A stretch of DNA of 64,000 nt, taken from contig NVQB01000001.1 in NCBI GenBank assembly GCA_002319075.1, positions 62,001 through 126,000 on the forward strand, written 5' to 3'. The notes under the pieces are model-generated. The model had not been told where the DNA came from. It made no database searches and saw only the letters and a program-made list of their open reading frames with translations. Source of the stretch: Sphingobacteriaceae bacterium (GTDB taxonomy: Bacteria > Bacteroidota > Bacteroidia > B-17B0 > Aurantibacillaceae). Numbering within the stretch: position 1 is the stretch's first letter; each line of letters opens with the position of its first letter. The position numbers and the translations under genes were made by a program. Of this stretch, positions 1 to 64,000 are shown piece by piece.

Positions 1-294
1 ACTAATGCCGGCTGTATCTAATGTTGCGTAATCCGCTAGTTTATAAGGAGCGTTGTATAAAGCGAAACCCGTTTTTTGCGTATTAGCTAAAATGGCAGAA
101 GAGTAGCCTGTAATTTCAAAAGCAATGTCCCAGTTATCTTTAGATTGAGCAGCTCCTACTTCGCCATTAGCGAGGCTATACCATTTTTGATTAGCGTAAG
201 AAGCTCCAATAGAAACTGTGTTTGTGATAACTTGTGCTGAAGCGCCTACAGTTAAAAGGACTGAAACACCTAAAGAGACTAATTTTTTGTTCAT
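1..294 (-). CDS. Secreted HmuY-like protein, N-terminal part (runs off the window)
   Basis: The reading frame starts at an ATG at 294 and stays open to the window edge, giving the first 98 residues. Residues 1-21 form a Sec signal peptide ending in ASAQ. The following part, with VSIGAS, the WYSLANGEV stretch and a KDNWDIAFE motif, resembles the start of HmuY-family domains, which bind haem or related ligands at the outer membrane of Bacteroidota. The family call is inferred from the pattern; the haem-ligating region lies beyond the window, so the function is open. The 135 bases between this gene and the next one upstream on the same strand hold its promoter. Confidence 0.6.
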   Translation of the reverse strand, partial: MNKKLVSLGVSVLLTVGASAQVITNTVSIGASYANQKWYSLANGEVGAAQSKDNWDIAFEITGYSSAILANTQKTGFALYNAPYKLADYATLDTAGIS

Positions 295-429
295 TTTTTA
301 TTGTTTAGAATGATTATAAATAATTTTTGTAAAGGTCTTCACTCTTTGCGCCGATCACAATACACCAAAAAAGGTATATTGTTTCGAGTAGTACCATAGT
401 AAAGGTACCGCACTACCATAATCTTGGTA

Positions 430-1077
430 TTATTTGATGAGGCCGGTTTTGATGGCGTATTGGGCTAATTCAATCGCGTTGCTGATTCCGAGTTTGGAAT
501 AGATGTTTCGTTTATGGGTAACGATGGTATGGTAACTTAAGTTCATGAGTTCCGCTATTTCCTTTGGACGTTTGCCGGAGACTAATTTTAAAATAACTTC
601 AGCTTCTCTATCGGAAATACTGCCGGTCATGCAATGCTCATCGGGAGACAATTCTTTTTCAAGAAGCACATCAATGATTTGTCCGCAGAAATATTTTTGA
701 TTTTTAGCGCAGGCTACAATGGCGTCTGTTATTTCCTGCTCACTACAATCATTCAATAAATAATTTTGAATGCCTGTCTGAATGATCTTGCGGATTTGTT
801 CAGCAGACTTCTCATGAGAGATAACAAGAAGATTTAGATCAGGATTTTCGTTTTTTACTTTTTGAATTGTATCAACCGAAAAACAGTCCTCACAACAATG
901 TTCTATAACCAGGACATTTGCTAATTCGCGTGACAGAAGAACCTCAAGACTTGCCTTGTCTTCTGCCTCACCAACGAATATAAAATTTTCAGTTTCCTCA
1001 ATCAAAGTCCTGAGACCTTTTCGCATAATAAATGCGGTGTTGGCAACAAGTATTCTTATAGGTTTGTGAGTTTTCAA
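430..1077 (-). CDS. Atypical NarL/LuxR-type response regulator with degenerate receiver
   Basis: 215 aa. Residues 1-125 have the receiver fold and residues 150-215 a LuxR-type helix-turn-helix (SDREAEVILKLVSGKRPKEI, then the HTIVTHKRNIYSKLG recognition region). The receiver lacks its phosphorylation chemistry: the acidic pair that normally follows the first strand is replaced by VANTAF, the phosphoacceptor Asp position reads LVIEHC (Glu59), and the switch Lys is Asn (NYLLND). The output domain is intact. By analogy with other atypical receivers the protein may act without phosphorylation, or Glu59 may mimic the phosphorylated state; that is inference. It is monocistronic and has no adjacent kinase. 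DNA-binding transcription regulator is secure; targets are unknown. Confidence 0.88.
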   Translation of the reverse strand: MKTHKPIRILVANTAFIMRKGLRTLIEETENFIFVGEAEDKASLEVLLSRELANVLVIEHCCEDCFSVDTIQKVKNENPDLNLLVISHEKSAEQIRKIIQTGIQNYLLNDCSEQEITDAIVACAKNQKYFCGQIIDVLLEKELSPDEHCMTGSISDREAEVILKLVSGKRPKEIAELMNLSYHTIVTHKRNIYSKLGISNAIELAQYAIKTGLIK

Positions 1078-1231
1078 AAAACAGATTCTGTAGAAATTCT
1101 GTTTTCAAAGGTATAGCAAAAACTAATGAGCGCTAATACCTCGAATGTGGTATACCGTTCGATTACTTATTTGGGATCGACTTACTTCGGGCTTCGAAAA
1201 AATTAAACTATGTATATAAAGCGTTTGATAG

Positions 1232-2317
1232 TCAGGAAATGAAAATTGTAAAATTGTTTTTTGCGAGAACTTTACCATTTACCTGTATCTCTATCTCATG
1301 AATACCAGCAAAGTGTTTACGGGTTGTGAAGTCTTTAAAGGTTTGTGATTTAGAGATATGGATGGTTTCTTTCGCCTTTAATTCCACATCCTTCAACTTA
1401 AATACTTTTGCTGATAAGTCGCCGGATTTCTTTTTATAATGAATAATGTAGTCCACTACCAGTTTTTGGTCTTTGGTCTTTTCAGAAATTAAATCAAATT
1501 CAAAAGTCAAACTTTCACCCAATGTTATTTTAGACTTACTGAGTTTAAAATTTTCCACCCGCACTTTTACATTCTTTTCGTAGTCAAATACAGAGAGGGA
1601 ACCGGCGTGACCTTTTTTAATAAGGCTTCTGCTGGCGTGCTTAATGATCCATGCCGTATGCGGATGCTTTTTATTCCAGCTATTCACCAGGTCGAGCATG
1701 TAACCGGCATTTTCTTTGGTGATATCATTTAAATGATTGGCCACTGATTTACGCACATACAACTCATCGTCTTCTTTTAAAGTTTCCAGAATAGTTTTTG
1801 TCACAGCAGGGTTTTTAATGACTTCATCCAGTTTAAAAGACCAGGGCAAACGCGGACGACTGCCTTCGGAAGAAAGACGACGCACATGTGCATTTTTATC
1901 TTTCGCCCAGGTCTGCATCACTTTGATAGTTTTAGAGAAATCACGCTTTAAAAATTCCCGGATAGCAAATTCAGAAGAACCAAAAGTGGTGAAATATTTT
2001 AACGCTTCCATAGAAAGGTCGAAATGATCATGTCCATACAAACCTACAAAATCTGGAAACACCAGATTTGTGTATCCCCCTCTTGTATTGGGAATTACCC
2101 TTTCCAGAATATCCAGTGACTTCTTATAATCAGAAGGAAGATTGTTTTTAAGCGTTTCGGAGGTTCTTCGCATGCGTTGATTCAGCGAAAGATCCTTTAT
2201 ATTCTCAGTAACTTCTTTAAGAAATTTTTTAGAATTAAAATTTTTATCTGCTCTGGAAAATTCTTTTGCAAGATTTTCGTAGTAAGCAAGGTTGAACATT
2301 TCTTTGAGAGGTTCCAT
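1232..2317 (-). CDS. AlkC-like DNA alkylation repair glycosylase
   Basis: 361 aa. The N-terminal two thirds (about residues 1-235) is an alpha-helical HEAT-like repeat protein with the VRKSVANHLNDI motif typical of the AlkC/AlkD superfamily, which excises 3-methyladenine-type lesions from DNA without flipping the base. Residues about 240-361 form a beta-rich Ig-like domain; such a C-terminal domain is known from AlkC rather than AlkD, so AlkC is the better call. The ATG at 2317 is preceded by a TACTTTTG promoter element. The gene stands alone, converging with nothing, and probably has its own transcript. Confidence 0.85.
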   Translation of the reverse strand: MEPLKEMFNLAYYENLAKEFSRADKNFNSKKFLKEVTENIKDLSLNQRMRRTSETLKNNLPSDYKKSLDILERVIPNTRGGYTNLVFPDFVGLYGHDHFDLSMEALKYFTTFGSSEFAIREFLKRDFSKTIKVMQTWAKDKNAHVRRLSSEGSRPRLPWSFKLDEVIKNPAVTKTILETLKEDDELYVRKSVANHLNDITKENAGYMLDLVNSWNKKHPHTAWIIKHASRSLIKKGHAGSLSVFDYEKNVKVRVENFKLSKSKITLGESLTFEFDLISEKTKDQKLVVDYIIHYKKKSGDLSAKVFKLKDVELKAKETIHISKSQTFKDFTTRKHFAGIHEIEIQVNGKVLAKNNFTIFIS

Positions 2318-2333
2318 AGAATAATTTGTTTTG

Positions 2334-2341
2334 CAAAAGTA
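2334..2341 (-). promoter_or_regulatory. Bacteroidota -7 promoter element for the AlkC gene
   Basis: On the minus strand this reads TACTTTTG, an exact match to the Bacteroidota sigma-ABfr -7 consensus TAnnTTTG. It lies 17 bases upstream of the ATG at 2317. No clear -33 TTG was seen at the expected distance. Confidence 0.5.
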
Positions 2342-2410
2342 GGGAAATTGCCCGGACTTGTTTCCGGATGTTACAGCCGGAGAAATTTAAATAAGAAAAA
2401 ACTGAGCACT

Positions 2411-2446
2411 AAAAAAAGCAGTCCATGTTTACGAACTGCTTTTTTA
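2411..2446. terminator. Rho-independent terminator hairpin downstream of the DoxX gene
   Basis: An A-run followed by AGCAGT pairs with ACTGCT and a T-run, giving a symmetrical hairpin with a 14-base loop that would terminate transcription in either direction. It lies 30 bases after the stop codon of the minus-strand DoxX gene and upstream of the AlkC gene, so its natural role is to end the DoxX transcript. Confidence 0.7.
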
Positions 2447-2476
2447 AGGAACTTTACCGATAATAAAGCTTAAGTA

Positions 2477-2890
2477 TTATGCTTTTACCGAAGCTAGTGT
2501 TTGCTCCGCCGCACCCTCACGCACTTTCTGCCAAAAGAAATAAGAAAGTCCGGTAAGTAATAAAAATACCAGTGGCGCTACAAATGGAGTGCCGGTGGAC
2601 ACGTGAGTCCAGGTTGCTCCTATTAAAACGAAAGTGTAACCGGCATAAGCCCATTCTTTTAATTTAGGAAACCAGGGATTTAAAATAGCTACTGCTCCAA
2701 GCAATTTAGCACAGCCAAGAATAGTCACCATATACACTGGAAGGCCTATTTTCGCGAAACCTGACATCAGTTCGGGATTTTGACTGAGATACATATAGGC
2801 GCTCATTAAAAATCCAAAGGAAATAAAACCTGTAAATATCCAATAAAGAATTTTGTTCACTTTGTTTGATCTGTTTGTTTCTGTTTTCAT
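2477..2890 (-). CDS. DoxX-like membrane protein
   Basis: 137 aa from the ATG at 2890; longer frames upstream overlap the divergent regulator and look non-coding. Four hydrophobic segments are visible (about residues 13-33, 46-66, 75-92 and 100-122), with the DoxX/DoxD-like pattern of short loops and the GCAKLLGAVAIL stretch. Such proteins are small inner-membrane components often linked to thiol or quinone stress; the exact role is not known. It is transcribed divergently from an HxlR regulator, and a perfect palindrome overlaps its -7 element, so repression by that regulator is likely. Confidence 0.8.
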   Translation of the reverse strand: MKTETNRSNKVNKILYWIFTGFISFGFLMSAYMYLSQNPELMSGFAKIGLPVYMVTILGCAKLLGAVAILNPWFPKLKEWAYAGYTFVLIGATWTHVSTGTPFVAPLVFLLLTGLSYFFWQKVREGAAEQTLASVKA

Positions 2891-2901
2891 GTTTTTTTTG
2901 T

Positions 2902-2922
2902 CAAAAGTAGTGTATTCACTAC
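2902..2922 (-). promoter_or_regulatory. DoxX promoter element overlapped by GTAGTG-4-CACTAC palindrome
   Basis: The minus strand reads TACTTTTG at 2909-2902, matching TAnnTTTG. A perfect inverted repeat GTAGTG-tatt-CACTAC occupies 2907-2922 and overlaps this element. A second inverted repeat with the same 4-base spacing (GGATA-ccga-TATCC) sits at 2947-2960. Both lie in the intergenic space between the HxlR regulator and its presumed target, which is where an operator for that dimeric repressor is expected. Operator identity is inferred. Confidence 0.5.
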
Positions 2923-2999
2923 CCCATTTAGAGCAGGTATCTTTTAGGATACCGATATCCTTTTGGAAACCACTATTAAAAATATACCAGGTTTCTTCG

Positions 3000-3007
3000 T
3001 ATATTTG
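3000..3007 (+). promoter_or_regulatory. -7 promoter element for the HxlR regulator
   Basis: TATATTTG matches TAnnTTTG exactly and lies 20 bases before the ATG at 3028. It would give a very short leader. No convincing -33 element was found. Confidence 0.45.
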
Positions 3008-3027
3008 TAGGGTAATTCGTAAAACCC

Positions 3028-3429
3028 ATGGAAACACACGATAAAAGAAAATGTCCTGAACACCTTTCTTCGGAGCAATGCCAGAAAGCCTTGTTGCCGG
3101 TTAATGACGCCCTTGATGTATTGAGTGGCAAATGGAAAATACGCATCATCCTTTCTCTCACTTTCGGAAAAAAACGTTTTAAACAAATTCAGCGCGAGCT
3201 TCCCGGCATTACACCCAAGATGCTTTCTAAAGAATTGAAAGAACTGGAAATGAACCAGCTTGTGGATAGAAATGTTTACGATACGGTTCCTGTTAGCGTA
3301 GAGTATGAGCTAACCACTTATGGTAAAACTTTAAGACCCTTAATTGGCGAGCTCGGCGAATGGGGTGCTAAACACCGCAAGAAGATTATCGATGCCAGCA
3401 GGAGAGTAAAAGAAAAAGAACTTATATAA
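3028..3429 (+). CDS. HxlR-family winged-helix transcriptional regulator
   Basis: 133 aa, the usual length for the family. The winged helix spans about residues 22-110: DVLSGKWKIRIILSL, then GITPKMLSKELKELE as the recognition region and a wing ending in VEYELTTYGKTL. The N terminus carries two cysteines (Cys9 in KCP, Cys17), positions often used by HxlR proteins to sense electrophiles or oxidants. It is divergent from a DoxX gene and directly upstream (8-base gap) of a flavin-dependent monooxygenase and a DsbA-like protein, an arrangement that suggests control of a small thiol/electrophile-stress group. Confidence 0.92.
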   Translation: METHDKRKCPEHLSSEQCQKALLPVNDALDVLSGKWKIRIILSLTFGKKRFKQIQRELPGITPKMLSKELKELEMNQLVDRNVYDTVPVSVEYELTTYGKTLRPLIGELGEWGAKHRKKIIDASRRVKEKELI

Positions 3430-3437
3430 CCGCCTCT

Positions 3438-4472
3438 ATGACTAAAATTAAATTAGGAATTCTTGATCAGTCCATTGTACATCACGGTAAAACAGCCAAA
3501 GATGCTTTAGACGAAACTATATCAACCGTTAAGCTTGCAGAAACTCTTGGTTACAGCCGCTTCTGGGTTTCGGAGCACCATAACTCTACTTTTATAGCGG
3601 GTTCTGCGCCAGAATTACTAATGGTGAAACTCGCTTCAGAAACTAAAAACATTCGCATTGGTTCGGGTGGTATCATGCTACCGAATCACAGCACTTTAAA
3701 AGTGGCAGAGAACTTCCGTCTTTTAGAAACTTTGTTCCCGGGTCGCATCGATTTAGGCATGGGGCGTGCACCTGGAAGCGACCGTATTACAGCTTCGCTC
3801 TTGAACCCTTCGAATACTTTTAGCGAAGAAAGCTATTTAAAACAACTTGATCACCTGCAGCATTTTTTTACCGATTCTGCGGCTACTACTTACGGTCCCC
3901 TCCTTGCCGTACCACAGGCCCAAACAATTCCCGAGCAATGGATCTTAAGTTCGAGCGGAGGCAGTAGTTCTATTGCAGCGAAATTTGGAATGGGTCTGGC
4001 TGTGGCAAGATTTATCAATGGCTTCGCTGGTCCTGAAATTGCAAGCAATTACCGTAAAAATTTTAAAGCTAACGAGCATAGCAGTCAACCAAAAGTTTTA
4101 CTATCCATTACAGCTCTTTGCGCTGACACAGAAGAACAAGCCCTGCAAATGCGTAAGTATATAGACTACGTTCTCATTCAATTTGAACAAGGAAGATTTG
4201 ATGGCTTCGGCGATTATGAAACCATCAATAACTATAAATTTTCTCCGTCAGAATTAGAGCGCATCCGCCACAATAGCGGTAGAGTTGTATCCGGAACGAA
4301 AGAACAGGTAAAGGAACAGCTGACTAAGCTCGCGAATGATTTTGAAATTGATGAGATTGTTGTGTCGGCAATGGCCAACAACAGTGTGGCAAGGAAACGC
4401 TCTTTTGAATTGCTTGCAGAAGCATTTGAATTAGATAAAGTGGAGAAAAAAACTGCTATCGTCCAGAATTAA
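3438..4472 (+). CDS. LLM-class flavin-dependent oxidoreductase
   Basis: 344 aa, a single TIM-barrel domain of the bacterial luciferase-like monooxygenase family, group of YhbW-like proteins. Diagnostic stretches are YSRFWVSEHHN near residue 40, IRIGSGGIMLPNHS near residue 75 and FPGRIDLGMGRAPGSD near residue 105. These enzymes use reduced FMN (or F420) to oxidise small organic substrates; the substrate here cannot be read from sequence. It follows the HxlR regulator by 8 bases and precedes the DsbA-like gene by 19 bases, so the three are probably co-transcribed. Confidence 0.9.
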   Translation: MTKIKLGILDQSIVHHGKTAKDALDETISTVKLAETLGYSRFWVSEHHNSTFIAGSAPELLMVKLASETKNIRIGSGGIMLPNHSTLKVAENFRLLETLFPGRIDLGMGRAPGSDRITASLLNPSNTFSEESYLKQLDHLQHFFTDSAATTYGPLLAVPQAQTIPEQWILSSSGGSSSIAAKFGMGLAVARFINGFAGPEIASNYRKNFKANEHSSQPKVLLSITALCADTEEQALQMRKYIDYVLIQFEQGRFDGFGDYETINNYKFSPSELERIRHNSGRVVSGTKEQVKEQLTKLANDFEIDEIVVSAMANNSVARKRSFELLAEAFELDKVEKKTAIVQN

Positions 4473-4491
4473 CAAGAATGGATTTAAACCT

Positions 4492-5364
4492 ATGAACGCG
4501 ACAGTCAAATTAAACAAAACTTTTTCTCTTCTGCTTGCCGGCGGTTTTTTAGTGAGCTCCTTGAACTCGTGTTCGCAGGTTTCAGCCAAATCAAGTGCAA
4601 ATGACGGAGAGAAAAAAGAAAACAAATCAAGTATAATAGCATTAAAAGCAAAAAAAATGAAAGTAGAAATCTGGTCAGACGTGATGTGCCCATTTTGTTA
4701 TATCGGCAAACGTAAATTTGAGTCGGCATTAGACTCTTTTGAAAATAAAGAAAACATTGAAATTGTATGGAAAAGTTTCCAGTTAGACGCGGGTTTAAAG
4801 ACCGATCCTTCCAAAAACACCATTCAGCATTTGGCTGAGAAAAAAGGCTGGACTATGGAGTACACACGCAACACCATAAAGTATGTAACCGATATGGCAG
4901 CAGGTGTTGGTTTGCATTACGATTTTGATAAAGCAGTTGTTGCCAATTCTTTTGACGCGCACCGTTTTATTCAATATGCAAAAACAAAAGGAAAAGGCGA
5001 TGCAGCTGAAGAAAATCTGTTTAAAGCCTATTTTACTCAGGGAAAAAATACAGCAGATCATGCCGTTTTAATAGAATTAGGAACTCAAATTGGACTTGAT
5101 GCGGAGGAATTAAAAAAAGTTCTGAGTGGAAATGACTTCGCAACTGAAGTAAATAAAGATGTTCAGGAAGCGCAACAGATCGGCGTGACTGGTGTTCCAT
5201 TCTTTGTATTCGATCGCAAATATGCGGTTTCAGGAGCGCAGGATCCAAAAGCGTTTTTAGAAACATTGGAGAAATCTTTTGCAGAACATGCAAAAGCAAA
5301 TCCAGGCGTGTTAAGTAAAGACGCAACAGGAGCAGTTTGCACACCTGATGGAGAATGTAAGTAG
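4492..5364 (+). CDS. DsbA-family (FrnE-like) thiol oxidoreductase, lipoprotein
   Basis: 290 aa. The N terminus has a lipoprotein signal with a lipobox ending at Cys27 (SLNSC), then a Lys/Ser-rich linker. From residue 56 a DSBA-like thioredoxin fold of the 2-hydroxychromene isomerase/FrnE type begins, with active-site CPFC at Cys66-Cys69 and the cis-Pro loop GVTGVPFF. A second in-frame ATG at 4657 would give a cytoplasmic protein with the usual FrnE start (MKVEIWSDVMCPFC), so a dual or alternative start is possible; the well-formed lipobox favours the long form. Predicted role: disulfide exchange in the periplasm. C-terminal cysteines (CTPDGEC) are an unusual extra pair. Confidence 0.88.
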   Translation: MNATVKLNKTFSLLLAGGFLVSSLNSCSQVSAKSSANDGEKKENKSSIIALKAKKMKVEIWSDVMCPFCYIGKRKFESALDSFENKENIEIVWKSFQLDAGLKTDPSKNTIQHLAEKKGWTMEYTRNTIKYVTDMAAGVGLHYDFDKAVVANSFDAHRFIQYAKTKGKGDAAEENLFKAYFTQGKNTADHAVLIELGTQIGLDAEELKKVLSGNDFATEVNKDVQEAQQIGVTGVPFFVFDRKYAVSGAQDPKAFLETLEKSFAEHAKANPGVLSKDATGAVCTPDGECK

Positions 5365-5392
5365 ACACCTTAAAAAGACATTGTTATTTTCC

Positions 5393-5425
5393 CGTGAGAT
5401 GTAAGCAACTGCCTTATATCTCACG
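5393..5425. repeat. 13-bp stem inverted repeat between convergent transcripts
   Basis: CGTGAGATGTAAG at 5393-5405 pairs with CTTATATCTCACG at 5413-5425 (one G-U pair, 7-base loop). It sits between the convergent DsbA-like gene and the response regulator at the end of the Kai operon. There is no T-run on either side, so it is either a non-canonical transcription end or an mRNA 3' stabiliser. Confidence 0.5.
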
Positions 5426-5521
5426 AGGAAGATGACCCGGGACTTAATTAAGCGTGCGATCAATCCTTTAAAAAAGACGCATAGAGTATATTGATGCTGA
5501 ACTCAAGTAGTTCATGTATGA

Positions 5522-5944
5522 TCACATGGCGCCAGAACTTCTGCCCTGATTCAAAACGTAGAGGATCTGATAGGGAATATCGTCATAATCACTTAAACTA
5601 AAAGGTTTAATCAAAAAAGATTTTATACCTAATTCCTTGCATTTTAACTCATACATGGGGTTTACAGTGGAAGAACAAACAAAGCTGGGAATATCGGAGA
5701 GTGCGCGATCTTTAAAAATGTGCTCCAGCGCCTCTATACCGTTCAAGATCGGCATATTGATATCCGTTAGAATGATATCAGGCGGTGGTGAAGTGGTTTT
5801 TAAAAAATGAAGTAGTTCTCTTCCATTCTTTACCCAGTCAATCCGGGCAAATGAGGGATGTTTGGAAAAACTTTTTTGAATAAATTCTCCGTCATCCAGG
5901 TCGTCTTCCGCAATAATAATGTGGAGTTTCTTAAATTCCGTCAT
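5522..5944 (-). CDS. Single-domain response regulator (Rcp1-like), last gene of the Kai operon
   Basis: 140 aa, one CheY-like receiver and nothing else. The acidic pair is Asp14-Asp15 (AEDDLDD), the phosphoacceptor is Asp61 (ILTDINMP) and the switch Lys sits in FLIKPF. The sequence is of the Rcp1 type that partners phytochrome-like and PAS kinases. It starts one base after the histidine kinase stop codon, so the kinase is almost certainly its phosphodonor. Having no output domain, it must act by protein contact or as a phosphate relay for the Kai module. Confidence 0.92.
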   Translation of the reverse strand: MTEFKKLHIIIAEDDLDDGEFIQKSFSKHPSFARIDWVKNGRELLHFLKTTSPPPDIILTDINMPILNGIEALEHIFKDRALSDIPSFVCSSTVNPMYELKCKELGIKSFLIKPFSLSDYDDIPYQILYVLNQGRSSGAM

Positions 5945-5945
5945 A

Positions 5946-7205
5946 TTATTTTTTTACAGGAAAATAAAGATGAAAAGTGCTTCCATGGTCCAGAAGGCTT
6001 TCTACTTCCACTTTACCAAGGTGATTTTCCATTATCTTTTTACAAATGGCCAGGCCAATTCCATTTCCACTGTACTCATTTTGCATATGAAGTCTCTGAA
6101 AGATCGTAAATATTTTACCCAATTGATCTTGTTCCATGCCTATTCCATTGTCCTGAAGACTTATTTTATAAAATTTTTTATCGGGAAAGTGCAGGTCCAC
6201 ATTATCAATGATCTCAGCACTTATTAAAATTTTTACAGGCACCTCTTTTTTTCTGTACTTAATGGCGTTGTTAATGAGATTAGAAAAAAGTTGGCGCATT
6301 TGAACACGTGAAGCTATGATCACCGGAATATCCCGGCAGATAATCTCCGCTCCACTTTCTTCAATAACTAATTCCAGATCTTCTTTTACTTCTTTTAAAA
6401 CAGCATTGAGGTCTACTTCCACCAGGTCTATTTTTATAGTACTGAAGGAATATTTCACCAGATCATCCACGAGAGAATTTAATCGTACAGCTGAATTGCT
6501 GATAACGTTCAGATTCCTGATTTCCATATCCGTTAAATGATTCTGCTGATTTTCGTTAAGATGCGAACTGTAAGCAATAATTTTTCTCAATGGCTCTTTA
6601 ATGTCGTGGCTGATCACGTGAATAAACTGTTCTAAACTTGAATTGGTTTGGTTTAACTCATTCACTTTTATTTCGAGTTTACGCTGATATAAAGCAAGTG
6701 CCTCCTCTTGTTTTCTTTTATCACTTAGATCCGTGATCACAATCCCTATGGCAGAAAGCATAGGATTAAGATCGGTAAGAGAGGCGTAAACATGCAGCTT
6801 GCGTCCTTCTATATTGAGAACAATTTCACCTTTACTCGGACCATTGGAAAGAGCGGATTTCAATTTTTGAAACTCGCTGATCGAATCTACATAAGAATCA
6901 AAATATGTTCCAATAATTTTATTGGCGGGAATACTTATAAGCTTCGAAAAATAATCATTGCAATAAAGTATTAGTCCTTCTTCAGAAATACTTAAGGCTC
7001 CCTCACCGAATTTTTCAATAAGAATACGATAGGTGTAATCGGCACTCTCAATGGAGTACACACTGGACTTTCCATCTTTGTTCAAAACCAAAGCGTCTAC
7101 CGATCCATCTTTAATTGCCTCAATCATATTGTTGGCTTCGTATAACTGAGCTTTAAGTTCAGCCATCTCTTCCAATAGTTTATCTATGTCTTTAGTTTCT
7201 TTCAA
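5946..7205 (-). CDS. PAS-domain sensor histidine kinase of the Kai operon
   Basis: 419 aa, no transmembrane segment, so cytosolic. A short N-terminal coiled coil (residues 1-35) precedes a PAS-like region (about 50-165), a second coiled coil (165-192), a HisKA domain with phosphoacceptor His200 (HVISHDIKEPLRK) and a HATPase_c domain with the N box LINNAIKY, DNGIGM and GNGIGLAICKK. The architecture is that of bacteriophytochrome-like and KaiC-linked kinases. It lies 5 bases after the second kaiB and 1 base before the response regulator. Inferred role: reads the state of KaiC/KaiB or a PAS ligand and phosphorylates the adjacent receiver. Confidence 0.92.
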   Translation of the reverse strand: MKETKDIDKLLEEMAELKAQLYEANNMIEAIKDGSVDALVLNKDGKSSVYSIESADYTYRILIEKFGEGALSISEEGLILYCNDYFSKLISIPANKIIGTYFDSYVDSISEFQKLKSALSNGPSKGEIVLNIEGRKLHVYASLTDLNPMLSAIGIVITDLSDKRKQEEALALYQRKLEIKVNELNQTNSSLEQFIHVISHDIKEPLRKIIAYSSHLNENQQNHLTDMEIRNLNVISNSAVRLNSLVDDLVKYSFSTIKIDLVEVDLNAVLKEVKEDLELVIEESGAEIICRDIPVIIASRVQMRQLFSNLINNAIKYRKKEVPVKILISAEIIDNVDLHFPDKKFYKISLQDNGIGMEQDQLGKIFTIFQRLHMQNEYSGNGIGLAICKKIMENHLGKVEVESLLDHGSTFHLYFPVKK

Positions 7206-7210
7206 ACGTT

Positions 7211-7486
7211 TTATTCGAGTTCTAGTATTTTTAAAACTTTTTCTTTGTCAGATAGATCTCCCAGTACGGTGCGCGTAGGCAAAGGAGAAATCTTAATTAA
7301 AGTAGGGATGGCGAAGATCTGGTATTCTTCGGCCTTATCACTGGCTTCGCGTATATCAATGATTTCAAATTTTATTTTTTTTGCGGGATATTCTTCACAA
7401 ATTTTTTGCAGGTTTTCTATTGCATGACTCGACTTCACAGACATTCCAGAAATAAATAATATGAGCCTATACTCTGAATCTTCCAT
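7211..7486 (-). CDS. Second, divergent KaiB-like thioredoxin-fold protein
   Basis: 91 aa. It shares the KaiB layout with its neighbour: an N-terminal strand (YRLILFISG), a helix with NLQKICEEY, a KFEIIDI strand, the IPTLIKISPLPTR turn and the end motif GDLSDKEKVLKIL. The LYVAG and ATPTL signatures of canonical KaiB are replaced by LFISG and AIPTL. It follows the first kaiB by 9 bases. KaiB proteins bind KaiC and, in cyanobacteria, switch fold; whether this one does so is unknown. It may be a paralogue specialised for the kinase, in the way SasA carries a KaiB-like domain. Confidence 0.85.
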   Translation of the reverse strand: MEDSEYRLILFISGMSVKSSHAIENLQKICEEYPAKKIKFEIIDIREASDKAEEYQIFAIPTLIKISPLPTRTVLGDLSDKEKVLKILELE

Positions 7487-7495
7487 TTGTAGTAC

Positions 7496-7792
7496 CTAAA
7501 AGACTTTTAAAGGTTTAATATTTAAACCCACTAAAACTTTTTCCTCATTAGACAGATCACCTATAATTTTACGGATAGGTTCTGGAAATTTCCTTACTAA
7601 AGTAGGAACGGCCAAAATCTGGTCACCTTCGGCCAGTTGGGGATTTACAAGGAGATCAATGATCTCAATAGAATAAATACCCGGCAAATGTACCTCGGCA
7701 TATTTTTTTATGTTGCTAAGCGCCTTTATCGACTTAGGCGTTTGTCCGGCAATGTATAATAATAACTGCCATTCTGCTTCTGGCTTTTTCAT
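7496..7792 (-). CDS. kaiB: KaiB-like circadian clock family protein
   Basis: 98 aa, the usual KaiB length. The sequence matches the canonical family closely: [19 protein letters not shown] at the start, [19 protein letters not shown] in the middle, then [23 protein letters not shown]. Its start codon overlaps the kaiC stop by 4 bases (7789-7792), indicating translational coupling. KaiB is the KaiC-binding partner. No kaiA is present in the window, as is normal outside cyanobacteria, so a phosphorylation oscillator like that of Synechococcus should not be assumed; an ATPase-driven signalling or timer role is more likely. Confidence 0.93.
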
Positions 7793-9492
7793 TTCTTTTT
7801 TCGGATTTTAGTTTCGGACTCTTCCAACTCTTTTTGCATATTCTCATTTGCCCTTAAAATGCTCAGTTCATCTTGTATGGACTCAAATTCATTTTGCAGC
7901 ATGGCAATATTCGATTCAAGAATCTTTCGTTTACGATCTATCTCACGGTCTTTGAGATCAAGCTCTCCCTTTTTCTTTAACTGGGACATTTTCCGATTTT
8001 GTTCAGACTTACGGCGTGCCCATCCGGTAAGAATTCCGTTCGGACCATGTTCTACTTCCAGAAGTTCAATTCCTGTTTCTGTAATAACAAATTCACGAAC
8101 CTGGTTAGAGTGCCCCATGCCACGCGATTTGATAATAAAGATTCCACGGTTTCGCTCTCCGATGCCTTCCATATCCCGCACTGTGATCCAGGTATCTACC
8201 AAAGAAGAAACTGAATTCTCAGCCAGATCAGGTTTTAAATTATCATTCTGTTTATTAAGAGAAGTAAAAAGGGCCGTTATATTGTTGAATTTCAGAAGAT
8301 CAATTAAACGTACCAGCATTGAACGTACTTCATTTTCACTTCCTACACTTATAAGATTACTAATGGGATCGAGGATCACAGTTGTTGGCTTAAATTCTTT
8401 TATAAGCTTACGTAAAGTAAGAAGATGTAATTCCAATCCGTTTAAAGAAGGACGGGAAGAGTGAATCTGTAAATTTCCCTTTTTTATATAGTGTTCGAGA
8501 TCAATACCAATAGATCTCATATTACGAATCAATTGTTGAGGAGATTCCTCGAAAGCAAAAAACAACACGCGTTCTTTCCGCTTACATTGCTCATGCGCGA
8601 AGTAAGAAGCAACCGTAGTTTTAGCAGTGCCTGCTGTTCCTGATATTAAAATATTACTGCCCCTGAAAAATCCGCCTCTGTCGAACATCGCATCCAAACC
8701 GGGAACGCCGGTAGACACGATCTCTGAAGATACCGCATTATCTAATTTTAGAGACGTTATAGGAAGTACAGAAATGCCGTCTGCATCAATTAAGAAAGGA
8801 TACTCGTTGGTTCCATGAAGCGATCCACGGTATTTTACAATTCTTAAGCGACGTGTAGACACTTGCTCAATCACTCTGTGATCGAGCATTATCACACAAT
8901 CAGAAACATATTCTTCAAGTCCCTGACGGGTCAAAGTGCCATCGCCTTGCTCGCCGGTAATAACGGCTGTAACTCCTTTTTCTTTTAACCATAAAAAAAG
9001 TCTACGGAGTTCTGCACGCAAAATCCCCTGGTTATCAAGTCCCGCAAATAGAGATTCAAGTGTGTCTAACACCACACGTTTTGCTTTAACGGTATCTATG
9101 GCGTGACCTAATCGGATAAATAATCCATCAAGATCGTATTCGCCTGCCTCATCAATTTCTGACCTTTCAACGCGGACATAATCCACTACCAGCCTTTTTT
9201 CGGATTTTAATTTTTCGAGGTCAAAGCCCAGGGATCTTACGTTTTTAGAAAGATCTTTTGACGGCTCCTCAAAAGACATGAAGACGCCAGGTTCGTTATA
9301 GTCTGTAATTCCTTTTATAAGAAACTGCATAGAAAGCAGGGTTTTTCCGCATCCGGGTCCTCCGCAAATTAAAGTGGGTCTTCCCGTAGGAAATCCACCT
9401 TCTGTTATTTCATCGAGTCCCTCCACCCCGGTGGGTGTTTTAGGAAAGACGAATTTTTCGTTTTTAGATTTTTGTGATTTTGATCTATCCAC
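7789..9492 (-). CDS. kaiC: KaiC-family double RecA-type ATPase/autokinase
   Basis: 567 aa with two tandem KaiC domains. CI (about residues 15-245) has Walker A GGPGCGKT at 44-51 and the catalytic Glu pair Glu75-Glu76 (SFEEP). CII (about 255-490) has Walker [10 protein letters not shown] at 284-292 and Glu315-Glu316 (AFEES). The positions that align with the Synechococcus autophosphorylation sites Ser431/Thr432 are Ser429-Ser430 in the motif [10 protein letters not shown]. After the CII core the protein does not have a cyanobacterial KaiA-binding tail but a charged coiled coil (about 495-567). The gene heads a tight operon with two kaiB genes, a PAS kinase and a receiver. Cytosolic hexamer by family knowledge. 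Confidence 0.95.
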
Positions 9493-9727
9493 CTTTTTAA
9501 TTTTTTTAATTGTTGTTTAATCAGAACAAAAATTATCTAAAGAGTAATTATAATAATCGTACCGAATTTATTACATGGAGCAAGATTAACTGCTTAGCCC
9601 CGCCAACAAAGAAAAGTATTTAAACTTTACAGGCAGAGTTTGCTTTATAAGGGTTTTCCCTTGTTGAGAAATTTCCACACTTGAAAAAGTGTAGAACAGT
9701 TTGTGGACGAAAATCAACAAAAAAAAT
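9493..9727. other. Intergenic region carrying the kaiC promoter
   Basis: About 235 bases between the 3' end of the lipoprotein gene and the kaiC start, both on the minus strand. It is AT-rich next to kaiC and contains a small inverted repeat (ACACTT/AAGTGT) near 9675-9692. I could not find an exact TAnnTTTG element in the first 100 bases upstream of kaiC; a near match with one extra base lies around 9525-9535. No open frame or known RNA is visible. Confidence 0.3.
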
Positions 9728-10225
9728 CTATTTTTTTCTGATTATTTTTCTTTGCACGCCATAATAGTTGTCATCGGCGGTACCATCGTTATCGCAATCC
9801 TCCACACCGAAGAACTCGGTAATATTGTCTTTAATAACTATTTTGTATTTATAAACCGGACCGGGTTGTGGGAATGTATCACGTAAAACAATAGTGTCGC
9901 CTAAAATAGTCCAGGTACCAAAGGGGTTAAAAATTATACTGTCATTCAAATTGCGGTGCTCCGCCATAAAAGTGCCATCACCAAAATAAACGGTTTTAAC
10001 GGGACGAATATTCATTTCCTTTTCCCAATTACTTTCATCCACCTCAAAAACTCTTGTCGAGTCGCGGTTACTAAAGGTATTCATAGTAATTTTCAGAGAG
10101 GTAGAATTCCATTCGCCAATTAATTTTTTCTCCAAAGCCTTGTTCTCAGGCATTTTATAGTCATCGCAGGACACTAAAAGAAATAAAGGAAAAATTAAAA
10201 GTCTGAAAGCCGGTTTTAAATTCAT
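9728..10225 (-). CDS. Lipoprotein of unknown function
   Basis: 165 aa from the ATG at 10225 (a GTG six codons upstream is less likely). The signal peptide ends in a lipobox at Cys20 (LVSCDD). The mature part contains LEKKLIGEWNSTSLKI, GTWTILGDTIVLRDTF and a C-terminal basic end, the pattern of lipocalin-like small lipoproteins of Bacteroidota that have a GxW start and a beta-rich core. No catalytic motif is visible. It is monocistronic; its 3' end faces kaiC. Confidence 0.7.
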   Translation of the reverse strand: MNLKPAFRLLIFPLFLLVSCDDYKMPENKALEKKLIGEWNSTSLKITMNTFSNRDSTRVFEVDESNWEKEMNIRPVKTVYFGDGTFMAEHRNLNDSIIFNPFGTWTILGDTIVLRDTFPQPGPVYKYKIVIKDNITEFFGVEDCDNDGTADDNYYGVQRKIIRKK

Positions 10226-10288
10226 AATAGTAATTTGGTTCACGAAGATAAAAAATTCAGACGATAAGGAAAGCGCTTATTTCAGAAC

Positions 10289-10720
10289 TTATTGCTCTAC
10301 CTCTTTTTTGAGGCCCCTGAGAATTTTTTCCCATCCTTTAACCGAACGCTTATAACGGTTCTCAGCACGATCACCGTTGCCTGCATTGTCGCTAACGGTT
10401 ACCGTAGTTATTCCTTTGTTAGAAGTCAAAACATCGGTTACTACACACTTTCCGGCGGAAGCATCCGAACTGGATCCATTCTTTAATTCATAGTGTAAGA
10501 GTATGTTCGGTTCGCTACTCAAAATTTTGCCCTTCTTCTCAAATATAACAATGAAAAAAACATTCGCCCCTTAATAGTTATGTCGCTGCCAACCTTCCAA
10601 TCAGAAAAAACTTTAGCGTTAAAAAATAGTTTTTTGTCCTGTCGCGATTGGTGAGGCATCCCAAACCTCCTGCGGTTTTGCTTTAATGCTGATACTTTTT
10701 CTTACAATGCATTCTTTCAT
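10289..10720 (-). pseudogene. Frameshifted AHSA1/SRPBCC-domain gene (three 1-base contractions)
   Basis: The ATG at 10720 begins MKECIVRKSISIKAKPQEVW, the normal start of an AHSA1-like SRPBCC protein. The frame is lost and regained: the next piece reads LTNRDRTKNY in a second frame, then FFNAKVFSDWKVGSDITIKG in a third, and the end (GKILSSEPNILLHYELKNG through YKRSVKGWEKILRGLKKEVE) is back in the frame of the ATG. Total length, 143 codon equivalents, is normal for the family. Three missing single bases, one in a C-run near 10660 and two in T-runs near 10623 and 10558, explain everything. It is either a young pseudogene or an intact gene with homopolymer errors in the assembly. Confidence 0.8.
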
Positions 10721-10945
10721 ATTGGAATTTCTGATAACGTAAACTGGCATTTCCCTGACTCTTATTAAAGCCGGCGCGCTTGTACCAGGTAGTGAATAAA
10801 ATTACGTTGCCGGGGTAATTCCTGTTACCTGGCAGTAAACAAAACAAATGGCACCCGGGCTTAAAAACTGGGGAATTTCTCTGGCACGTGAATTGAGTTT
10901 ACATGCTGACAAATAAACTACAAAACCCAACAAAAGATAACAGGT
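10721..10945. other. Intergenic region with a nested inverted repeat
   Basis: No gene is visible between the divergent AHSA1 remnant and the small ORF at 10946. CCAGGTA at 10785-10791 can pair with TACCTGG at 10826-10832, and inside it AATTAC pairs with GTAATT, giving a two-tier stem. It could be a structured RNA leader or terminator remnant; there is no T-run. Confidence 0.3.
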
Positions 10946-11218
10946 ATGAAAGCATCTATATTTACTTCAGAATTCTCCATATATAAAATAAACAAGGAAG
11001 AAAACCTTTACATCGCTATCCCACAAGCTTTTGCGCGCATAGTGAGACAGTATGTGTTAGAATACCATAACTTATTATCTGTTCCATCTGACAAAAAAGT
11101 AAAGGGCATTCTATTTAAGGATTTGAACACTTACAATACGAATGTAGAAACCAGTCAACGTGTAATGGATGTATCCATTAACCAGTTAACTTTTGACAAC
11201 TCTGACATGTTCTGTTAG
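10946..11218 (+). CDS. Small protein of unknown function
   Basis: 90 aa. It starts at an ATG and ends one base before the convergent aldehyde dehydrogenase stop. No signal peptide and no membrane segment. I recognise no family; the composition (many Asn, Lys, Ile, Val) resembles ordinary coding sequence of the organism, and the frame is free of rare features. Residues 20-60 (LYIAIPQAFARIVRQYVLEY) look like a strand followed by an amphipathic helix. Whether it is expressed is not certain. Confidence 0.5.
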   Translation: MKASIFTSEFSIYKINKEENLYIAIPQAFARIVRQYVLEYHNLLSVPSDKKVKGILFKDLNTYNTNVETSQRVMDVSINQLTFDNSDMFC

Positions 11219-11219
11219 A

Positions 11220-12617
11220 CTACATCATTTTTTTCAACCATTTAAGCCAGCCTGTCTTCTTCTCGTAGGGAGGGTAGATCATTTTTGTAATGCCAAATTT
11301 TGATTGAAACATCACAGCCCTTTCATGTGAAAAGTTTTTAAAGCCGTAAATACCGTGAGAACTACCCATACCACTGCTATTCACACCACCAAAGGGAATA
11401 TTAGGATTTCCTATATGCACTAGAACATCATTTATACAACTTCCACCCGAACTGGTTTCCTGAAGAACCTGGTGAATGTTCTTATCAGATACAGAAAACA
11501 TATATAAGGCCAGAGGCTTGCTTTTATGATTGATCAGGCTTATTGCATCTTCCAGTTTGTTGAACGTAAGCACCGGTAGAAGCGGCCCGAAAATTTCCTC
11601 TCTCATTATTGGATTTTCCAGCGCAACCTGGGTTAGAAGCGTTGGTAAAATTGTAAGCGTAGGTTCTTCATTTTCTCCGCCCCAGGCTAATACAGCTCCT
11701 CCTTCCACTGAGTCTTTTATCAGTTTTGTGAGACGTGAGAATTGTTTCTGGTTGATTATTTTCCCATAAACTTCCTTATTAATTTTGCCATCTTTAAAAA
11801 ATAACTTTTTACAAGAAGCCTTGTATTCCTCTACAAATAAGGCTGCCAGCTTTTCATGCACTAAAACATAATCAGGTGCTATACAAGTTTGACCGGCATT
11901 GACCAATTTGCCCCAGGCAATTTTTTCAGCAGCCTTTTTAAGATCTGCACTTGAATCAATAATTGCCGGAGACTTTCCACCTAATTCCAGGGTAACAGAA
12001 GTCAGATTCTTTGCCGCCGCTTCCATTACTATTTTTCCTATAGCGGTGCTTCCTGTGAAAAAAATATGGTCGAAAGGAAGCGTGAGAAGATCCTTAGAAA
12101 GCTCAGCTCCGCCTTCAAAACAGGCAATTTCGCTGGAAGGAAAAAGAGAAGCTATCATTTTGGTTATAACTCCTGATGTTGCAGGACTCAATTCAGAGGG
12201 TTTCAGCATACTGCAATTTCCAGCAGCAATAGCGGAGATCAAAGGACTCATTACTAACTGGAAAGGATAATTCCAGGGGGCAATGATCAAACAAGTACCT
12301 TTTGGTTCGTAGTAAATTTTACTTTTCGTGAAAAAATTTGTGAAGTTCGCTGAAGCGGATTTAGGCTTCATCCAACTGCTTAAATGCTGAATGGCATGAT
12401 CTATTTCCGCATAGGTGAAAAATAATTCGGTAACGGCAGTTTCAAATCTGCATTTCCGCAGATCAGTCTGCATGGCGGCGTACAGCTGCTCTTCATAACT
12501 TTCAATTCCTTTCTTAAGAATTTTTAGTTTTGTTATGCGCTGCTCTGCGGTTGTTTTGCGTAACTCCAGTTTGTTTTTTTGTTGTGAATCGAAAACGTTT
12601 TTGATCTGCTGTTCCAT
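11220..12617 (-). CDS. Aldehyde dehydrogenase, class 3 (ALDH3) type
   Basis: 465 aa, typical of the membrane-associated or fatty-aldehyde ALDH3 branch, which is shorter than other ALDHs. Visible motifs are APWNYPFQL near 115, FFTGSTAIGK near 190 for NAD binding, the general base Glu211 in LELGGKSP and the nucleophile Cys245 in GQTCIAPDY. It oxidises aliphatic aldehydes to acids with NAD(P)+. The basic, Trp/Lys-rich C terminus (KKTGWLKWLKKMM) is a plausible peripheral membrane anchor. It is the only gene of its transcript; the sensor kinase gene ends on the same strand 47 bases upstream. Confidence 0.93.
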   Translation of the reverse strand: MEQQIKNVFDSQQKNKLELRKTTAEQRITKLKILKKGIESYEEQLYAAMQTDLRKCRFETAVTELFFTYAEIDHAIQHLSSWMKPKSASANFTNFFTKSKIYYEPKGTCLIIAPWNYPFQLVMSPLISAIAAGNCSMLKPSELSPATSGVITKMIASLFPSSEIACFEGGAELSKDLLTLPFDHIFFTGSTAIGKIVMEAAAKNLTSVTLELGGKSPAIIDSSADLKKAAEKIAWGKLVNAGQTCIAPDYVLVHEKLAALFVEEYKASCKKLFFKDGKINKEVYGKIINQKQFSRLTKLIKDSVEGGAVLAWGGENEEPTLTILPTLLTQVALENPIMREEIFGPLLPVLTFNKLEDAISLINHKSKPLALYMFSVSDKNIHQVLQETSSGGSCINDVLVHIGNPNIPFGGVNSSGMGSSHGIYGFKNFSHERAVMFQSKFGITKMIYPPYEKKTGWLKWLKKMM

Positions 12618-12664
12618 ACTTAAAGGTAAGCAAATTGTATACCCCTATTCTAACTTTTAAAAAA

Positions 12665-13738
12665 TTACAATGGAATCTCCACCGTAACCGTTGTACCTTT
12701 TGTTGGGCAAGAATCAAAAAAAACGACGCCCTTTAAAAATTCTACCCGCGACTCAATACCTTTCAGGGCATTACTTTTGTTACTTTTCATGAGTTGCTTT
12801 ACGTCAAAGCCAATTCCGTTATCCTCCACCAAAATACTCAATTCCCTTTCATGACGAATAATTTGAACGGTAATGACACTCGCCTCCGCATGCCGCAGTG
12901 CATTTGTGATCAACTCCACAACAACGCGATATAAAACCGATTCACTCACAGGTTTTTTCCGTTCAAAACTACCATAACTTTCAAAATGAATCTTTGTTTT
13001 TTCTGAACTAAGCCGCGAAGTGTAAGATTTTAATGCTTCAACCAGGCCGGCTTTTACCAGAACATTCGGCAGCATCTTTTGCGTAACATTCCTGACTTCT
13101 TTCACCGAATCATCAAGTATATCTACAGCATTCTGCAACATCCGTTTATCTGAACCGTTTTCGGTTTTCAAAATGGTTTGAAGAGCAGAAATATGTATGC
13201 GCGCAGCCGAAATTTGCTGTCCAATACCCTCATTTAATTCACGAACAAGCTCAACACGTTCCTTTTCTTCAGCTTCTATTATAGACCTTGAACGACTATC
13301 CTGCTCTTCCAGTAAATTTCTGAATACAGCGTTAAGCCTTTTTTGTCGCATTCGTAAAAAAAGCAAAAGCAGTATACCCGCCGAGGCAATAACTAAGAGT
13401 GAGAAACTGATTTGCTGAAGTCGTTTTCCTGAAGAGATAGAAGAGTCTGTTTTGTTAGCGTTCTTTTGATCTGTTTTTAAGCTTTGTTCCATATTACTTT
13501 TATTACTCAGTAAGCTATCGCTGGCATTCTGATAAAGCAGTGAATAAGTATATGCTTTCTTGTAATCTTTTTCTGTTTCGTAGTAACTGCTGAATTGCCG
13601 GTAAAGATTTTTGAGTTTTTCATAATTCGCCTCCGATTTTGCGAGCTTTAGATGTTGAGCAAGTGAATCAACAAGAGCTTCCTTTGCAGGAAGATCCAAA
13701 CAATAAAAAAGTAGAACAGAGAAAAACAGTTTCTTCAT
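12665..13738 (-). CDS. NarL-type sensor kinase homologue lacking the phosphoacceptor histidine
   Basis: 357 aa from the ATG at 13738, which gives a good signal peptide (MKKLFFSVLLFYCLDLPA). A periplasmic helical segment (25-100) is followed by one membrane helix (about 110-130), a HisKA_3-like dimerisation helix and a HATPase_c domain with NALRHAEASV and VEDNGIGFDV. The H box that normally reads ELHD reads ELNEG, with Asn169 in place of the phosphorylated His. The ATPase lobe looks intact. The LuxR response regulator with intact Asp73 is the next gene upstream on the same strand (162-base gap). It may be a phosphatase or a signalling partner in a heterodimer rather than a kinase. Confidence 0.88.
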   Translation of the reverse strand: MKKLFFSVLLFYCLDLPAKEALVDSLAQHLKLAKSEANYEKLKNLYRQFSSYYETEKDYKKAYTYSLLYQNASDSLLSNKSNMEQSLKTDQKNANKTDSSISSGKRLQQISFSLLVIASAGILLLLFLRMRQKRLNAVFRNLLEEQDSRSRSIIEAEEKERVELVRELNEGIGQQISAARIHISALQTILKTENGSDKRMLQNAVDILDDSVKEVRNVTQKMLPNVLVKAGLVEALKSYTSRLSSEKTKIHFESYGSFERKKPVSESVLYRVVVELITNALRHAEASVITVQIIRHERELSILVEDNGIGFDVKQLMKSNKSNALKGIESRVEFLKGVVFFDSCPTKGTTVTVEIPL

Positions 13739-13900
13739 GCGTTTGTGTGGAATGTGTGGTGGGTGAGTCTCGGCTTCCACACGAGACTTAAACTTATTTT
13801 AAGGTCTGATGTGAAAATTTAAAATTAAGATGAGAATTTGCCGGATAAAATACCGGGCAAAAGGTAATTTTTTATCCGTACTGGTACGGACAATCTGAAC

Positions 13901-14590
13901 TTAGATCAGGTTGTGGCCAATGGCAAATTTTACAAGCCCTGCCACGCTCTTGGTATTTGTTTTTCTGAAAATATTTTTCCGGTGTGTTTCTACCGTACGT
14001 TCGCTTATAAATAACTTATCCCCGATCTGCGCATTACTATATTCCTCTGCGATAAGCTTTACAATTTCAAGTTCTCTGTTGGTAAGGTTTACAAGCTCTT
14101 TCGAATCGATTTTAGGTTGAGAAAAAGCCTTCATCATTTCCGCAGTTACTTCTTCACTAAAAAACTGATGTCCCTGAGAAATTTTTGTAAGTGCCGCTAT
14201 AAGTTCTTCCATGCCGGTATTTTTAAGTACGTAACCGTTGATGCCGGCTACCAGCATTTCTGAAATAGTTTCCCGGTCGCTATACATAGAAAGGGCGAGA
14301 ATCTTAAGATCTGGCATTGAAACTCTCATTTTACGGGCCAGCTCGATGCCTGACATTTCCTTCATACTGATATCCGTTATAAGGATATCCGCTTTCTTTT
14401 CAGGAATAGCTTCGATGGCTTTCAGTGGGTTTGTTTGTTCACCTACAACCTCAAAGGCATTAGAAATAGCCAGCAATGATTTTATGCCGTCGATCATGAT
14501 CTGGTGATCATCTACTATATAAATCCTTTTCTTATCTACAGACACTGCTCGCTGATTGCTTTCCAGTGTAAAAGTAAAATTTTTAAGCAT
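13901..14590 (-). CDS. NarL/FixJ-family response regulator
   Basis: 229 aa. The N-terminal 18 residues may be excess; the receiver starts near residue 20 with KRIYIVDDHQ. Asp27, Asp28 and the phosphoacceptor Asp73 (LITDISM) are intact, as is the switch Lys in GYVLKNTG. The LuxR-type helix-turn-helix covers residues 165-229 (LTNRELEIVKLIAEEY, ISERTVETHRKNIFRK). It lies upstream of the His-less kinase homologue and is likely controlled through it. Binding targets are unknown. Confidence 0.92.
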   Translation of the reverse strand: MLKNFTFTLESNQRAVSVDKKRIYIVDDHQIMIDGIKSLLAISNAFEVVGEQTNPLKAIEAIPEKKADILITDISMKEMSGIELARKMRVSMPDLKILALSMYSDRETISEMLVAGINGYVLKNTGMEELIAALTKISQGHQFFSEEVTAEMMKAFSQPKIDSKELVNLTNRELEIVKLIAEEYSNAQIGDKLFISERTVETHRKNIFRKTNTKSVAGLVKFAIGHNLI

Positions 14591-14771
14591 ACTTCAAAAA
14601 AAATATACCCACCAGTACGGATATATTTTTACCCTGCATTGGGTATTTAGCAAAAGCCAGTAAACACGCACCTTTGACATCACACACACCTGCCATTTTA
14701 CAGAAAACCAGACACCTTAAATATTTGTAATCAGAACAGGTAAAACCATGATAATATCTAAACACTACAGT

Positions 14772-15497
14772 ATGAAAAAAACAATTATCACTTTGTCACT
14801 CCTGCTTGCCGTGACATTAAGCCGGGCGCAGAGCCTAGGAATGAGCTGCCAGTATTTTCCAGGATTACAGGTAGGTTACGTAAAAGTTAAGGTAACTAAC
14901 AATGCGCAGTTTCAAAAGTACACCTTTGCTGCTGCGGTGCCACTCTTACTGGTTGATAAGCTGGCAAATCACTGGTACACTAATATTGATTTCAGTGCTT
15001 TTTATTATAGCGCTACACAAACCAATAAAGCCAATGATAACCGTGTAAAAATTTCAAAAGCCGAGGGTGGCCTGGTAGCCGGACGTTTAGGTTATGCTTT
15101 CGGTGAAGGAGATAAGGGACGTTTCGGTTTTTTTGGAGCGGGCGGACTCTCTACCTCTAACCTGGATTCGATTAACAGACCTTTCAAACAACGGTCTTAC
15201 TACAACTTTGGTGGCGGTTTAATTGCCCTGAGAAAATTTGGAAAATTCCGTGTCATGGCAAAAGTAGGTTACGAACTCTACAAAATGAAAAATTACATTA
15301 CCAAGGGTCACGGAACTTATTTTGAAGGAACAATCGGCTATTCGTTCTATCAAAAATACGGTATATCTGTTATGCCTTGTTTCTACAGTAAAAAAATGGA
15401 TTACATGCCAAAGACAATGGATGGCGTAACCGGCGGTCCTGCAAACGCTAAAGTAAAATCATTTGTACTCAGAATTGGTTTAACAAGATTTTTCTAA
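14772..15497 (+). CDS. Predicted outer-membrane beta-barrel protein
   Basis: 241 aa from the ATG at 14772, which gives a clear Sec signal peptide ending at SRAQ. The mature part alternates short hydrophobic and polar stretches and ends with LRIGLTRFF, an aromatic C terminus typical of outer-membrane barrels. No specific family was recognised; it resembles the outer membrane beta-barrel domain proteins of Bacteroidota. It is followed after 19 bases by a second predicted outer-membrane protein and is probably co-transcribed with it. Confidence 0.7.
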   Translation: MKKTIITLSLLLAVTLSRAQSLGMSCQYFPGLQVGYVKVKVTNNAQFQKYTFAAAVPLLLVDKLANHWYTNIDFSAFYYSATQTNKANDNRVKISKAEGGLVAGRLGYAFGEGDKGRFGFFGAGGLSTSNLDSINRPFKQRSYYNFGGGLIALRKFGKFRVMAKVGYELYKMKNYITKGHGTYFEGTIGYSFYQKYGISVMPCFYSKKMDYMPKTMDGVTGGPANAKVKSFVLRIGLTRFF

Positions 15498-15516
15498 CAC
15501 TAAAACAAAAGAAGAC

Positions 15517-16521
15517 ATGAAAAAAATATACACTTATATACTAGCTCTGGTAGCATTAAACGCCACTTTGAGTAAAGCACAATCTCTTTCTTATGATTAT
15601 GTGAGAAACAATCCATTTGATATTAAAAATCTTACTTTCTCTATAGATCCATTTTTTGTAGATGTAAATGGACATAACGGTTATTCATTTGGCTGGGGAG
15701 CAAGAGCTGAAGGCATGTTTGGAAAACGTTTGCTGTTAAATTATGATGTAAGAACAGGATTTGGAACCAACCATTACCGCAAATCAAACGATAACACGCG
15801 CAATTATTTTGCCATGGAAGGCGGTATTGGCCTCATTCTTTCAAATAAGATGAAAAGTAAAAATCTTCGTATCGTGCTAAGTGAATCTACTTCTGGAAAT
15901 GTAAAAACCACCACAACGGTTCGTGGCGGTGTTCCTGCAAAGACACGATTAATTATAGCATTACGCGGCGGATTTGCTCAGTATACAAACACTTTAGATT
16001 ATAAAAATTTAAATGACAGTATCCTGACTTTTAATGGCACGCCCTACAAAACTGCTCAAACCAACGGTATGTTTACTGACAGTTCCGACATACAGAGAAT
16101 TAAACCTATTGATCAATATGGCGGGATTGCGATGATGACTTTATATGGCGGTTTTCAATTTCGCAGAATATGGGATCTGGTGGTAGATGTGAGTGGATAT
16201 GGACAACGCAGCAATGTACGTTTCTCTGACTTTTACATAGATGTGATGTTTGCCCCGGTTATAGGAATTAAAAATTTCGAAAACACCGATGGTAGAAAAT
16301 ACGATGTAAAATATGATGCCAAGAGTCACTTTGGTTACCGTTTAGGATGGTATTTCCGTAAACCAAAAGATCAGGGCTTCAGTTTCAAATTTGAATTAGG
16401 AAGTAAACCAGGCTTTAAAGCAGAAAAAGATAAGTATGTAAATCCAAAAAATCTTTATGGAATGTTAACTTTTGGTTTATACATACCATTAAAAGTAAAA
16501 CCGTTTTACGAGGGCGAGTAA
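15517..16521 (+). CDS. Predicted outer-membrane protein of unknown function
   Basis: 334 aa with a signal peptide (MKKIYTYILALVALNATLSKAQ). The mature protein is rich in Tyr, Phe and Gly with alternating strands such as FGWGARAEGMFGKRLLLNYDV and FGYRLGWYFRKP, and ends in a strand-like GLYIPLKVKPF. This is consistent with a beta-barrel. I recognise no family. It ends 31 bases before a strong terminator. Confidence 0.65.
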   Translation: MKKIYTYILALVALNATLSKAQSLSYDYVRNNPFDIKNLTFSIDPFFVDVNGHNGYSFGWGARAEGMFGKRLLLNYDVRTGFGTNHYRKSNDNTRNYFAMEGGIGLILSNKMKSKNLRIVLSESTSGNVKTTTTVRGGVPAKTRLIIALRGGFAQYTNTLDYKNLNDSILTFNGTPYKTAQTNGMFTDSSDIQRIKPIDQYGGIAMMTLYGGFQFRRIWDLVVDVSGYGQRSNVRFSDFYIDVMFAPVIGIKNFENTDGRKYDVKYDAKSHFGYRLGWYFRKPKDQGFSFKFELGSKPGFKAEKDKYVNPKNLYGMLTFGLYIPLKVKPFYEGE

Positions 16522-16552
16522 ATCAGACAATTTTTTTATCCACTAAAAGCAG

Positions 16553-16590
16553 GAAGGCCGTGTCAGCAATGATGCGGCCTTCTTAGTTTT
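16553..16590. terminator. Bidirectional Rho-independent terminator
   Basis: GAAGGCCG at 16553-16560 pairs with CGGCCTTC at 16575-16582 with a 14-base loop, followed by TTAGTTTT. It separates the plus-strand outer-membrane gene from the convergent helicase gene and can serve both. Confidence 0.85.
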
Positions 16591-19500
16591 AAGAAAACAA
16601 AGTGAGTAGCTCTTTTTTACTTAGTGAGCTTATAAATCCAGAATCTGTTTTTACCAGGTCATCCGAAAGTTCTTTTTTAGATTCCTGCATCAGCATCATT
16701 TTTTCCTCCACAGTTCCCGGGCAAATTAAACGGATGGCATGAACCATCTTGTTTTGACCAATGCGGTGAGACCTGTCGATTGCTTGATTTTCAACCGCCG
16801 GATTCCACCAGGGATCTACGAGATAAACACAATCTGCTTCTGTTAAATTTAATCCCGTACCGCCGGCTTTTAAGCTTATTAAAAAAACTCTCACCGATGT
16901 ATCCTTTTGAAATTTATCTACTACTTCTTTGCGATTACGGGTACTTCCGGTCAGGTAAGCATAGGTGATGGCTCGTGTGTCCAGTTCTTTTTTAATGAGG
17001 TCCAGCATGCCTACAAATTGCGAAAAGACAAGGATTTTATGATGCGGCGCTTTAGCCTCTAACTGTTGCATCAGCAGTTCTATTTTTGACGAAGGACCTT
17101 TCATTGTTAAGTTACCATCGGGCAGCAGGGCCGGCGAATCGGCAATCTGACGAAGCTTGGTAAGCCCTTTTAAAACGTTCATCGCACTTTTTCTTAAATC
17201 CTCATTATCAGTTGCTGCCACGTAATCGCGAAATTCTTTTTCGTAGGTTTTATAAATGGAAAACTGTTCCTCTTTCATCTCACAATACAGAATAGTTTCC
17301 AGCTTCTCAGGTAGATCTGATGCAACCTGCTCTTTTGTACGTCTTAAAAGAAAGGGCTGAATCTTAGCTTGCAATTCGCGGGCGCGCTTCGAACTTTTAA
17401 ATTTGTCAATCGGCATCGCATATACTTCTCTGAAATACCGTTTACTTCCTAACAATCCAGGACAAGCAAAAGAAAACTGTCCATACAGATCAAAAGTATT
17501 ATTTTCAATGGGAGTTCCTGTTATCACGATCTTGTTGCGCGATCTTAACAGGCGAACGCTTTTGTATCGCTGGGTTTCCGGATTTTTAATGGCCTGAGAT
17601 TCATCCAGGAAAATGTAATTAAAAGTAGTGTCTTTAAGAAATGAAATATCGCTTAGCAAAGTCGTGTAAGAAGTTAATACGACATCGTACTTATCCAGCT
17701 CTCTGGCACTTTTATCTCTTTCCGCTCCGTAGAGTGTTCTTACCTGCAAACATGGTGCGAACTTCTGAAACTCTGCCTGCCAGTTAAAAATCAGCGTTGT
17801 TGGAACAACCAGTAAGTTGGTAGCGTTTTTGCGTTTCGTTTTCTGAGAAAGAATAAAAGCTATAATCTGAACGGATTTTCCAAGACCCATATCATCTGCC
17901 AGACATCCACCAAAATTAAAGTCATCCAAAAAATTAAGCCAGTTTAAACCTTGTTTTTGGTAAGGTCGTAAAGTAGCTTTTAAGTCTCCAGGAACTTCGA
18001 TTTCTTCAATATTTTTAAAGTCGTTGAGTTTTTCCTTGTAGAAATTAATTTCTTTTTTCACTTCCTCATTCACTTCATCTTCCTCAAATAATTCTTCGAT
18101 AAGAGCGAAATTTGTTTTTGGAATTTGTAAGGTAGAACCATCCAGTACTTCGGCAGCATTAAAGTACTCGGTGAAACGCTCTATCCATGCCTGCGGAAGA
18201 ATGCCAAGAGTGCCATCGCCTAATTCAATGTATTTGCTTTTTTTACGAATGGCTTTCTGAATTAATTTTACAGAAACTTTTTTCTTTCCAAAACGCGCAT
18301 CCACAACAGCGTTAAACCAATTGATGCCGCTTATAATTTTGATATCGATCTTTACTTTATTCGGATTTAATTTTAATTCTTCAATGGCGTTAAATCCAAA
18401 AACAGAAATACCATAATTTGTCCATTCTTCACAAACATTCAAAAACCAGTCTTCATTTAAAAAATGTGTTTTATGAAGGCAGAAATAGGACATATCGTCG
18501 GTGACCTGCTCTTTAAAGTCCGGATGCAGAAGCGATAAAAAAGCTATAAAGTGAAGTTCTGACTCTTCATCTCTTTCTAACCGGAATTCGTTCCCCTTAC
18601 TATCTTCACCATAAATAAGTCTTTTACTTCTAATTGGAATTTCAACCTGACCATACTTTATTACCGGAGTTAACAAAACATAGTTGCCAAAATCGGTGAG
18701 GTATAGAAATTTTTCGGGAGTTTTATCAAAACCATTTTCTTCTATCTGTAAAGAAGATGCGGCCTGAATATATTTATAATCCAGGGCGATCTTATCACCA
18801 AGTTCTTTTAAAACCTGCGTTTTAAAGATTTCGTATTTAGAGGCATGAATGAGTATATCGCCTTTGTTTTTAGTAAAAAGTTCTATGGCAGATAAAACTT
18901 CCGGTTTATCAATAAGGTAAAGCGTGTTGTCAGCATAAATGAAATACGAGAATTTGATAATCAGGTCTTTTAAAAGATGTTCTGTATTACTTAATTCTAT
19001 TTTTCCTGATAGTTTATAAAAAGGCAGTTCATGTTCAATAGACAAAACAAGTTGCTGCGCTAAAATTTTTAAATCTATTTTTTGTAAGGTACTTGCAGTT
19101 GTGTTTCCTGAATTTGTTTCGTCGTGCACATAAAAAGCATAAGCCAGGGGATTTTTAAGAATAGCTTTTAAAGCCTGGATGTCAGCAAGTGATCTTTTTT
19201 CACTGGAAGCACTTTGAAACTTTGCCAGAGCACTGAAAAACTTGATATGATCCGCATGCTCCGATTCCCATACAAGAGTCATTGGATTCACTGGCTTTAA
19301 AGGATTTTTTGGTTTTCCTTCTTTAGTACTTTGTGCAGAATATAATTCTATAACCAGGTGGCTGTAATATCTATGCTTTCTTAAAACCACATACAGAGAT
19401 TCTTCGCCTGCATTCATCGCATTTGAAGAAGGCTCCACCACTTGTGTAGCGATGTCCTTTCGAAGTTGGCTCAAACTTTCTTTAGTTACTGAAAGTAGTC

Positions 19501-19834
19501 CGGGAAGTCTTGGTTTAATCAGCAACTTTTTATCCTCCAGCACAATCTGAAAATAATTTTCAAGCTCTGTCTCGTTTTCGAGTCCGTACTCTGCTGCAAA
19601 TTTTTTAAGGACTTCCAGTCGCTTTTTTTTATGATAATAAAGTAAAAAGCTCTCGCGAGTAATAATGGCAGTTAAAACAAGTGCTCCATGCCGGCATAAT
19701 TTCTCTTTCCCCTTTGAACAAGTACATGCCACTAAAACCTGCAAATCATCCTCCACAACCGTCACCAAAGGAAAATCAGGGTCCTGCGGAAGACTAAACG
19801 AACCCTGGTTTATTTCAACATGAATAGCTTCCAC
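16589..19834 (-). CDS. SNF2-family helicase with SWIM zinc finger
   Basis: 1081 aa from a GTG at 19834. A SWIM-type zinc finger lies near the N terminus (Cys37, Cys39, Cys47, His49). The SNF2 ATPase fills the C-terminal half: Walker A DDMGLGKS near residue 650, the DESQ box near 743 and motif VI DRSHRIGQ near 1017. Such proteins remodel protein-DNA complexes, and bacterial ones are linked to transcription recycling or DNA repair. The frame stays open and coding-like for another 56 codons upstream to 20002 (with HHYALNTEEFFHVTEHF), yet holds no ATG, GTG or TTG, so the true start is probably a rare codon or hidden by a base error. The annotated N terminus is therefore probably too short. Confidence 0.9.
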   Translation of the reverse strand: MEAIHVEINQGSFSLPQDPDFPLVTVVEDDLQVLVACTCSKGKEKLCRHGALVLTAIITRESFLLYYHKKKRLEVLKKFAAEYGLENETELENYFQIVLEDKKLLIKPRLPGLLSVTKESLSQLRKDIATQVVEPSSNAMNAGEESLYVVLRKHRYYSHLVIELYSAQSTKEGKPKNPLKPVNPMTLVWESEHADHIKFFSALAKFQSASSEKRSLADIQALKAILKNPLAYAFYVHDETNSGNTTASTLQKIDLKILAQQLVLSIEHELPFYKLSGKIELSNTEHLLKDLIIKFSYFIYADNTLYLIDKPEVLSAIELFTKNKGDILIHASKYEIFKTQVLKELGDKIALDYKYIQAASSLQIEENGFDKTPEKFLYLTDFGNYVLLTPVIKYGQVEIPIRSKRLIYGEDSKGNEFRLERDEESELHFIAFLSLLHPDFKEQVTDDMSYFCLHKTHFLNEDWFLNVCEEWTNYGISVFGFNAIEELKLNPNKVKIDIKIISGINWFNAVVDARFGKKKVSVKLIQKAIRKKSKYIELGDGTLGILPQAWIERFTEYFNAAEVLDGSTLQIPKTNFALIEELFEEDEVNEEVKKEINFYKEKLNDFKNIEEIEVPGDLKATLRPYQKQGLNWLNFLDDFNFGGCLADDMGLGKSVQIIAFILSQKTKRKNATNLLVVPTTLIFNWQAEFQKFAPCLQVRTLYGAERDKSARELDKYDVVLTSYTTLLSDISFLKDTTFNYIFLDESQAIKNPETQRYKSVRLLRSRNKIVITGTPIENNTFDLYGQFSFACPGLLGSKRYFREVYAMPIDKFKSSKRARELQAKIQPFLLRRTKEQVASDLPEKLETILYCEMKEEQFSIYKTYEKEFRDYVAATDNEDLRKSAMNVLKGLTKLRQIADSPALLPDGNLTMKGPSSKIELLMQQLEAKAPHHKILVFSQFVGMLDLIKKELDTRAITYAYLTGSTRNRKEVVDKFQKDTSVRVFLISLKAGGTGLNLTEADCVYLVDPWWNPAVENQAIDRSHRIGQNKMVHAIRLICPGTVEEKMMLMQESKKELSDDLVKTDSGFISSLSKKELLTLFS

Positions 19835-20111
19835 CTCATTTAAAACCTTCTGAGTAAAATAATCACCCAGCGAAGCTTGTTGTAAAATAAAATGTTCGGT
19901 TACATGAAAGAACTCTTCCGTATTTAAAGCGTAATGATGCGTTTGCCCTGAAAGCTTTGATGAAGCTAGTTCAGATGAAGTATGTAATGAGTGTTCCAGC
20001 TCTTAAAAATACGGATTTGATTTGCAAAAACCGGAACTCTTTATCAGCAATGAAAATGCCTTTCAAATGTATCAGACGAAAAAATTAAAATTTTTGATTT
20101 ACATTTATCCC

Positions 20112-20675
20112 ATGGGACTTATCAACGAAATAGCACAGCTCACACATCTTTCCCAGGAAGCTGAGATCTTTCTGAGAGAACACATGCAGAGTCGTAAAAT
20201 TAAAAAAGGCGAGCAGTTGTTAGACATTAACCAGGCCTGCAACTACCTTTATTTTATTGATAAAGGCATTTTACGCGGACACTACTTTCTGGAGACCAAA
20301 GAAATTACCAATTGGTTTGCGCAGGAAAATGAATTTGCTACTTGCTTTTATTCGTTCATTGCTAAAAAACCTTCTGTAGAAGGCATTCAGGCTTTGGAAA
20401 ATTCAGAGATCACTCAGATTTCTTATTCTGCTTTGCAAACACTTTATTCTACTTTTCCTGAAACGGAACGGGCTGGCAGAATTATTACCGAAACTTATTA
20501 TTTAAAACTCGAAGAGCGTTTGTTAAGCATTCAGTTTAAATCAGCAAAGGAACGTTATCAGAATTTACTCGAGACAAAACCCTCTATCGTGAAACGCGCA
20601 GCCATGGGTCAGATCGCCACCTATCTGGGTATCAGCCAGGAGACTCTCAGCCGTATGCGTGCAGACCTTGGGTAA
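20112..20675 (+). CDS. Crp/Fnr-family transcriptional regulator with FNR-type recognition helix
   Basis: 187 aa from the ATG at 20112 (a longer frame from a TTG at 20022 is not supported). Residues 1-120 form the cyclic-nucleotide-binding-type barrel and 150-187 a short helix-turn-helix. The recognition helix reads SQETLSRMR, with Glu177, Ser180 and Arg181 matching the E--SR signature that reads TTGAT half sites. The N terminus has no cysteine cluster (only two isolated Cys), so it cannot bind an oxygen-sensing Fe-S cluster as FNR does. Its obvious target is the next gene, whose promoter has a perfect FNR box. Confidence 0.9.
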   Translation: MGLINEIAQLTHLSQEAEIFLREHMQSRKIKKGEQLLDINQACNYLYFIDKGILRGHYFLETKEITNWFAQENEFATCFYSFIAKKPSVEGIQALENSEITQISYSALQTLYSTFPETERAGRIITETYYLKLEERLLSIQFKSAKERYQNLLETKPSIVKRAAMGQIATYLGISQETLSRMRADLG

Positions 20676-20764
20676 ACTCTGAAAGTGTTCATCACCACTA
20701 GCCGCAAAATTTTCAAAAATACATGCTCCAAAAATTCGTTAAGAAAAATCAATGCTTTGTTTTT

Positions 20765-20778
20765 TTGATAATTATCAA
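20765..20778 (+). promoter_or_regulatory. Perfect FNR box TTGAT-N4-ATCAA
   Basis: TTGATAATTATCAA is a perfect palindrome (extending to 20 bp with flanking T and A runs) and equals the FNR consensus. Its centre is about 42 bases upstream of the start site predicted from the -7 element at 20801-20808, the class II activator position. The regulator encoded just upstream has the matching recognition helix. Confidence 0.8.
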
Positions 20779-20800
20779 AAAGAAGGGTTTTTAGTGCCGC

Positions 20801-20808
20801 TACTTTTG
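20801..20808 (+). promoter_or_regulatory. -7 promoter element of the yiaAB gene
   Basis: TACTTTTG matches TAnnTTTG exactly, 26 bases upstream of the ATG at 20834. No good -33 TTG is present at the right distance, as expected for an activator-dependent promoter. Confidence 0.6.
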
Positions 20809-20833
20809 ATCCATAATTTTAAACGAAAAATTC

Positions 20834-21253
20834 ATGAATCAAAAACCATCCAATGCATTTATGGCTGCCGCATGGGTAGCTTTGTTAGCCGGTAGTATTT
20901 CTTTCTGCGTAGGACTATGGAATGCAGATATGTATCTTAATGAAAAAGGATATTATTTCACCGTGTTAATGTACGGACTCTTCTCAGCCGTGTCACTCCA
21001 AAAAGCGGTACGCGATCAACTCGAGGGAATTCCAGTAACTACTATTTATTACGGCATCAGCTGGTTCTCAACAGTACTTACGATTTTATTGCTGGTAGTA
21101 GGACTTTGGAACGCCGATCTTTTAAGAAGTGAAAAAGGCTTCTACGGCATGTCATTTACCTTAAGCCTTTTTGCTGCAGTAGCAGTTCAAAAAAACATTC
21201 GTGATTGCAATATTGCTGAACGCAACAATTTAAAAGCAAGCGAAGAAGCCTAA
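20834..21253 (+). CDS. YiaA/YiaB-family inner-membrane protein
   Basis: 139 aa with four membrane segments arranged as two copies of the YiaAB two-helix unit: residues 8-55 and 76-123, each with VGLWNAD followed by EKGYY or EKGFY and an end like LQKAVRD or VQKNIRD. The family is widespread and uncharacterised at the molecular level. Control by the adjacent FNR-type regulator suggests a function under low oxygen, nitric oxide or altered redox state. A strong terminator follows the stop codon by 8 bases. Confidence 0.9.
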   Translation: MNQKPSNAFMAAAWVALLAGSISFCVGLWNADMYLNEKGYYFTVLMYGLFSAVSLQKAVRDQLEGIPVTTIYYGISWFSTVLTILLLVVGLWNADLLRSEKGFYGMSFTLSLFAAVAVQKNIRDCNIAERNNLKASEEA

Positions 21254-21260
21254 CCATTTC

Positions 21261-21290
21261 AGAGGCCGTGCATCGCGGCCTCTTTTTCTT
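21261..21290 (+). terminator. Rho-independent terminator after yiaAB
   Basis: AGAGGCCG at 21261-21268 pairs with CGGCCTCT at 21276-21283 (7-base loop), followed by TTTTCTTTA. Confidence 0.88.
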
Positions 21291-21349
21291 TATTTAACCC
21301 GGACAGGCTTAAATAAACAAATCGTCAAAACCTGTGGGTTGCGAAGGAC

Positions 21350-22912
21350 TTAAAGAATTTTTTTAGGAACTACCTTTCGGGTAAAAGTATTCAGACGCTT
21401 CATTTTTCCGGCTTCCTTATCGGGATTAGATTCAGAAGTTGTTTCCCATGAGTTTTCAGGCTTAAACTCTTCGTTCATCCCTTTTAAAACACCCTCTGCA
21501 ATTTTTTCTGATTGAATTACTGTTAAACATTCTGTATTTAAATTCGCACTGCGGGGATCTAAATTAAATGTGCCAATTACGGTCACCTTTCCGTCAATTA
21601 CCATTGACTTCGCGTGTAGCCCAAAGACAGGCGTATAATGTAATTTCTCCTGCAAAGCTCCGGTCATTACTTTATAACGCTCCATTGCATCCGGGCGAAA
21701 CTCAAAAATTCTCACTCCTGTTTCTAATAATTTTTTGCGATCCCTTTGGTAGCCACTAAAAGCTTCTAAGTTATCCGTAGACGCCAGGCTATTGGTTAAA
21801 ATTCTTATCTTCACACCCCGCTTCACTGTTTCTGCAAAGAGTTTTTTTCCCAGATCTGTTGTTACCAAATAAGGCGATTGAATATCTATTGAAACCTTTG
21901 CTGATCTTACTAAACGAATCAGTTCATCAGTAGTTACACCCCCTTTATGATCTGCGCGCTCTTCATTTTTTCCAGGAATATCGCTTACAAAAGCCACGCT
22001 GTCGAGCCACTGCAAGTTACCAGAGTTTTGAATCTTTTTAAAAAGTACCGGCATTTCTGCCAGGTGCTCTCTCACCTGGGGCCAAAAATTTTCAGGATTA
22101 CAGGCATACTGGTGCAATCTCTCAAAACGTTGTTTATCCTTAAAATCGTTACCCTCCTCCTCTACCAACTGAGTTACCGGTACACTCAGAGAACTTGTCC
22201 AAAACGCTTCGAATGAATTTTCCACCGTTGTTACTGCTTTTCCCATAAACATTACATCGCGGTCTCTGAAATTATATTCGTGGTCATAATCAAAGTACTC
22301 GTCGGCAATATTTCTTCCGCCGGTAATAACCACTTTTCCATCTACCGTAAAAGTTTTGTTATGCATACGTTGATTGGCTTTACGAAAATCAGTGGTAAAT
22401 TTTGCTACCTTTTGAACAATATTTTTTCCAAGATTAATTCCGGGATTGTAAATCTTTATTTCAATATTTTCATGAGAATCGAGGGTTAAAATTTCATGCG
22501 GACCGGCATCCACCAAAATATCGTCCACCAGGATGCGCACCTTTATGCCCCGGTCTGCAGCCCTTACCAGGTAGTCGCAGGCAATGAGACCCACATTATC
22601 GGTAGAGAAAATAAAATACTGAATATCTATTGTTTTTTCCGCATACTCGCTTAACCAGGCCCTTGCAAGAATTGCATTTCCCCCGTCTTCCAGAACAACC
22701 ACTCCTGTTTTTGATTCCATTAATTTTTCAAGGGGAGCCAGCTCTCTAGAAAGACTAAAAGAATCGTTACGATGAATACTTGCACAAAAATCTTTTGCAG
22801 GCGCGGGAATTTTATCTATTTCATTTTCCCCGCAGGAAGAAAATAAAAGGCTCATAAAAAAAACGAAAAAAATCAAAACGTTTTCCTTTGATAAAAAATG
22901 AATGTACTTCAT
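21350..22912 (-). CDS. Phospholipase D-family lipoprotein (cardiolipin synthase-like)
   Basis: 520 aa from the ATG at 22912. The signal peptide ends with a lipobox at Cys27 (LLFSSC), so the enzyme is anchored on a membrane outside the cytoplasm. Both HKD motifs are complete: His184, Lys186, Asp191 (MHNKTFTVDG) and His433, Lys435, Asp440 (LHAKSMVIDG), each followed by the GG/G-x-x-N element. It belongs to the PLD phosphatidyltransferase superfamily, group of periplasmic PLD proteins related to YmdC/ClsC. Reaction (phospholipid hydrolysis or transfer) fits, exact substrate does not follow from sequence. Confidence 0.9.
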   Translation of the reverse strand: MKYIHFLSKENVLIFFVFFMSLLFSSCGENEIDKIPAPAKDFCASIHRNDSFSLSRELAPLEKLMESKTGVVVLEDGGNAILARAWLSEYAEKTIDIQYFIFSTDNVGLIACDYLVRAADRGIKVRILVDDILVDAGPHEILTLDSHENIEIKIYNPGINLGKNIVQKVAKFTTDFRKANQRMHNKTFTVDGKVVITGGRNIADEYFDYDHEYNFRDRDVMFMGKAVTTVENSFEAFWTSSLSVPVTQLVEEEGNDFKDKQRFERLHQYACNPENFWPQVREHLAEMPVLFKKIQNSGNLQWLDSVAFVSDIPGKNEERADHKGGVTTDELIRLVRSAKVSIDIQSPYLVTTDLGKKLFAETVKRGVKIRILTNSLASTDNLEAFSGYQRDRKKLLETGVRIFEFRPDAMERYKVMTGALQEKLHYTPVFGLHAKSMVIDGKVTVIGTFNLDPRSANLNTECLTVIQSEKIAEGVLKGMNEEFKPENSWETTSESNPDKEAGKMKRLNTFTRKVVPKKIL

Positions 22913-23068
22913 AGATTTTGTAAAAAACATGAAGATATTCTTTCCTGAAGAAATTTCCGAGCAGGAAACAACATGCATCAAAAAACAGGTGCTGTTTCGC
23001 CGCCCTGAAATGCATATATGTCACGTAACCCTTGTCATTCCTGCAAAAGTCACTTTTATGAAAATTTA

Positions 23069-23101
23069 TTTGGTGGTGTTAAAATAAATGCACTAAATTT
23101 G
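23069..23101 (+). promoter_or_regulatory. Promoter of the methionine operon
   Basis: TTTG at 23069-23072 and TAAATTTG at 23094-23101 (exact TAnnTTTG) are separated by 21 bases, the spacing expected of a Bacteroidota housekeeping promoter. Transcription would start near 23107, just upstream of the SAM riboswitch. Confidence 0.7.
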
Positions 23102-23130
23102 TGCAAGAATTAAAACCATCCCTAAGTGTG

Positions 23131-23283
23131 TTTTAATTTATTAAGAAGTGGTGAGAGAATAGGCTCGATGACCCACTGGCAACCAACTAGAAGCGCTTCC
23201 TTTTAACCGGAAGTGTTGGAAAACAGGTGCCAACTCCTACTCTGATCCCGATAGCAATAGGGACAGAGGTAAATAAATTAAAA
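23131..23283 (+). ncRNA. SAM-I-type (S box) riboswitch
   Basis: The core elements of the SAM-I family are in order: the AAGAAGTGGTGAGAGAAT region with the kink-turn of P2, GGCTCGATGACCC, CTGGCAACC, and later AGGTGCCAACTCCTAC with P4 and a closing stem. P1 is an unbroken 12-bp helix between 23131-23142 and 23272-23283. It binds S-adenosylmethionine and lowers expression of methionine synthesis. No terminator hairpin with a T-run follows. Instead the 3' strand of P1 ends 8 bases before the ATG of a short upstream ORF, so P1 formation would bury the ribosome landing site of that ORF. An ATG-TAA start-stop pair lies at 23284-23289. Confidence 0.88.
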
Positions 23284-23291
23284 ATGTAAAA

Positions 23292-23411
23292 ATGAAACAC
23301 GCAAAAATCACAAACAAAAAAGACACCCTGTCTAAAGTATTTAATTCGGATTCGCCTGCTCAATTCTTAATGATGATGTGTTGTATGTGCTGCTGTTGCT
23401 GCATGTGCTAA
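23292..23411 (+). CDS. Met/Cys-rich leader peptide between the SAM riboswitch and metX
   Basis: 39 aa: a basic N-terminal half (MKHAKITNKKDTLSKV) and a C terminus FLMMMCCMCCCCCMC. All of the last 13 residues are Met or Cys (5 Met, 8 Cys). It begins 8 bases after the riboswitch and ends 124 bases before the next ORF. Such a composition is hard to explain as a structural protein but is what a ribosome-stalling leader would need in order to sense charged Met-tRNA and Cys-tRNA, the end products of the operon. Poly-Cys upstream ORFs with this role are known in mycobacteria. A metal-binding peptide is the alternative. Confidence 0.75.
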   Translation: MKHAKITNKKDTLSKVFNSDSPAQFLMMMCCMCCCCCMC

Positions 23412-23450
23412 ACTGATTTTTCTCTAAACTCTTACTGGAAAATTAAACCA

Positions 23451-23464
23451 GCCGGCCCCCCGGC
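23451..23464 (+). promoter_or_regulatory. Short GC hairpin in the metX leader
   Basis: GCCGG at 23451-23455 pairs with CCGGC at 23460-23464 across a CCCC loop. It stands out in an AT-rich leader, 40 bases after the Met/Cys ORF and 70 before the next start codon. There is no following T-run, so it is not a standard terminator. It may be part of the attenuation switch. Confidence 0.4.
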
Positions 23465-23534
23465 AGATGTTGTGCATTTCTGTTTCAGGAATCTCACATC
23501 ACAATTCACATTATTCATCATTAAAAAAATTATC

Positions 23535-23765
23535 ATGAGCCAACATAAATCAAATTTCAATTTATCACAAGAGGTTAACCTTCTGGAAAACGAAAACTAC
23601 AAAAATTATCTATCCATTATTTCCGAATACGGTGTTGCTCAAAGCGGCGGCTCCTTTCCGATCAGTCTGGCGCTGCAGGCCAGGAGACTTGTATTCGACG
23701 TCAACCTTTTGGTTTCGCCGGAAAGAAAACACGTTGTTTATTCAGAAATAATTTCAAAAAACTAA
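23535..23765 (+). CDS. Small protein of unknown function in the methionine operon
   Basis: 76 aa from the ATG at 23535; the longer frame from 23472 overlaps leader structure and is less likely. No signal peptide or membrane segment. The middle reads NYLSIISEYGVAQSGGSFPISLALQARRLVFDVNLLV, compatible with a small alpha/beta fold. I recognise no family. It lies 18 bases upstream of metX and is surely in the same transcript, so a role in sulfur amino acid synthesis or in coupling the leader to metX translation is possible. Confidence 0.6.
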   Translation: MSQHKSNFNLSQEVNLLENENYKNYLSIISEYGVAQSGGSFPISLALQARRLVFDVNLLVSPERKHVVYSEIISKN

Positions 23766-23783
23766 TTATAATCCACACCCGAA

Positions 23784-24863
23784 ATGTCAGAATCTATTTT
23801 CAAATACCACAAAAATTTTCCGCTCGAAAATGGCGGAAGTATTCCCGCCCTTGAAATTGTATACCATACATACGGCACCTTAAACGCCGATCGTTCAAAT
23901 GTGATCTGGGTTGCTCACGCGCTAACGGCTAACAGCAACGTGTTTGACTGGTGGAATGGGTTGTTCGGAGAAAATTCATTCTATAATGCAAAAGACTACT
24001 TTATTGTGTGCGCAAACAATCTTGGGTCTTGTTATGGAACTACCGGCCCTCTCAGCCACAATAGTCATATTAACGCTGCCTGGTTTGATTACTTTCCGCA
24101 AATCACTATTAAGGATATGGTTCAGACTTTTGACCTGCTACGTCAGCATTTAGGACTGGAAAAAATCCACACGCTTATTGGCGGCTCGCAAGGCGGACAA
24201 ATTGCACTGGAATGGTCCTTATCTCATCCGGATCTGGCAGAGCATCTTATTCTTGTAGCCACAAATGCGCAACATTCACCCTGGGGCATTGCTTTTAATG
24301 AATCTCAGCGCCTTGCTATTAAAGCCGACCGCACTTACTATTCAAACACACACGATGGCGGCGTAAAAGGGCTTGCTGCAGCCAGAAGCATGGCTTTATT
24401 AAGTTACCGTGGTTATGAAACTTATGCGCAAACTCAAAAGGATGCGCAGGTTGAAAAAACACGCAACTTTAACGCGGCGTCTTACCAACGTTACCAGGGC
24501 GAAAAACTAGTACAACGCTTCAATGCATATTCTTATGTGCGTTTGCTGGATGCCATGGATAGTCATAATATCAGTCGCGGAAGAAATTCAGGTTTGGAAG
24601 AAGTGCTAGCTACAGTGAAATCTCAAACCCTTGTCATATCAGTGTCCAGCGACATTCTTTTTCCCGTATCAGAACAAAAGTTTTTAGCAGAGCATATCAA
24701 AGATTCAACCTACGCAAGCATTGACTCAGCTTATGGACATGATGGATTTTTGATCGAAACTGAAAAATTAGCGCAGCTTATCTCCAGCTTTTATAAGTCA
24801 CGGAAAAAAAATCCTGCAGCAAAAAAAGAAAGTAGAAAACAAAATTTATTAATCTCTCTATAA
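23784..24863 (+). CDS. metX: Homoserine O-acetyltransferase
   Basis: 359 aa, alpha/beta hydrolase fold. It acetylates homoserine with acetyl-CoA, activating it for sulfhydrylation. The nucleophile is Ser135 in GGSQGGQIALEW, and the acid and histidine lie in VSSDILFPVSEQ and YGHDGFLIE near the C terminus. The NAQHSPWGIAFNESQRLAI stretch is typical of MetX. It is the first recognised enzyme of the operon and lies 8 bases before hom, in a unit controlled by the SAM riboswitch. The partner sulfhydrylase is encoded at the operon end. Confidence 0.96.
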   Translation: MSESIFKYHKNFPLENGGSIPALEIVYHTYGTLNADRSNVIWVAHALTANSNVFDWWNGLFGENSFYNAKDYFIVCANNLGSCYGTTGPLSHNSHINAAWFDYFPQITIKDMVQTFDLLRQHLGLEKIHTLIGGSQGGQIALEWSLSHPDLAEHLILVATNAQHSPWGIAFNESQRLAIKADRTYYSNTHDGGVKGLAAARSMALLSYRGYETYAQTQKDAQVEKTRNFNAASYQRYQGEKLVQRFNAYSYVRLLDAMDSHNISRGRNSGLEEVLATVKSQTLVISVSSDILFPVSEQKFLAEHIKDSTYASIDSAYGHDGFLIETEKLAQLISSFYKSRKKNPAAKKESRKQNLLISL

Positions 24864-24871
24864 CATACAAA

Positions 24872-26128
24872 ATGGCAAAAAAATTAAAAATAGGTCTGTT
24901 TGGATTTGGCGTTGTTGGACAAGGCTTATATCATGTATTAAATAACAGTACCGGCTTTACAGCTGATATTGTAAAGATCGCAGTAAAAAACAAAGAGAAG
25001 GAACGCAGCATTTCAAAGGATCATATTACCTACGATAAATGGGAAATACTTGACAACCCGGAGATCGATGTGATTGTAGAGCTGATTGATGATGCGGACG
25101 AAGCATTTCACATTGTGAGTGAAGCATTAAAACGTGGAAAACACGTGGTGAGTGCTAATAAAAAAATGCTTGCTCTCCATTTGGAAGAACTATATGCTTT
25201 ACAGTTAAAATACAATGTCTCGCTTTTGTATGAGGGCGCTGCGTGTGGAAGCATCCCTATTCTTCGTACCCTTGAAGAATACTTTGATAACGAAGAACTC
25301 GAAAAAATAACCGGTATTTTCAACGGCACAACGAATTATATTTTAAGTAAAACCATCAACGAAAACCTTTCCTATCCTGAAGCACTGAAACAAGCGCAGG
25401 AAAAAGGCTTTGCAGAATCTGACCCCACAAACGATGTAGAAGGTTTTGATCCCAAATTTAAAGCGGTGATTCTTGCTCTTCACGCTTTTGGGTTGATCAT
25501 AAAACCAGAAGAAATCTTAAATCTTGGCATAACAACTTTAACTGAGAATGATATCCGCTACGCTTCTGAAAAAGGCTACAAATTAAAATTGACGCCCGTA
25601 ATTCAACGTTTAAAAAACAATAAAGTAACAGCGCTTGTAGCACCACGTTTTGTGAAAGAAAGCAGTCAATTGTTTAATGTAGAGAACGAATTTAACGGTG
25701 TTATTGTAGAAGGCCGGTTTTCAGGAGAACAGTTTTTGCAGGGTCGCGGCGCGGGCAGTTTACCTACCGGAGCGGCAGTGCTGTCTGATATCTCCGCTCT
25801 TTCTTACGGCTATAAATATGAATACAAAAAGCACACCCAGGTGCATGCCGCTGAATTTACAGATGATGTGTTGGTTGAAATTTATTTAAGATATACTACC
25901 GCCAAAGACCTTGAACACATAACCTTTGAAGAAGTGACGGAAAAATATACCGGAAGCGAATACAATTATAACATCGGAAAAGTGAATCTCAGAACACTGA
26001 TCGCTAACCGGGACTACATTTTAAAAAACAATTTATTTGTGTCTTTAATAAATGAGACTGTTTCTCTTAAAACAGCGGAAGATACAACCGATAAACAAAA
26101 AGCAATGAAGACGGCATTTTCAGCTTAA
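24872..26128 (+). CDS. hom: Homoserine dehydrogenase
   Basis: 418 aa. It reduces aspartate semialdehyde to homoserine with NAD(P)H. The Rossmann signature GLFGFGVVGQGLY is at the N terminus, followed by SANKKMLALH, NGTTNYIL and the catalytic-domain motif ESDPTNDVEGFD. The C-terminal ~80 residues are short and divergent, without a clear ACT domain, suggesting weak feedback control at protein level, consistent with riboswitch control. It is a monofunctional enzyme, not fused to aspartokinase. It lies between metX and the peroxiredoxin gene. Confidence 0.95.
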   Translation: MAKKLKIGLFGFGVVGQGLYHVLNNSTGFTADIVKIAVKNKEKERSISKDHITYDKWEILDNPEIDVIVELIDDADEAFHIVSEALKRGKHVVSANKKMLALHLEELYALQLKYNVSLLYEGAACGSIPILRTLEEYFDNEELEKITGIFNGTTNYILSKTINENLSYPEALKQAQEKGFAESDPTNDVEGFDPKFKAVILALHAFGLIIKPEEILNLGITTLTENDIRYASEKGYKLKLTPVIQRLKNNKVTALVAPRFVKESSQLFNVENEFNGVIVEGRFSGEQFLQGRGAGSLPTGAAVLSDISALSYGYKYEYKKHTQVHAAEFTDDVLVEIYLRYTTAKDLEHITFEEVTEKYTGSEYNYNIGKVNLRTLIANRDYILKNNLFVSLINETVSLKTAEDTTDKQKAMKTAFSA

Positions 26129-26169
26129 CTCTTCCGCTAAATTATTAATAACCTTTAAATAAACGAAAC

Positions 26170-26805
26170 ATGTCAATCAGATTAGGAGACCTCGCACCCG
26201 ACTTCACAGCAGAGTCAAGCACCGGAACAATTAAGTTCCACGAATTTTTAGGAAATAACTGGGGGATTTTATTTTCGCATCCTGCAGATTTTACACCTGT
26301 TTGTACAACCGAACTTGGAAGCGTAGCCAAATTAAAACCAGAGTTTGATAAGCGCGGCGTTAAAGTTATAGCATTAAGTGTTGATGCCGTTGAATCTCAC
26401 TTACGCTGGATCAAAGACATTAACGAAACACAAAATACTACCGTAAATTATCCCATCATCGCAGATCCGGATTTTGAAGTTGCGAAACTCTACGGCTTCG
26501 TGCATCCGAATGCCTCCGATAAATTTACCGTGCGCTCTGTTGCAGTTATTGGTCCGGATAAAAAAATAAAATTGCTAATCACCTACCCTGCGTCCACCGG
26601 AAGAAACTTTGATGAAATATTACGGGTGATCGACTCTTTGCAACTTACTGCCAATTATAGTGTAGCAACTCCTGCCAACTGGAAACAGGGAGACGATGTG
26701 GTAGTATCTGCCGCTATTAAAACAGAAGATATTCCTGCTAAATTTCCAAAAGGATTTACAGAAATCAAACCTTACTTAAGAACAACGCCGCAACCCAATC
26801 TTTAA
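26170..26805 (+). CDS. 1-Cys peroxiredoxin (Prx6 type)
   Basis: 211 aa. The peroxidatic Cys45 sits in the standard PADFTPVCTTELG motif. The C-terminal extension (KFPKGFTEIKPYLRTT) is that of Prx6-type enzymes, and no resolving cysteine is present; Cys45 appears to be the only cysteine. It reduces hydrogen peroxide and organic peroxides. Its place within a methionine operon (41 bases after hom) suggests co-expression with sulfur assimilation, perhaps protecting reduced sulfur intermediates. Confidence 0.95.
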   Translation: MSIRLGDLAPDFTAESSTGTIKFHEFLGNNWGILFSHPADFTPVCTTELGSVAKLKPEFDKRGVKVIALSVDAVESHLRWIKDINETQNTTVNYPIIADPDFEVAKLYGFVHPNASDKFTVRSVAVIGPDKKIKLLITYPASTGRNFDEILRVIDSLQLTANYSVATPANWKQGDDVVVSAAIKTEDIPAKFPKGFTEIKPYLRTTPQPNL

Positions 26806-26811
26806 AAAATT

Positions 26812-26880
26812 AGCCGCGTAGTTGCACCATATTTGTTGTTTAGGGAAAACAGATCACTACACAACTGCGTGGCTTTTACA
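26812..26880 (+). terminator. Possible internal hairpin after the peroxiredoxin gene
   Basis: AGCCGCGTAGTTG near 26812-26825 can pair with CAACTGCGTGGCT near 26863-26875 (two G-U pairs), followed by TTTTAC. The loop is long, about 37 bases. It may attenuate read-through into the distal half of the operon. Confidence 0.4.
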
Positions 26881-26890
26881 AAATTACAAC

Positions 26891-27787
26891 ATGAAAAAAA
26901 TTAACCTGAGCGAAAATGGTCCGGAAGTTTCTCCATTGATTTACAGTTTCTGGAGAGCTATGGAAGATAAAGATGGTGTGACCTACGAATCTATTCTGGG
27001 CAAGTTAGACGCGTGTCTCGAATTGGGCATTAACACTTTCGACCATGCAGATGTTTACGGCAATTACAGGGTAGAAAAATTATTCGGAAAAGCTTTAAAA
27101 GAAAGTCGCGTTAAGCGCGAAGAGATTGTTATTTCAACAAAGTGCGGAATAAACAATGTTGACCAATTGCGACCTGCTTATAGAACCCGTCATTACGACA
27201 GCAGTTCTGAATACATTCGTAGCAGTGTTGAAAAATCTTTAGAGAACCTCGGTACAGATTACCTGGATATCCTATTATTGCATCATCCAGATCCCCTGAT
27301 GGATGCCGACGATACCGCTTCAGAGCTAACCAAACTCGTAAACAAAGGATTGGTAAAATACATTGGGGTAGCTAACTTTACGGTGCATCAGCATAGGCTA
27401 TTGCAATCGAGATTAAGCATACCTATTATAACAAATCATCTGGAATTAAATGTTATGAATACTTCTGCTATTAAAGACGGCACACTTGATTTTATCAAGG
27501 AACACTATAGCAAACCACTCGCCTGGTCGCCCCTGGCGGGGGGACGTTTGGTAGATGAAAATGATGCAGCCACCTACAATGTGCGTAATACCTTAAAAAA
27601 ACTGGCAGCCAATTATAATTGCAACGAAGAACAAATAGCTATAGCCTGGTTATTGCGTTTGGGAGCATTACCCATACTTGGAACAAATAGTATAAGCAGA
27701 ATAAAGAACGCCGCTTCTGCTGTAACAATTGAATTAGATAAACAAGATTGGCACGAAATTTATTTTTCGGGGCTTGCAACAAACTAG
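26891..27787 (+). CDS. Aldo/keto reductase
   Basis: 298 aa from the ATG at 26891. A TIM-barrel oxidoreductase using NADPH. The catalytic tetrad is visible: Asp and Tyr in FDHADVYGNY, Lys in ISTKCG and His in LLLHHPD. The sequence is of the YdhF-like branch. The substrate cannot be told from sequence. It sits in the middle of the sulfur operon, with its stop codon 4 bases before the next start. Confidence 0.92.
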   Translation: MKKINLSENGPEVSPLIYSFWRAMEDKDGVTYESILGKLDACLELGINTFDHADVYGNYRVEKLFGKALKESRVKREEIVISTKCGINNVDQLRPAYRTRHYDSSSEYIRSSVEKSLENLGTDYLDILLLHHPDPLMDADDTASELTKLVNKGLVKYIGVANFTVHQHRLLQSRLSIPIITNHLELNVMNTSAIKDGTLDFIKEHYSKPLAWSPLAGGRLVDENDAATYNVRNTLKKLAANYNCNEEQIAIAWLLRLGALPILGTNSISRIKNAASAVTIELDKQDWHEIYFSGLATN

Positions 27788-27791
27788 TACA

Positions 27792-28415
27792 ATGCAATTA
27801 CAATACACACTCGAATTATTAGGCACAGGATTATTCGCCATTTCAGGAGCTCTGGCAGCAGATGAAAAATCAAAACCCGATTGGTTTGGAGTAACATTTA
27901 TTGGTTTTATTACAGCTATTGGCGGCGGCAGTATCCGTGACATCCTTATTGGAAGCTACCCCCTGGCCTGGGTAAAAGATATTAACCTGATGTATGCTAT
28001 TTTCGCCGGAATTGTTTTAGCCAGCTTATTTTATAAAACCCTTATCCGCTTAAGACGAAACTTATTCTTGTTTGAGACTTTAGCAATTGCCATGTTCACC
28101 ATCATTGGCACAGAAAAAGCTGTAAATTTTGGTTTAAATCCGCTTATAGCCGCGATCATGGGCATGTTTTCGGCTGTAATGGGCGGTGTTCTGCGGGATG
28201 TGCTGACAAATGAAATTCCCCTTTTATTCAGGAAAGAAATATACGCGACCGCCTGTCTGGCAGGTGCCTTTTTGTATTTGGTACTTGACCATTTCGGATG
28301 CAGCCGTACACCAACTATTATTATTTCATCTGTTCTCATTGTTGCCATACGCATTGCTTCTGTAAAATGGAACCTGAGTTTACCAAAATTCAGAAGTGAT
28401 GTAACTCCCACATAA
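27792..28415 (+). CDS. UPF0126/TRIC-like membrane protein (YicG family)
   Basis: 207 aa from the ATG at 27792. Six to seven hydrophobic helices form two repeats, each with a glycine-rich break and RD motif: AIGGGSIRDILIG and VMGGVLRDVLTN. The family is related to trimeric intracellular cation channels, and some bacterial members transport glycine. Tight spacing (4 bases after the aldo/keto reductase and 12 before the OsmC gene) puts it in the methionine operon. Confidence 0.9.
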   Translation: MQLQYTLELLGTGLFAISGALAADEKSKPDWFGVTFIGFITAIGGGSIRDILIGSYPLAWVKDINLMYAIFAGIVLASLFYKTLIRLRRNLFLFETLAIAMFTIIGTEKAVNFGLNPLIAAIMGMFSAVMGGVLRDVLTNEIPLLFRKEIYATACLAGAFLYLVLDHFGCSRTPTIIISSVLIVAIRIASVKWNLSLPKFRSDVTPT

Positions 28416-28427
28416 AATAAAATAACT

Positions 28428-28841
28428 ATGAAAATAAATATAAAACGGATTGGTGAAAATTTCAACCTTCAGGCTACCAGTGAAGAAGGGCATGCTTTTA
28501 TAATGGACGCTTCACAAGACATTGGCGGCGAAAATACAGGAATGCGGCCTATGCAGGTTTTGTTAAGCTCTTTAGGAGGCTGCAGCGCTATTGACGTGAT
28601 ACTCATTCTGAAAAAACAGAAACAGGAAGTAGATTCCTTTGAGGTAGAACTTACAGGCGATCGTGAAAAGATCGAAGACTACTCGCTCTTTAAGAACATC
28701 ATTCTTCACTTTAAAATAAAGGGAAAGCTAGAGTTTGAAAAAGTAGAACGCGCCGTAAAGCTTTCGCTCGAAAAATACTGCTCCGTAGCAAAAACACTTG
28801 AACCCACAGCAAACATTACTTACAAAATCACTTTAAACTAA
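28428..28841 (+). CDS. OsmC-family peroxiredoxin-like protein
   Basis: 137 aa, the usual length. OsmC proteins reduce organic hydroperoxides or persulfides using two cysteines; here they are Cys52 (SSLGGCSAIDV) and Cys118 (LEKYCSVAKTL), both in the expected places. Its stop overlaps the start of the sulfhydrylase gene by one base, so the two are translationally coupled. This coupling to a sulfide-using enzyme suggests handling of reactive sulfur by-products, though that is inference. Confidence 0.93.
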   Translation: MKINIKRIGENFNLQATSEEGHAFIMDASQDIGGENTGMRPMQVLLSSLGGCSAIDVILILKKQKQEVDSFEVELTGDREKIEDYSLFKNIILHFKIKGKLEFEKVERAVKLSLEKYCSVAKTLEPTANITYKITLN

Positions 28842-30013
28842 TGAACGACAAACATTTTGAAACACAAGCCATCCGCGCGCAAATGGAGCGGAGTCAATAC
28901 AACGAACATTCTGCTCCGCTTTACCTTACCTCCAGTTTTGTATTTGATACCGCTGAAGAAATGCGCGCAGCCTTTAATGATGAATCTCATGAGTTTATAT
29001 ACTCACGTTACAGTAATCCAAACACCGATGAGTTTGTGTATAAAATGTGTTTATTGGAAGGCGCCGAGTCCGGACTAAGCTTCGCCTCTGGCATGGCCGC
29101 CATTTATAACAGCATGGCTGCCTTGCTGAAGTCTGGTGACCATGTGATATCCTGTTCTTCAGTTTTCGGTGCCACCCATACCATTTTTCATAAATACTTT
29201 CCTAAATGGAATATCACTTATTCGTATTTCGACGCTAATAAGCCTGAACAAATTGAAAGCCTGGTAAAAAAAGAATCTAAAATTTTGTTTGTGGAAACGC
29301 CTACAAATCCTGCCATTGAGGTTATTGATCTGGAACTACTTGGTAAGCTGGCTAAGAAACACAACTTAATTTTGATCGTCGACAATTGTTTTGCCACTCC
29401 CTACATTCAAAAGCCAATTATTTATGGGGCTGACATTGTTGTGCACTCCGCTACCAAGTATATCGACGGACAAGGCCGTGTACTGGGCGGTGTAGCTGTT
29501 GGAAAAACAGATCTTATCAAAGAAATTTATTTGTTCAGTCGTATTACCGGACCTTCGCTCTCTCCTTTTAACGCCTGGACCTTGAGTAAAAGTCTCGAGA
29601 CCCTGGCCTTACGCATGGACCGTCATTGCGAAAATGCTTTGTTCGTTGCCGAAAAACTAGAGAGCAGCACCCAACTTGATTTTGTGAAATATCCTTTTTT
29701 AAAGTCACATCCCCACTATGAACTTGCAAAAAAACAAATGAAATTAGGTGGCGGAATTATTACTTTTTCTGTAAAAGGCGGTTATGAATCGGCGAAGAAA
29801 TTCCTTGACGCGTTAAAAATGATTAAGATCTCTCCCAACTTAGGAGACTCGCGCAGCATTGCCACGCATCCCGCCTCTTCTACCCATTGCAAACTCAGCG
29901 AAGAAGAACGCCTGGCAGTAGGCATATTACCCGGACTCATTCGTATATCTGTAGGGCTTGAAAATAAAGAAGATATTATAAATGATATTTTGCAGGCTTT
30001 GAAATCAACTTAA
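28841..30013 (+). CDS. metZ: PLP-dependent O-acyl-homoserine sulfhydrylase (MetZ/MetY type)
   Basis: 390 aa of the Cys/Met metabolism PLP family. The PLP lysine is Lys206 in VHSATKYIDGQG; Asp181 (IVDNCFATP) contacts the cofactor ring. Length and the SSFVFDTAEEMRAAF start fit MetZ-type O-succinyl/O-acetyl-homoserine sulfhydrylases, which make homocysteine directly from sulfide. As metX supplies O-acetylhomoserine, the acetyl ester is the likely substrate. Cystathionine synthase or lyase activity cannot be excluded from sequence alone. It is the last gene of the operon. Confidence 0.9.
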   Translation: MNDKHFETQAIRAQMERSQYNEHSAPLYLTSSFVFDTAEEMRAAFNDESHEFIYSRYSNPNTDEFVYKMCLLEGAESGLSFASGMAAIYNSMAALLKSGDHVISCSSVFGATHTIFHKYFPKWNITYSYFDANKPEQIESLVKKESKILFVETPTNPAIEVIDLELLGKLAKKHNLILIVDNCFATPYIQKPIIYGADIVVHSATKYIDGQGRVLGGVAVGKTDLIKEIYLFSRITGPSLSPFNAWTLSKSLETLALRMDRHCENALFVAEKLESSTQLDFVKYPFLKSHPHYELAKKQMKLGGGIITFSVKGGYESAKKFLDALKMIKISPNLGDSRSIATHPASSTHCKLSEEERLAVGILPGLIRISVGLENKEDIINDILQALKST

Positions 30014-30110
30014 AAATAATTCATTTTCGTAATTCCTTGAATAAGCAGTTTGACTTTACCTTGTTTATTTTTAATTTAACCTTAGTTTTTTTAAAAAATA
30101 AATTTAAAGC

Positions 30111-30476
30111 ATGAAACCTACAGACAACCACAACCAGCGCATGGCCGAAATGACCTTCTCTTCTGTTTACCCTTTGTATCTTGCAAAAATAGAAAAGAAA
30201 GGTAGAACAAAAGAAGAATTGCAACAGGTAATACAATGGCTGACCGGCTTCAACGAAAAAAAACTGCAGGAATTGATTGCAGAAAAAGTAACTTTCGAAA
30301 CCTTTTTTAAAAAGGCTAAACTTCATCCAAATGCCAGTCTTATCACAGGAATGATTTGCGGCTATCGCATAGAAGAAATCGAAAATCCTTTAACGCAGCA
30401 AGTACGTTACCTGGATAAACTGGTAGACGAATTAGCAAAAGGGAGAAAAATGGAAAAGATCTTACGGACAGCTTAA
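30111..30476 (+). CDS. DUF2200-family protein
   Basis: 121 aa, soluble, helical. It has the DUF2200 pattern: RMAEMTFSSVYPLYLAKIEKKGRTKEEL at the start, VIQWLTGFN, and HPNASLITGMICGYRIEEIENPLTQQVRYLDKLVDEL at the end. Function of the family is unknown. It is separated from the metZ stop by about 100 AT-rich bases and is likely a separate transcript. Confidence 0.88.
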   Translation: MKPTDNHNQRMAEMTFSSVYPLYLAKIEKKGRTKEELQQVIQWLTGFNEKKLQELIAEKVTFETFFKKAKLHPNASLITGMICGYRIEEIENPLTQQVRYLDKLVDELAKGRKMEKILRTA

Positions 30477-30512
30477 AACCTCATTTAATTATTTTTTATA
30501 TTTGATTTATTC

Positions 30513-30638
30513 ATGAAAAACAAAGAGTCCTTAGTCATTTGCGCCTCTCTTTTTATGCTTTTTATTTTTTCATTTCAGAATACATGCGTTCAGGGTTTTG
30601 AAAGATGCAGGCTGGTGTTCTTAAACAAAATAAACTAA
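30513..30638 (+). CDS. Short ORF with signal peptide, possible truncated gene
   Basis: 41 codons from an ATG, beginning MKNKESLVICASLFMLFIFS, a convincing signal peptide, then a short tail with two cysteines. It ends just before the GTG of the acetyltransferase gene. It may be a real small secreted peptide or the 5' remnant of a secreted-protein gene in a region with other decayed sequence. Confidence 0.35.
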   Translation: MKNKESLVICASLFMLFIFSFQNTCVQGFERCRLVFLNKIN

Positions 30639-30644
30639 TAGATC

Positions 30645-31100
30645 GTGATTCAATTAATAAGAACCAATTCAACGCATCCTGATTTTCGCGAGCTTGTAAA
30701 GGAGCTGGATAAAGAGCTAAGAATCCGGGATGGTGAAGATCATTCTTTCTTTGCACAGTTCAATAAAATTGACGCCATAAACTGCGTAATACTCGCGTTT
30801 GACGATCAACAAGCAGTTGGCTGTGGAGCAATAAAAGAATATGCTGATAAAGTGATGGAGGTAAAAAGAATGTATGTTCGTCCGGATGAGCGCGGCAAAG
30901 GCATAGCTACACAGGTTTTACAAGAACTTGAAAAATGGTGTAAAGAATTATATTTTAAAAAGTGCATTCTGGAAACTGGAGAGAAACAACCGGAAGCAAT
31001 AAAGCTATACCTCAAGAACAATTACACTATCATACCTAATTATGGTCAATATGCCGAAGTTGAAAGCAGCGTATGTTTTGAGAAAAAAATAAGCAAATAA
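30645..31100 (+). CDS. GNAT-family N-acetyltransferase
   Basis: 151 aa starting at a GTG; no ATG is available at a suitable place. The acetyl-CoA-binding motif A is clear: VKRMYVRPDERGKGIATQVL, followed by LEKWCKELYFKKCILETG and the YLKNNYTIIPNYG end. It transfers an acetyl group to an unknown amine. Single-gene transcript in a loosely packed region. Confidence 0.9.
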   Translation: MIQLIRTNSTHPDFRELVKELDKELRIRDGEDHSFFAQFNKIDAINCVILAFDDQQAVGCGAIKEYADKVMEVKRMYVRPDERGKGIATQVLQELEKWCKELYFKKCILETGEKQPEAIKLYLKNNYTIIPNYGQYAEVESSVCFEKKISK

Positions 31101-31608
31101 TCTATTCAAGCCAAAAATGTATATGGACTTATATTATAGGGACGCGGAAGTTCACGACTGTTACTTGTAAACGGAAACCGCAAATCTTTCTAAGCTCTCC
31201 CGGGTATACTCTCAGGAACAAATGGTTTAAAGGAAAGACAATTTAATAATTGATGAAACCTGCGTTCTAAAGAATACTGCCGCAAAGATCTTTGTAAAAG
31301 AGAACTATTGCAGGACTCTTGTTTTCGAAAAAACACTACTTATTGCTGATCCTTAAGCAAAAGTTTTCTACGCAAAAATAAAAAGAAATGTTGAAGGGGA
31401 ATTCCAGGGCAAAATTAAAGATAGGTATCTGACTGTCTATCATTTTAATTTGTAATCGGCATCAGAAGTTAAAAAACTTTAGTTCATTTAAAGTATGGAT
31501 TCAACCGGTTATTGACATTTATTGTCCATTTAAAAGAATAGGTACGAAAATTTTATGTTCATCCTTAATTTGGAGTAAGACAAATAAATTTATTCTAAAC
31601 TCCCTGTC
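31101..31608. other. 500-base gap with decayed coding sequence
   Basis: No intact ORF. Several short frames read like protein but are broken by stops, best in 31231-31455 (listed separately). The last 50 bases before 31609 should hold the promoter of the beta-lactamase-like gene. Confidence 0.5.
31231..31455 (+). pseudogene. Gene remnant of unknown identity
   Basis: One frame is open from 31231 except for a TAA at 31354 and reads like real protein: DETCVLKNTAAKIFVKEN and, after the stop, FYAKIKRNVEGEFQGKIKD ending at TAA 31453. No ATG start and no family recognised. Probably the 3' end of a decayed gene. Confidence 0.35.
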
Positions 31609-33051
31609 ATGCAACAACATTTACAAACAAAATTCTTAGCGTTCCTACTGTCGTTAATCTTAATAACCAACCAATGCGACGCGCAAATTGATTCTGTACT
31701 TGCCAGACAATTGCAACAAATTCTCGACAAACGTATACAGTCTTATGGTGAGCACGGTGTATCGGCAACCGTTATAATGCAAAATGGAGCAACCTGGAAA
31801 GGCACTGCAGGACTGGGTAAAAACGGGATCTCTATAAGCGACTCGACCGTTTTTCATGGCGCCAGTATTACTAAATGCAACATTGCAACCCTAATGCTTT
31901 TACTCGCTGAAGACGGGCTCATTCATCTCGATTCTTCCTGGCACAAATACATTACGCTAAATGTCAGTTTTAATCCCAGCATTACAATCCGGCAATTGCT
32001 TAGTCATACAAGTGGAATAAAAGATTATCTAGAAGTTGCAGGTAGTGGTACTCTCGTTACCAGTGATTTTAATCACGCATTTACCCCTATAGAGATTCTT
32101 GAAACTCATGTAAGCGGCACTCCAGACTTCGCGCCGGGAACTAACTTTAAGTATTCGACAAGTAATTATGTATTAGCAGCGCTTATTGCGCAAACTGTTA
32201 CAGGCCATCCTGTTCAGGAAGAATTAAGATCAAGAATCTGGGCTCCGCTCGGCATGAGCCACACTTACTTTGGTGGATTTGAAAACTATTCAGAAGCAAG
32301 TGCGGGTGTATGGTGGGATTTCGAAGGGGGATTACAGGATTACAGTAACAGCCCTGAGACCTCGATGCTGACTTATGGCTTTGGTGGTAATTAGGTGACA
32401 AGTGTTTACCTGTGATCTCCTGAGACCTCGATGCTGACTTATGGCTTTGGTGGTGCAAACATTATTTCAACACCTGCAGATCTTGCTCTTTTTGCACGTG
32501 CGCTTCTCACAGGTTCATTGTTGACGCAAAGTTCACTCAATCAGATGAAAACTATTGTTCCAAACAGTGCTTCCTATTGGGCAGGTTATGGCCTGGGAAT
32601 TCATCACGCTTTGTCATATGCCTCAGCAGATATGTTTGGGCATGATGGATATTACACAAATCTTTCAGATATGTTTCACAGCAACGACTTTGGATTTACG
32701 CTGGTTACTATGAACAACACTCAGACTCAACCATTTGGCATGTTTAACCAAATGTATAATGCCCTGCGAACTTATATCAAAACTGTAGGTATGCAAGAAA
32801 AAACATTATCCTCATCTTTCCATATTTTTCCTAATCCTGTTAGTGGAAATCTTTTTATTGATATGCAAATAATTAGGCACGAGGCCCAAATCACTATCAT
32901 GACTTTGGATGGAAAAATTTTATTTAAAAATATTCAAAGAGACATTCAACATTTGGAAATAGACACCAGATCTATCCCGGTAGGAGTTTACATGATTCAG
33001 GTTCAGGGTGAAAATTTTATTAAACAGAAAAAACTAATTGTCTCAAATTAG
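31609..33051 (+). pseudogene. Class C beta-lactamase-like serine hydrolase with T9SS sorting domain, interrupted by a 66-bp partial duplication
   Basis: The gene encodes a signal peptide (to DAQ near residue 26), a serine beta-lactamase/esterase domain (SITK with the nucleophile Ser, LLSHTSGIKDY, YSTSNY, GHDGYY) and a C-terminal type A sorting domain (FHIFPNPVSGNLFIDM to KKLIVSN). A 36-bp stretch occurs twice, at 32353-32388 and 32419-32454, separated by 30 bases; the 66-bp insert is in frame but brings TAG at 32392 and a TGA. Removing one repeat unit restores a 458-aa protein. The Asn of the YxN motif is Thr. A free downstream frame restarts at an ATG at 32431. Exported, surface-attached enzyme if restored. 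Confidence 0.8.
32353..32454 (+). repeat. 36-bp direct repeat flanking a 30-bp spacer
   Basis: Two identical 36-bp copies, period 66 bp, inside the beta-lactamase-like gene. The spacer (32389-32418) contains an imperfect inverted repeat (AGGT-g-ACA ... TGT-tt-ACCT). Recombination between copies would remove exactly 22 codons including both stops. Confidence 0.9.
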
Positions 33052-33292
33052 AGAATTCTAAGGACATGATATCCCGATTTTAACTGCTCTAGTATAATTT
33101 CCTGCGGTTATAGCAACGATTTGCGACCTCTCCGACGAACGGAACGCAAAGAACTTTATACTGGATCTCAGAAAACCATAGCGACTTAAATGCGCGGATG
33201 AATAACATTAGAATTTAAAACTGATCTTTGTTTTTGATTTCACTTTTTTTGAAAAACACTTTAAAGTCTGGTAATCTTGACTATTACTGGTT

Positions 33293-33847
33293 TTATACCC
33301 CAAACTTTGCCGAATAATCAACAATAGCCTGTTGCACAATTTGCCTCGCTGTCTCACTATCTCTAAATTCAATTACCTCTACAGTCTTTTTCTCAAGTCG
33401 TTTGTATTCTTCAAAAAAATGCTTGATCTCATTAGAAAAATAAGGCGGCAAACTTTCCAGATCATTGATGTAATTCACTCTGACGTCATTTGCCGCAACA
33501 GCAATAATTTTATCGTCGCTCTCACCACCATCAATCATTCGCATAACGCCAATAATTTTTGCTGATACCAGGCACATTGGAACAATGTTTACCTGAGAAA
33601 TTACAAGAATATCCAGCGGATCATTATCATCACAGTAGGTCTTCGGGATAAAACCATAATTTGCAGGATAATCTACAGATGAATAGAGCACCCTGTCGAG
33701 TTTCAACAAACCAGTTTCTTTATCAAGTTCATATTTTGCCCTACTTCCTTTAGGAATCTCGATAATGGCATTAACAACTGCTGGTGCATCTATTCCAAAA
33801 GAAACAGAGTGCCATGGATTAAAAATTAGTGTGTTGGAATCTTGCAT
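33293..33847 (-). CDS. ppa: Inorganic pyrophosphatase, family I
   Basis: 184 aa. It hydrolyses pyrophosphate to phosphate, pulling biosynthetic reactions forward. Family I signatures are clear: [40 protein letters not shown] with the metal-binding Asp residues (Asp in DDNDPLD), and the [15 protein letters not shown] segment. The C-terminal helix is longer than in E. coli enzyme and typical of Bacteroidota. Cytosolic, single-gene transcript. Confidence 0.96.
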
Positions 33848-33986
33848 TTATATTTCCTGTAAAATTTGTAAAGTTTTTGCCGGATAGCCGAAAACCCGTC
33901 CTGACAAAGATTTCGGCAGCAAGTTATTACAAATACAAATTGAAAATTAAAAAGCTATACTAAATAAGCAAAATTATGAAAGGACC

Positions 33987-34361
33987 TTATCTTAATAATT
34001 CCTCTACGCGTTTAACAAGTTCTTTGGTAGAAAAAGGTTTGGTTACGTACAGATCCGCGCCGAGTTTATACCCTTTTTGAATATCACTTTCTTTTGTTTT
34101 AGCACTTAAGAAAACAACTTTGCTATGTTTCAGCTTTTTGCTGGACTTAATATGTTTGCAGATCTCATAACCATCCACATCCGGCATCATAATATCCAGC
34201 AAAGTAAGATCAGGGGTGTTTTCATTTAACAGCTCTAATGCCTCGGTCCCATTTCGCGCAATTAAAACATCGTATCCGCTTTTGCGCATTAAAAATTCAA
34301 GCGACATTAAAATATTGGGGTCGTCGTCAACCAAAAGTACTTTACGAGAATCTGCGTCCAT
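33987..34361 (-). CDS. Single-domain response regulator paired with the SSF kinase
   Basis: 124 aa, a complete receiver (Asp12-Asp13, phosphoacceptor Asp56 in LLDIMMP, switch Lys in YVTKPF) and no output domain. It begins 6 bases after the stop of the SSF-STAC histidine kinase and is its likely phosphoacceptor. In the CrbS/CrbR acetate switch the partner has a LuxR domain; here output must pass through another protein. Confidence 0.93.
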   Translation of the reverse strand: MDADSRKVLLVDDDPNILMSLEFLMRKSGYDVLIARNGTEALELLNENTPDLTLLDIMMPDVDGYEICKHIKSSKKLKHSKVVFLSAKTKESDIQKGYKLGADLYVTKPFSTKELVKRVEELLR

Positions 34362-34367
34362 CTTTAT

Positions 34368-37079
34368 TTAAACATTTCTGGCTACGAAATTAGGAATTAA
34401 AAATACAAATCTGGAACCTTTTCCTTCCTCACTTTCCACCCATATCTTTCCACTATGCATGGTCACAATCTTTTTAGAAATAGCTAGTCCCAATCCGCTT
34501 CCTTCCGGCTTCTTCAATGTTTGGTTGCGCGCCTGAAAAAACTTGTCAAACAAAAAGGGATGCACCTCTTTGGGAATGCCTTTACCATTATCCTGTATGG
34601 TAACAATAATTTCGTCGTGGTTGTCAACCACAATAAATTCTATATGCCCATGCTCAGGTGTAAATTTAATAGCGTTCCCCAAAAGATTAATCATCACCTG
34701 TCGCAGCAAATCTTTGTCTGCGTGCAATAACAAGGTACTGTTAGGGTGAACAAGTTTTAAATTTATATTTTTATTTCTTGAAAGAGGTTCTAAAGAATCG
34801 TAAGCATCTTTTGCAAGATCGATCATACTAAAAGATGAAAGATTAAGTTTTTGCCTTCCACTTTCATAACGTTCGAGGTTAAGCACTTGTGTAATCAAGT
34901 GACTGAGACGTTCGGTTTCTTTAGCAATTTTCCCTAAAAAATCACTTCGCTGACCTTCTTCCATGTCTGGGTTGTCGTGTACAATTTCAGAAATGGCTCT
35001 AATCGAGGTTAAAGGAGTTCTGATCTCATGTGTTACAGTGTAGAGAAATTCATCTTTCAGAGCATCCATATCCTTCAACTGATTGTTCGCATTTCTTAAC
35101 TCCCCGGTGGCTTTAGTGAGCTCCAATGATTTTTTTCTAAGCTCTTTATTTACTTCCATCAATTGTTGCGACTCATGAAGAATTTTCAAAACTTCATCGA
35201 TGCTTATTTCCTCCTCTTTGGTAACAGATTGTACCATAATACGCGCCGAGGCAGAACCAATAACCCCTGCAAGAATCTTTTCAGAAAAATCAACAAGACG
35301 TGGATCAGCCTCCTTGTTATGATCAATAGATATTTTATTCCGTTGAGCGTAAGAATCGATAAGGTTCCGCGCCCGTTCTTCACCCAAAAAATTAATGAGC
35401 AGAGCATTTAGGTCGGGAATATAAGCTACGCCCTTCCAAACACCTTGATTATCTAGCTCTGCGTGCTTGTAGATATTTACAAAAAGTTCTGCCTGGTAAA
35501 GTTCCTGAGCCTTTTGTTTACTGTATATAGAAAAGAAAACAAAGCAAACAAGGTTAAAAAACATGCTCCAGATAAGAGAATGCGTAATACTATCAAATCC
35601 CTGCAAGCCAAACAGGGCGTTTGGTTTCAACCAGGACTGGCCGAACAATCCATCTGTAACAAGCGAAGCTCCCATAACCCCTGAATTTGCAAGAGATGGC
35701 ACTACCAGAGTATAAAACCAAATAATAAAGCCAGCAATAATACCCGCCAATGCGCCGTTCTTTGAAGCGCCTTTCCAATAAATACCACCAATAATCGCCG
35801 GCGAAAACTGGGTCACGGCAGCAAAAGAAACGAGTCCTAATGAAACCAAAGAGAAGTAATGTGCCACATGTTTTTCATATAAATACGCACAAATCAAAAT
35901 AAGGATAATACTAAAGCGACGAACATATAAAATAAACTTACTGAATGAGGTGTCGATTTTAGTTTTAAAAGTTGGGTTACGAAGAAGCACCGGCATTAAA
36001 ATCGTATTGCTAAGCATAGTACTAATAGCGATTGTTTCAACTATAATCATACTTGTTGCCGCCGAAAAACCACCTATAAAAATAAAAAGGCCAAGAATGT
36101 TATGGCCATAATGTAAGGGCAAAGCCAGCACATAAGTATCTGCATCTACTTTGCTGTTACCAAAAATTAATTCGCCGCCAAATGCTATAGGCAAAACAAA
36201 AATATTAATCACAAATAAATAAAGCGGAAATAACCAGACTGCTTTTTTCAAATGCACCTCCTTAATATTTTCAACAACACTTACCTGGAATTGTCGTGGT
36301 AAAAAAAGCACAGCCATCATAGAAGCAAAAATCATAAAGAGCCAACTTATGTAAGATGAACTTCCTTGTAAAACAAAAAGTTTACTAAGGTTTTCGTCTT
36401 TGATCGCCTGTGAAAAAATGTCACCAAAGCCATTGAAGATCCCGTAAGTCACGAAAATTCCAGCGCAGATAAAAGCGAAAAGTTTAATGAGGGTTTCAAA
36501 AGCGATTGCAGCAACCAGGCCCTCATGCTTCTCCGTAGCATCTGCCGAGCGGGTTCCGAACAAAATAATGAAGACAGCCAGAATGATGGTAATAACAAAA
36601 GTACTGTTATCAAAAAAACCATTATCCACCGAATTACTTTTAACGATAATTTCAAAGCTTGCAGTGATCGCTTTAAGCTGAAGAGAAATATAGGGTATAA
36701 CACCAATGATACAAAGCAAACTAACCACTACTGCAATTGAAAAGTTTTTGCCATAACGTGTAGAAATAAAATCAGCAATGCTATTTATACGCTGAAACTT
36801 TGTGATACGAATAATTTTACCAAGCACGGGGATCATAAACATGGCCATAATGGTCGGACCAATGTAAATAGCCAAAAACATAATGCCATCGCGTGTAGCT
36901 CTTCCTACACTTCCATAGTAAGTCCACGCGGTACAATAAACCGCCATTGAAAGTGAGTAAACGTAGGCATTATTAATAATGCTTCTTCCTTTCTTTAATA
37001 AGTACTCTGCATAATACGCAACACCAAAAAGCAGTAGTAAATAAAATAAGGCAGAAAGAATGACCAGCGTGTTATTCAT
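34368..37079 (-). CDS. CrbS/CbrA-like sodium-solute symporter histidine kinase (SSF-STAC-HK)
   Basis: 903 aa from the ATG at 37079. The first ~540 residues are a 13-helix SSF (SLC5-type) transporter domain. A STAC domain follows (LLINFLGEERARNLI, then ILAGVIGSASARIMV and ISIDEVLKILHESQQL), then a coiled coil, HisKA with His684 (VTHEIRTPL) and HATPase_c (NLLGNAIKFT, DNGKGI, GSGLGLAISKK). This order, apart from an absent PAS domain, is that of CrbS and CbrA, which sense or transport acetate or histidine and control acs. The acs gene lies 5 kb away. It overlaps the small membrane protein gene by 4 bases. Confidence 0.93.
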   Translation of the reverse strand: MNNTLVILSALFYLLLLFGVAYYAEYLLKKGRSIINNAYVYSLSMAVYCTAWTYYGSVGRATRDGIMFLAIYIGPTIMAMFMIPVLGKIIRITKFQRINSIADFISTRYGKNFSIAVVVSLLCIIGVIPYISLQLKAITASFEIIVKSNSVDNGFFDNSTFVITIILAVFIILFGTRSADATEKHEGLVAAIAFETLIKLFAFICAGIFVTYGIFNGFGDIFSQAIKDENLSKLFVLQGSSSYISWLFMIFASMMAVLFLPRQFQVSVVENIKEVHLKKAVWLFPLYLFVINIFVLPIAFGGELIFGNSKVDADTYVLALPLHYGHNILGLFIFIGGFSAATSMIIVETIAISTMLSNTILMPVLLRNPTFKTKIDTSFSKFILYVRRFSIILILICAYLYEKHVAHYFSLVSLGLVSFAAVTQFSPAIIGGIYWKGASKNGALAGIIAGFIIWFYTLVVPSLANSGVMGASLVTDGLFGQSWLKPNALFGLQGFDSITHSLIWSMFFNLVCFVFFSIYSKQKAQELYQAELFVNIYKHAELDNQGVWKGVAYIPDLNALLINFLGEERARNLIDSYAQRNKISIDHNKEADPRLVDFSEKILAGVIGSASARIMVQSVTKEEEISIDEVLKILHESQQLMEVNKELRKKSLELTKATGELRNANNQLKDMDALKDEFLYTVTHEIRTPLTSIRAISEIVHDNPDMEEGQRSDFLGKIAKETERLSHLITQVLNLERYESGRQKLNLSSFSMIDLAKDAYDSLEPLSRNKNINLKLVHPNSTLLLHADKDLLRQVMINLLGNAIKFTPEHGHIEFIVVDNHDEIIVTIQDNGKGIPKEVHPFLFDKFFQARNQTLKKPEGSGLGLAISKKIVTMHSGKIWVESEEGKGSRFVFLIPNFVARNV

Positions 37080-37291
37080 TTGCGTTTTTGTTCTGAAGAT
37101 CCTGAAGTATCCATTAAAATAAAAACTACGAGAATTAAAAACAACCAAATCCCAAATACATAAATATATAGTACAGGCACCGAAAACAATAAAGCTATTT
37201 TACTGGGTATAGAAATAAAAGGAAAATTTAGTAGCATCAAAGCAAATATACCGAGCAGAGCTGTTTTGAATATTTGTTTGCGAGTTTGCAT
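37076..37291 (-). CDS. Small two-helix membrane protein coupled to the SSF kinase
   Basis: 71 aa with two hydrophobic segments (about residues 8-28 and 35-60) and a charged C terminus (SSEQKRK). The stop overlaps the kinase start (ATGA, 37076-37079), so translation is coupled. Short membrane proteins precede many SSF symporter genes and are thought to act as accessory subunits; this is likely such a partner for the SSF sensor. Confidence 0.8.
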   Translation of the reverse strand: MQTRKQIFKTALLGIFALMLLNFPFISIPSKIALLFSVPVLYIYVFGIWLFLILVVFILMDTSGSSEQKRK

Positions 37292-37299
37292 TTTAATTT

Positions 37300-38040
37300 T
37301 TATTTCTGAATTCTTGCGAGCCGCAGTAAGATAGGAAATTTTATCTTCCTAACGATTTCTGCACCCCAGGCCTTTTGCAGTTCCGGGAGCATCGTTAAAA
37401 CCGGATTTTCATTTTTCTGTTTCTCGTAATGCTTCACGGCTGACCATGTTTGAAGGTAACCAATTAATTGATCAAATGTCCACTCATACTCATTTGGAAA
37501 TTCCGGAGCTATGAGTTCTTCAAAAGGAAAAGGAATAGTTTTATAATTTTCGTCAATGTACTTCCTTTCTTTGTCCCAATAACCACCTAAAACCTTACCA
37601 TATAATTCTGAAATTACAGCATCGGTTTCTGTACCTGTTTTTAGTAAACCATATCCTATAACTGCTAGTACGCCTCCTCGCTTTATAGTTCGCTGAGCTT
37701 CTGCGTAAAAAGCCGCAAAATTAAACCAGTGGATTGCCTGTGCAACCGTTATAAGATCAAAAGAATTATCCGCAAATGAAGTTTTCTCTGCTGATTCCAC
37801 CAGGTACTGAATATTTGCTTTGGCACTTGCTTCTTTAACTTGCGACTCACTTATATCACTGGCGTAAACCTGCTTAAAATTTTTCGAAAGCTCAAACGCC
37901 AGCTGACCATTCCCTGTTCCACAATCCCAGGCGCTTTCCCGCGTTCGTACAATTTCAGTTAGAAATTTTACCAGCGCAGATGGATAGCCTGGTCTGAATT
38001 TTAAATACTGTTCCGACTGTAGTGAAAAATTATCTTTCAT
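37300..38040 (-). CDS. Class I SAM-dependent methyltransferase
   Basis: 246 aa, methyltransferase type 11 fold. The SAM-binding motif I is WDCGTGNGQLAFELS near residue 40, followed by VYASDISESQVKEA and the post-motif SFADNSFDLITVAQAIHWF. This is the pattern of trans-aconitate-methyltransferase-like or ubiquinone-methyltransferase-like proteins; the substrate is not predictable. It lies 8 bases upstream of the small membrane protein gene on the same strand and may be co-transcribed with the SSF kinase. Confidence 0.9.
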   Translation of the reverse strand: MKDNFSLQSEQYLKFRPGYPSALVKFLTEIVRTRESAWDCGTGNGQLAFELSKNFKQVYASDISESQVKEASAKANIQYLVESAEKTSFADNSFDLITVAQAIHWFNFAAFYAEAQRTIKRGGVLAVIGYGLLKTGTETDAVISELYGKVLGGYWDKERKYIDENYKTIPFPFEELIAPEFPNEYEWTFDQLIGYLQTWSAVKHYEKQKNENPVLTMLPELQKAWGAEIVRKIKFPILLRLARIQK

Positions 38041-38083
38041 TTCTACTTCTGTAAATTTACAAATGTTCAGTTAATGTTTTAAT

Positions 38084-38117
38084 AAAAAACACCCAATGCT
38101 TACATCGGGTGTTTTTT
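38084..38117. terminator. Strong Rho-independent terminator
   Basis: AAAAAACACCC at 38084-38094 pairs perfectly with GGGTGTTTTTT at 38107-38117 around a 12-base loop. It follows the minus-strand two-helix protein gene at the end of the porin/MFS transcript. Confidence 0.9.
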
Positions 38118-38119
38118 AC

Positions 38120-38371
38120 TTAAAGGTCTTTTGAGCTTTTTGGAAGTTTTCTGTATTCATCCTGCAGGGCGTAATAACCAAAAATTGCAAGACCAGTACA
38201 AATGGGAATAAAGATAAATAAGATAATTCCCCATTGCAACGCTGTATTTGTTCTGGCAATGCCCTCTTTGGCGGCATGCGTTTTTTCAATCGCCTGCATA
38301 AACATAAAGATTACTGCTGAAGGAGCCAGTAGTATCCAAACCACTCCTAGTATTTTTTTTAATCCGTTCAT
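38120..38371 (-). CDS. Small two-helix membrane protein downstream of the MHS transporter
   Basis: 83 aa with two membrane helices (about residues 5-27 and 45-67), a periplasmic loop with KTHAAKEGIARTNTALQW and a polar C terminus (EYRKLPKSSKDL). It follows the transporter gene by 32 bases and ends just before a strong terminator. Similar short proteins accompany this transporter type in Bacteroidota; I take it to be an accessory subunit of unknown function. Confidence 0.78.
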   Translation of the reverse strand: MNGLKKILGVVWILLAPSAVIFMFMQAIEKTHAAKEGIARTNTALQWGIILFIFIPICTGLAIFGYYALQDEYRKLPKSSKDL

Positions 38372-38403
38372 TGTGTTTAATTTAAAAGTTTATAATTTAT
38401 TTA

Positions 38404-39930
38404 TTAATCTGCTACGTTTTCGTCTGATTTATTATTCAGGTAAACTGCACCAATAATAAGACTTAAAGTAGCAACTCCAATAGGATACCAGAGTCCTGAC
38501 AAAGGTGTTGACCCTGCAAAGCTGGCGATGAGTGTCGCAATAAAAGGAACGAGTCCTCCAAATACCCCGTTACCAATGTGATAGGGCAATGACATAGACG
38601 TGTAACGGATTTTTGTCGGGAAGAGTTCTACTAAGAAGGCTGCAATTGGTCCGTACACCATAGTTACTAAAAGTACCTGGAAAAACACAAATGCTACGAA
38701 TTTCCAAAAAGTGCCTTGCGATAATTGTTTGTCGATAAAGCTGGTTTTTTCTTCAGGAGCTATCGATGCATCCGCAAATACTTTTAAAGTTTTCACTTCT
38801 TTATATTTTGTTCCATCGTTTAAAGATTTCGCTGTTGTAGTGGTAATCAAACTATCTTTTGAATCCTTCACCAATTCTCTTTTCACTGATGGCTCGCCTG
38901 CTTCCTTCAATTCTGTTTTCTGAAACTCGGCCACATTGGTACTATCCATAAAATTTTGATAGATAGGCCGGTAAAAAAGAATTCCCAGTAACATACCGGT
39001 AAGCATAATCCACTTACGTCCTACTCTATCACTCCACGATCCAAAAATCACAAAGAAAGGTGTTGCAAAGGCAATGGCCCATAAAAGGATGTATCGTGAA
39101 TCGTTGAAATCCAACTTACAGGTATTTTCCAAAAACGACTGAGCGTAAAATTGACCCGTGTACCAGATTACCCCTTGTCCCATAGTAGCACCAAATAAGG
39201 CGAGCAGAACCATTTTAAAATTCGCCCGGTTGCTAAAGCTTTCCTTTAAGGGATTGACAGAAACTTTCCCTTCACTTTTTAACTTGGTAAATTGGGGTGA
39301 TTCGTGCATTTTCATACGGATATAGATGGAAACTACAACGAGTAAAATAGAAATCAGGAAAGGAATTCTCCAACCCCAGGCACCAAAAGTTTCTGCACCT
39401 AAGGCATTTTTTGTAAGAACAATAATTCCTAACGACAAAAATAACCCCAGGGTAGCTGTTGTCTGTATCCAACTGGTAAAAAAACCACGTCTGCCAGCAG
39501 GCGCGTGTTCAGCCACATAGGTTGCAGCACCACCGTACTCGCCTCCCAGGGCCAAACCCTGGATTAGACGTAAAATTAAAACCAGAATAGGAGCCGCATA
39601 ACCAATGGTTTCGAAAGAAGGAATTAAACCGATTAAAAAAGTAGAACCTCCCATCAAAACCAGTGTCAATAGAAACGTGTATTTACGACCAATAAGATCT
39701 CCAAGACGACCGAATACAAGGGCTCCGAAAGGACGCACGATGAAGCCTGCTGCAAAAATGGCAAGTGTATTGATGAGTGCGGAAGCTCCTGAATCAGATG
39801 GAAATAAGTGCTTACCAATAATACTGGCAAGACTTCCAAAAATATAAAAATCATACCATTCAATAAGAGTACCTAAAGAGGAAGCTCCGATGACCTTTGC
39901 AATGCTGTTTGTACCTGAAACTGTTTTCAT
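38404..39930 (-). CDS. MFS transporter, metabolite:H+ symporter (MHS) family
   Basis: 508 aa with 12 predicted membrane helices. The N-terminal signature GTLIEWYDFYIFGSLA and the RLGDLIGRKY loop, GGEYGGAATYVAEHAPAGRRGF and WSDRVGRK place it in the MHS group with ProP, KgtP and ShiA. A ~100-residue non-membrane insertion rich in Lys, Glu and Thr lies between helices 8 and 9 (about residues 305-395), a feature of Bacteroidota members. Substrate is probably an organic acid or osmolyte; clustering with the porin, acs and glyoxylate genes favours a carboxylate. Confidence 0.9.
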   Translation of the reverse strand: MKTVSGTNSIAKVIGASSLGTLIEWYDFYIFGSLASIIGKHLFPSDSGASALINTLAIFAAGFIVRPFGALVFGRLGDLIGRKYTFLLTLVLMGGSTFLIGLIPSFETIGYAAPILVLILRLIQGLALGGEYGGAATYVAEHAPAGRRGFFTSWIQTTATLGLFLSLGIIVLTKNALGAETFGAWGWRIPFLISILLVVVSIYIRMKMHESPQFTKLKSEGKVSVNPLKESFSNRANFKMVLLALFGATMGQGVIWYTGQFYAQSFLENTCKLDFNDSRYILLWAIAFATPFFVIFGSWSDRVGRKWIMLTGMLLGILFYRPIYQNFMDSTNVAEFQKTELKEAGEPSVKRELVKDSKDSLITTTTAKSLNDGTKYKEVKTLKVFADASIAPEEKTSFIDKQLSQGTFWKFVAFVFFQVLLVTMVYGPIAAFLVELFPTKIRYTSMSLPYHIGNGVFGGLVPFIATLIASFAGSTPLSGLWYPIGVATLSLIIGAVYLNNKSDENVAD

Positions 39931-39965
39931 AAGATGAAATATATAGTGTTAATTATTATTTTTAA

Positions 39966-41405
39966 TTAGAGGTAAACTTGGAATTGAATAGTAAATTCCG
40001 ATTTCTTACCCGACTTACTTACATCGCTCCAACGTTGCGCAGGATTTTCGTAAGTAAAAACCGGACGGATACGATAATTAAACGTAATCTTCGCTGAGTG
40101 CCCGGCAAGAAACCAGTTCATCCCAAAATCAGGAATTACTACATTATCTTTTATGCGCTCGTATTGCCCAACAGTGGTTGACACATAGGGCTGGAAGCGC
40201 CCGATTCTATTAACTTTTGGGAAAACAAATCCTGCCTGCGCAAAAATCACGTTACCTGTGCCGATAGTGGGAACGGCATTCCCGGTACCGTTATAACTCA
40301 CTTCACTGGCAATGGTTCCATTTGTAGGGTTATTGATGCCGATATTTCTTACGAAATTTTTACCCATGTCTACATAAGTGTAAGAAGCATATAATGTCAC
40401 TGCTGACTTTTTATTTTCACCCAAAGGCATGTCCATGAAAACATCTGCAGCAGCTAAAAATTGTGTGTGCGCCGTAGTGTCTACTTTGTTAGTAGCAGCG
40501 TTTACAGCGGCGGTCCACATAGCATTTTTCTGATGATAAAATCCAGCTCCGATATTGAATACTTTTTTTGTTCCTACATAGGTTCCAACATTAAATGGCA
40601 AGAGGTTACTTTCAATATCTTTAAACTGATAAGCAAAATAACCTGTGTATGCTGCTTTTGGCTGACCACCGATTTTATAGTTAGATAAAGGAAGTCCGCG
40701 TCTTGCTGAAACCGTATCCAGAGAACCAAGAGCAGTTCCCCTTGTCATCGCAAAGGGAAAATTCATAGCCAAGCGGTAATCCACGCGTTTATTTTTTAAG
40801 AGTTTACCTTTCAGGTACATTCCATACTGACGGGCAAATTGATCTGTCGCATCAATATTTTGCCAGCTAAATATCGGAGAATCCATGGCTAGAAAATTAA
40901 GCGTAGATGTTCCTGACATGCGTGATGGTCCTTGCCAATAGTGCAGCCCTGCACCTACAGAAATAACATCTTTGTAAATACGGTGTTCTACATAAGCATC
41001 ATGTAGAAACAATTGTGCTTTGCGCCCATCTACAACTGCAGCGCCAACGTTAGCACCCTGACCTACTCCACCACCGCTAACCTGGTTAGCGTTGTTAATT
41101 CCAAAATGCATGAGAATTAAAAAATTGGAATTAATCTGCGAATAAATTAAAAACCTTGAGCGACGCATACTCATGTCCCACTGATAATTTGATTTTTCGC
41201 CGTTAATGGCTGAACCCGGATTATTTTCGTTTGCCCGCACCCACACCTGATGCCAGGTAATAATCCGGACAAACTTTTTACCGCTGGTGTCCAGATTAAT
41301 TTTAAGTCCCGATCCGTAGTTATCAGTGCCCTGCGCCTGCACCTTTGTGCTGATAAAAAAAAGGAACAAAGCAAACCCGGATAGTAATGGTAATTTGTTT
41401 TTCAT
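39966..41405 (-). CDS. Porin-like outer-membrane protein
   Basis: 479 aa from the ATG at 41405, with signal peptide ending VQAQ. The mature protein is a long beta-rich sequence with RRSRFLIYSQINSNFLILMHFG, typical of the OprP/OprO-like porin class, and ends in the aromatic strand FTIQFQVYL. It lies 35 bases upstream of the MHS transporter gene on the same strand. Together they would carry one solute across both membranes. Confidence 0.82.
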   Translation of the reverse strand: MKNKLPLLSGFALFLFFISTKVQAQGTDNYGSGLKINLDTSGKKFVRIITWHQVWVRANENNPGSAINGEKSNYQWDMSMRRSRFLIYSQINSNFLILMHFGINNANQVSGGGVGQGANVGAAVVDGRKAQLFLHDAYVEHRIYKDVISVGAGLHYWQGPSRMSGTSTLNFLAMDSPIFSWQNIDATDQFARQYGMYLKGKLLKNKRVDYRLAMNFPFAMTRGTALGSLDTVSARRGLPLSNYKIGGQPKAAYTGYFAYQFKDIESNLLPFNVGTYVGTKKVFNIGAGFYHQKNAMWTAAVNAATNKVDTTAHTQFLAAADVFMDMPLGENKKSAVTLYASYTYVDMGKNFVRNIGINNPTNGTIASEVSYNGTGNAVPTIGTGNVIFAQAGFVFPKVNRIGRFQPYVSTTVGQYERIKDNVVIPDFGMNWFLAGHSAKITFNYRIRPVFTYENPAQRWSDVSKSGKKSEFTIQFQVYL

Positions 41406-41461
41406 AACCTTAAGTGTTTTTGATTTATATGAAGACAAATGTGCTATAACTAAGGACCTAA

Positions 41462-41500
41462 CTTCTTATCCGGATATACCCAGTGTTAATTAGTATATTT
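41462..41500 (-). promoter_or_regulatory. Promoter region of porin/transporter with ATATAC...GTATAT inverted pair
   Basis: Between the porin start and the regulator stop, ATATAC (about 41475-41480) and GTATAT (about 41492-41497) form an inverted pair whose halves match the TATAC core of the repeats in the acs promoter. It may be a second binding site for the InsA-like regulator. Confidence 0.35.
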
Positions 41501-41513
41501 ATTTCATCCCTCT

Positions 41514-41939
41514 CTAAACGGCGCGCTTGAATTTCTCCCATTTGATCAACATGTATTTATCGCCAAGTTCTGTAATGATCATACCAGAATCTTTTATCGC
41601 TTCACGGTCACTTAAAAAAGCCACCAATTCCGCATGTTTCAACACTTTGTATGTAGGGCGATATTCCATATTTTCCGGTGCCTGAACCTTGTACTTTTTC
41701 ACCCAATTCAACACAGACACGTGACTGACACCTATCAATCTTTCAATCTCCCGCAAACTCACACCCTCCAGATAAAGCTGCAGTGCTTTTATCACATAGT
41801 AGGGATCTATGTTTTTGCCATCTTTAAATACCGTGAAAAAATAATTACAACTCTTGCACCTGTACCTCTGACGCTCTTTAACCACGCCACTTTTAACTAC
41901 TTCCTGCGCTTGACATTTGGGACACCTGATATTCTCCAT
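41514..41939 (-). CDS. InsA-like zinc-ribbon/helix-turn-helix protein, probably a domesticated regulator
   Basis: 141 aa from the ATG at 41939. The first 35 residues are a zinc ribbon (Cys6, Cys9, Cys28, Cys31) followed by YFFTVF, and residues 48-82 a helix-turn-helix (YLEGVSLREIERLIGVSHVSVLNWVKK), the layout of the IS1 InsA protein and of IS1-type transposase N termini. No DDE catalytic domain follows; instead a 50-residue domain ending LGDKYMLIKWEKFKRAV. No inverted repeats or target duplication flank it. Divergent from acs across 117 bases containing paired 11-bp repeats, it looks like a transposon-derived transcription factor for acetate genes. Confidence 0.8.
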   Translation of the reverse strand: MENIRCPKCQAQEVVKSGVVKERQRYRCKSCNYFFTVFKDGKNIDPYYVIKALQLYLEGVSLREIERLIGVSHVSVLNWVKKYKVQAPENMEYRPTYKVLKHAELVAFLSDREAIKDSGMIITELGDKYMLIKWEKFKRAV

Positions 41940-41961
41940 AAAACAAATGTAGTTATTAAGA

Positions 41962-41991
41962 TATACCAATTTTACATATGTATACCAATTT
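41962..41991. promoter_or_regulatory. Paired 11-bp direct repeats in the acs promoter region
   Basis: TATACCAATTT occurs at 41962-41972 and 41981-41991, 19 bases apart start to start (nearly two DNA turns). The pair sits between the InsA-like gene and acs, about 40-70 bases upstream of a near-consensus -7 element (TATTTTCG, 42027-42034). Proposed operator for the divergent regulator; inferred from position and repetition only. Confidence 0.55.
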
Positions 41992-42056
41992 AGCGTAATA
42001 AATTATGAAGAGGTTTTTTAAACATCTATTTTCGTTCACATAAACAATCACACGTT

Positions 42057-43970
42057 ATGAATTATCCCTATCAAATCAAAACTCTTGAGAGTTATAAAGA
42101 ACAGTATGCACAAAGCATTAAAAGTCCGGAAGCTTATTGGGCTGGAATAGCCGAGAGTTTCACATGGCGAAAAAAATGGGATAAAGTACTCGAATGGAAT
42201 TTTAAAGACCCTGACATCAAGTGGTTTCAGGGCGGCAAACTAAATATTACAGAAAACTGTTTAGACAGACACCTTGAAACAAATGGCAACACACCTGCGA
42301 TCATTTGGGAATCGAACGATCCGGAAGAGCATCACCGTATTCTTACATACAAAGAACTTCACTTTAAAGTAGTTCAGTTCGCAAACGTTCTCAAAAATAA
42401 CGGAGTTAAAAAAGGCGATCGCGTTTGTATCTATATGGGAATGATTCCTGAGTTGGCAATTGCTACTTTGGGCTGCGCAAGAATAGGTGCTGTGCACTCT
42501 GTCATTTTTGGAGGATTTTCAGCGCAGGCAATAGCTGATCGACTGGAAGATGCGGATGCAGAATTTATTATCACCTGCGATGGCGCATTTCGTGGAGCAA
42601 AAGATATTCCTTTAAAAAGTGTGATTGATGACGCTTTGATTGGACGTAAAAACATTAAACGTGTAATAGTTTGTACGCGTACCCGCACTCCCATCAGCAT
42701 GCTGAAAGGACGCGATGTGTGGTGGGAAGACGAAATAAAAAAAGTGGAAACACAGGGCAACCCCGATTGCGAGGCAGTGGAAATGGACGCCGAAGATATT
42801 CTATTTATTCTTTATACCTCTGGCTCTACCGGAAAACCAAAAGGTGTGGTGCATACTGTAGCCGGTTATATGATCTGGGCCAATTACACTTTTGTAAATG
42901 TCTTTCAATATCAGCACGGACAGGTTCATTTCTGTACAGCTGATATAGGTTGGATAACCGGCCATAGCTACATTCTTTATGGCCCTTTAAGTGCAGGCGC
43001 TACTTCGCTTATGTTTGAAGGCGTTCCTACCTGGCCAGATGCAGGGCGTTTCTGGGAGATCGTGGATAAATTTAAAGTGAACATCCTGTACACCGCCCCT
43101 ACAGCTATTCGCAGTCTTATGGGTTTTGGCTTAGAGTATGTAAATGGAAAAGATCTGAGTTCATTAAAAGTACTCGGTTCAGTAGGAGAACCTATAAATG
43201 AGGAAGCCTGGCATTGGTTCCATAAAAATATCGGGAAAGAAAAATGTCCTGTTGTTGATACCTGGTGGCAAACAGAAACTGGAGGTGTTATGATTTCCAA
43301 CATTGCAAACGTAACTCCTGCCAAACCCTCTTTTGCTACGCTTCCCCTGCCAGGCATACAACCTTGTTTGGTTGACGAGAATGGAAAGGAAATTGAAGGA
43401 AATGGCGTGAGTGGCAACTTATGTATTAAATTTCCCTGGCCGGGAATTATTCGTACTACTTACAAAGATCATGAACGGTGCCGCCAGACTTACTTTTCTA
43501 CTTATCCGGATAAATATTTTACGGGCGACGGTTGTCTTCGCGATGAAGATGGAAACTACCGCATTACCGGGCGGGTAGACGATGTATTAAATGTAAGTGG
43601 TCACCGTATTGGAACTGCAGAAGTTGAGAATGCAATTAACATGCACGCCGGTGTTACAGAAAGTGCGGTTGTGGGATATCCGCATGATATAAAAGGACAA
43701 GGCATTTATGCTTACGTTATTTACGATGGCAATCATGGTGACCCCAATCTATCTAAACAAGATATTATTCAAACTGTATCGCGCATTATCGGACCTATTG
43801 CGAAACCAGACAAAATTCAATTCGTACCAGGCCTTCCTAAAACAAGAAGCGGAAAAATTATGCGCCGGATCTTACGAAAAATTGCCGAGGGAGATACAAA
43901 TAACCTGGGTGACACCAGTACCTTGCTCGACCCTTCGCTCGTTGATGTAATAAAAGACGGAAGACTGTAA
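42057..43970 (+). CDS. acs: Acetate-CoA ligase (AMP-forming)
   Basis: 637 aa, full length. It activates acetate to acetyl-CoA through acetyl-AMP. Motifs: the P-loop YTSGSTGKPKGVVHT, the tryptophan of the acetate pocket in DTWWQTETGG, GRVDDVLNVSGHRIGTAE and the acetylatable lysine in KTRSGKIMRR near residue 610. The leader of about 60 bases follows the paired TATACCAATTT repeats. The gene stands between an InsA-like regulator and an AEC transporter, and near the glyoxylate genes, so growth on acetate is the clear theme. Confidence 0.97.
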   Translation: MNYPYQIKTLESYKEQYAQSIKSPEAYWAGIAESFTWRKKWDKVLEWNFKDPDIKWFQGGKLNITENCLDRHLETNGNTPAIIWESNDPEEHHRILTYKELHFKVVQFANVLKNNGVKKGDRVCIYMGMIPELAIATLGCARIGAVHSVIFGGFSAQAIADRLEDADAEFIITCDGAFRGAKDIPLKSVIDDALIGRKNIKRVIVCTRTRTPISMLKGRDVWWEDEIKKVETQGNPDCEAVEMDAEDILFILYTSGSTGKPKGVVHTVAGYMIWANYTFVNVFQYQHGQVHFCTADIGWITGHSYILYGPLSAGATSLMFEGVPTWPDAGRFWEIVDKFKVNILYTAPTAIRSLMGFGLEYVNGKDLSSLKVLGSVGEPINEEAWHWFHKNIGKEKCPVVDTWWQTETGGVMISNIANVTPAKPSFATLPLPGIQPCLVDENGKEIEGNGVSGNLCIKFPWPGIIRTTYKDHERCRQTYFSTYPDKYFTGDGCLRDEDGNYRITGRVDDVLNVSGHRIGTAEVENAINMHAGVTESAVVGYPHDIKGQGIYAYVIYDGNHGDPNLSKQDIIQTVSRIIGPIAKPDKIQFVPGLPKTRSGKIMRRILRKIAEGDTNNLGDTSTLLDPSLVDVIKDGRL

Positions 43971-43988
43971 ACTTCTTTTAAAAGGCTG

Positions 43989-44894
43989 TTAAAGAAAATG
44001 CATAGTGATTATCCACCAAAACCATGTGGTAAAAAAAGATAGTACTATACTTACACCAATTATTAAGTTGGCCAGTTTTGGATTTAAGTTGTAGCGATCT
44101 ACCAAGATACTTACAGATAAAAGCACCGGCATGGCTGCTTCAAATACGGCTATTTTAGAAGGAACGCCTTTTAAACCGAATGCAAGTAAAAGCCCTAACA
44201 CCAGCGCCGGGGCAATGAAAAGTTTATAAGTCAAAATAGAAAGGATGGGCTTTATAAATTCCTGCCACCCTTTAAAACTTAGCTGCAGGCCAATTGAAAA
44301 TAAAGCCAGGGGCGCCACCGTAGCTGCCAGCATTTGAAAAACAGGCTCTACAAGTGAAAGGTTTGTACTTTTTGGAATGCTTAAAGCTATAATACAACCT
44401 ACTAAGGGTGGAAATGTAAAAAGTCTTTTCAGGATTTCCTTAAAAGAGAGTGAAGATTTTCCCGATGATCTTACGGCGACAATTATTCCAAAAACAGAAA
44501 ATAAAATAAAAGTTACCTGATCACAAATAATGGCGATGCTAATTTCTGCCTCACTGAAATAAGCTATGATTAAAGGAAATCCTATAAAAGAAGTGTTACT
44601 CAGCCCCGCAGTGAGTTGAACGGCCCCGTAGCTTCTTTTATCCAGTTTAAGAGACCGGGCAATTATTTTCACAAAAAACAAACCTCCACAAAAAACCAGA
44701 ACGGGAGCAAGCGCGGGTATAAGAAGTTCACTGGTGAAGGTTATCTTAGTAAGGTATTTAAATGAAACTGCCGGTAAAGCTATGGTAATAATCCAGGCAT
44801 TGATAGTTTTATGAGCATCCGTTGGTACAAGATTTCTTCTGCGGAATAAAATACCTGCAAAAATACAGAGGCCTATTAATATAAAACCCGACAT
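43989..44894 (-). CDS. AEC-family transporter
   Basis: 301 aa with about ten membrane helices in two five-helix halves, of the auxin efflux carrier/permease family (Mem_trans). Bacterial members export or import small carboxylates such as malate or malonate. It ends 18 bases from the convergent acs stop and starts 1 base after the ScfR-type regulator stop, so it is co-transcribed with that regulator. A role in carboxylate traffic during growth on acetate fits. Confidence 0.88.
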   Translation of the reverse strand: MSGFILIGLCIFAGILFRRRNLVPTDAHKTINAWIITIALPAVSFKYLTKITFTSELLIPALAPVLVFCGGLFFVKIIARSLKLDKRSYGAVQLTAGLSNTSFIGFPLIIAYFSEAEISIAIICDQVTFILFSVFGIIVAVRSSGKSSLSFKEILKRLFTFPPLVGCIIALSIPKSTNLSLVEPVFQMLAATVAPLALFSIGLQLSFKGWQEFIKPILSILTYKLFIAPALVLGLLLAFGLKGVPSKIAVFEAAMPVLLSVSILVDRYNLNPKLANLIIGVSIVLSFFTTWFWWIITMHFL

Positions 44895-44895
44895 C

Positions 44896-46383
44896 TTACT
44901 GGGCCAGTTTTTTCAGTGCCTCCTCTACTCTATGCGATTCTTGATGCTGTTCGATAATAACAGGAAGGGCTGCTCTTTCTTTACAATCCATAATTCCGCA
45001 CCGCTCGCAGGTGGTGTGAACTGTTCTAACCGGAATACTGAGATCATTTACAAAAGGCATACGCTGCAATAATTGTGAGTCTATAAGTATACCCAGTGTT
45101 ACGCTAATAATTTTATCTGAGACTTTCGACTGTGGCTTTGCAAAAGTAATACAGAGATAACGGTTATGGGTTTGCCAGTACTGAGATATCTGCGCGCCAA
45201 CTAAAGGATGTTTGTATTTTTTTGTTTTATTTTTCTGATAAACGTCCTTCATCAAATGAATCGACACCCAGCGCCGACAGTAATGCTCCTGCAAATTATT
45301 CGCATACGGACTGTGGAGCCGCGATAAATGAAGCTCTTTTGTCATTTCAAAGTTATCTTCGGGAATGTTACCCCGTAATCTTAAAAAGAAAAGCTGATCG
45401 AGACCAAAATGTTTCGGCAAGATATTCGTAAGACGTTGCACCAACATTTCCGGGGTCACATCATAATCATGCATTAAATCCAACCATACTTTCTCACTCC
45501 ACTTTGTGTTTGAAAAAATAATCTTGATATGATGGGTGAAACTATCCTCCGGTAATAACAATGCATTAGCGAAATAGGAAGCATTAAAATTATTAAGAAG
45601 AATTTCAAAAGAACCGAAATCCTGTAAAACTGTTTCATAGGGCCGGGGACTTAATTGCAGATTCTGAAAACCAATTTCTCTTGCTAATAAAAACTTTTCC
45701 TGCGCCTGACTAAGGCCTTTATTAAGATATAAGATCTTCTTTTGAGCTGCATAAAAAGAACGCAATTTCACCAGGGTATCTTTAGTAGCCATTACTTTAC
45801 GGTCTACTTTTATACCGTATTGAGCACTCAGCAAACCCTCCAGAACTTCTACGCTTAAAGCAACTTTTTCCTTTAATTTTAATTTTTCACGAAAGGCCTG
45901 CGCAGCCAGCTCAAGATTTTCAAAATAATTATCGTGAATATCCTGGTAGCTTCGTAGGGCAGACATATAAAAATCTCCTTTACTAACCTGCATACTACGG
46001 CTTAATTTTAAAATCGTACTTATAAAAGCGGTCATTTTATCAGGAGCGTCAGCAAACAAATCTAACAATGCAGAAGGCTGCACACCCAAATGTTCCCATG
46101 GAATAGCTTGTGTGAAATCTGTATTGATAATATCAATGATGGGCTGAAGCCTTTTGTTCGCAGTTAAGGACACCAGGTAATCGTAATCCACATCCAGAGC
46201 TTTTGCCAGAATAATGATCTTATCAGCCTTGGGATATTTTTTACCATTCTCAATGCTATGAAGGTAAGAAACGGCTATACCTGTTTTTTCAGACAGTTGC
46301 TGATAATTTATACCTCTTTGTTGCCGTAGCACTTTTAGTTTTAATCCAAAAATGAGGCGAATGCCTTCGTTGTCTGTCGTCAT
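44896..46383 (-). CDS. ScfR/RamB-type XRE regulator with degenerate ImmA/IrrE domain
   Basis: 495 aa. An XRE helix-turn-helix fills residues 13-70 (LKVLRQQRGINYQQLSEKTG). A middle region resembling ImmA/IrrE follows, where the expected HExxH metal motif is REIGF (Arg235-Phe239), so it cannot be a zinc protease. The C-terminal domain with CERCGIMDCKERAALPV is the short-chain acyl-CoA regulator domain seen in RamB, PrpC2-type and MccR regulators. These sense acyl-CoA or glyoxylate-cycle status. It is divergent from aceB-aceA, its likely target, and two palindromes lie in the shared 146-base promoter region. Confidence 0.9.
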   Translation of the reverse strand: MTTDNEGIRLIFGLKLKVLRQQRGINYQQLSEKTGIAVSYLHSIENGKKYPKADKIIILAKALDVDYDYLVSLTANKRLQPIIDIINTDFTQAIPWEHLGVQPSALLDLFADAPDKMTAFISTILKLSRSMQVSKGDFYMSALRSYQDIHDNYFENLELAAQAFREKLKLKEKVALSVEVLEGLLSAQYGIKVDRKVMATKDTLVKLRSFYAAQKKILYLNKGLSQAQEKFLLAREIGFQNLQLSPRPYETVLQDFGSFEILLNNFNASYFANALLLPEDSFTHHIKIIFSNTKWSEKVWLDLMHDYDVTPEMLVQRLTNILPKHFGLDQLFFLRLRGNIPEDNFEMTKELHLSRLHSPYANNLQEHYCRRWVSIHLMKDVYQKNKTKKYKHPLVGAQISQYWQTHNRYLCITFAKPQSKVSDKIISVTLGILIDSQLLQRMPFVNDLSIPVRTVHTTCERCGIMDCKERAALPVIIEQHQESHRVEEALKKLAQ

Positions 46384-46441
46384 TGTTTCAAAATTATAGC
46401 ATCAGAGTCCTGACTTATAGTAGAAAAATTTAAAAATAGCG

Positions 46442-46489
46442 TTTTTTCGTCTAAAAACGAAAAAAAACCATTTAGAGAAAATTTCTCTA
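46442..46489. promoter_or_regulatory. Two palindromes in the aceB/regulator intergenic region
   Basis: TTTTTTCGT at 46442-46450 pairs with ACGAAAAAA at 46457-46465, and TAGAGAAA-A-TTTCTCTA at 46473-46489 is a perfect 17-base palindrome. A near-consensus -7 element TATATTCG lies at about 46504-46511, so both palindromes sit where an operator for the divergent regulator should be. Binding is inferred. Confidence 0.5.
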
Positions 46490-46529
46490 ATTAGTATTTT
46501 TTCTATATTCGCAGTATAAATCATTGTTT

Positions 46530-48158
46530 ATGGAAAAATCTACTGTCCTTACAACCGAAAAATCACACTACACATGTCCTGAAGGACTTGAAATAACAGG
46601 TGACTACACTATTTTATATGAACAAATTCTAAGTTACGAGGCCCTTGTTTTTATAAAAGCTCTTCACGGGCATTTTAATGCCCATCGTATTGACTTACTC
46701 AATAAACGGGAAAAAATTCAGAGCCAAATTGATCAACACATCTTTCCGGATTTTTTAGAAGAGACAAAATTACTTCGCGAAAATGAGTGGACAGTTGCAC
46801 CTGTGCCGAAAGACCTGCAAGATAGAAGAGTGGAAATAACAGGGCCTGTTGAAAGAAAAATGATTATAAATGCATTGAACTCCGGGGCCAGGATCTTCAT
46901 GGCAGATTTCGAAGATAGTAATTCACCCAGCTGGCGAAACATCATTGAAGGTCAGATAAATTTAAGAGACGCCATCAACAAAACAATTTCTTATTCTACG
47001 GAAGGTGGAAAAAAATATGTCCTGAACAAAGAAGTTGCTACTCTAATGGTAAGGCCGCGTGGCTGGCACCTTCATGAAAAACACGTTAAGGTGCACGGAG
47101 AATACGTTAGTGCCGGAATTTTCGATTTCGGACTTTATTTTTATCACAATGTAAAAACTCTTTTAAAAAACACTTCTGGTCCATATTTCTATTTGCCAAA
47201 ACTCGAAAATCATTCAGAGGCGCGTGTCTGGAACGAAGTCTTTGTTTTCGCACAAAATTACCTTAACATTCCTCAAGGCACCATTAAGGCAACTGTGCTG
47301 ATAGAAACCATTCTTGCCCCTTTTCAACTTCATGAAATTCTCTGGGAACTGCGTAATCACAGCGCGGGCTTAAACTGTGGCCGCTGGGACTATATATTCT
47401 CGTTCATTAAAAAATTCCGTAATCAAAAAGCGTTTATATTTCCTGAGCGCGGACAAATAACTATGACCGTTCCTTTTATGCGCGCATACACGCAACTAGT
47501 TATCCAGACCTGTCATAAACGCGGTATTCATGCTATTGGAGGCATGGCAGCACAAATTCCAATTAAGAATAACGAAGAGGAAAATAAAAAAGCCATCGCT
47601 AAAGTTACACTCGACAAATTACGTGAAGTAACCGATGGTCATGATGGCACCTGGGTAGCGCATCCCGGACTTGTTTCCACGGCGATGGATATTTTTAACC
47701 TGCACATGAAACAGGCAAACCAAATTGCAACAAAAAAACGGGAAGACTTTTCTTGTACAGCAGAAGATCTGCTCCGTCTTCCGGAAGGCACCATTACCGA
47801 AGAGGGCATGCGGATGAATATAAATGTGGGTATTCTCTATCTCGAAAGCTGGTTAAGAGGAAATGGCGCTGCAGCCCTCTATAATTTAATGGAAGATGCT
47901 GCAACTGCCGAGATCTCAAGAACGCAGATATGGCAATGGATCCAAAATAAATCACAGCTAAGCGACGGGCGTTTCATTACCAAAGAACTTTACGAAAGCT
48001 TTAAAAATTCTGAAATCGCCAAAATCAAAAAAAGTCTTGGCGAAAAAATTTATTCAGAGGGAAAATTTGCAAAAGCAATAGAACTTTTTAATACACTGGT
48101 TTTACAAGAAAGCTTTGAAGAGTTCTTGACTGTAACCGCCTATGACTTTATTAATTAA
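46530..48158 (+). CDS. aceB: Malate synthase A
   Basis: 542 aa from the ATG at 46530 (a TTG two codons upstream is also in frame). Condenses glyoxylate with acetyl-CoA to malate. Motifs: MADFEDSNSPSW near 130, the PRGWHLHEKHV loop with catalytic Arg, KLENHSEARVWNEVF, ATVLIETILA and the AIGGMAAQIPIK stretch. Co-transcribed with aceA (21-base gap) and a cysteine-free thioredoxin-fold gene, under control of the divergent ScfR-type regulator. Confidence 0.97.
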   Translation: MEKSTVLTTEKSHYTCPEGLEITGDYTILYEQILSYEALVFIKALHGHFNAHRIDLLNKREKIQSQIDQHIFPDFLEETKLLRENEWTVAPVPKDLQDRRVEITGPVERKMIINALNSGARIFMADFEDSNSPSWRNIIEGQINLRDAINKTISYSTEGGKKYVLNKEVATLMVRPRGWHLHEKHVKVHGEYVSAGIFDFGLYFYHNVKTLLKNTSGPYFYLPKLENHSEARVWNEVFVFAQNYLNIPQGTIKATVLIETILAPFQLHEILWELRNHSAGLNCGRWDYIFSFIKKFRNQKAFIFPERGQITMTVPFMRAYTQLVIQTCHKRGIHAIGGMAAQIPIKNNEEENKKAIAKVTLDKLREVTDGHDGTWVAHPGLVSTAMDIFNLHMKQANQIATKKREDFSCTAEDLLRLPEGTITEEGMRMNINVGILYLESWLRGNGAAALYNLMEDAATAEISRTQIWQWIQNKSQLSDGRFITKELYESFKNSEIAKIKKSLGEKIYSEGKFAKAIELFNTLVLQESFEEFLTVTAYDFIN

Positions 48159-48179
48159 TCATCTCTAAAAAACAAAACC

Positions 48180-49454
48180 ATGAGCAACGCATCAAAAGCA
48201 GATCAGCTAAGAGCTGAGTGGACTACAAATTCCCGCTGGAGCGGCATTACACGTCCCTACACCGCAGAGGAAGTTTTAAAACTTCGGAGTAAAGTTGAAA
48301 TCGAATACAGTCTTGCACGCAACGGGGCCGATAAACTGTGGTCACGTTTAAACCAACAGCCGTTTGTAACTGCCCTCGGTGCTTTAACCGGCAACCAGGC
48401 CGTGCAGGAAGTTGCCGCCGGATTGGAAGCCATCTATTTAAGTGGCTGGCAGGTAGCAGCAGACGCTAATAGCTCAGGACAAATGTATCCCGATCAATCC
48501 TTGTACCCCGCCAACTCAGTTCCAGAAGTTGTAAAAAAAATAAATAACGCCTTGTTACGCAGTGAACAGATTGATAGCGTGACCGGTAATAATACAAAAG
48601 ACTGGATGCAGCCTATAGTTGCTGATGCTGAAGCCGGTTTCGGTGGAAATCTGAATGCTTTTGAATTGATGAAATGGATGATTGAAGCAGGAGCGGCAGG
48701 AGTTCACTTTGAAGATCAGCTATCAAGTGCAAAAAAATGCGGGCACTTGGGAGGGAAAGTTTTAGTTCCTACACAAGAGGCTATAGGGAAATTAGTAGCA
48801 GCAAGGTTAGCTGCAGACGTGTGTAACGTGCCTACCCTTCTTATAGCCAGAACAGATGCTGAAGCTGCGAATTTAATTACCAGCGATATTGATGTGCGCG
48901 ATAGTGAATTTATTTCCGGTGAAAGAACTCCTGAAGGGTTTTATTATGTTCGTAATGGGATTGAACAGTGCATTGCACGCGGCTTGTCTTATGCCCCTTA
49001 TGCAGATATGTTATGGATGGAAACTTCCAAACCTGATTTAAAAATCGCTAAACAATTTGCAGAAGCTATTCACAAAGAATTTCCCGGAAAGTTATTAGCC
49101 TACAATTGCTCGCCTTCTTTTAATTGGGCAAAATATTTGAGCGAAACAGAAATGGAATCCTTCCGAGAAGAGCTTGCTGCCCTCGGGTACAAATTTCAAT
49201 TCATCACGCTGGCTGGATTTCATGCATTAAATACCTCGATGTTTGAATTGAGTAAAGCATATAATAAACGTGGTATGGCAGGTTTCTCAGAACTGCAACA
49301 AAAAGAATTCGCTTTACAGGAGGAAGGTTTCCGCGCTGTGAAACACCAAAGTTTTGTGGGAACAGGGTATTTTGATTTTGTACAGAACACTGTTCAACAA
49401 AATTCCTCTACCGTTGCCATGAAAGAAAGCACGGAGACAGAACAATTTCACTAA
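48180..49454 (+). CDS. aceA: Isocitrate lyase
   Basis: 424 aa. Splits isocitrate into glyoxylate and succinate, the first step of the glyoxylate shunt. The catalytic-loop motif KKCGHLGGK with the active-site cysteine is complete, preceded by [19 protein letters not shown] for metal binding, and followed by [13 protein letters not shown]. The length is that of the bacterial tetrameric enzyme. Lies 21 bases after aceB and 6 bases before the thioredoxin-fold gene. Confidence 0.97.
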
Positions 49455-49460
49455 AACACT

Positions 49461-49775
49461 ATGAGTAAGTTAAGTAAGATGGAAATTGAGATCTACGCAA
49501 GTGGCAATTCCGAAGAGAGCTTTGCTCTTTTTACAGAAGCAATGACTGCGGTTACAGCCTTAAATGCTAATGTCACCATCAAACTCATAACTGATCCTGA
49601 AAACACAGGGCATAACTCCTTCTTATTTCTTTTACCGGTATTAGTTATAGATGGAAAGGTTATGCTTCGTGGAAGAGTTCCTAAACAGAATGAAATTCGC
49701 GAGATGATATCTGACGTAATGATCTACGAATGGATGGAATACGAAGAGCAAGGGTTTACGATTGTTATTCAGTAA
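49461..49775 (+). CDS. Thioredoxin-fold protein without cysteines, in the glyoxylate operon
   Basis: 104 aa. The pattern MEIEIYASGNSEESF, then FTEAMTAVTALNANVTIKLITD and a cis-Pro loop LPVLVIDGKVMLRGRVPKQNEI is that of the Thioredoxin_3/KaiB-like fold. The position of the CxxC motif (SGNSEESF) has no cysteine and the protein has none at all, so it cannot do thiol chemistry. It begins 6 bases after aceA. A binding or regulatory role for the glyoxylate enzymes is possible but unproven. Confidence 0.75.
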   Translation: MSKLSKMEIEIYASGNSEESFALFTEAMTAVTALNANVTIKLITDPENTGHNSFLFLLPVLVIDGKVMLRGRVPKQNEIREMISDVMIYEWMEYEEQGFTIVIQ

Positions 49776-49805
49776 AATTTCGTCCACGCTGGAATAAGGG
49801 TATGT

Positions 49806-49846
49806 GGTTCGCTCTTAAAACATGTAAAATGGTTTTACGGCGAACC
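49806..49846 (+). terminator. Hairpin at the end of the aceBA operon
   Basis: GGTTCGC at 49806-49812 pairs with GCGAACC at 49840-49846, with AAAAC/GTTTT pairing inside the loop. No T-run follows, so termination efficiency is uncertain; it is the only strong structure between this operon and the next gene. Confidence 0.45.
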
Positions 49847-49916
49847 CGCAACCTTTCCCAATTAACTTAGTACTGAAATGAACTTTTTCTATCTTTAGGT
49901 GTAGATAAAAAAAGGC

Positions 49917-50348
49917 ATGGTGACGACTAAAATTTTTATCGGAAGTTTTTTTCTTTTGATCTCTTGTCAGAGTCCCGAAGATGCCAGGCTTGAACGTGAA
50001 TACCAGTTTGAAAGGAACATTGACTCCCTGCAAATGGAAAGTTTTAAAATTCCAGATTCTATAAATACGGCTCTCATAATTGCTACGTATTACGACCCTG
50101 AAAACGCTATTCAATCCTTGCTGGTTTTTGAAAATGCCGATAAAAAAAGTGTTCTTAAAATTGATTATTTAGCCGACAGAACTTCCACCGTTGATGAACT
50201 TGAAATTTTAAAACCTAAGGAATTTCGCTCTAACCGTTTTTTAGTAGAGTATGTGGTAGAGGATAACTCGGTGCATAGAATAAAAATGCGTCGCAATGAA
50301 GGTCCGATGCAAAGAAGCCAGGAATACAGGCGTACGGATAGAGACTAA
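49917..50348 (+). CDS. Lipoprotein-like protein of unknown function
   Basis: 143 aa. It starts with a short hydrophobic stretch and a lipobox (FLLISCQS, Cys17), then a helical region (EDARLEREYQFERNIDSLQME) and a beta-rich half. The start is written as ATG at 49918 area in the sequence context GGCATGGTGACG; a GTG reading is an alternative by one or two codons. No family recognised. Alone between the glyoxylate operon and the bestrophin gene. Confidence 0.6.
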   Translation: MVTTKIFIGSFFLLISCQSPEDARLEREYQFERNIDSLQMESFKIPDSINTALIIATYYDPENAIQSLLVFENADKKSVLKIDYLADRTSTVDELEILKPKEFRSNRFLVEYVVEDNSVHRIKMRRNEGPMQRSQEYRRTDRD

Positions 50349-50428
50349 ATGAAATGCTCATAAGTAGAGGGCATAAAATTTGCATAATTACTCAGGTTTA
50401 GTGTACTTTTAAAACACAAACTACTTTT

Positions 50429-51430
50429 ATGTACGTAGGTAAAAACATTCATTTCAAAATCGTTTTCCAGTTTACCTGGAAATCTATAGTCTTATTTACA
50501 ATTTACTCAAGCTTTATTGTTTTTGTGTTGTCTTATCTTTTACCAAGATTTAATGGACTTCCCTTCGCGGTGGTTTCGGTAACGGGAATAGCTGTAGCTT
50601 TTTATGTGGGTTTCAAAAACAACTCCTCTTACGAAAGACTCTGGGAAGCACGTAAAATATGGGGTTCTTACGTTAATAGCAGCAGAATTTTCGCTATGTA
50701 TCTGCTTGATTTTGCAAATCCTTCTTCTGAGATAAGCCGGGAAGAAATTGATGTCATTGTGAAGCGCATGGTTAAACGTCATATTGGGTATATAGGAGCG
50801 GTAAGACTTCAACTTAGAAAATATACGGTGTGGAAAATTGAGGAAGTGGGAAACCGGATCGTGTCGCACGATACAAATTTTACCAGCGAAGAGTTAGACA
50901 AGGAATTAAGCTGTTACATGAGCGATGAAGAGGTAGATTATGTGCTGGAGCAAAACAATCCCGCTGTGCATGTTATTAAATTACAAAGTCAGGATCTTCA
51001 GAATCTGTATGCCAAAAAAAGTATGAGTGACATTCACCATGTTGAAATTTCGAAAATGCTTGCCGATTTTTATAACCAACAAGGTGCCTGCGAAAGAATT
51101 AAAGGGTATCCTTTCCCGCGTCAATATGCCTATTACAGTAAGATATTTGTATACCTGCTTGTTGGCATTATCCCTTTTTCAATTTATAGTGAATTATCAA
51201 AGCTCAACGAAAATCTTGTATGGCTAACTATTCCCATTTCTGTAACAATCAGCTGGATTTTTTATACCATGGAGGTTGTGGGCGACAGTAGTGAAAATCC
51301 TTTTGAGAATGCGATCAACGATATTCCAATGACCGCTATCTGCAGAAACATAGAAATAGACCTTCTACAAATGATAAAGGAAACCGAGGTTCCCAAAAAA
51401 CTAAAAGCTGAGAATAATATTTTGATGTAG
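50429..51430 (+). CDS. Bestrophin-family anion channel (UPF0187)
   Basis: 333 aa. Four membrane helices: two near the N terminus (about 15-55) and two near the middle-to-end (about 235-285). The bestrophin signature GFKNNSSYERLWEARKIWG is complete, and GDSSENPFENAINDIPMT ends the conserved core. Bacterial homologues form pentameric channels for chloride or other anions. Single-gene transcript followed by a two-hairpin region. Confidence 0.93.
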   Translation: MYVGKNIHFKIVFQFTWKSIVLFTIYSSFIVFVLSYLLPRFNGLPFAVVSVTGIAVAFYVGFKNNSSYERLWEARKIWGSYVNSSRIFAMYLLDFANPSSEISREEIDVIVKRMVKRHIGYIGAVRLQLRKYTVWKIEEVGNRIVSHDTNFTSEELDKELSCYMSDEEVDYVLEQNNPAVHVIKLQSQDLQNLYAKKSMSDIHHVEISKMLADFYNQQGACERIKGYPFPRQYAYYSKIFVYLLVGIIPFSIYSELSKLNENLVWLTIPISVTISWIFYTMEVVGDSSENPFENAINDIPMTAICRNIEIDLLQMIKETEVPKKLKAENNILM

Positions 51431-51466
51431 AGCTAGCTCTAGGTGAGGACCTGGAGGTTCATAAAC
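51428..51466. terminator. Palindrome over the bestrophin stop codon and following hairpin
   Basis: TAGAGCTAGCTCTA (51428-51441) is a perfect palindrome that begins with the stop codon; AGGTT-cata-AACCT (51453-51466) follows. Together they separate convergent genes. Neither has a T-run. Confidence 0.4.
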
Positions 51467-51469
51467 CTG

Positions 51470-52021
51470 TCAGTTACAGCTATCGGGCGAAAAAAAATAT
51501 AAATTCCTTTGCCCTCTGCCGCCACCCAGAAAAAATATACTTTTGCCTTTGAAATAGTTATTCTCAACCATCAAATATCCATATGGATGAAAGGCGATTC
51601 TAAGCCTGTAAACATCGACGTCACTATATATGAACGGAAAAAACGGCGGTATTTCAATTCGTTTTTTACGTAAATAAACTTGATAAAATCCTCTTTTAAA
51701 TTTTCCATTAAATTCAGCTGACCAGTCTTCAGACAGAGATGCTAGTTTAAGACGACCGATGGAATCGAAGCTTATCTTTAACTTTTCCTCTTTTGATGCG
51801 CCTGCTGCAAACAACTCAAGCATATTATCTTTTTCGGTGACACCACGAAATTTACACACATTGTTTGTAAACGTGCCACTAAAATTCTGGTCGATGGCCA
51901 TAAACTCTGCAGGAGGAATTGTACGAATACCGGTGCATGAAACGAATGTAAAATTAATGAGCAAAAAGAAACCAAAGTAGTTGACTATTTTATAAAACTG
52001 ACATGGGTTAAATCTATTCAT
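51470..52021 (-). CDS. Lipoprotein of unknown function
   Basis: 183 aa. The N terminus has a hydrophobic signal with lipobox (FTFVSCTG, Cys29). The mature part is beta-rich with FSGTFTNNVCKFRG, WSAEFNGKFKRGFYQVYLRKKRIEIPPFFPF and a C terminus ending in FFSPDSCN. No family recognised. Single gene. Confidence 0.65.
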   Translation of the reverse strand: MNRFNPCQFYKIVNYFGFFLLINFTFVSCTGIRTIPPAEFMAIDQNFSGTFTNNVCKFRGVTEKDNMLELFAAGASKEEKLKISFDSIGRLKLASLSEDWSAEFNGKFKRGFYQVYLRKKRIEIPPFFPFIYSDVDVYRLRIAFHPYGYLMVENNYFKGKSIFFLGGGRGQRNLYFFSPDSCN

Positions 52022-52171
52022 AAAGGAGTGTGAAAGTAGTAAAGTTCACCGAAACCTAAAAAAATTTCACACTAACAACTACATGTTTCACTTTTATTTC
52101 TTCATTTGATGGTTAAGAGGCAGATCGAAAACTTGCTTCTGCCAATACAGGCCTTGTATTAACTCCGTTTA

Positions 52172-52591
52172 TTAATAATAAAAATAATTCCGGTTAGTAT
52201 AGGTGCCGCTCAGTTGCCGCCTGTAGTAGGTAAGGTGCAGACAACTGTAATTCTTATGGAATGCAAAAGACTTAAAAGTTTGCCCGTTGCGTTTAATCGT
52301 CACCATTGTGCGTTGCGTTTTGGGTATAGCCTTTAGCAACGCAAAACCAATAAAAGCATCGGACCTAACAACACCTTTAAATTTCACGGTATTGTCAATC
52401 AAAATCTGTATAGTGTCATTTCCAAATCCTTCATCAAAATAAAAAAAGGCTGTGTCCTTATGATTTTCGAATCGTTTGTCTACCCGCACATTTGGATCTA
52501 TTAAAAATAAAATAGCCGGTACATTTGACTGAGAAAGCAACGCGTTACTAAAGAATTCAAAAATGAAAATAAGGCAAAAACAAATTCTCAA
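52172..52591 (-). CDS. Secreted protein of unknown function
   Basis: 139 aa. A signal peptide ends at LLSQ (about residue 20). The mature region has strand-like segments (DTAFFYFDEGFGNDTIQILIDN, FKGVVRSDAFIGFALLK, RTMVTIKRNGQTFKSF) and a Tyr-rich end (YTNRNYFYY). No family recognised. The upstream 295 bases hold its promoter and a perfect palindrome. Confidence 0.6.
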   Translation of the reverse strand: MRICFCLIFIFEFFSNALLSQSNVPAILFLIDPNVRVDKRFENHKDTAFFYFDEGFGNDTIQILIDNTVKFKGVVRSDAFIGFALLKAIPKTQRTMVTIKRNGQTFKSFAFHKNYSCLHLTYYRRQLSGTYTNRNYFYY

Positions 52592-52886
52592 TTGGTAACC
52601 GCGTGTGAATGTATATATGTGTCGAGGCGTATACAGAACGCGATAAATTTCGAAATTTATTTTGAATATTCTCTTCTATTTTGGAGAACATCAAAAAAAA
52701 ATTATCGCGACTACTCAACAGTTAACTAAAAATACTCATTAGTTAGAAGGCGGATTATATAGCTATAAAATATTATGTTTCGCCTTATCTTATTTATTAA
52801 AATCAAGGTTTAAAAAAGTACTAAACAAACTATTTCATTAAAAAACATTCAGGAAAAGAGATCCGAAGTTTAAAATTAATCTCAGA
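52592..52886. other. AT-rich intergenic region with an 18-bp perfect palindrome
   Basis: ATAAATTTCGAAATTTAT at 52643-52660 is its own reverse complement. It lies 52 bases upstream of the small secreted protein gene on the minus strand and could be an operator. No ORF or known RNA seen in the rest. Confidence 0.4.
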
Positions 52887-55076
52887 TTATTTCATCTTAA
52901 TAATAATAAACTCCGTACGTCTGTTTTGTTGATGCTCTTCTTCTGAACAAGATGAAACCACTTTGCCCTCGCAAGCGCAGCCGTTTACAAGTTTCGATTC
53001 GCCGTAACCTTTACCAAAAATACGTTGCGGATACGAAATTCTTTTGCGTATATAGTCAGCGCTGGCTTTTGCACGTTTGTCAGATAGTTTTAAATTGGAT
53101 GATTTGTCGCCGCGGCAATCACTATGAGAGCCCAATTCTACCACCATGCCAGGATACTCGTTCATGATGCTTATAATTTTTTCGAGTTCAATCGCAGCAT
53201 CAGGACGAATATTGTATTTAGCAAGATCGAAATAAATCGGGTTTAAGTTTATTGCTTTTGCAATATCCAAACCTACTTCCACTTTACTCATATTTAAATC
53301 TAATGTTTCGTGAAGATTATAAACGCCGGGCCTTGTAATTTTTTTACTGTAATTTGAATGTTTACGCAGGTAGCCTTCTTTCTCTATATAAATATCATAG
53401 TTCAGAAAATCGTTTAAACGTTTTTCAGGTAACTCTTTAATGTATTGTCCGTTTGCGCCCGTTATAATCGTTTCGGTAGTTTTAGCAAGAACATCTGTAA
53501 TGGTTATTTTCACACCCTCTAAAGGCGTTCCCGTTTTTTTATCCGTTATCAAAGCCACAATAACAATGTTAGGATGTTTTTCGAGTTCAACATTCGCTAT
53601 AATTACGTCTTGCGGTGAAGTGCTTTTAACAGGAGTAATTCCATCAAAATATTTTTCTTTTGTTCCTCTTAATTTGAAGTTGCGATTTTCTTCTACATCA
53701 AAAGAATAAGCACCGTCTTCCTTTGTAATAACCGTGCGTAATACAACATCATTGCTATCCAGTAAATTTACTTCAGTATTGGCTAAAGTAGTTCCTTCGA
53801 GATCTTTTGATGTTCCTTTAATTGTTTTTCCAAACACAAAAGGTTTTAATAAATTGAAACCGTAAATATCGTCGTTGCCTTTCCCACCGTCGCGGTTAGA
53901 TGCCATATAGCCCGACTTTCCATCTTCACTCAAAATAAAAGCAAAATCGTCTTTATTACTGTTGGCAGGCACGCCAGGATTTACAAGCTTGCTGAATTGA
54001 TTATTCGTAACCTGAACTGCAAAAATATCGAGTCCGCCCAGGCCAGGATGTCCATCTGAGGAGAAAAACAAGACGCCGCTTTCATGAATAAATGGAAATA
54101 CTTCGTTGCCTTCTGTATTGATCTTTTCACCCAGGTTTTCTGCTGTTCCCCATGTACCATCTGCATTGCGGGTTACTTTGTATAAGTCTGCCCCACCCTT
54201 TCCACCGGGCATATCTGAAGAGAAATACAAAACATTACCATCTGCACTCAGCGCTGGTTGAGCTACTGAATAGTCTTTATTATTTAAGGGAAAGGTGATT
54301 TTAGATCCCCACTTACCATCTTTAAATTTACGTTCATAAATTTGAAGGTTACGAACTCCGTCTTTGCTTCTCTTTTTATAATTATCGCTCGTGTAAAAAA
54401 GATCATTTCCATCTTTTGAAAAACTTACGGCCCCTTCATGGTATTTTTTATTTAAGTTTTTTACGGGCTTTGGATCCATGATCTCACCATTGGCATTTCT
54501 TTTTCCCGAATAGATATTTAAAAAATGTAATTGATTAGCGTTCCAACTATACCAGGTAGGACCGATTTTATGATAACTCGAAGCATAAAAAACCTGGTCT
54601 TTATAAAACACTGCTCCAAATTCCTGCTCTGCTGAATTCACAAGTAAATTTTTTAACTCAAATTGCCCTTTGTCTTTCAAAAGTTCAGCAGTGTAATTCG
54701 GATTTTTATTGAATAACATAGCTCTGCTATCGGACGCGTTTAATTGAGCATAAGCCGTCATTTGAGTTTGCGCCTCTGCATGCTTGTTATTTATTTTAAG
54801 AACCTGCGCATAGTCATAAACATCTTTCGCGGTTCTGTCATTCGAGCTTACCACTTTTTCATACGTAGATTCAGCTTTCTGATAATTGCCGGTTCTTCGG
54901 TAACTATCCGCTAACTCACGGTTAGCATTGGTTGGAAGGGTTTTTCTATCCTCCAGTTTAAAAATAACTTTAGGATAATTGTAGTTAAGGTAATGCTTAT
55001 GCGCTTTTTTCAGATAGGCTTGTCCGAAAATTGCCAAAGGGAAAATAAGCGTAAGAAGTAGAAGTATTTTTTTCAT
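52887..55076 (-). CDS. OmpA-family protein with TPR and PD40 repeats (T9SS-associated)
   Basis: 729 aa from the ATG at 55076; the longer frame is not supported. Signal peptide (MKKILLLLTLIFPLAIFGQ), a TPR-like helical part (20-110), a PD40/WD40-like propeller with repeated DGNxLYFSSD elements (about 170-400), carboxypeptidase-D-type regulatory domain(s) (about 410-590) and an OmpA C-terminal peptidoglycan-binding domain (VELGSHSDCRGDKSSNLKLSDKRAKASADYI). This is the layout of PorE-like proteins of the type IX system. Last gene of the T9SS surface module, 16 bases after the PorP/SprF gene. Confidence 0.92.
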   Translation of the reverse strand: MKKILLLLTLIFPLAIFGQAYLKKAHKHYLNYNYPKVIFKLEDRKTLPTNANRELADSYRRTGNYQKAESTYEKVVSSNDRTAKDVYDYAQVLKINNKHAEAQTQMTAYAQLNASDSRAMLFNKNPNYTAELLKDKGQFELKNLLVNSAEQEFGAVFYKDQVFYASSYHKIGPTWYSWNANQLHFLNIYSGKRNANGEIMDPKPVKNLNKKYHEGAVSFSKDGNDLFYTSDNYKKRSKDGVRNLQIYERKFKDGKWGSKITFPLNNKDYSVAQPALSADGNVLYFSSDMPGGKGGADLYKVTRNADGTWGTAENLGEKINTEGNEVFPFIHESGVLFFSSDGHPGLGGLDIFAVQVTNNQFSKLVNPGVPANSNKDDFAFILSEDGKSGYMASNRDGGKGNDDIYGFNLLKPFVFGKTIKGTSKDLEGTTLANTEVNLLDSNDVVLRTVITKEDGAYSFDVEENRNFKLRGTKEKYFDGITPVKSTSPQDVIIANVELEKHPNIVIVALITDKKTGTPLEGVKITITDVLAKTTETIITGANGQYIKELPEKRLNDFLNYDIYIEKEGYLRKHSNYSKKITRPGVYNLHETLDLNMSKVEVGLDIAKAINLNPIYFDLAKYNIRPDAAIELEKIISIMNEYPGMVVELGSHSDCRGDKSSNLKLSDKRAKASADYIRKRISYPQRIFGKGYGESKLVNGCACEGKVVSSCSEEEHQQNRRTEFIIIKMK

Positions 55077-55092
55077 AGTATAATGTGTGATG

Positions 55093-56004
55093 TTAAAAAT
55101 AGCGCATGGATTTAATCTTGCGTGTCGACTTGTAAATAAGATCGTAACGCAACATAATTTCGTGACTTCCCGAATTATACTTTCCCGTAGTATTTTGGGT
55201 AGAGAAATCATAAGAGTAACCGGCAGTGAATTGATCAGTGAATTGAAAGCCTATGAGTCCGCCAAAAGCATCACCTGTTCTGTACATTGCACCCAGGCTA
55301 AACTTGTCAAACATTAAAAAACTAGCTGTTACATCGCCTTGAATTGGCGCTCCCGCAGTAGCTTTAATAAATCCGGTAGGTTTAAATTTGAGATTCTTAT
55401 TCATAGGAATAACACCTCCGATGATAAAATAAAAATGTCTCTGTTCCTGTGAAGCTGAAACCAAGCTACCATTCAGTTTATTTTGTAAAAGTTGCGGTGT
55501 AGATATTCCAGCATAAAAGCGTTCTCTGTAATAATAGATTCCGGCGCCGGCGTTTGGCAATGTAGCATTGTAATTTTGGCCGAAGGAATTATCGGCATCG
55601 TCGTTTAATCGTAAGGTACTTATAGAATTTTTATAAATATCCACAAGTCCCTTTATACCCAAACCTAATTTACTTTTCTTGGTGAGTTGGATGTGATAGG
55701 CGACATCTACAGCTATCATTGTTCTTTGTACAGGGCCAATCTTGTCGTTCACTACACTTAATCCCAATCCCATTTTTCCATTAAGGACAGGCGTGTGTAA
55801 AGTTAATGACTGATCTTGCGGCGCGCCGTCAAAACCCACCCACTGAGAGCGATGGATACCTGTAATAGTCAAAGCTTCCCGGGTTCCGGCATATGCGGGA
55901 TTCATCCAAAGCGTGTTGAACATATAATGCGTAAACATGGGGTCCTGCTGCGCCCATGAAAGACGGCTGATAAAGAGCAGGCTGAGTATTAATATTCTAT
56001 TCAT
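55093..56004 (-). CDS. Type IX secretion membrane protein, PorP/SprF family
   Basis: 303 aa, signal peptide ending SWAQ, then the PorP/SprF start QDPMFTHYMFNTLWMNPAYAGT, which is diagnostic. The protein is an outer-membrane barrel that helps secrete or attach a specific large T9SS cargo. In Flavobacterium SprF serves the adhesin SprB encoded next to it; here the 1596-aa protein encoded 26 bases upstream is the obvious partner. Confidence 0.96.
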   Translation of the reverse strand: MNRILILSLLFISRLSWAQQDPMFTHYMFNTLWMNPAYAGTREALTITGIHRSQWVGFDGAPQDQSLTLHTPVLNGKMGLGLSVVNDKIGPVQRTMIAVDVAYHIQLTKKSKLGLGIKGLVDIYKNSISTLRLNDDADNSFGQNYNATLPNAGAGIYYYRERFYAGISTPQLLQNKLNGSLVSASQEQRHFYFIIGGVIPMNKNLKFKPTGFIKATAGAPIQGDVTASFLMFDKFSLGAMYRTGDAFGGLIGFQFTDQFTAGYSYDFSTQNTTGKYNSGSHEIMLRYDLIYKSTRKIKSMRYF

Positions 56005-56030
56005 AGTGAGTTATAATTAGGCAAAATAAA

Positions 56031-59000
56031 TTAACGTACTGATCTGTTTAAATAGATGTATCCTTTTAAAGGTTTTTGATCGGTTCCTAAATCTATGATG
56101 TAGAAATAAGTTCCTTCGGGAAGATCGCTGCCACCATATTGAAGGCCTTCTTTGCTTGTACCATCCCAACTATTATCATACTGAGCTTTTGAATAAACAA
56201 GGTTACCCCAACGGTTTAAAATACTCACTTCCATATTCGGATACTCTTTAAGGCCTTTTATTTCGAACCTGTCGTTAACCCCATCACCGTTAGGAGAGAA
56301 TCCTTGTGGAATCTCAAAGTCCTCGCTAGGTTCAAACACGGTAGGTTGATTTTCATCTTCGTCGCGTGCACTATTATTATTGTTTAAATCAGGATTTGTT
56401 CCGTTCGTGGAAATATCAACTCCTGTAAAACCTCCATTCGGAATGCCATACGCATAAGCTGTCGCCGTGTTTGAGAAAGTTCTAACTTGCAAACTACGGT
56501 ACTTAACACGCAGATATAAAGTGTCGGTTGTACCAAACCCTAACTGACTGGAATATTGAATAAGATTATTATTGGCGGATCCATTGTAAGAATTATCCGG
56601 AATCAAAAATCCGTTAGCGCTTGTTGGTGATCCAAGAACTGTATAGTTAGCCGGTGAGCCAAAAGTCATATCCAAATTATCAAAAACCAGCACGTTGTAG
56701 ATATTCGCGCTTCCGTAGTTTTTAACGGTGAATTTGAAAGTGACCTCATACAAGCCGTTACCCACGCTTTGTGATCTGCCTGCTGACTTGGCAATACCTA
56801 TTTTTACAAGATTGTAACTAAAAGTCGTAGCGGCGGTATTATTAGAAGGATCAAAATCATTATCCGGATCAGGATTTATACCATTTACAGAAACATCAGA
56901 AATACTTGAATCGCCAAGTAAAGCTTTTCCCAGAGCACTGTTTGAATAAAAAACCAGCACGTCATGCGGATCAACAGCTACTGTAAACACAAGCGTATCT
57001 GAGCGACCCGGAGCAAGTGTAGATGCTCCTGGAACGAGTAAGTCTATACCATTGCCTGATCCTGTATACTGATTATTGACAGCGATTTGTGATAAAGGCA
57101 GACTTTTTAATTGCGGTGTAGCGATGATAGTATAAGTGCTTGGAGAAGGAAAGGTCGCTGAAAGATCATCCGTTATCGAAACATTAACAAGCTGTGTACT
57201 GCTGTAATTTTTTACAACAAACCTATAACTCAATTCAATGGTTCCGTTATTCGGATAATTTACCTTTTGTATAGATTTAGCAATACCAATGGCAGAGCCA
57301 CCATTCGAGACCACAAACGTTACGGTGGTAACACTGGTTTGAATTTGCAAGGCGCCCACATACTGAGAAAGCGTGTAACTGGTTACTGTACTGCCTGTAA
57401 ATCCAGCAAAAGGAGTAAATGTAAATTGACCTGTAGAACTATTCACGACAACAGTTCCTACCGTTGCAGGAATTGGACTTACAACAACACTGTAAATGCC
57501 TCCGGTAACAAGCCCTGAATCATTGGTAGCTAAATTACCTGTAACAGACGAACTGATAACGGCATTTACCAAATCAGGATTTGCTTTCAAGAGCGGATAA
57601 ACGGTAAAAGTAAGAACTGCACTCGCACAAGGTGGTGAAATTGCTGTACAAAGCGTATAACTTACAGAGAGCGTTCCAGTGAATCCGTTTCCGGGAGTAA
57701 AAGTATATTCACCTGTTGCAGCATTCGTTGTGAGTGTTCCAGAAGATGGATTTGCAAAAGAATAAGTTCCGCCCAGAGTGTTTGTATCATTTGTACTTAC
57801 ATCTCCACTCACCGTTGTATTCAGCAAAGTATAAGTAGCATCATTTGCAGCCATCGGAAAATTGCCCACTGCAATAGCAATGGTTGCAGAACTACACTGC
57901 TGAGGATTCACGCTGATGTTACAAACCGTGTAAGTAGTCTGCGCAACACCTGTAAACGTTGGCGCAGGAACAAATGTGTAAGATCCGCTTGCCGCATCCA
58001 CAATTAAAGTACCCGTTGTTGCAGAAATTTGAGTGATAGATACGGAATACGACGCGCTTGTTGTAATACCATTGTCGTTGGTTAACAAATTTCCATTAGC
58101 AGTTGTAGACGGGGTTGTTACAATAGCATCTGCAACTGCGTTAATAAGTGGATAAACTGTAAAAGTAATTGTAGCTGTAGAACAAGGAGGAGGACTCAAA
58201 TTACAAAGCGTGTAAGTAACAGAAGTTGTTCCGGTGAAACCAGCGGCCGGAGTGAAAGAATATTGTCCCAGTAGATTTCCTGTTATTGTTCCGGTAGAAG
58301 GATTGAGTATACCGAAAGTATAGATCCCCCCTAAGGTTCCTGAATCATTCACACTTGCATCTCCGGTAACAGGTGTATTTATTACTGTTGCAGCTCCATC
58401 ATCAATTGCTACCGGTAAATTAGAGACATTTATAGTTATAGTAGCACTACTGCATTGCTGAGGATTGACGCTTATATTGCAAACGGTGTAAGAAGCTTGC
58501 GCCGTGCCATTAAAAGATGCTCCTGGAGTAAATGTATAGTGGCCTGTAGCTGGATCAAAGGTAATGCTTCCCGACGAAACTGCAGGCTGTGTTAATGAAA
58601 CGGAATAAATGGCAGTAGAAGAAATGCCAGTATCATTCGTAAGTAAACTTCCGCTTGTGGCGGTTGAGGGGGTGGTATAAATAATATCTGCATTGGCTAC
58701 TAATAGTGGGTATACAGTTACATTAATTGCCGCTGTTGCACACACAACCGGCAAACCATTACAAACCTGATAAGTGGCAGTGGTAACGCCCGTAAAGTTT
58801 GCAGCGGGAGTAAAAGAATAAATTCCAGTAGATGCATTCATGGTTATAGTGCCGTTAGCCGGCTGCGTAAGAATTGCAAATGTTCCGTTAGGAATTCCGT
58901 TAATATCGTTGGCTGCTGCATTTCCACTAACACTGGTATTGATTACTGTAGTAGTAAAGTCGTCGGTAGCTGCTGGCGGACAATTGATAACGCTAAGCGA

Positions 59001-60821
59001 TGTTGTTGCAACAGCAGAACAAGTGGTAGCAGGAATAGTGAGGGTAACTGTATAAATACCCGAAAGAGAAGTAGTAATCGCAGTAAGCGTTGGTGACATG
59101 CCCGTTGCCGTATAAGCATTGGGACCAGACCATACATAACTTGCTTCCGGATCAAAACTCGCATTAAGAGTAACACTACCCCCTGAACAAGCCGGAGAGG
59201 AATTTGAGGCACTGGGTGCAGCACAAGTAGAAGTACTAACGGTTGACGAGGTGACGCCTGAAATCGCGCAGCCATTTGTAAATGTCCCCGGAGTACTCAA
59301 AGACGTTACGGTGTGATTGAGCGCTGCTCCTACCCCACTGATAACAGCCGATGCGGTAAAAGTACTGTTGCAGGATAATCTTAAACAACTTGATGAAACC
59401 ATCACACTATATGTAACAACAGTACTGTCAACTCCCGAAGAAGAATTAGTAATTGTTCCACCAGTTGTTGCCGAAGAGCCGCTTCCAACTCTTATTCTTA
59501 AAACATGCGTGGTTGCATTGTAGTCGACTTCGTCATCGCTTGAGGCATCTGTTTTAGAGCCTGTACCCGATCCATACACTATAGAAGTTGAGTTAGCTAT
59601 ATACGATACACGGGGATCGAGTGAGCATGTAATAATAGAATTAATGGCATTGTCTGTGCCGACATTATTTCCTGTTGCTCTGTAACGCACAATATCACCA
59701 GGCGCAAGACTACCTCCGTTCACATCAGACGCACTTAAGGTTACTCTAAGATCCGGCTCCTGCGAATCGATCGCAGATGTTAGAACCTGTGCCAGGTAAT
59801 TATCTGTTGCTGTTGTTAACTGAACAGTAGCCGTTGTTGCGCTGTTATTCAAATAAGGAGTCAACACAGGTGTATTAAGCGGAACAAAAATATCTGCATC
59901 GTAACCGGTGGTATTTAACACCGAAGGATTTCTAAAACTGCTGCTGATTCCATTGTTAGTGGCAGTGCTGTTAAACACATCACCTAGGGGATTTGAAATA
60001 TCAACCAGGGGGGTAAAGAGTAAGCTTCCGTTAAACGAAATGCCATCTGTTCCGCTTCCTCTGTCACCATCATGACTATAAACACCAATTTCAAATGAAG
60101 GAGTTAACACTGCCGGAGTTAAAAACCCCGAGATGGGAATATTGATCAAAGGAGATAAAGCTGAAACATACGCCAGACCATTATAAACATTCAGATGGCG
60201 CATTGTCATTGCGTCGTTCTTATAAACAACAACAAGATTCCAGCTTCCAAAAACATTTGCCAATCCCACAGAGGATGAAGGAATATCTGCAACTGTTATG
60301 GTGGCATTACCTGTGGCACCCGCCAGTAAGGCAGTTACATCCGCATAGCAGTGGTAAGAGTTAAAACCGGTTGTATTGGCCAGAGACGATGTAGAAACTA
60401 CATTCTGATAAGACCCACTGTTTACCTTTAGTTTAATCTGGTTGTAACCAGGGGTAGTATTGTCAGATGCTCCCCAAAATAAAAAAGCTTTCGTTATTTG
60501 TGAACACGAAGGTAAATTAAGTGCATCCGAGCTTGACATAAATGTAGTTGCATCTCCATCAATATCAATATATGCAGCCGTGTAATTGTTATTAGTTGTA
60601 GTACCAAGGAGCGGAAGTTCCTGAGATGCAACCTGGCAGGTTCCTGTAGCCGTTGAAGGGTCGGCCGAACATCCCAGCGCAGAGTTAGAAAGAAATACGA
60701 TTCCACCTTTCTGGTGTGTTTGATAAATACTCGAAAAAGGCGTTACTATCTGGGCTTTTGTAAAAAGAAAAGCATGCAACATTAAAAATAGCGCACTTGT
60801 TTTTAGGTAATGTTTTATCAT
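56031..60821 (-). CDS. Giant surface protein with Ig-like repeats and T9SS type B sorting domain
   Basis: 1596 aa. A signal peptide (to TKAQ) is followed by an unusual N-terminal region of about 350 residues, a DUF11-like segment (VRYRATGNNVGTDNAINSI), a PKD-like/Ig region, then six tandem Ig-like (tandem-95/cadherin-like) units of 90-97 aa encoded at about 57305-58985. The units alternate between two types, and the YTVCNISVNPQQCSSATI segment is identical in units 2 and 4, so they arose by duplication of a two-unit block. Two more DUF11-type domains (IGIAKS starts) precede the C-terminal gliding-motility-associated domain (FSPNGDGVNDRFEIKG). Exported to the cell surface by T9SS, probably adhesive. 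Confidence 0.93.
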   Translation of the reverse strand: MIKHYLKTSALFLMLHAFLFTKAQIVTPFSSIYQTHQKGGIVFLSNSALGCSADPSTATGTCQVASQELPLLGTTTNNNYTAAYIDIDGDATTFMSSSDALNLPSCSQITKAFLFWGASDNTTPGYNQIKLKVNSGSYQNVVSTSSLANTTGFNSYHCYADVTALLAGATGNATITVADIPSSSVGLANVFGSWNLVVVYKNDAMTMRHLNVYNGLAYVSALSPLINIPISGFLTPAVLTPSFEIGVYSHDGDRGSGTDGISFNGSLLFTPLVDISNPLGDVFNSTATNNGISSSFRNPSVLNTTGYDADIFVPLNTPVLTPYLNNSATTATVQLTTATDNYLAQVLTSAIDSQEPDLRVTLSASDVNGGSLAPGDIVRYRATGNNVGTDNAINSIITCSLDPRVSYIANSTSIVYGSGTGSKTDASSDDEVDYNATTHVLRIRVGSGSSATTGGTITNSSSGVDSTVVTYSVMVSSSCLRLSCNSTFTASAVISGVGAALNHTVTSLSTPGTFTNGCAISGVTSSTVSTSTCAAPSASNSSPACSGGSVTLNASFDPEASYVWSGPNAYTATGMSPTLTAITTSLSGIYTVTLTIPATTCSAVATTSLSVINCPPAATDDFTTTVINTSVSGNAAANDINGIPNGTFAILTQPANGTITMNASTGIYSFTPAANFTGVTTATYQVCNGLPVVCATAAINVTVYPLLVANADIIYTTPSTATSGSLLTNDTGISSTAIYSVSLTQPAVSSGSITFDPATGHYTFTPGASFNGTAQASYTVCNISVNPQQCSSATITINVSNLPVAIDDGAATVINTPVTGDASVNDSGTLGGIYTFGILNPSTGTITGNLLGQYSFTPAAGFTGTTSVTYTLCNLSPPPCSTATITFTVYPLINAVADAIVTTPSTTANGNLLTNDNGITTSASYSVSITQISATTGTLIVDAASGSYTFVPAPTFTGVAQTTYTVCNISVNPQQCSSATIAIAVGNFPMAANDATYTLLNTTVSGDVSTNDTNTLGGTYSFANPSSGTLTTNAATGEYTFTPGNGFTGTLSVSYTLCTAISPPCASAVLTFTVYPLLKANPDLVNAVISSSVTGNLATNDSGLVTGGIYSVVVSPIPATVGTVVVNSSTGQFTFTPFAGFTGSTVTSYTLSQYVGALQIQTSVTTVTFVVSNGGSAIGIAKSIQKVNYPNNGTIELSYRFVVKNYSSTQLVNVSITDDLSATFPSPSTYTIIATPQLKSLPLSQIAVNNQYTGSGNGIDLLVPGASTLAPGRSDTLVFTVAVDPHDVLVFYSNSALGKALLGDSSISDVSVNGINPDPDNDFDPSNNTAATTFSYNLVKIGIAKSAGRSQSVGNGLYEVTFKFTVKNYGSANIYNVLVFDNLDMTFGSPANYTVLGSPTSANGFLIPDNSYNGSANNNLIQYSSQLGFGTTDTLYLRVKYRSLQVRTFSNTATAYAYGIPNGGFTGVDISTNGTNPDLNNNNSARDEDENQPTVFEPSEDFEIPQGFSPNGDGVNDRFEIKGLKEYPNMEVSILNRWGNLVYSKAQYDNSWDGTSKEGLQYGGSDLPEGTYFYIIDLGTDQKPLKGYIYLNRSVR
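57305..58985 (-). repeat. Six tandem Ig-like repeat units in the giant surface protein
   Basis: Six units of 270-290 bp, alternating A and B types, each with a TNDSG/NDT start and FTPxxGFTG core. Units 2 and 4, and 3 and 5, are the most alike, indicating a duplicated two-unit block of about 560 bp. Limits are approximate. Confidence 0.75.
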
Positions 60822-61053
60822 GAAGATGATTTTATAAGATCAACGTTAAAGTTCTAGAGGCACTACCACGTATGTTAATTTTATGCCAAAAAATCAAAAA
60901 TTGATATTATTTAACCCTCCTTGCTCGCCACGCATAAGGCTATGTAGGCCCTCCACGGTTTTTCAGATGGGAGAATAATTGCCGAAGCTGGGATCAGAAG
61001 TCAAACACGTAAAGAGTGGGAAGTATTTTTCCCAAAACAGGAATCAAGGATAT

Positions 61054-62109
61054 CTACTTTATTTTTTGCAGAAGGCGGTCCAGATTCGCAAACAACAGGT
61101 CGTTTGCTGACTGATGATAAGAAGACAGATTTTTTTTAAAAAGCGGAAGATCAAAAAGAAAAGCTTTTAAATTATCAGGGTGAAGATCTTTAAAGTGCCT
61201 TCCATATCCGAGCCGTTCAATATAAGCTGCATTCATCCATTGCTCAAATTGATTTTGAATTGGAAAAGAATAAATGGGTTTCTTTAAATAAACGGCTTCA
61301 CTTATAAATGAAAACCCGCCATTAGCAACCACCGCTTTTGCCGAAGCTAAATCGCTGATAAATCCCTGTTCGCTGAAAGATTTAAAAACAACATTTCCAT
61401 CTGTTTCATCCTGGTTCATACCATAAACATAAAATACTTCAGATGGAATTTTATGTAAAATTTCGCGAACTGTTTTTAAACTGCTACTAGTCTGATACAT
61501 TAAAATATGGTTCCCTTCACTTGTTTTTTCTTGCTGAATGGCCTTACGCACAATGGGTGGAACTATACTGGTATTTTTTTTCCTTATATCTGCATCAAAA
61601 AAACTGCTTATCAAATAATGATCACAAAACGGAACTTTTGCTTTCACAATGTTTTTAGCTAGTTTATAATTATTTTTCTCTTCACTGCTTATGTCAATAG
61701 CCAGATCACAGCGGTCCATTATCTGCATATTGTCAATACTTACAATGGGAAGTTTATGCGTTTTTGCATAGAAAAAACTGAAGCTCTCAAAATCACTGAT
61801 CACAAAGTCTGCCACAAATAAGCGCTCTATCTCCAGTTTTTTATAAGTATTGTGAATCAAATTTTTAGCTGCAGATTTCAGATTACTCAAAAATGTTGCA
61901 CTTTTAGAAACCTTCGCATTTTTATAAGCAAAATGAAATCCTTTAATTTCGATAACCTTTCCAGGGAAACTTTTATCCAAAAACTGAAAAGCTCTTCCGC
62001 TCGACACGATACATAATTCATGTCCCTTCCCGAGGAGATGGTCGATTACAACCTTACTGCGTGTTGCGTGTCCCATGCCTTCTCCAGGCACTCCATAAAG
62101 TATATTCAT
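61054..62109 (-). CDS. Glycosyltransferase, MJ1255/VC2487 family
   Basis: 351 aa, GT-B fold. It starts with MNILYGVPGEGMGHATRSKVV, the family hallmark, and has the C-terminal donor-binding part with AKAVVANGGFSFISEAVYLKKPI. The N-terminal Gly-rich loop and the NGGFS motif are like those of MurG and MGDG synthases. The family links a sugar to an unknown acceptor; a lipid or cell-surface glycan is likely. Followed on the same strand by a 210-base spacer before the surface protein gene; upstream lies a PAP2 phosphatase gene, which could supply or recycle the lipid carrier. Confidence 0.88.
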   Translation of the reverse strand: MNILYGVPGEGMGHATRSKVVIDHLLGKGHELCIVSSGRAFQFLDKSFPGKVIEIKGFHFAYKNAKVSKSATFLSNLKSAAKNLIHNTYKKLEIERLFVADFVISDFESFSFFYAKTHKLPIVSIDNMQIMDRCDLAIDISSEEKNNYKLAKNIVKAKVPFCDHYLISSFFDADIRKKNTSIVPPIVRKAIQQEKTSEGNHILMYQTSSSLKTVREILHKIPSEVFYVYGMNQDETDGNVVFKSFSEQGFISDLASAKAVVANGGFSFISEAVYLKKPIYSFPIQNQFEQWMNAAYIERLGYGRHFKDLHPDNLKAFLFDLPLFKKNLSSYHQSANDLLFANLDRLLQKIK

Positions 62110-62180
62110 ATATCCGTTTAACTGCTTTTAATTAGTCTTTATTGGTACTCTTTTAATAGCCACCAGAATAGATCAGGATC

Positions 62181-62885
62181 TTAATTTTTTCGGGTTAACC
62201 AATGCCTTGTCTTACCCATATACAAAAAAAGAAACCCTAAAATAATTCCCAAACCAGCGCCGGCGCAAACATCAAATGCTGAGTGAGCGCCAATAGCAAC
62301 ACGCGACACTGCTACCAATACCGCCCACACGAAAGGAATCAAAAACAAAAAACGCAGCTTCGGATAACTGCGGTTCAAATAAATAGCGTATGACAAAATC
62401 ATAGCAAATAAAAAAGCATTAAAACTATGTCCGCTTGGAAACGAAAAGCCTGCTTCATCCACCCAGTGATGCTGGATCTGCGGGGCTATCTGACTGAATT
62501 CAGCAGGATGGGTTTTGACAAGGGCATCAAAAAAGTCTTTTCTTGCCTGTTTGTCCAACTGGTAAAGGGAATCAATGACGTTGGAGAGTCCTGTTTTATT
62601 TAGCATATAAACGTGACTCGGTCTTTGTGATTTTAAAATAGGTTTTGTATAACGCTCATTTATAAATGCCAGCACCGCAAAAAAAACAACAAGGGTTAAA
62701 AACGATTTGCAAAAAACAAGAAGTTTATCCCGTTTCCCCTGAGCACTCGAGGCATAAAAAAAGCTGGTAATAACCAATAAAATAAAGAAACCAATTGGTC
62801 CCCCCGAACTCGTTATAGCATAAGCTATCTCGCACCAATAACTGTTTGGTGAACAGGCCGTAAACGGGATAGCCGTAAAAAACAC
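62181..62885 (-). CDS. PAP2-family membrane phosphatase
   Basis: 234 aa from a GTG at 62885. The phosphatase signatures are KSQRPSHVY, FPSGHSFNAF and SRVAIGAHSAFDV, with six hydrophobic segments. It dephosphorylates lipid phosphates such as undecaprenyl pyrophosphate or phosphatidylglycerol phosphate. The frame stays open upstream to 62948 and would complete a first membrane helix (SIKTIFYTATISLAVLLLL), but has no ATG, GTG or TTG there; the GTG lies inside the helix and is an unlikely start. A rare start codon or base error is suspected. Ends 71 bases before the glycosyltransferase gene. Confidence 0.85.
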   Translation of the reverse strand: MFFTAIPFTACSPNSYWCEIAYAITSSGGPIGFFILLVITSFFYASSAQGKRDKLLVFCKSFLTLVVFFAVLAFINERYTKPILKSQRPSHVYMLNKTGLSNVIDSLYQLDKQARKDFFDALVKTHPAEFSQIAPQIQHHWVDEAGFSFPSGHSFNAFLFAMILSYAIYLNRSYPKLRFLFLIPFVWAVLVAVSRVAIGAHSAFDVCAGAGLGIILGFLFLYMGKTRHWLTRKN

Positions 62886-63062
62886 CAGAAGCAGTAAGAC
62901 CGCAAGGGAAATAGTGGCAGTATAAAATATGGTTTTGATACTCTTGATTTAGAAATGAAAGATAACAATAAAAGAGATAAATTTCTTAAAAACCAGTATC
63001 TTAGTGCATAGCAAGTATTTAATTTTTACCCAAATTCTCATCTCTATAATTTATACTTAACA

Positions 63063-64000
63063 ATGAAGAAATCACGTTATAAAATCGGTCTGCTGTTTTT
63101 TTTATATACCTTCTCTTTGCACCTTACCGCACAACTTTCATTTTCAGTAAATACTTCTACAGGCACAAATACCATCACTTGTACAAATTCATTAATTACT
63201 CTTTATGTCTCTTCAAATTACAGCGGGCCTCTCACCTATAGCTGGGTAAATACCGTTACAGGTAGTCTTGTTTCAAACTCCAGCTCCTTAGCACTAACAA
63301 ACCCTGGTGTATTCTCTATCACTATAGCCTCTGCAACAAGCGCTAGTAGCCAAACTTACCAGGTAACGTCCAACACTACTGCTCCCACAGTTTCTTTAAC
63401 GTCAAACCTCAACGCTCTTACCTGCATCATAAACACGGTTCAACTGCAGGCTTCAAGTAACATGACCGTAACACATTTTAGCTGGGGCTCGGCATTCCCT
63501 TGTGCTCCCGGGCCCAATTGCGTTGCCGGAACGGCTGGCACTTATACCGTTACTGGAACTAATCCCGCCAATGGCTGCAGAAACACTGCTACTCTCAGTA
63601 TCACGAATAATAAAATTTATCCTGCTATTATTTACAGCGACCCTGTTGGTTTGGCTTGTCCGGATGGTACTCTAAACATAAGTCCGAATCTTCAATCAAC
63701 GGTTAACCTCACCTACTCATGGACCCCACCTTTTAACGTAGTAGCCACCGGGTTAAATAGTAAGACGTTAACAGTAAACAGTCCTGGAAATTACAATGTC
63801 GTAATAACTAACACAAGCAACGGCTGCGCTAGTAGTGGTGCCATACAAGTATATGTGTGCTTAGGAATTCAGGAACGCTCTTTAAAAACAAATTTCGCCG
63901 TTATCTATCCGGTTCCTGTTTCGGATTACCTTTCAATAGTATTACCTGCAGGATATAAAAACCTTGATTACAAAATCATAAATGGGTTGGGAAAGACACT
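63063..64000 (+). CDS. Secreted surface protein with T9SS type A sorting domain (3' end outside the window)
   Basis: 312 codons from the ATG at 63063, open to the edge. Signal peptide (KIGLLFFLYTFSLHLTAQ), then Ser/Thr-rich Ig-like/PKD-type repeats with paired cysteines (TCTNSLI, TCIINTVQL, GCRNTATL, NGCASSGAIQVYVC) and, from about residue 275, a type A sorting domain (NFAVIYPVPVSDYLSIVLP). The stop codon lies just beyond the window. The protein is exported and attached to the cell surface by T9SS, independently of the type B cargo module nearby. Confidence 0.85.
   Translation, partial: MKKSRYKIGLLFFLYTFSLHLTAQLSFSVNTSTGTNTITCTNSLITLYVSSNYSGPLTYSWVNTVTGSLVSNSSSLALTNPGVFSITIASATSASSQTYQVTSNTTAPTVSLTSNLNALTCIINTVQLQASSNMTVTHFSWGSAFPCAPGPNCVAGTAGTYTVTGTNPANGCRNTATLSITNNKIYPAIIYSDPVGLACPDGTLNISPNLQSTVNLTYSWTPPFNVVATGLNSKTLTVNSPGNYNVVITNTSNGCASSGAIQVYVCLGIQERSLKTNFAVIYPVPVSDYLSIVLPAGYKNLDYKIINGLGKT

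Follow-up and report, generated by a model that had tools for sequence, protein, structure and literature searches.

Among the described systems closest to the locus presented here are tandems of a SAM-I riboswitch and a T-box for methionine tRNA; the available text of one report names nine examples, seven of them of the NOT A AND B type (PMC9481103). Aptamers can also lie in front of short upstream ORFs, and for ppe2 the accessible portions of two reports describe translation of such an ORF as needed for the gene (PMC12810186, PMC11260477).

Here, we describe a locus in which a SAM-I riboswitch is followed by a short leader ORF ending in a run of Met and Cys codons. It would combine, in one leader of fixed geometry, a riboswitch with a leader-peptide attenuator, both of them textbook forms of RNA control. 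The first-pass annotation of this DNA knew of no described system with such a combination in Bacteroidota, and a search of main texts in the open-access literature likewise found, among the papers listed, no account of a SAM riboswitch coupled to a leader peptide for Cys or Met. The same search found few leader-peptide attenuators in Bacteroidota. Mycobacterial Cys leader ORFs are, going by the title of work by Canestrari from 2020, reportedly leaderless.

The leader region upstream of metX

The window, by which we mean the whole analysed stretch of 64,000 nt, comprises positions 62,001-126,000 of the forward strand of contig NVQB01000001.1 (GCA_002319075.1, Sphingobacteriaceae bacterium, Aurantibacillaceae). 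The locus contains the following features.

23069..23101, + strand: Bacteroidota-type promoter, with -33 element TTTG (23069-23072) and -7 element TAAATTTG (23094-23101)
23131..23283, + strand: SAM-I riboswitch aptamer with extended 12-bp P1 (RF00162, 62.7 bits; minimum-energy fold)
23292..23411, + strand: leader ORF of 39 codons, the final 13 of which (23370-23408) are Met or Cys only
23414..23445, + strand: hairpin A, a candidate antiterminator or protector (fold; helix 2 of the close-relative alignment, 92.1% of cells paired)
23451..23464, + strand: hairpin B, GCCGG-CCCC-CCGGC, a candidate termination or pause hairpin, in the window without a clean U-tract (fold; helix 3 of the close-relative alignment, 87.0% of cells paired)
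23466..23500, + strand: hairpin C, GATGT...ACATC (fold; a hairpin lies here in 7 of 8 other close sequences, G034 folding otherwise)
23535..23765, + strand: conserved small protein of 76 aa, inside a longer GTG-started frame
23784..24863, + strand: metX, homoserine O-acetyltransferase (TIGR01392, E 1.4e-101, 340 bits, under the curated cut-off of 500)
24872..26128, + strand: homoserine dehydrogenase gene, next 3' of metX (PF00742, E 5.4e-53)

The aptamer matches the Rfam covariance model RF00162 at 23135-23279 (+) with 62.7 bits, compared to a gathering score of 44.4. Its P1 pairs 23131-23142 with 23272-23283 in the minimum-energy fold, and the genes 3' of it, metX and the homoserine dehydrogenase gene, are sulfur/methionine genes. 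SAM is the presumed ligand of this and of the other leader-bearing aptamers. The leader ORF translates to MKHAKITNKKDTLSKVFNSDSPAQFLMMMCCMCCCCCMC (39 aa), whose C-terminus MMMCCMCCCCCMC comprises 5 Met and 8 Cys ahead of the stop codon TAA (23409-23411). Clustered codons for amino acids of the pathway within a short ORF are the mark of a leader-peptide attenuator, and here 13 Met/Cys codons are accompanied by a distinct tail composition and by selection on the tail. Met and Cys trinucleotides make up 4.6% of the window; about 5e-13 runs of at least 13 such codons are expected per window in six frames, and the second-longest run in the window has 4 codons. Hairpin A begins two bases past the leader stop codon. 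An S-box aptamer with a 12-bp P1, a 39-codon ORF with its Met/Cys ending, a GC hairpin (23451-23464), a small ORF and metX had all been pointed out in the first-pass annotation, and these parts are borne out by the RF00162 match and the fold, by the sequence itself and by profile matches. A tandem riboswitch, made of two aptamers or of an aptamer and a T-box, would require two RNA elements that each bind a ligand or tRNA directly, and the RF00162 match is the sole one in the window at Rfam gathering score.

The start-stop ATG TAA at 23284-23289, between P1 and the leader start, is a possible minimal uORF. Another observation concerns L083 and other metH-type sites of the family: by eye, the window's genome reads GGTGGGAA where GGTGCCAA is usual, perhaps with a covarying P3, and of the 40 classified sites with aptamers lacking GTGC, 36 come from the window's genus, mostly at metH. 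The window copy of the 76-aa protein, which has the motif NLL...GG..P...RL...N.L...E...N, matches nothing in Pfam or NCBIfam up to E 0.1. With the exception of G024, every one of the 22 family sites (21 of 22) has an ORF of this type, placed after the leader and before metX or metY.

Conservation and distribution of the pairing

Is this combination a peculiarity of a single genome? RF00162 is present in 56 of 60 related genomes. Within the window's family the leader stands at all 22 SAM-I sites before metX (18) or metY (4) and at none of those before metH (0/37) or metB/CGL (0/2), nor at unclassified ones (0/4); the second SAM-I site of the window's genome precedes metH and has no Met/Cys leader ORF. 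The 22 sites come from 22 of the 39 family genomes sampled (37 of the genus plus G179 and G209); in the remaining ones the search turned up no SAM-I site upstream of either gene. This comparison lends support to the two stacked sensors suggested in the first-pass annotation. Loss or frameshift of the leader in close relatives that keep the riboswitch, a possibility it had raised, is not seen: the 22 metX/metY sites of the family, and with them the nine close sequences compared, all keep an open, in-frame ORF with a Cys-rich tail. The check it had proposed, whether the tail is kept while the N-terminal half of the peptide drifts, gives pN/pS values of 0.29 for the tail and 0.84 for the body (pairwise counts among these nine sequences, without a tree).

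The tail is not strictly kept in close relatives, as it contains W, S and A in G019, Y in G026 and two I in G034. Over 50 leader sites, Cys accounts for 304 of 600 tail residues, and Met for 88 of the 296 non-Cys tail residues compared to 27 of 1286 body residues; without the other members of the genus, the counts for Met are 42 of 189 and 18 of 812. No position of the Met codon ATG matches the Cys codons TGT and TGC. A conserved RNA repeat alone therefore does not explain the Met enrichment. Judging from its pN/pS, the tail is under coding constraint. When the genus was searched with the Cys motif, allowing two mismatches gave mostly unrelated matches; exact matches occur in eight genus genomes, in seven of them at known leader places; the eighth genome is G421.

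SAM-I is found in 286 of 395 genomes of the class. Our set of 228 SAM-I sites in 134 genomes is not a random sample: it was drawn from 60 related genomes, from 28 new loci among the matches listed for the 395 genomes, and from 56 genomes chosen mostly for two or more SAM-I matches, other such genomes being left out. Six of the 228 scored under the Rfam gathering score, and metX sites with an aptamer missed by stricter filters fall outside the counts. A leader was counted if an ORF of 10-100 aa, starting -10 to +120 from P1, had at least 3 Cys in its last 12 residues. Two such ORFs, L153 and L219, looked like chance matches by eye and were left out of the 50-site counts, and L053 (metH), also on the drop list, did not qualify. 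Evident Cys/Met-rich tails at L229 of G396 (cysH) and L170 of G407 (metY) fall below this definition and count as leaderless. Sites were classed by comparison with reference MetX, CysH, CysD, MetY, MetB/CGL and MetH, themselves checked against NCBIfam: CysH, CysD and MetY pass the cut-off, and MetX, MetB/CGL (best match: the cystathionine gamma-lyase model) and the partial MetH match strongly below theirs.

Across all sites the leader is found at metX in 22 of 29 cases, at metY in 20 of 36 and at cysH in 4 of 5, but never at metH (0/115) or metB/CGL (0/20), which rules out a general property of SAM-I leaders; other genes account for 6 of 23, two of these being the ones dropped as chance. Outside the family, 24 of 48 metX/metY/cysH sites carry it versus 0 of 96 at metH or metB/CGL (Fisher p 2.4e-14, for sites that are related and not a random sample), so half of the non-family metX/metY/cysH sites lack a leader by the definition used. 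The 23 leader-bearing genomes outside the family belong to ten further families, which makes 11 families in all, and the leader precedes cysH-cysD as well as metX and metY. The pairing is real, widespread and specific.

SAM-I with a Cys-rich leader also occurs before other genes (L222, L213, L202 and L242, in genomes G093 and G396): a RimK-like ATP-grasp gene by profile match (L222), a gene that looks alike by eye (L213), an amino-acid permease gene (L202) and one TonB-linked by eye only (L242). These present a possible extension of the regulon.

The position of the leader is closely fixed. At 49 of 50 sites the ORF begins -3 to 20 nt past the end of the extended P1; G144 is the exception with 111 nt, and the median for the full set of 50 is 7.5 nt. 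From the model's P1 the distance is at most 21 nt, again at 49 of 50 sites. In the window P1 ends about 8-9 nt before the leader AUG. P1 is thus placed in the initiation region of the ORF, as expected of a riboswitch-gated upstream ORF. The metH gene start follows P1 at a median of 81 nt (115 sites, 6 within 21 nt) and that of metB/CGL at 137.5 nt (20 sites, none within 21 nt). The pattern TTKG-N18-23-TANNTTTG, which we take to be the Bacteroidota promoter consensus, occurs in the 150 nt ahead of the aptamer at 38 of 49 leader-bearing sites (mean in mononucleotide shuffles, 0.22).

A scan of 84,980 genomes for the gapless motif CCCCMC-stop returned 39 stretches, compared to about four chance matches estimated by hand with equal base frequencies. 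SAM-I lies just upstream of 24 of the 35 stretches scanned with cmscan, and the other four (L099, L106, L116, L118) probably correspond to SAM-I-bearing contigs of G008, G002, G024 and G036. Judged by title or genus name, the organisms with SAM-I are Bacteroidota, namely seven Pontibacter, Botryobacter, Solitalea, Mucilaginibacter, Parachryseolinea, Crocinitomicaceae and MAGs; in one Pontibacter (L098) the genes that follow the leader are a phosphoadenylyl-sulfate reductase gene and cysD. Eleven stretches are without SAM-I. They include L096 (Bacteroidota bacterium) and L111 (Chitinophaga pinensis MAG), where the leader lies before genes that are by eye metY-like and metX-like and where no SAM-I appears even at E up to 1. 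Among the eight further ones without SAM-I, L094, L102 and L105 are Bacteroidota and need not be chance matches. Five more candidates for leader-only metY loci (L315, L319, L320, L327, L331) have no SAM-I upstream of metY at Rfam gathering score; they come from 29 metY loci, which together with the motif scan are where leader-only loci were sought. Since leaders without SAM-I exist and SAM-I without a leader is common, the two modules are separable, and with sites that have or lack each of them the assembly of a two-input switch becomes directly testable.

One of these loci, L331, has a SAM-I downstream of metY, while the match found upstream of the gene is to SAM-II and on the other strand; such opposite-strand SAM-II matches near metY loci belong to family f54 (L331:540-646 - and L333:969-1071 -). 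A Herbinix sp. MAG, presumably a firmicute, has a CCSCCCCMC leader (L104:4229-4249 -) before a gene for a transporter of the dicarboxylate/amino-acid symporter type, which matches below all cut-offs and which we suspect to be a cystine transporter. This leader has no Rfam match up to E 1 and is perhaps an independent Cys leader.

A proposed two-input switch and its rivals

How might the two elements work together? A gap of at most 21 nt between P1 and the leader leaves too little room for a separate terminator, and a leader start this close to P1 suggests that the aptamer works by way of the leader and not in parallel with it. According to the available part of one study, Shine-Dalgarno sequences are generally absent in Bacteroidota, and in Prevotella a structure of -5.2 kcal/mol that includes the upstream SD region cut protein five-fold while strong structure 20 bp upstream does not inhibit (PMC3155529). 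Given a P1 that ends close to the AUG, a phylum generally lacking SD sequences and this effect of structure at the start, we therefore propose that SAM-bound P1 blocks initiation on the leader. SAM would thus probably gate the translation of a leader that senses Met/Cys-tRNA.

In the scheme we propose, the first input would be SAM, bound by the SAM-I aptamer, and the second charged Cys-tRNA, in many lineages also Met-tRNA, read by the ribosome translating the leader. With SAM bound, P1 would close some 8 nt upstream of the leader AUG and block initiation; with SAM scarce, it would open and the leader would be translated. Should Cys or Met be scarce as well, the ribosome would stall in the run, the sequence past the stop would be free to pair, and transcription would run on into metX, metY or cysH. 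With plentiful Cys/Met the ribosome would reach the stop and cover that sequence, and a downstream hairpin would end or pause transcription; the hairpins past the leader stop probably set read-through. The net outcome would be ON only when SAM and Cys/Met-tRNA charging are both low. On balance, we think it rather probable that the locus is a composite cis-regulatory leader of this kind, with two inputs, serving sulfur assimilation. Support is strong for the two-sensor reading, and the comparison of sites supports the pairing of two sensors well, whereas the working as an AND gate is a proposal.

The sequence past the leader bears on the output step. The 105 nt past the leader stop carry more structure than shuffles do (mean z -2.06 at 50 sites, -1.84 at the 31 sites without other genus members); counted from the leader start, the first 105 nt show none (mean z -0.06), and the sequence upstream of the aptamer has a z of -0.51 (36 sites). 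Terminator-like hairpins past the stop also exceed shuffles, with 22 of 50 sites, or 13 of 31 without other genus members, at p<0.1. Structure after P1 is equally strong where there is no leader, at metH (-1.94, 96 sites) and metB/CGL (-2.68, 20 sites), and structure past the leader is therefore no proof of an attenuator. We take the leader ORF to be placed between the aptamer and hairpins which, at other sites, come directly behind the aptamer.

In the consensus fold, a helix inside the Cys run borders on hairpin A and does not compete with it, and the mutually exclusive arms of a textbook attenuator are thus not demonstrated. A stem beginning just past the leader stop is found at p<0.05 in 5 of 50 sites (combined p 0.0024, a weak test on related sequences). 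Three helices are kept in 94% of cells among nine close relatives, and covariation is slight: four pairs changed on both sides, a number reached by 7 of 500 shuffles, with three pairs after a one-column slide. In several close relatives hairpin A competes, by eye, with a longer form of hairpin B, and the window is without this longer form. A terminator scan found no plus-strand intrinsic terminator with a U-tract in the window, and G037 has a clean U-tract hairpin past its leader. No conserved terminator hairpin was found for Mycobacterium Cys leaders either, as stated in the available part of that report (PMC1262725). Our best guess for the output step is attenuation by an intrinsic hairpin, Rho or translation.

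The leader could give its output without an intrinsic terminator, if the ribosome opened or hid the start of the next ORF or left an untranslated stretch to Rho. The window's lack of a U-tract terminator fits this idea, and there are Rho precedents, shown for a riboswitch-gated uORF and proposed for actinobacterial Cys leaders in the text available of the two sources (PMC12810186, PMC1262725). The clean hairpin of G037, the overall enrichment of terminator-like hairpins, and a next ORF that begins 123 nt past the leader stop in the window speak against it. We regard this as the less likely course but give it real weight; it competes with the output step only, and its chances overlap those of our best explanation. 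A different logic would follow from two independent sensors in series, where the aptamer takes its own route, by long-range pairing with the downstream hairpins, the leader attenuates separately, and either signal alone derepresses or represses. That modules are separable in evolution, as seen from the leader-only loci L096 and L111, the five metY candidates and the many SAM-I sites without leader, would agree with independence. However, the gap in 49 of 50 sites is too short for a separate terminator, no structure is seen over the leader stretch, and independence would not require such spacing, which makes this reading unlikely in our eyes.

The tail itself invites two other explanations. A functional Cys-rich peptide, e.g. 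one binding metal or sulfide, that happens to lie in the operon would account for the conserved Cys-rich C-terminus, but the number and pattern of Cys vary, the run is at the C-terminus and is tied to SAM-I at sulfur genes, and both the drifting body (pN/pS 0.84) and the absence of a Pfam or NCBIfam family match lead us to reject this explanation as very improbable. A chance run or a simple (TGY)n repeat without function is hardly conceivable: the window's genome does hold two other TGY5 stretches, which look unrelated, yet the expected count is vanishingly small, Met is interspersed among the Cys, and one position is kept across 11 families. The comparative data refute it.

Would the proposed two-input switch make sense for the cell? 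MetX and MetY or a MetZ-like enzyme make homocysteine, which by this route can feed both methionine/SAM and cysteine. In the window, the gene at 28841-30013 best matches the O-succinylhomoserine sulfhydrylase model (490 bits, cut-off 522). A cystathionine beta-synthase match in the window's genome scores 489.8 bits, just short of the cut-off of 510, whereas no CysE match reaches its cut-off (best 48 of 211 bits); among 14 control genomes 8 pass the CysE cut-off and none that of cystathionine beta-synthase. With such a match and no CysE match above cut-off, cysteine may well come from homocysteine in this genome, and if so, sensing SAM and Cys-tRNA at metX makes sense. If the two-input reading is true, the leader would amount to a natural AND gate whose physiological sense is clear.

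Relation to known systems

In a broader reading, the locus would represent a new architecture, in which the expression platform of a metabolite aptamer is the initiation region of a leader ORF sensing tRNA charging. It would form a serial AND gate, in which low SAM allows sensing and low Cys/Met-tRNA then triggers the response. Bacteroidota would use it widely in sulfur assimilation, and evolution would have put it together from two modules that are each found alone as well. We put this forward tentatively, at slightly less than an even chance.

Leader-peptide attenuation has also been inferred in another member of the Bacteroidota, Flavobacterium psychrophilum (PMC9723704), and short leader ORFs are known from Bacteroides thetaiotaomicron (PMC7366714); unlike the window, neither report, in its available part, presents a sulfur operon or a combination with a riboswitch. 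In Rhodobacterales, uORFC-8-2 before cysS is likewise a candidate for ribosome-mediated attenuation reading Cys-tRNA, but it has two tandem Cys codons only, differs in gene and phylum, and comes with no mention of a riboswitch in the text available (PMC8632094). The actinobacterial Cys leader ORFs are similar in having a Cys run near the stop of a short ORF before sulfur genes. They differ in phylum, and the accessible part of their description mentions no riboswitch such as is present here (PMC1262725).

A likeness of another kind is found in Mbox-pe20 and B12-ppe2 of M. tuberculosis, where an aptamer controls a short upstream ORF. In contrast to the window leader, these ORFs are not described as amino-acid sensors in the available parts of the reports, and ligand, phylum and genes differ (PMC12810186, PMC11260477). 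In the SAM-I/T-box(Met) tandems, finally, one mRNA leader reads SAM by SAM-I and tRNA by a second element, as proposed here. In those tandems, as far as the source was available, it is the T-box RNA that binds the tRNA, whereas here a translated leader ORF would sense it (PMC9481103); and where the tandems respond to Met-tRNA, the present leader would read mainly Cys, from a start that abuts P1.
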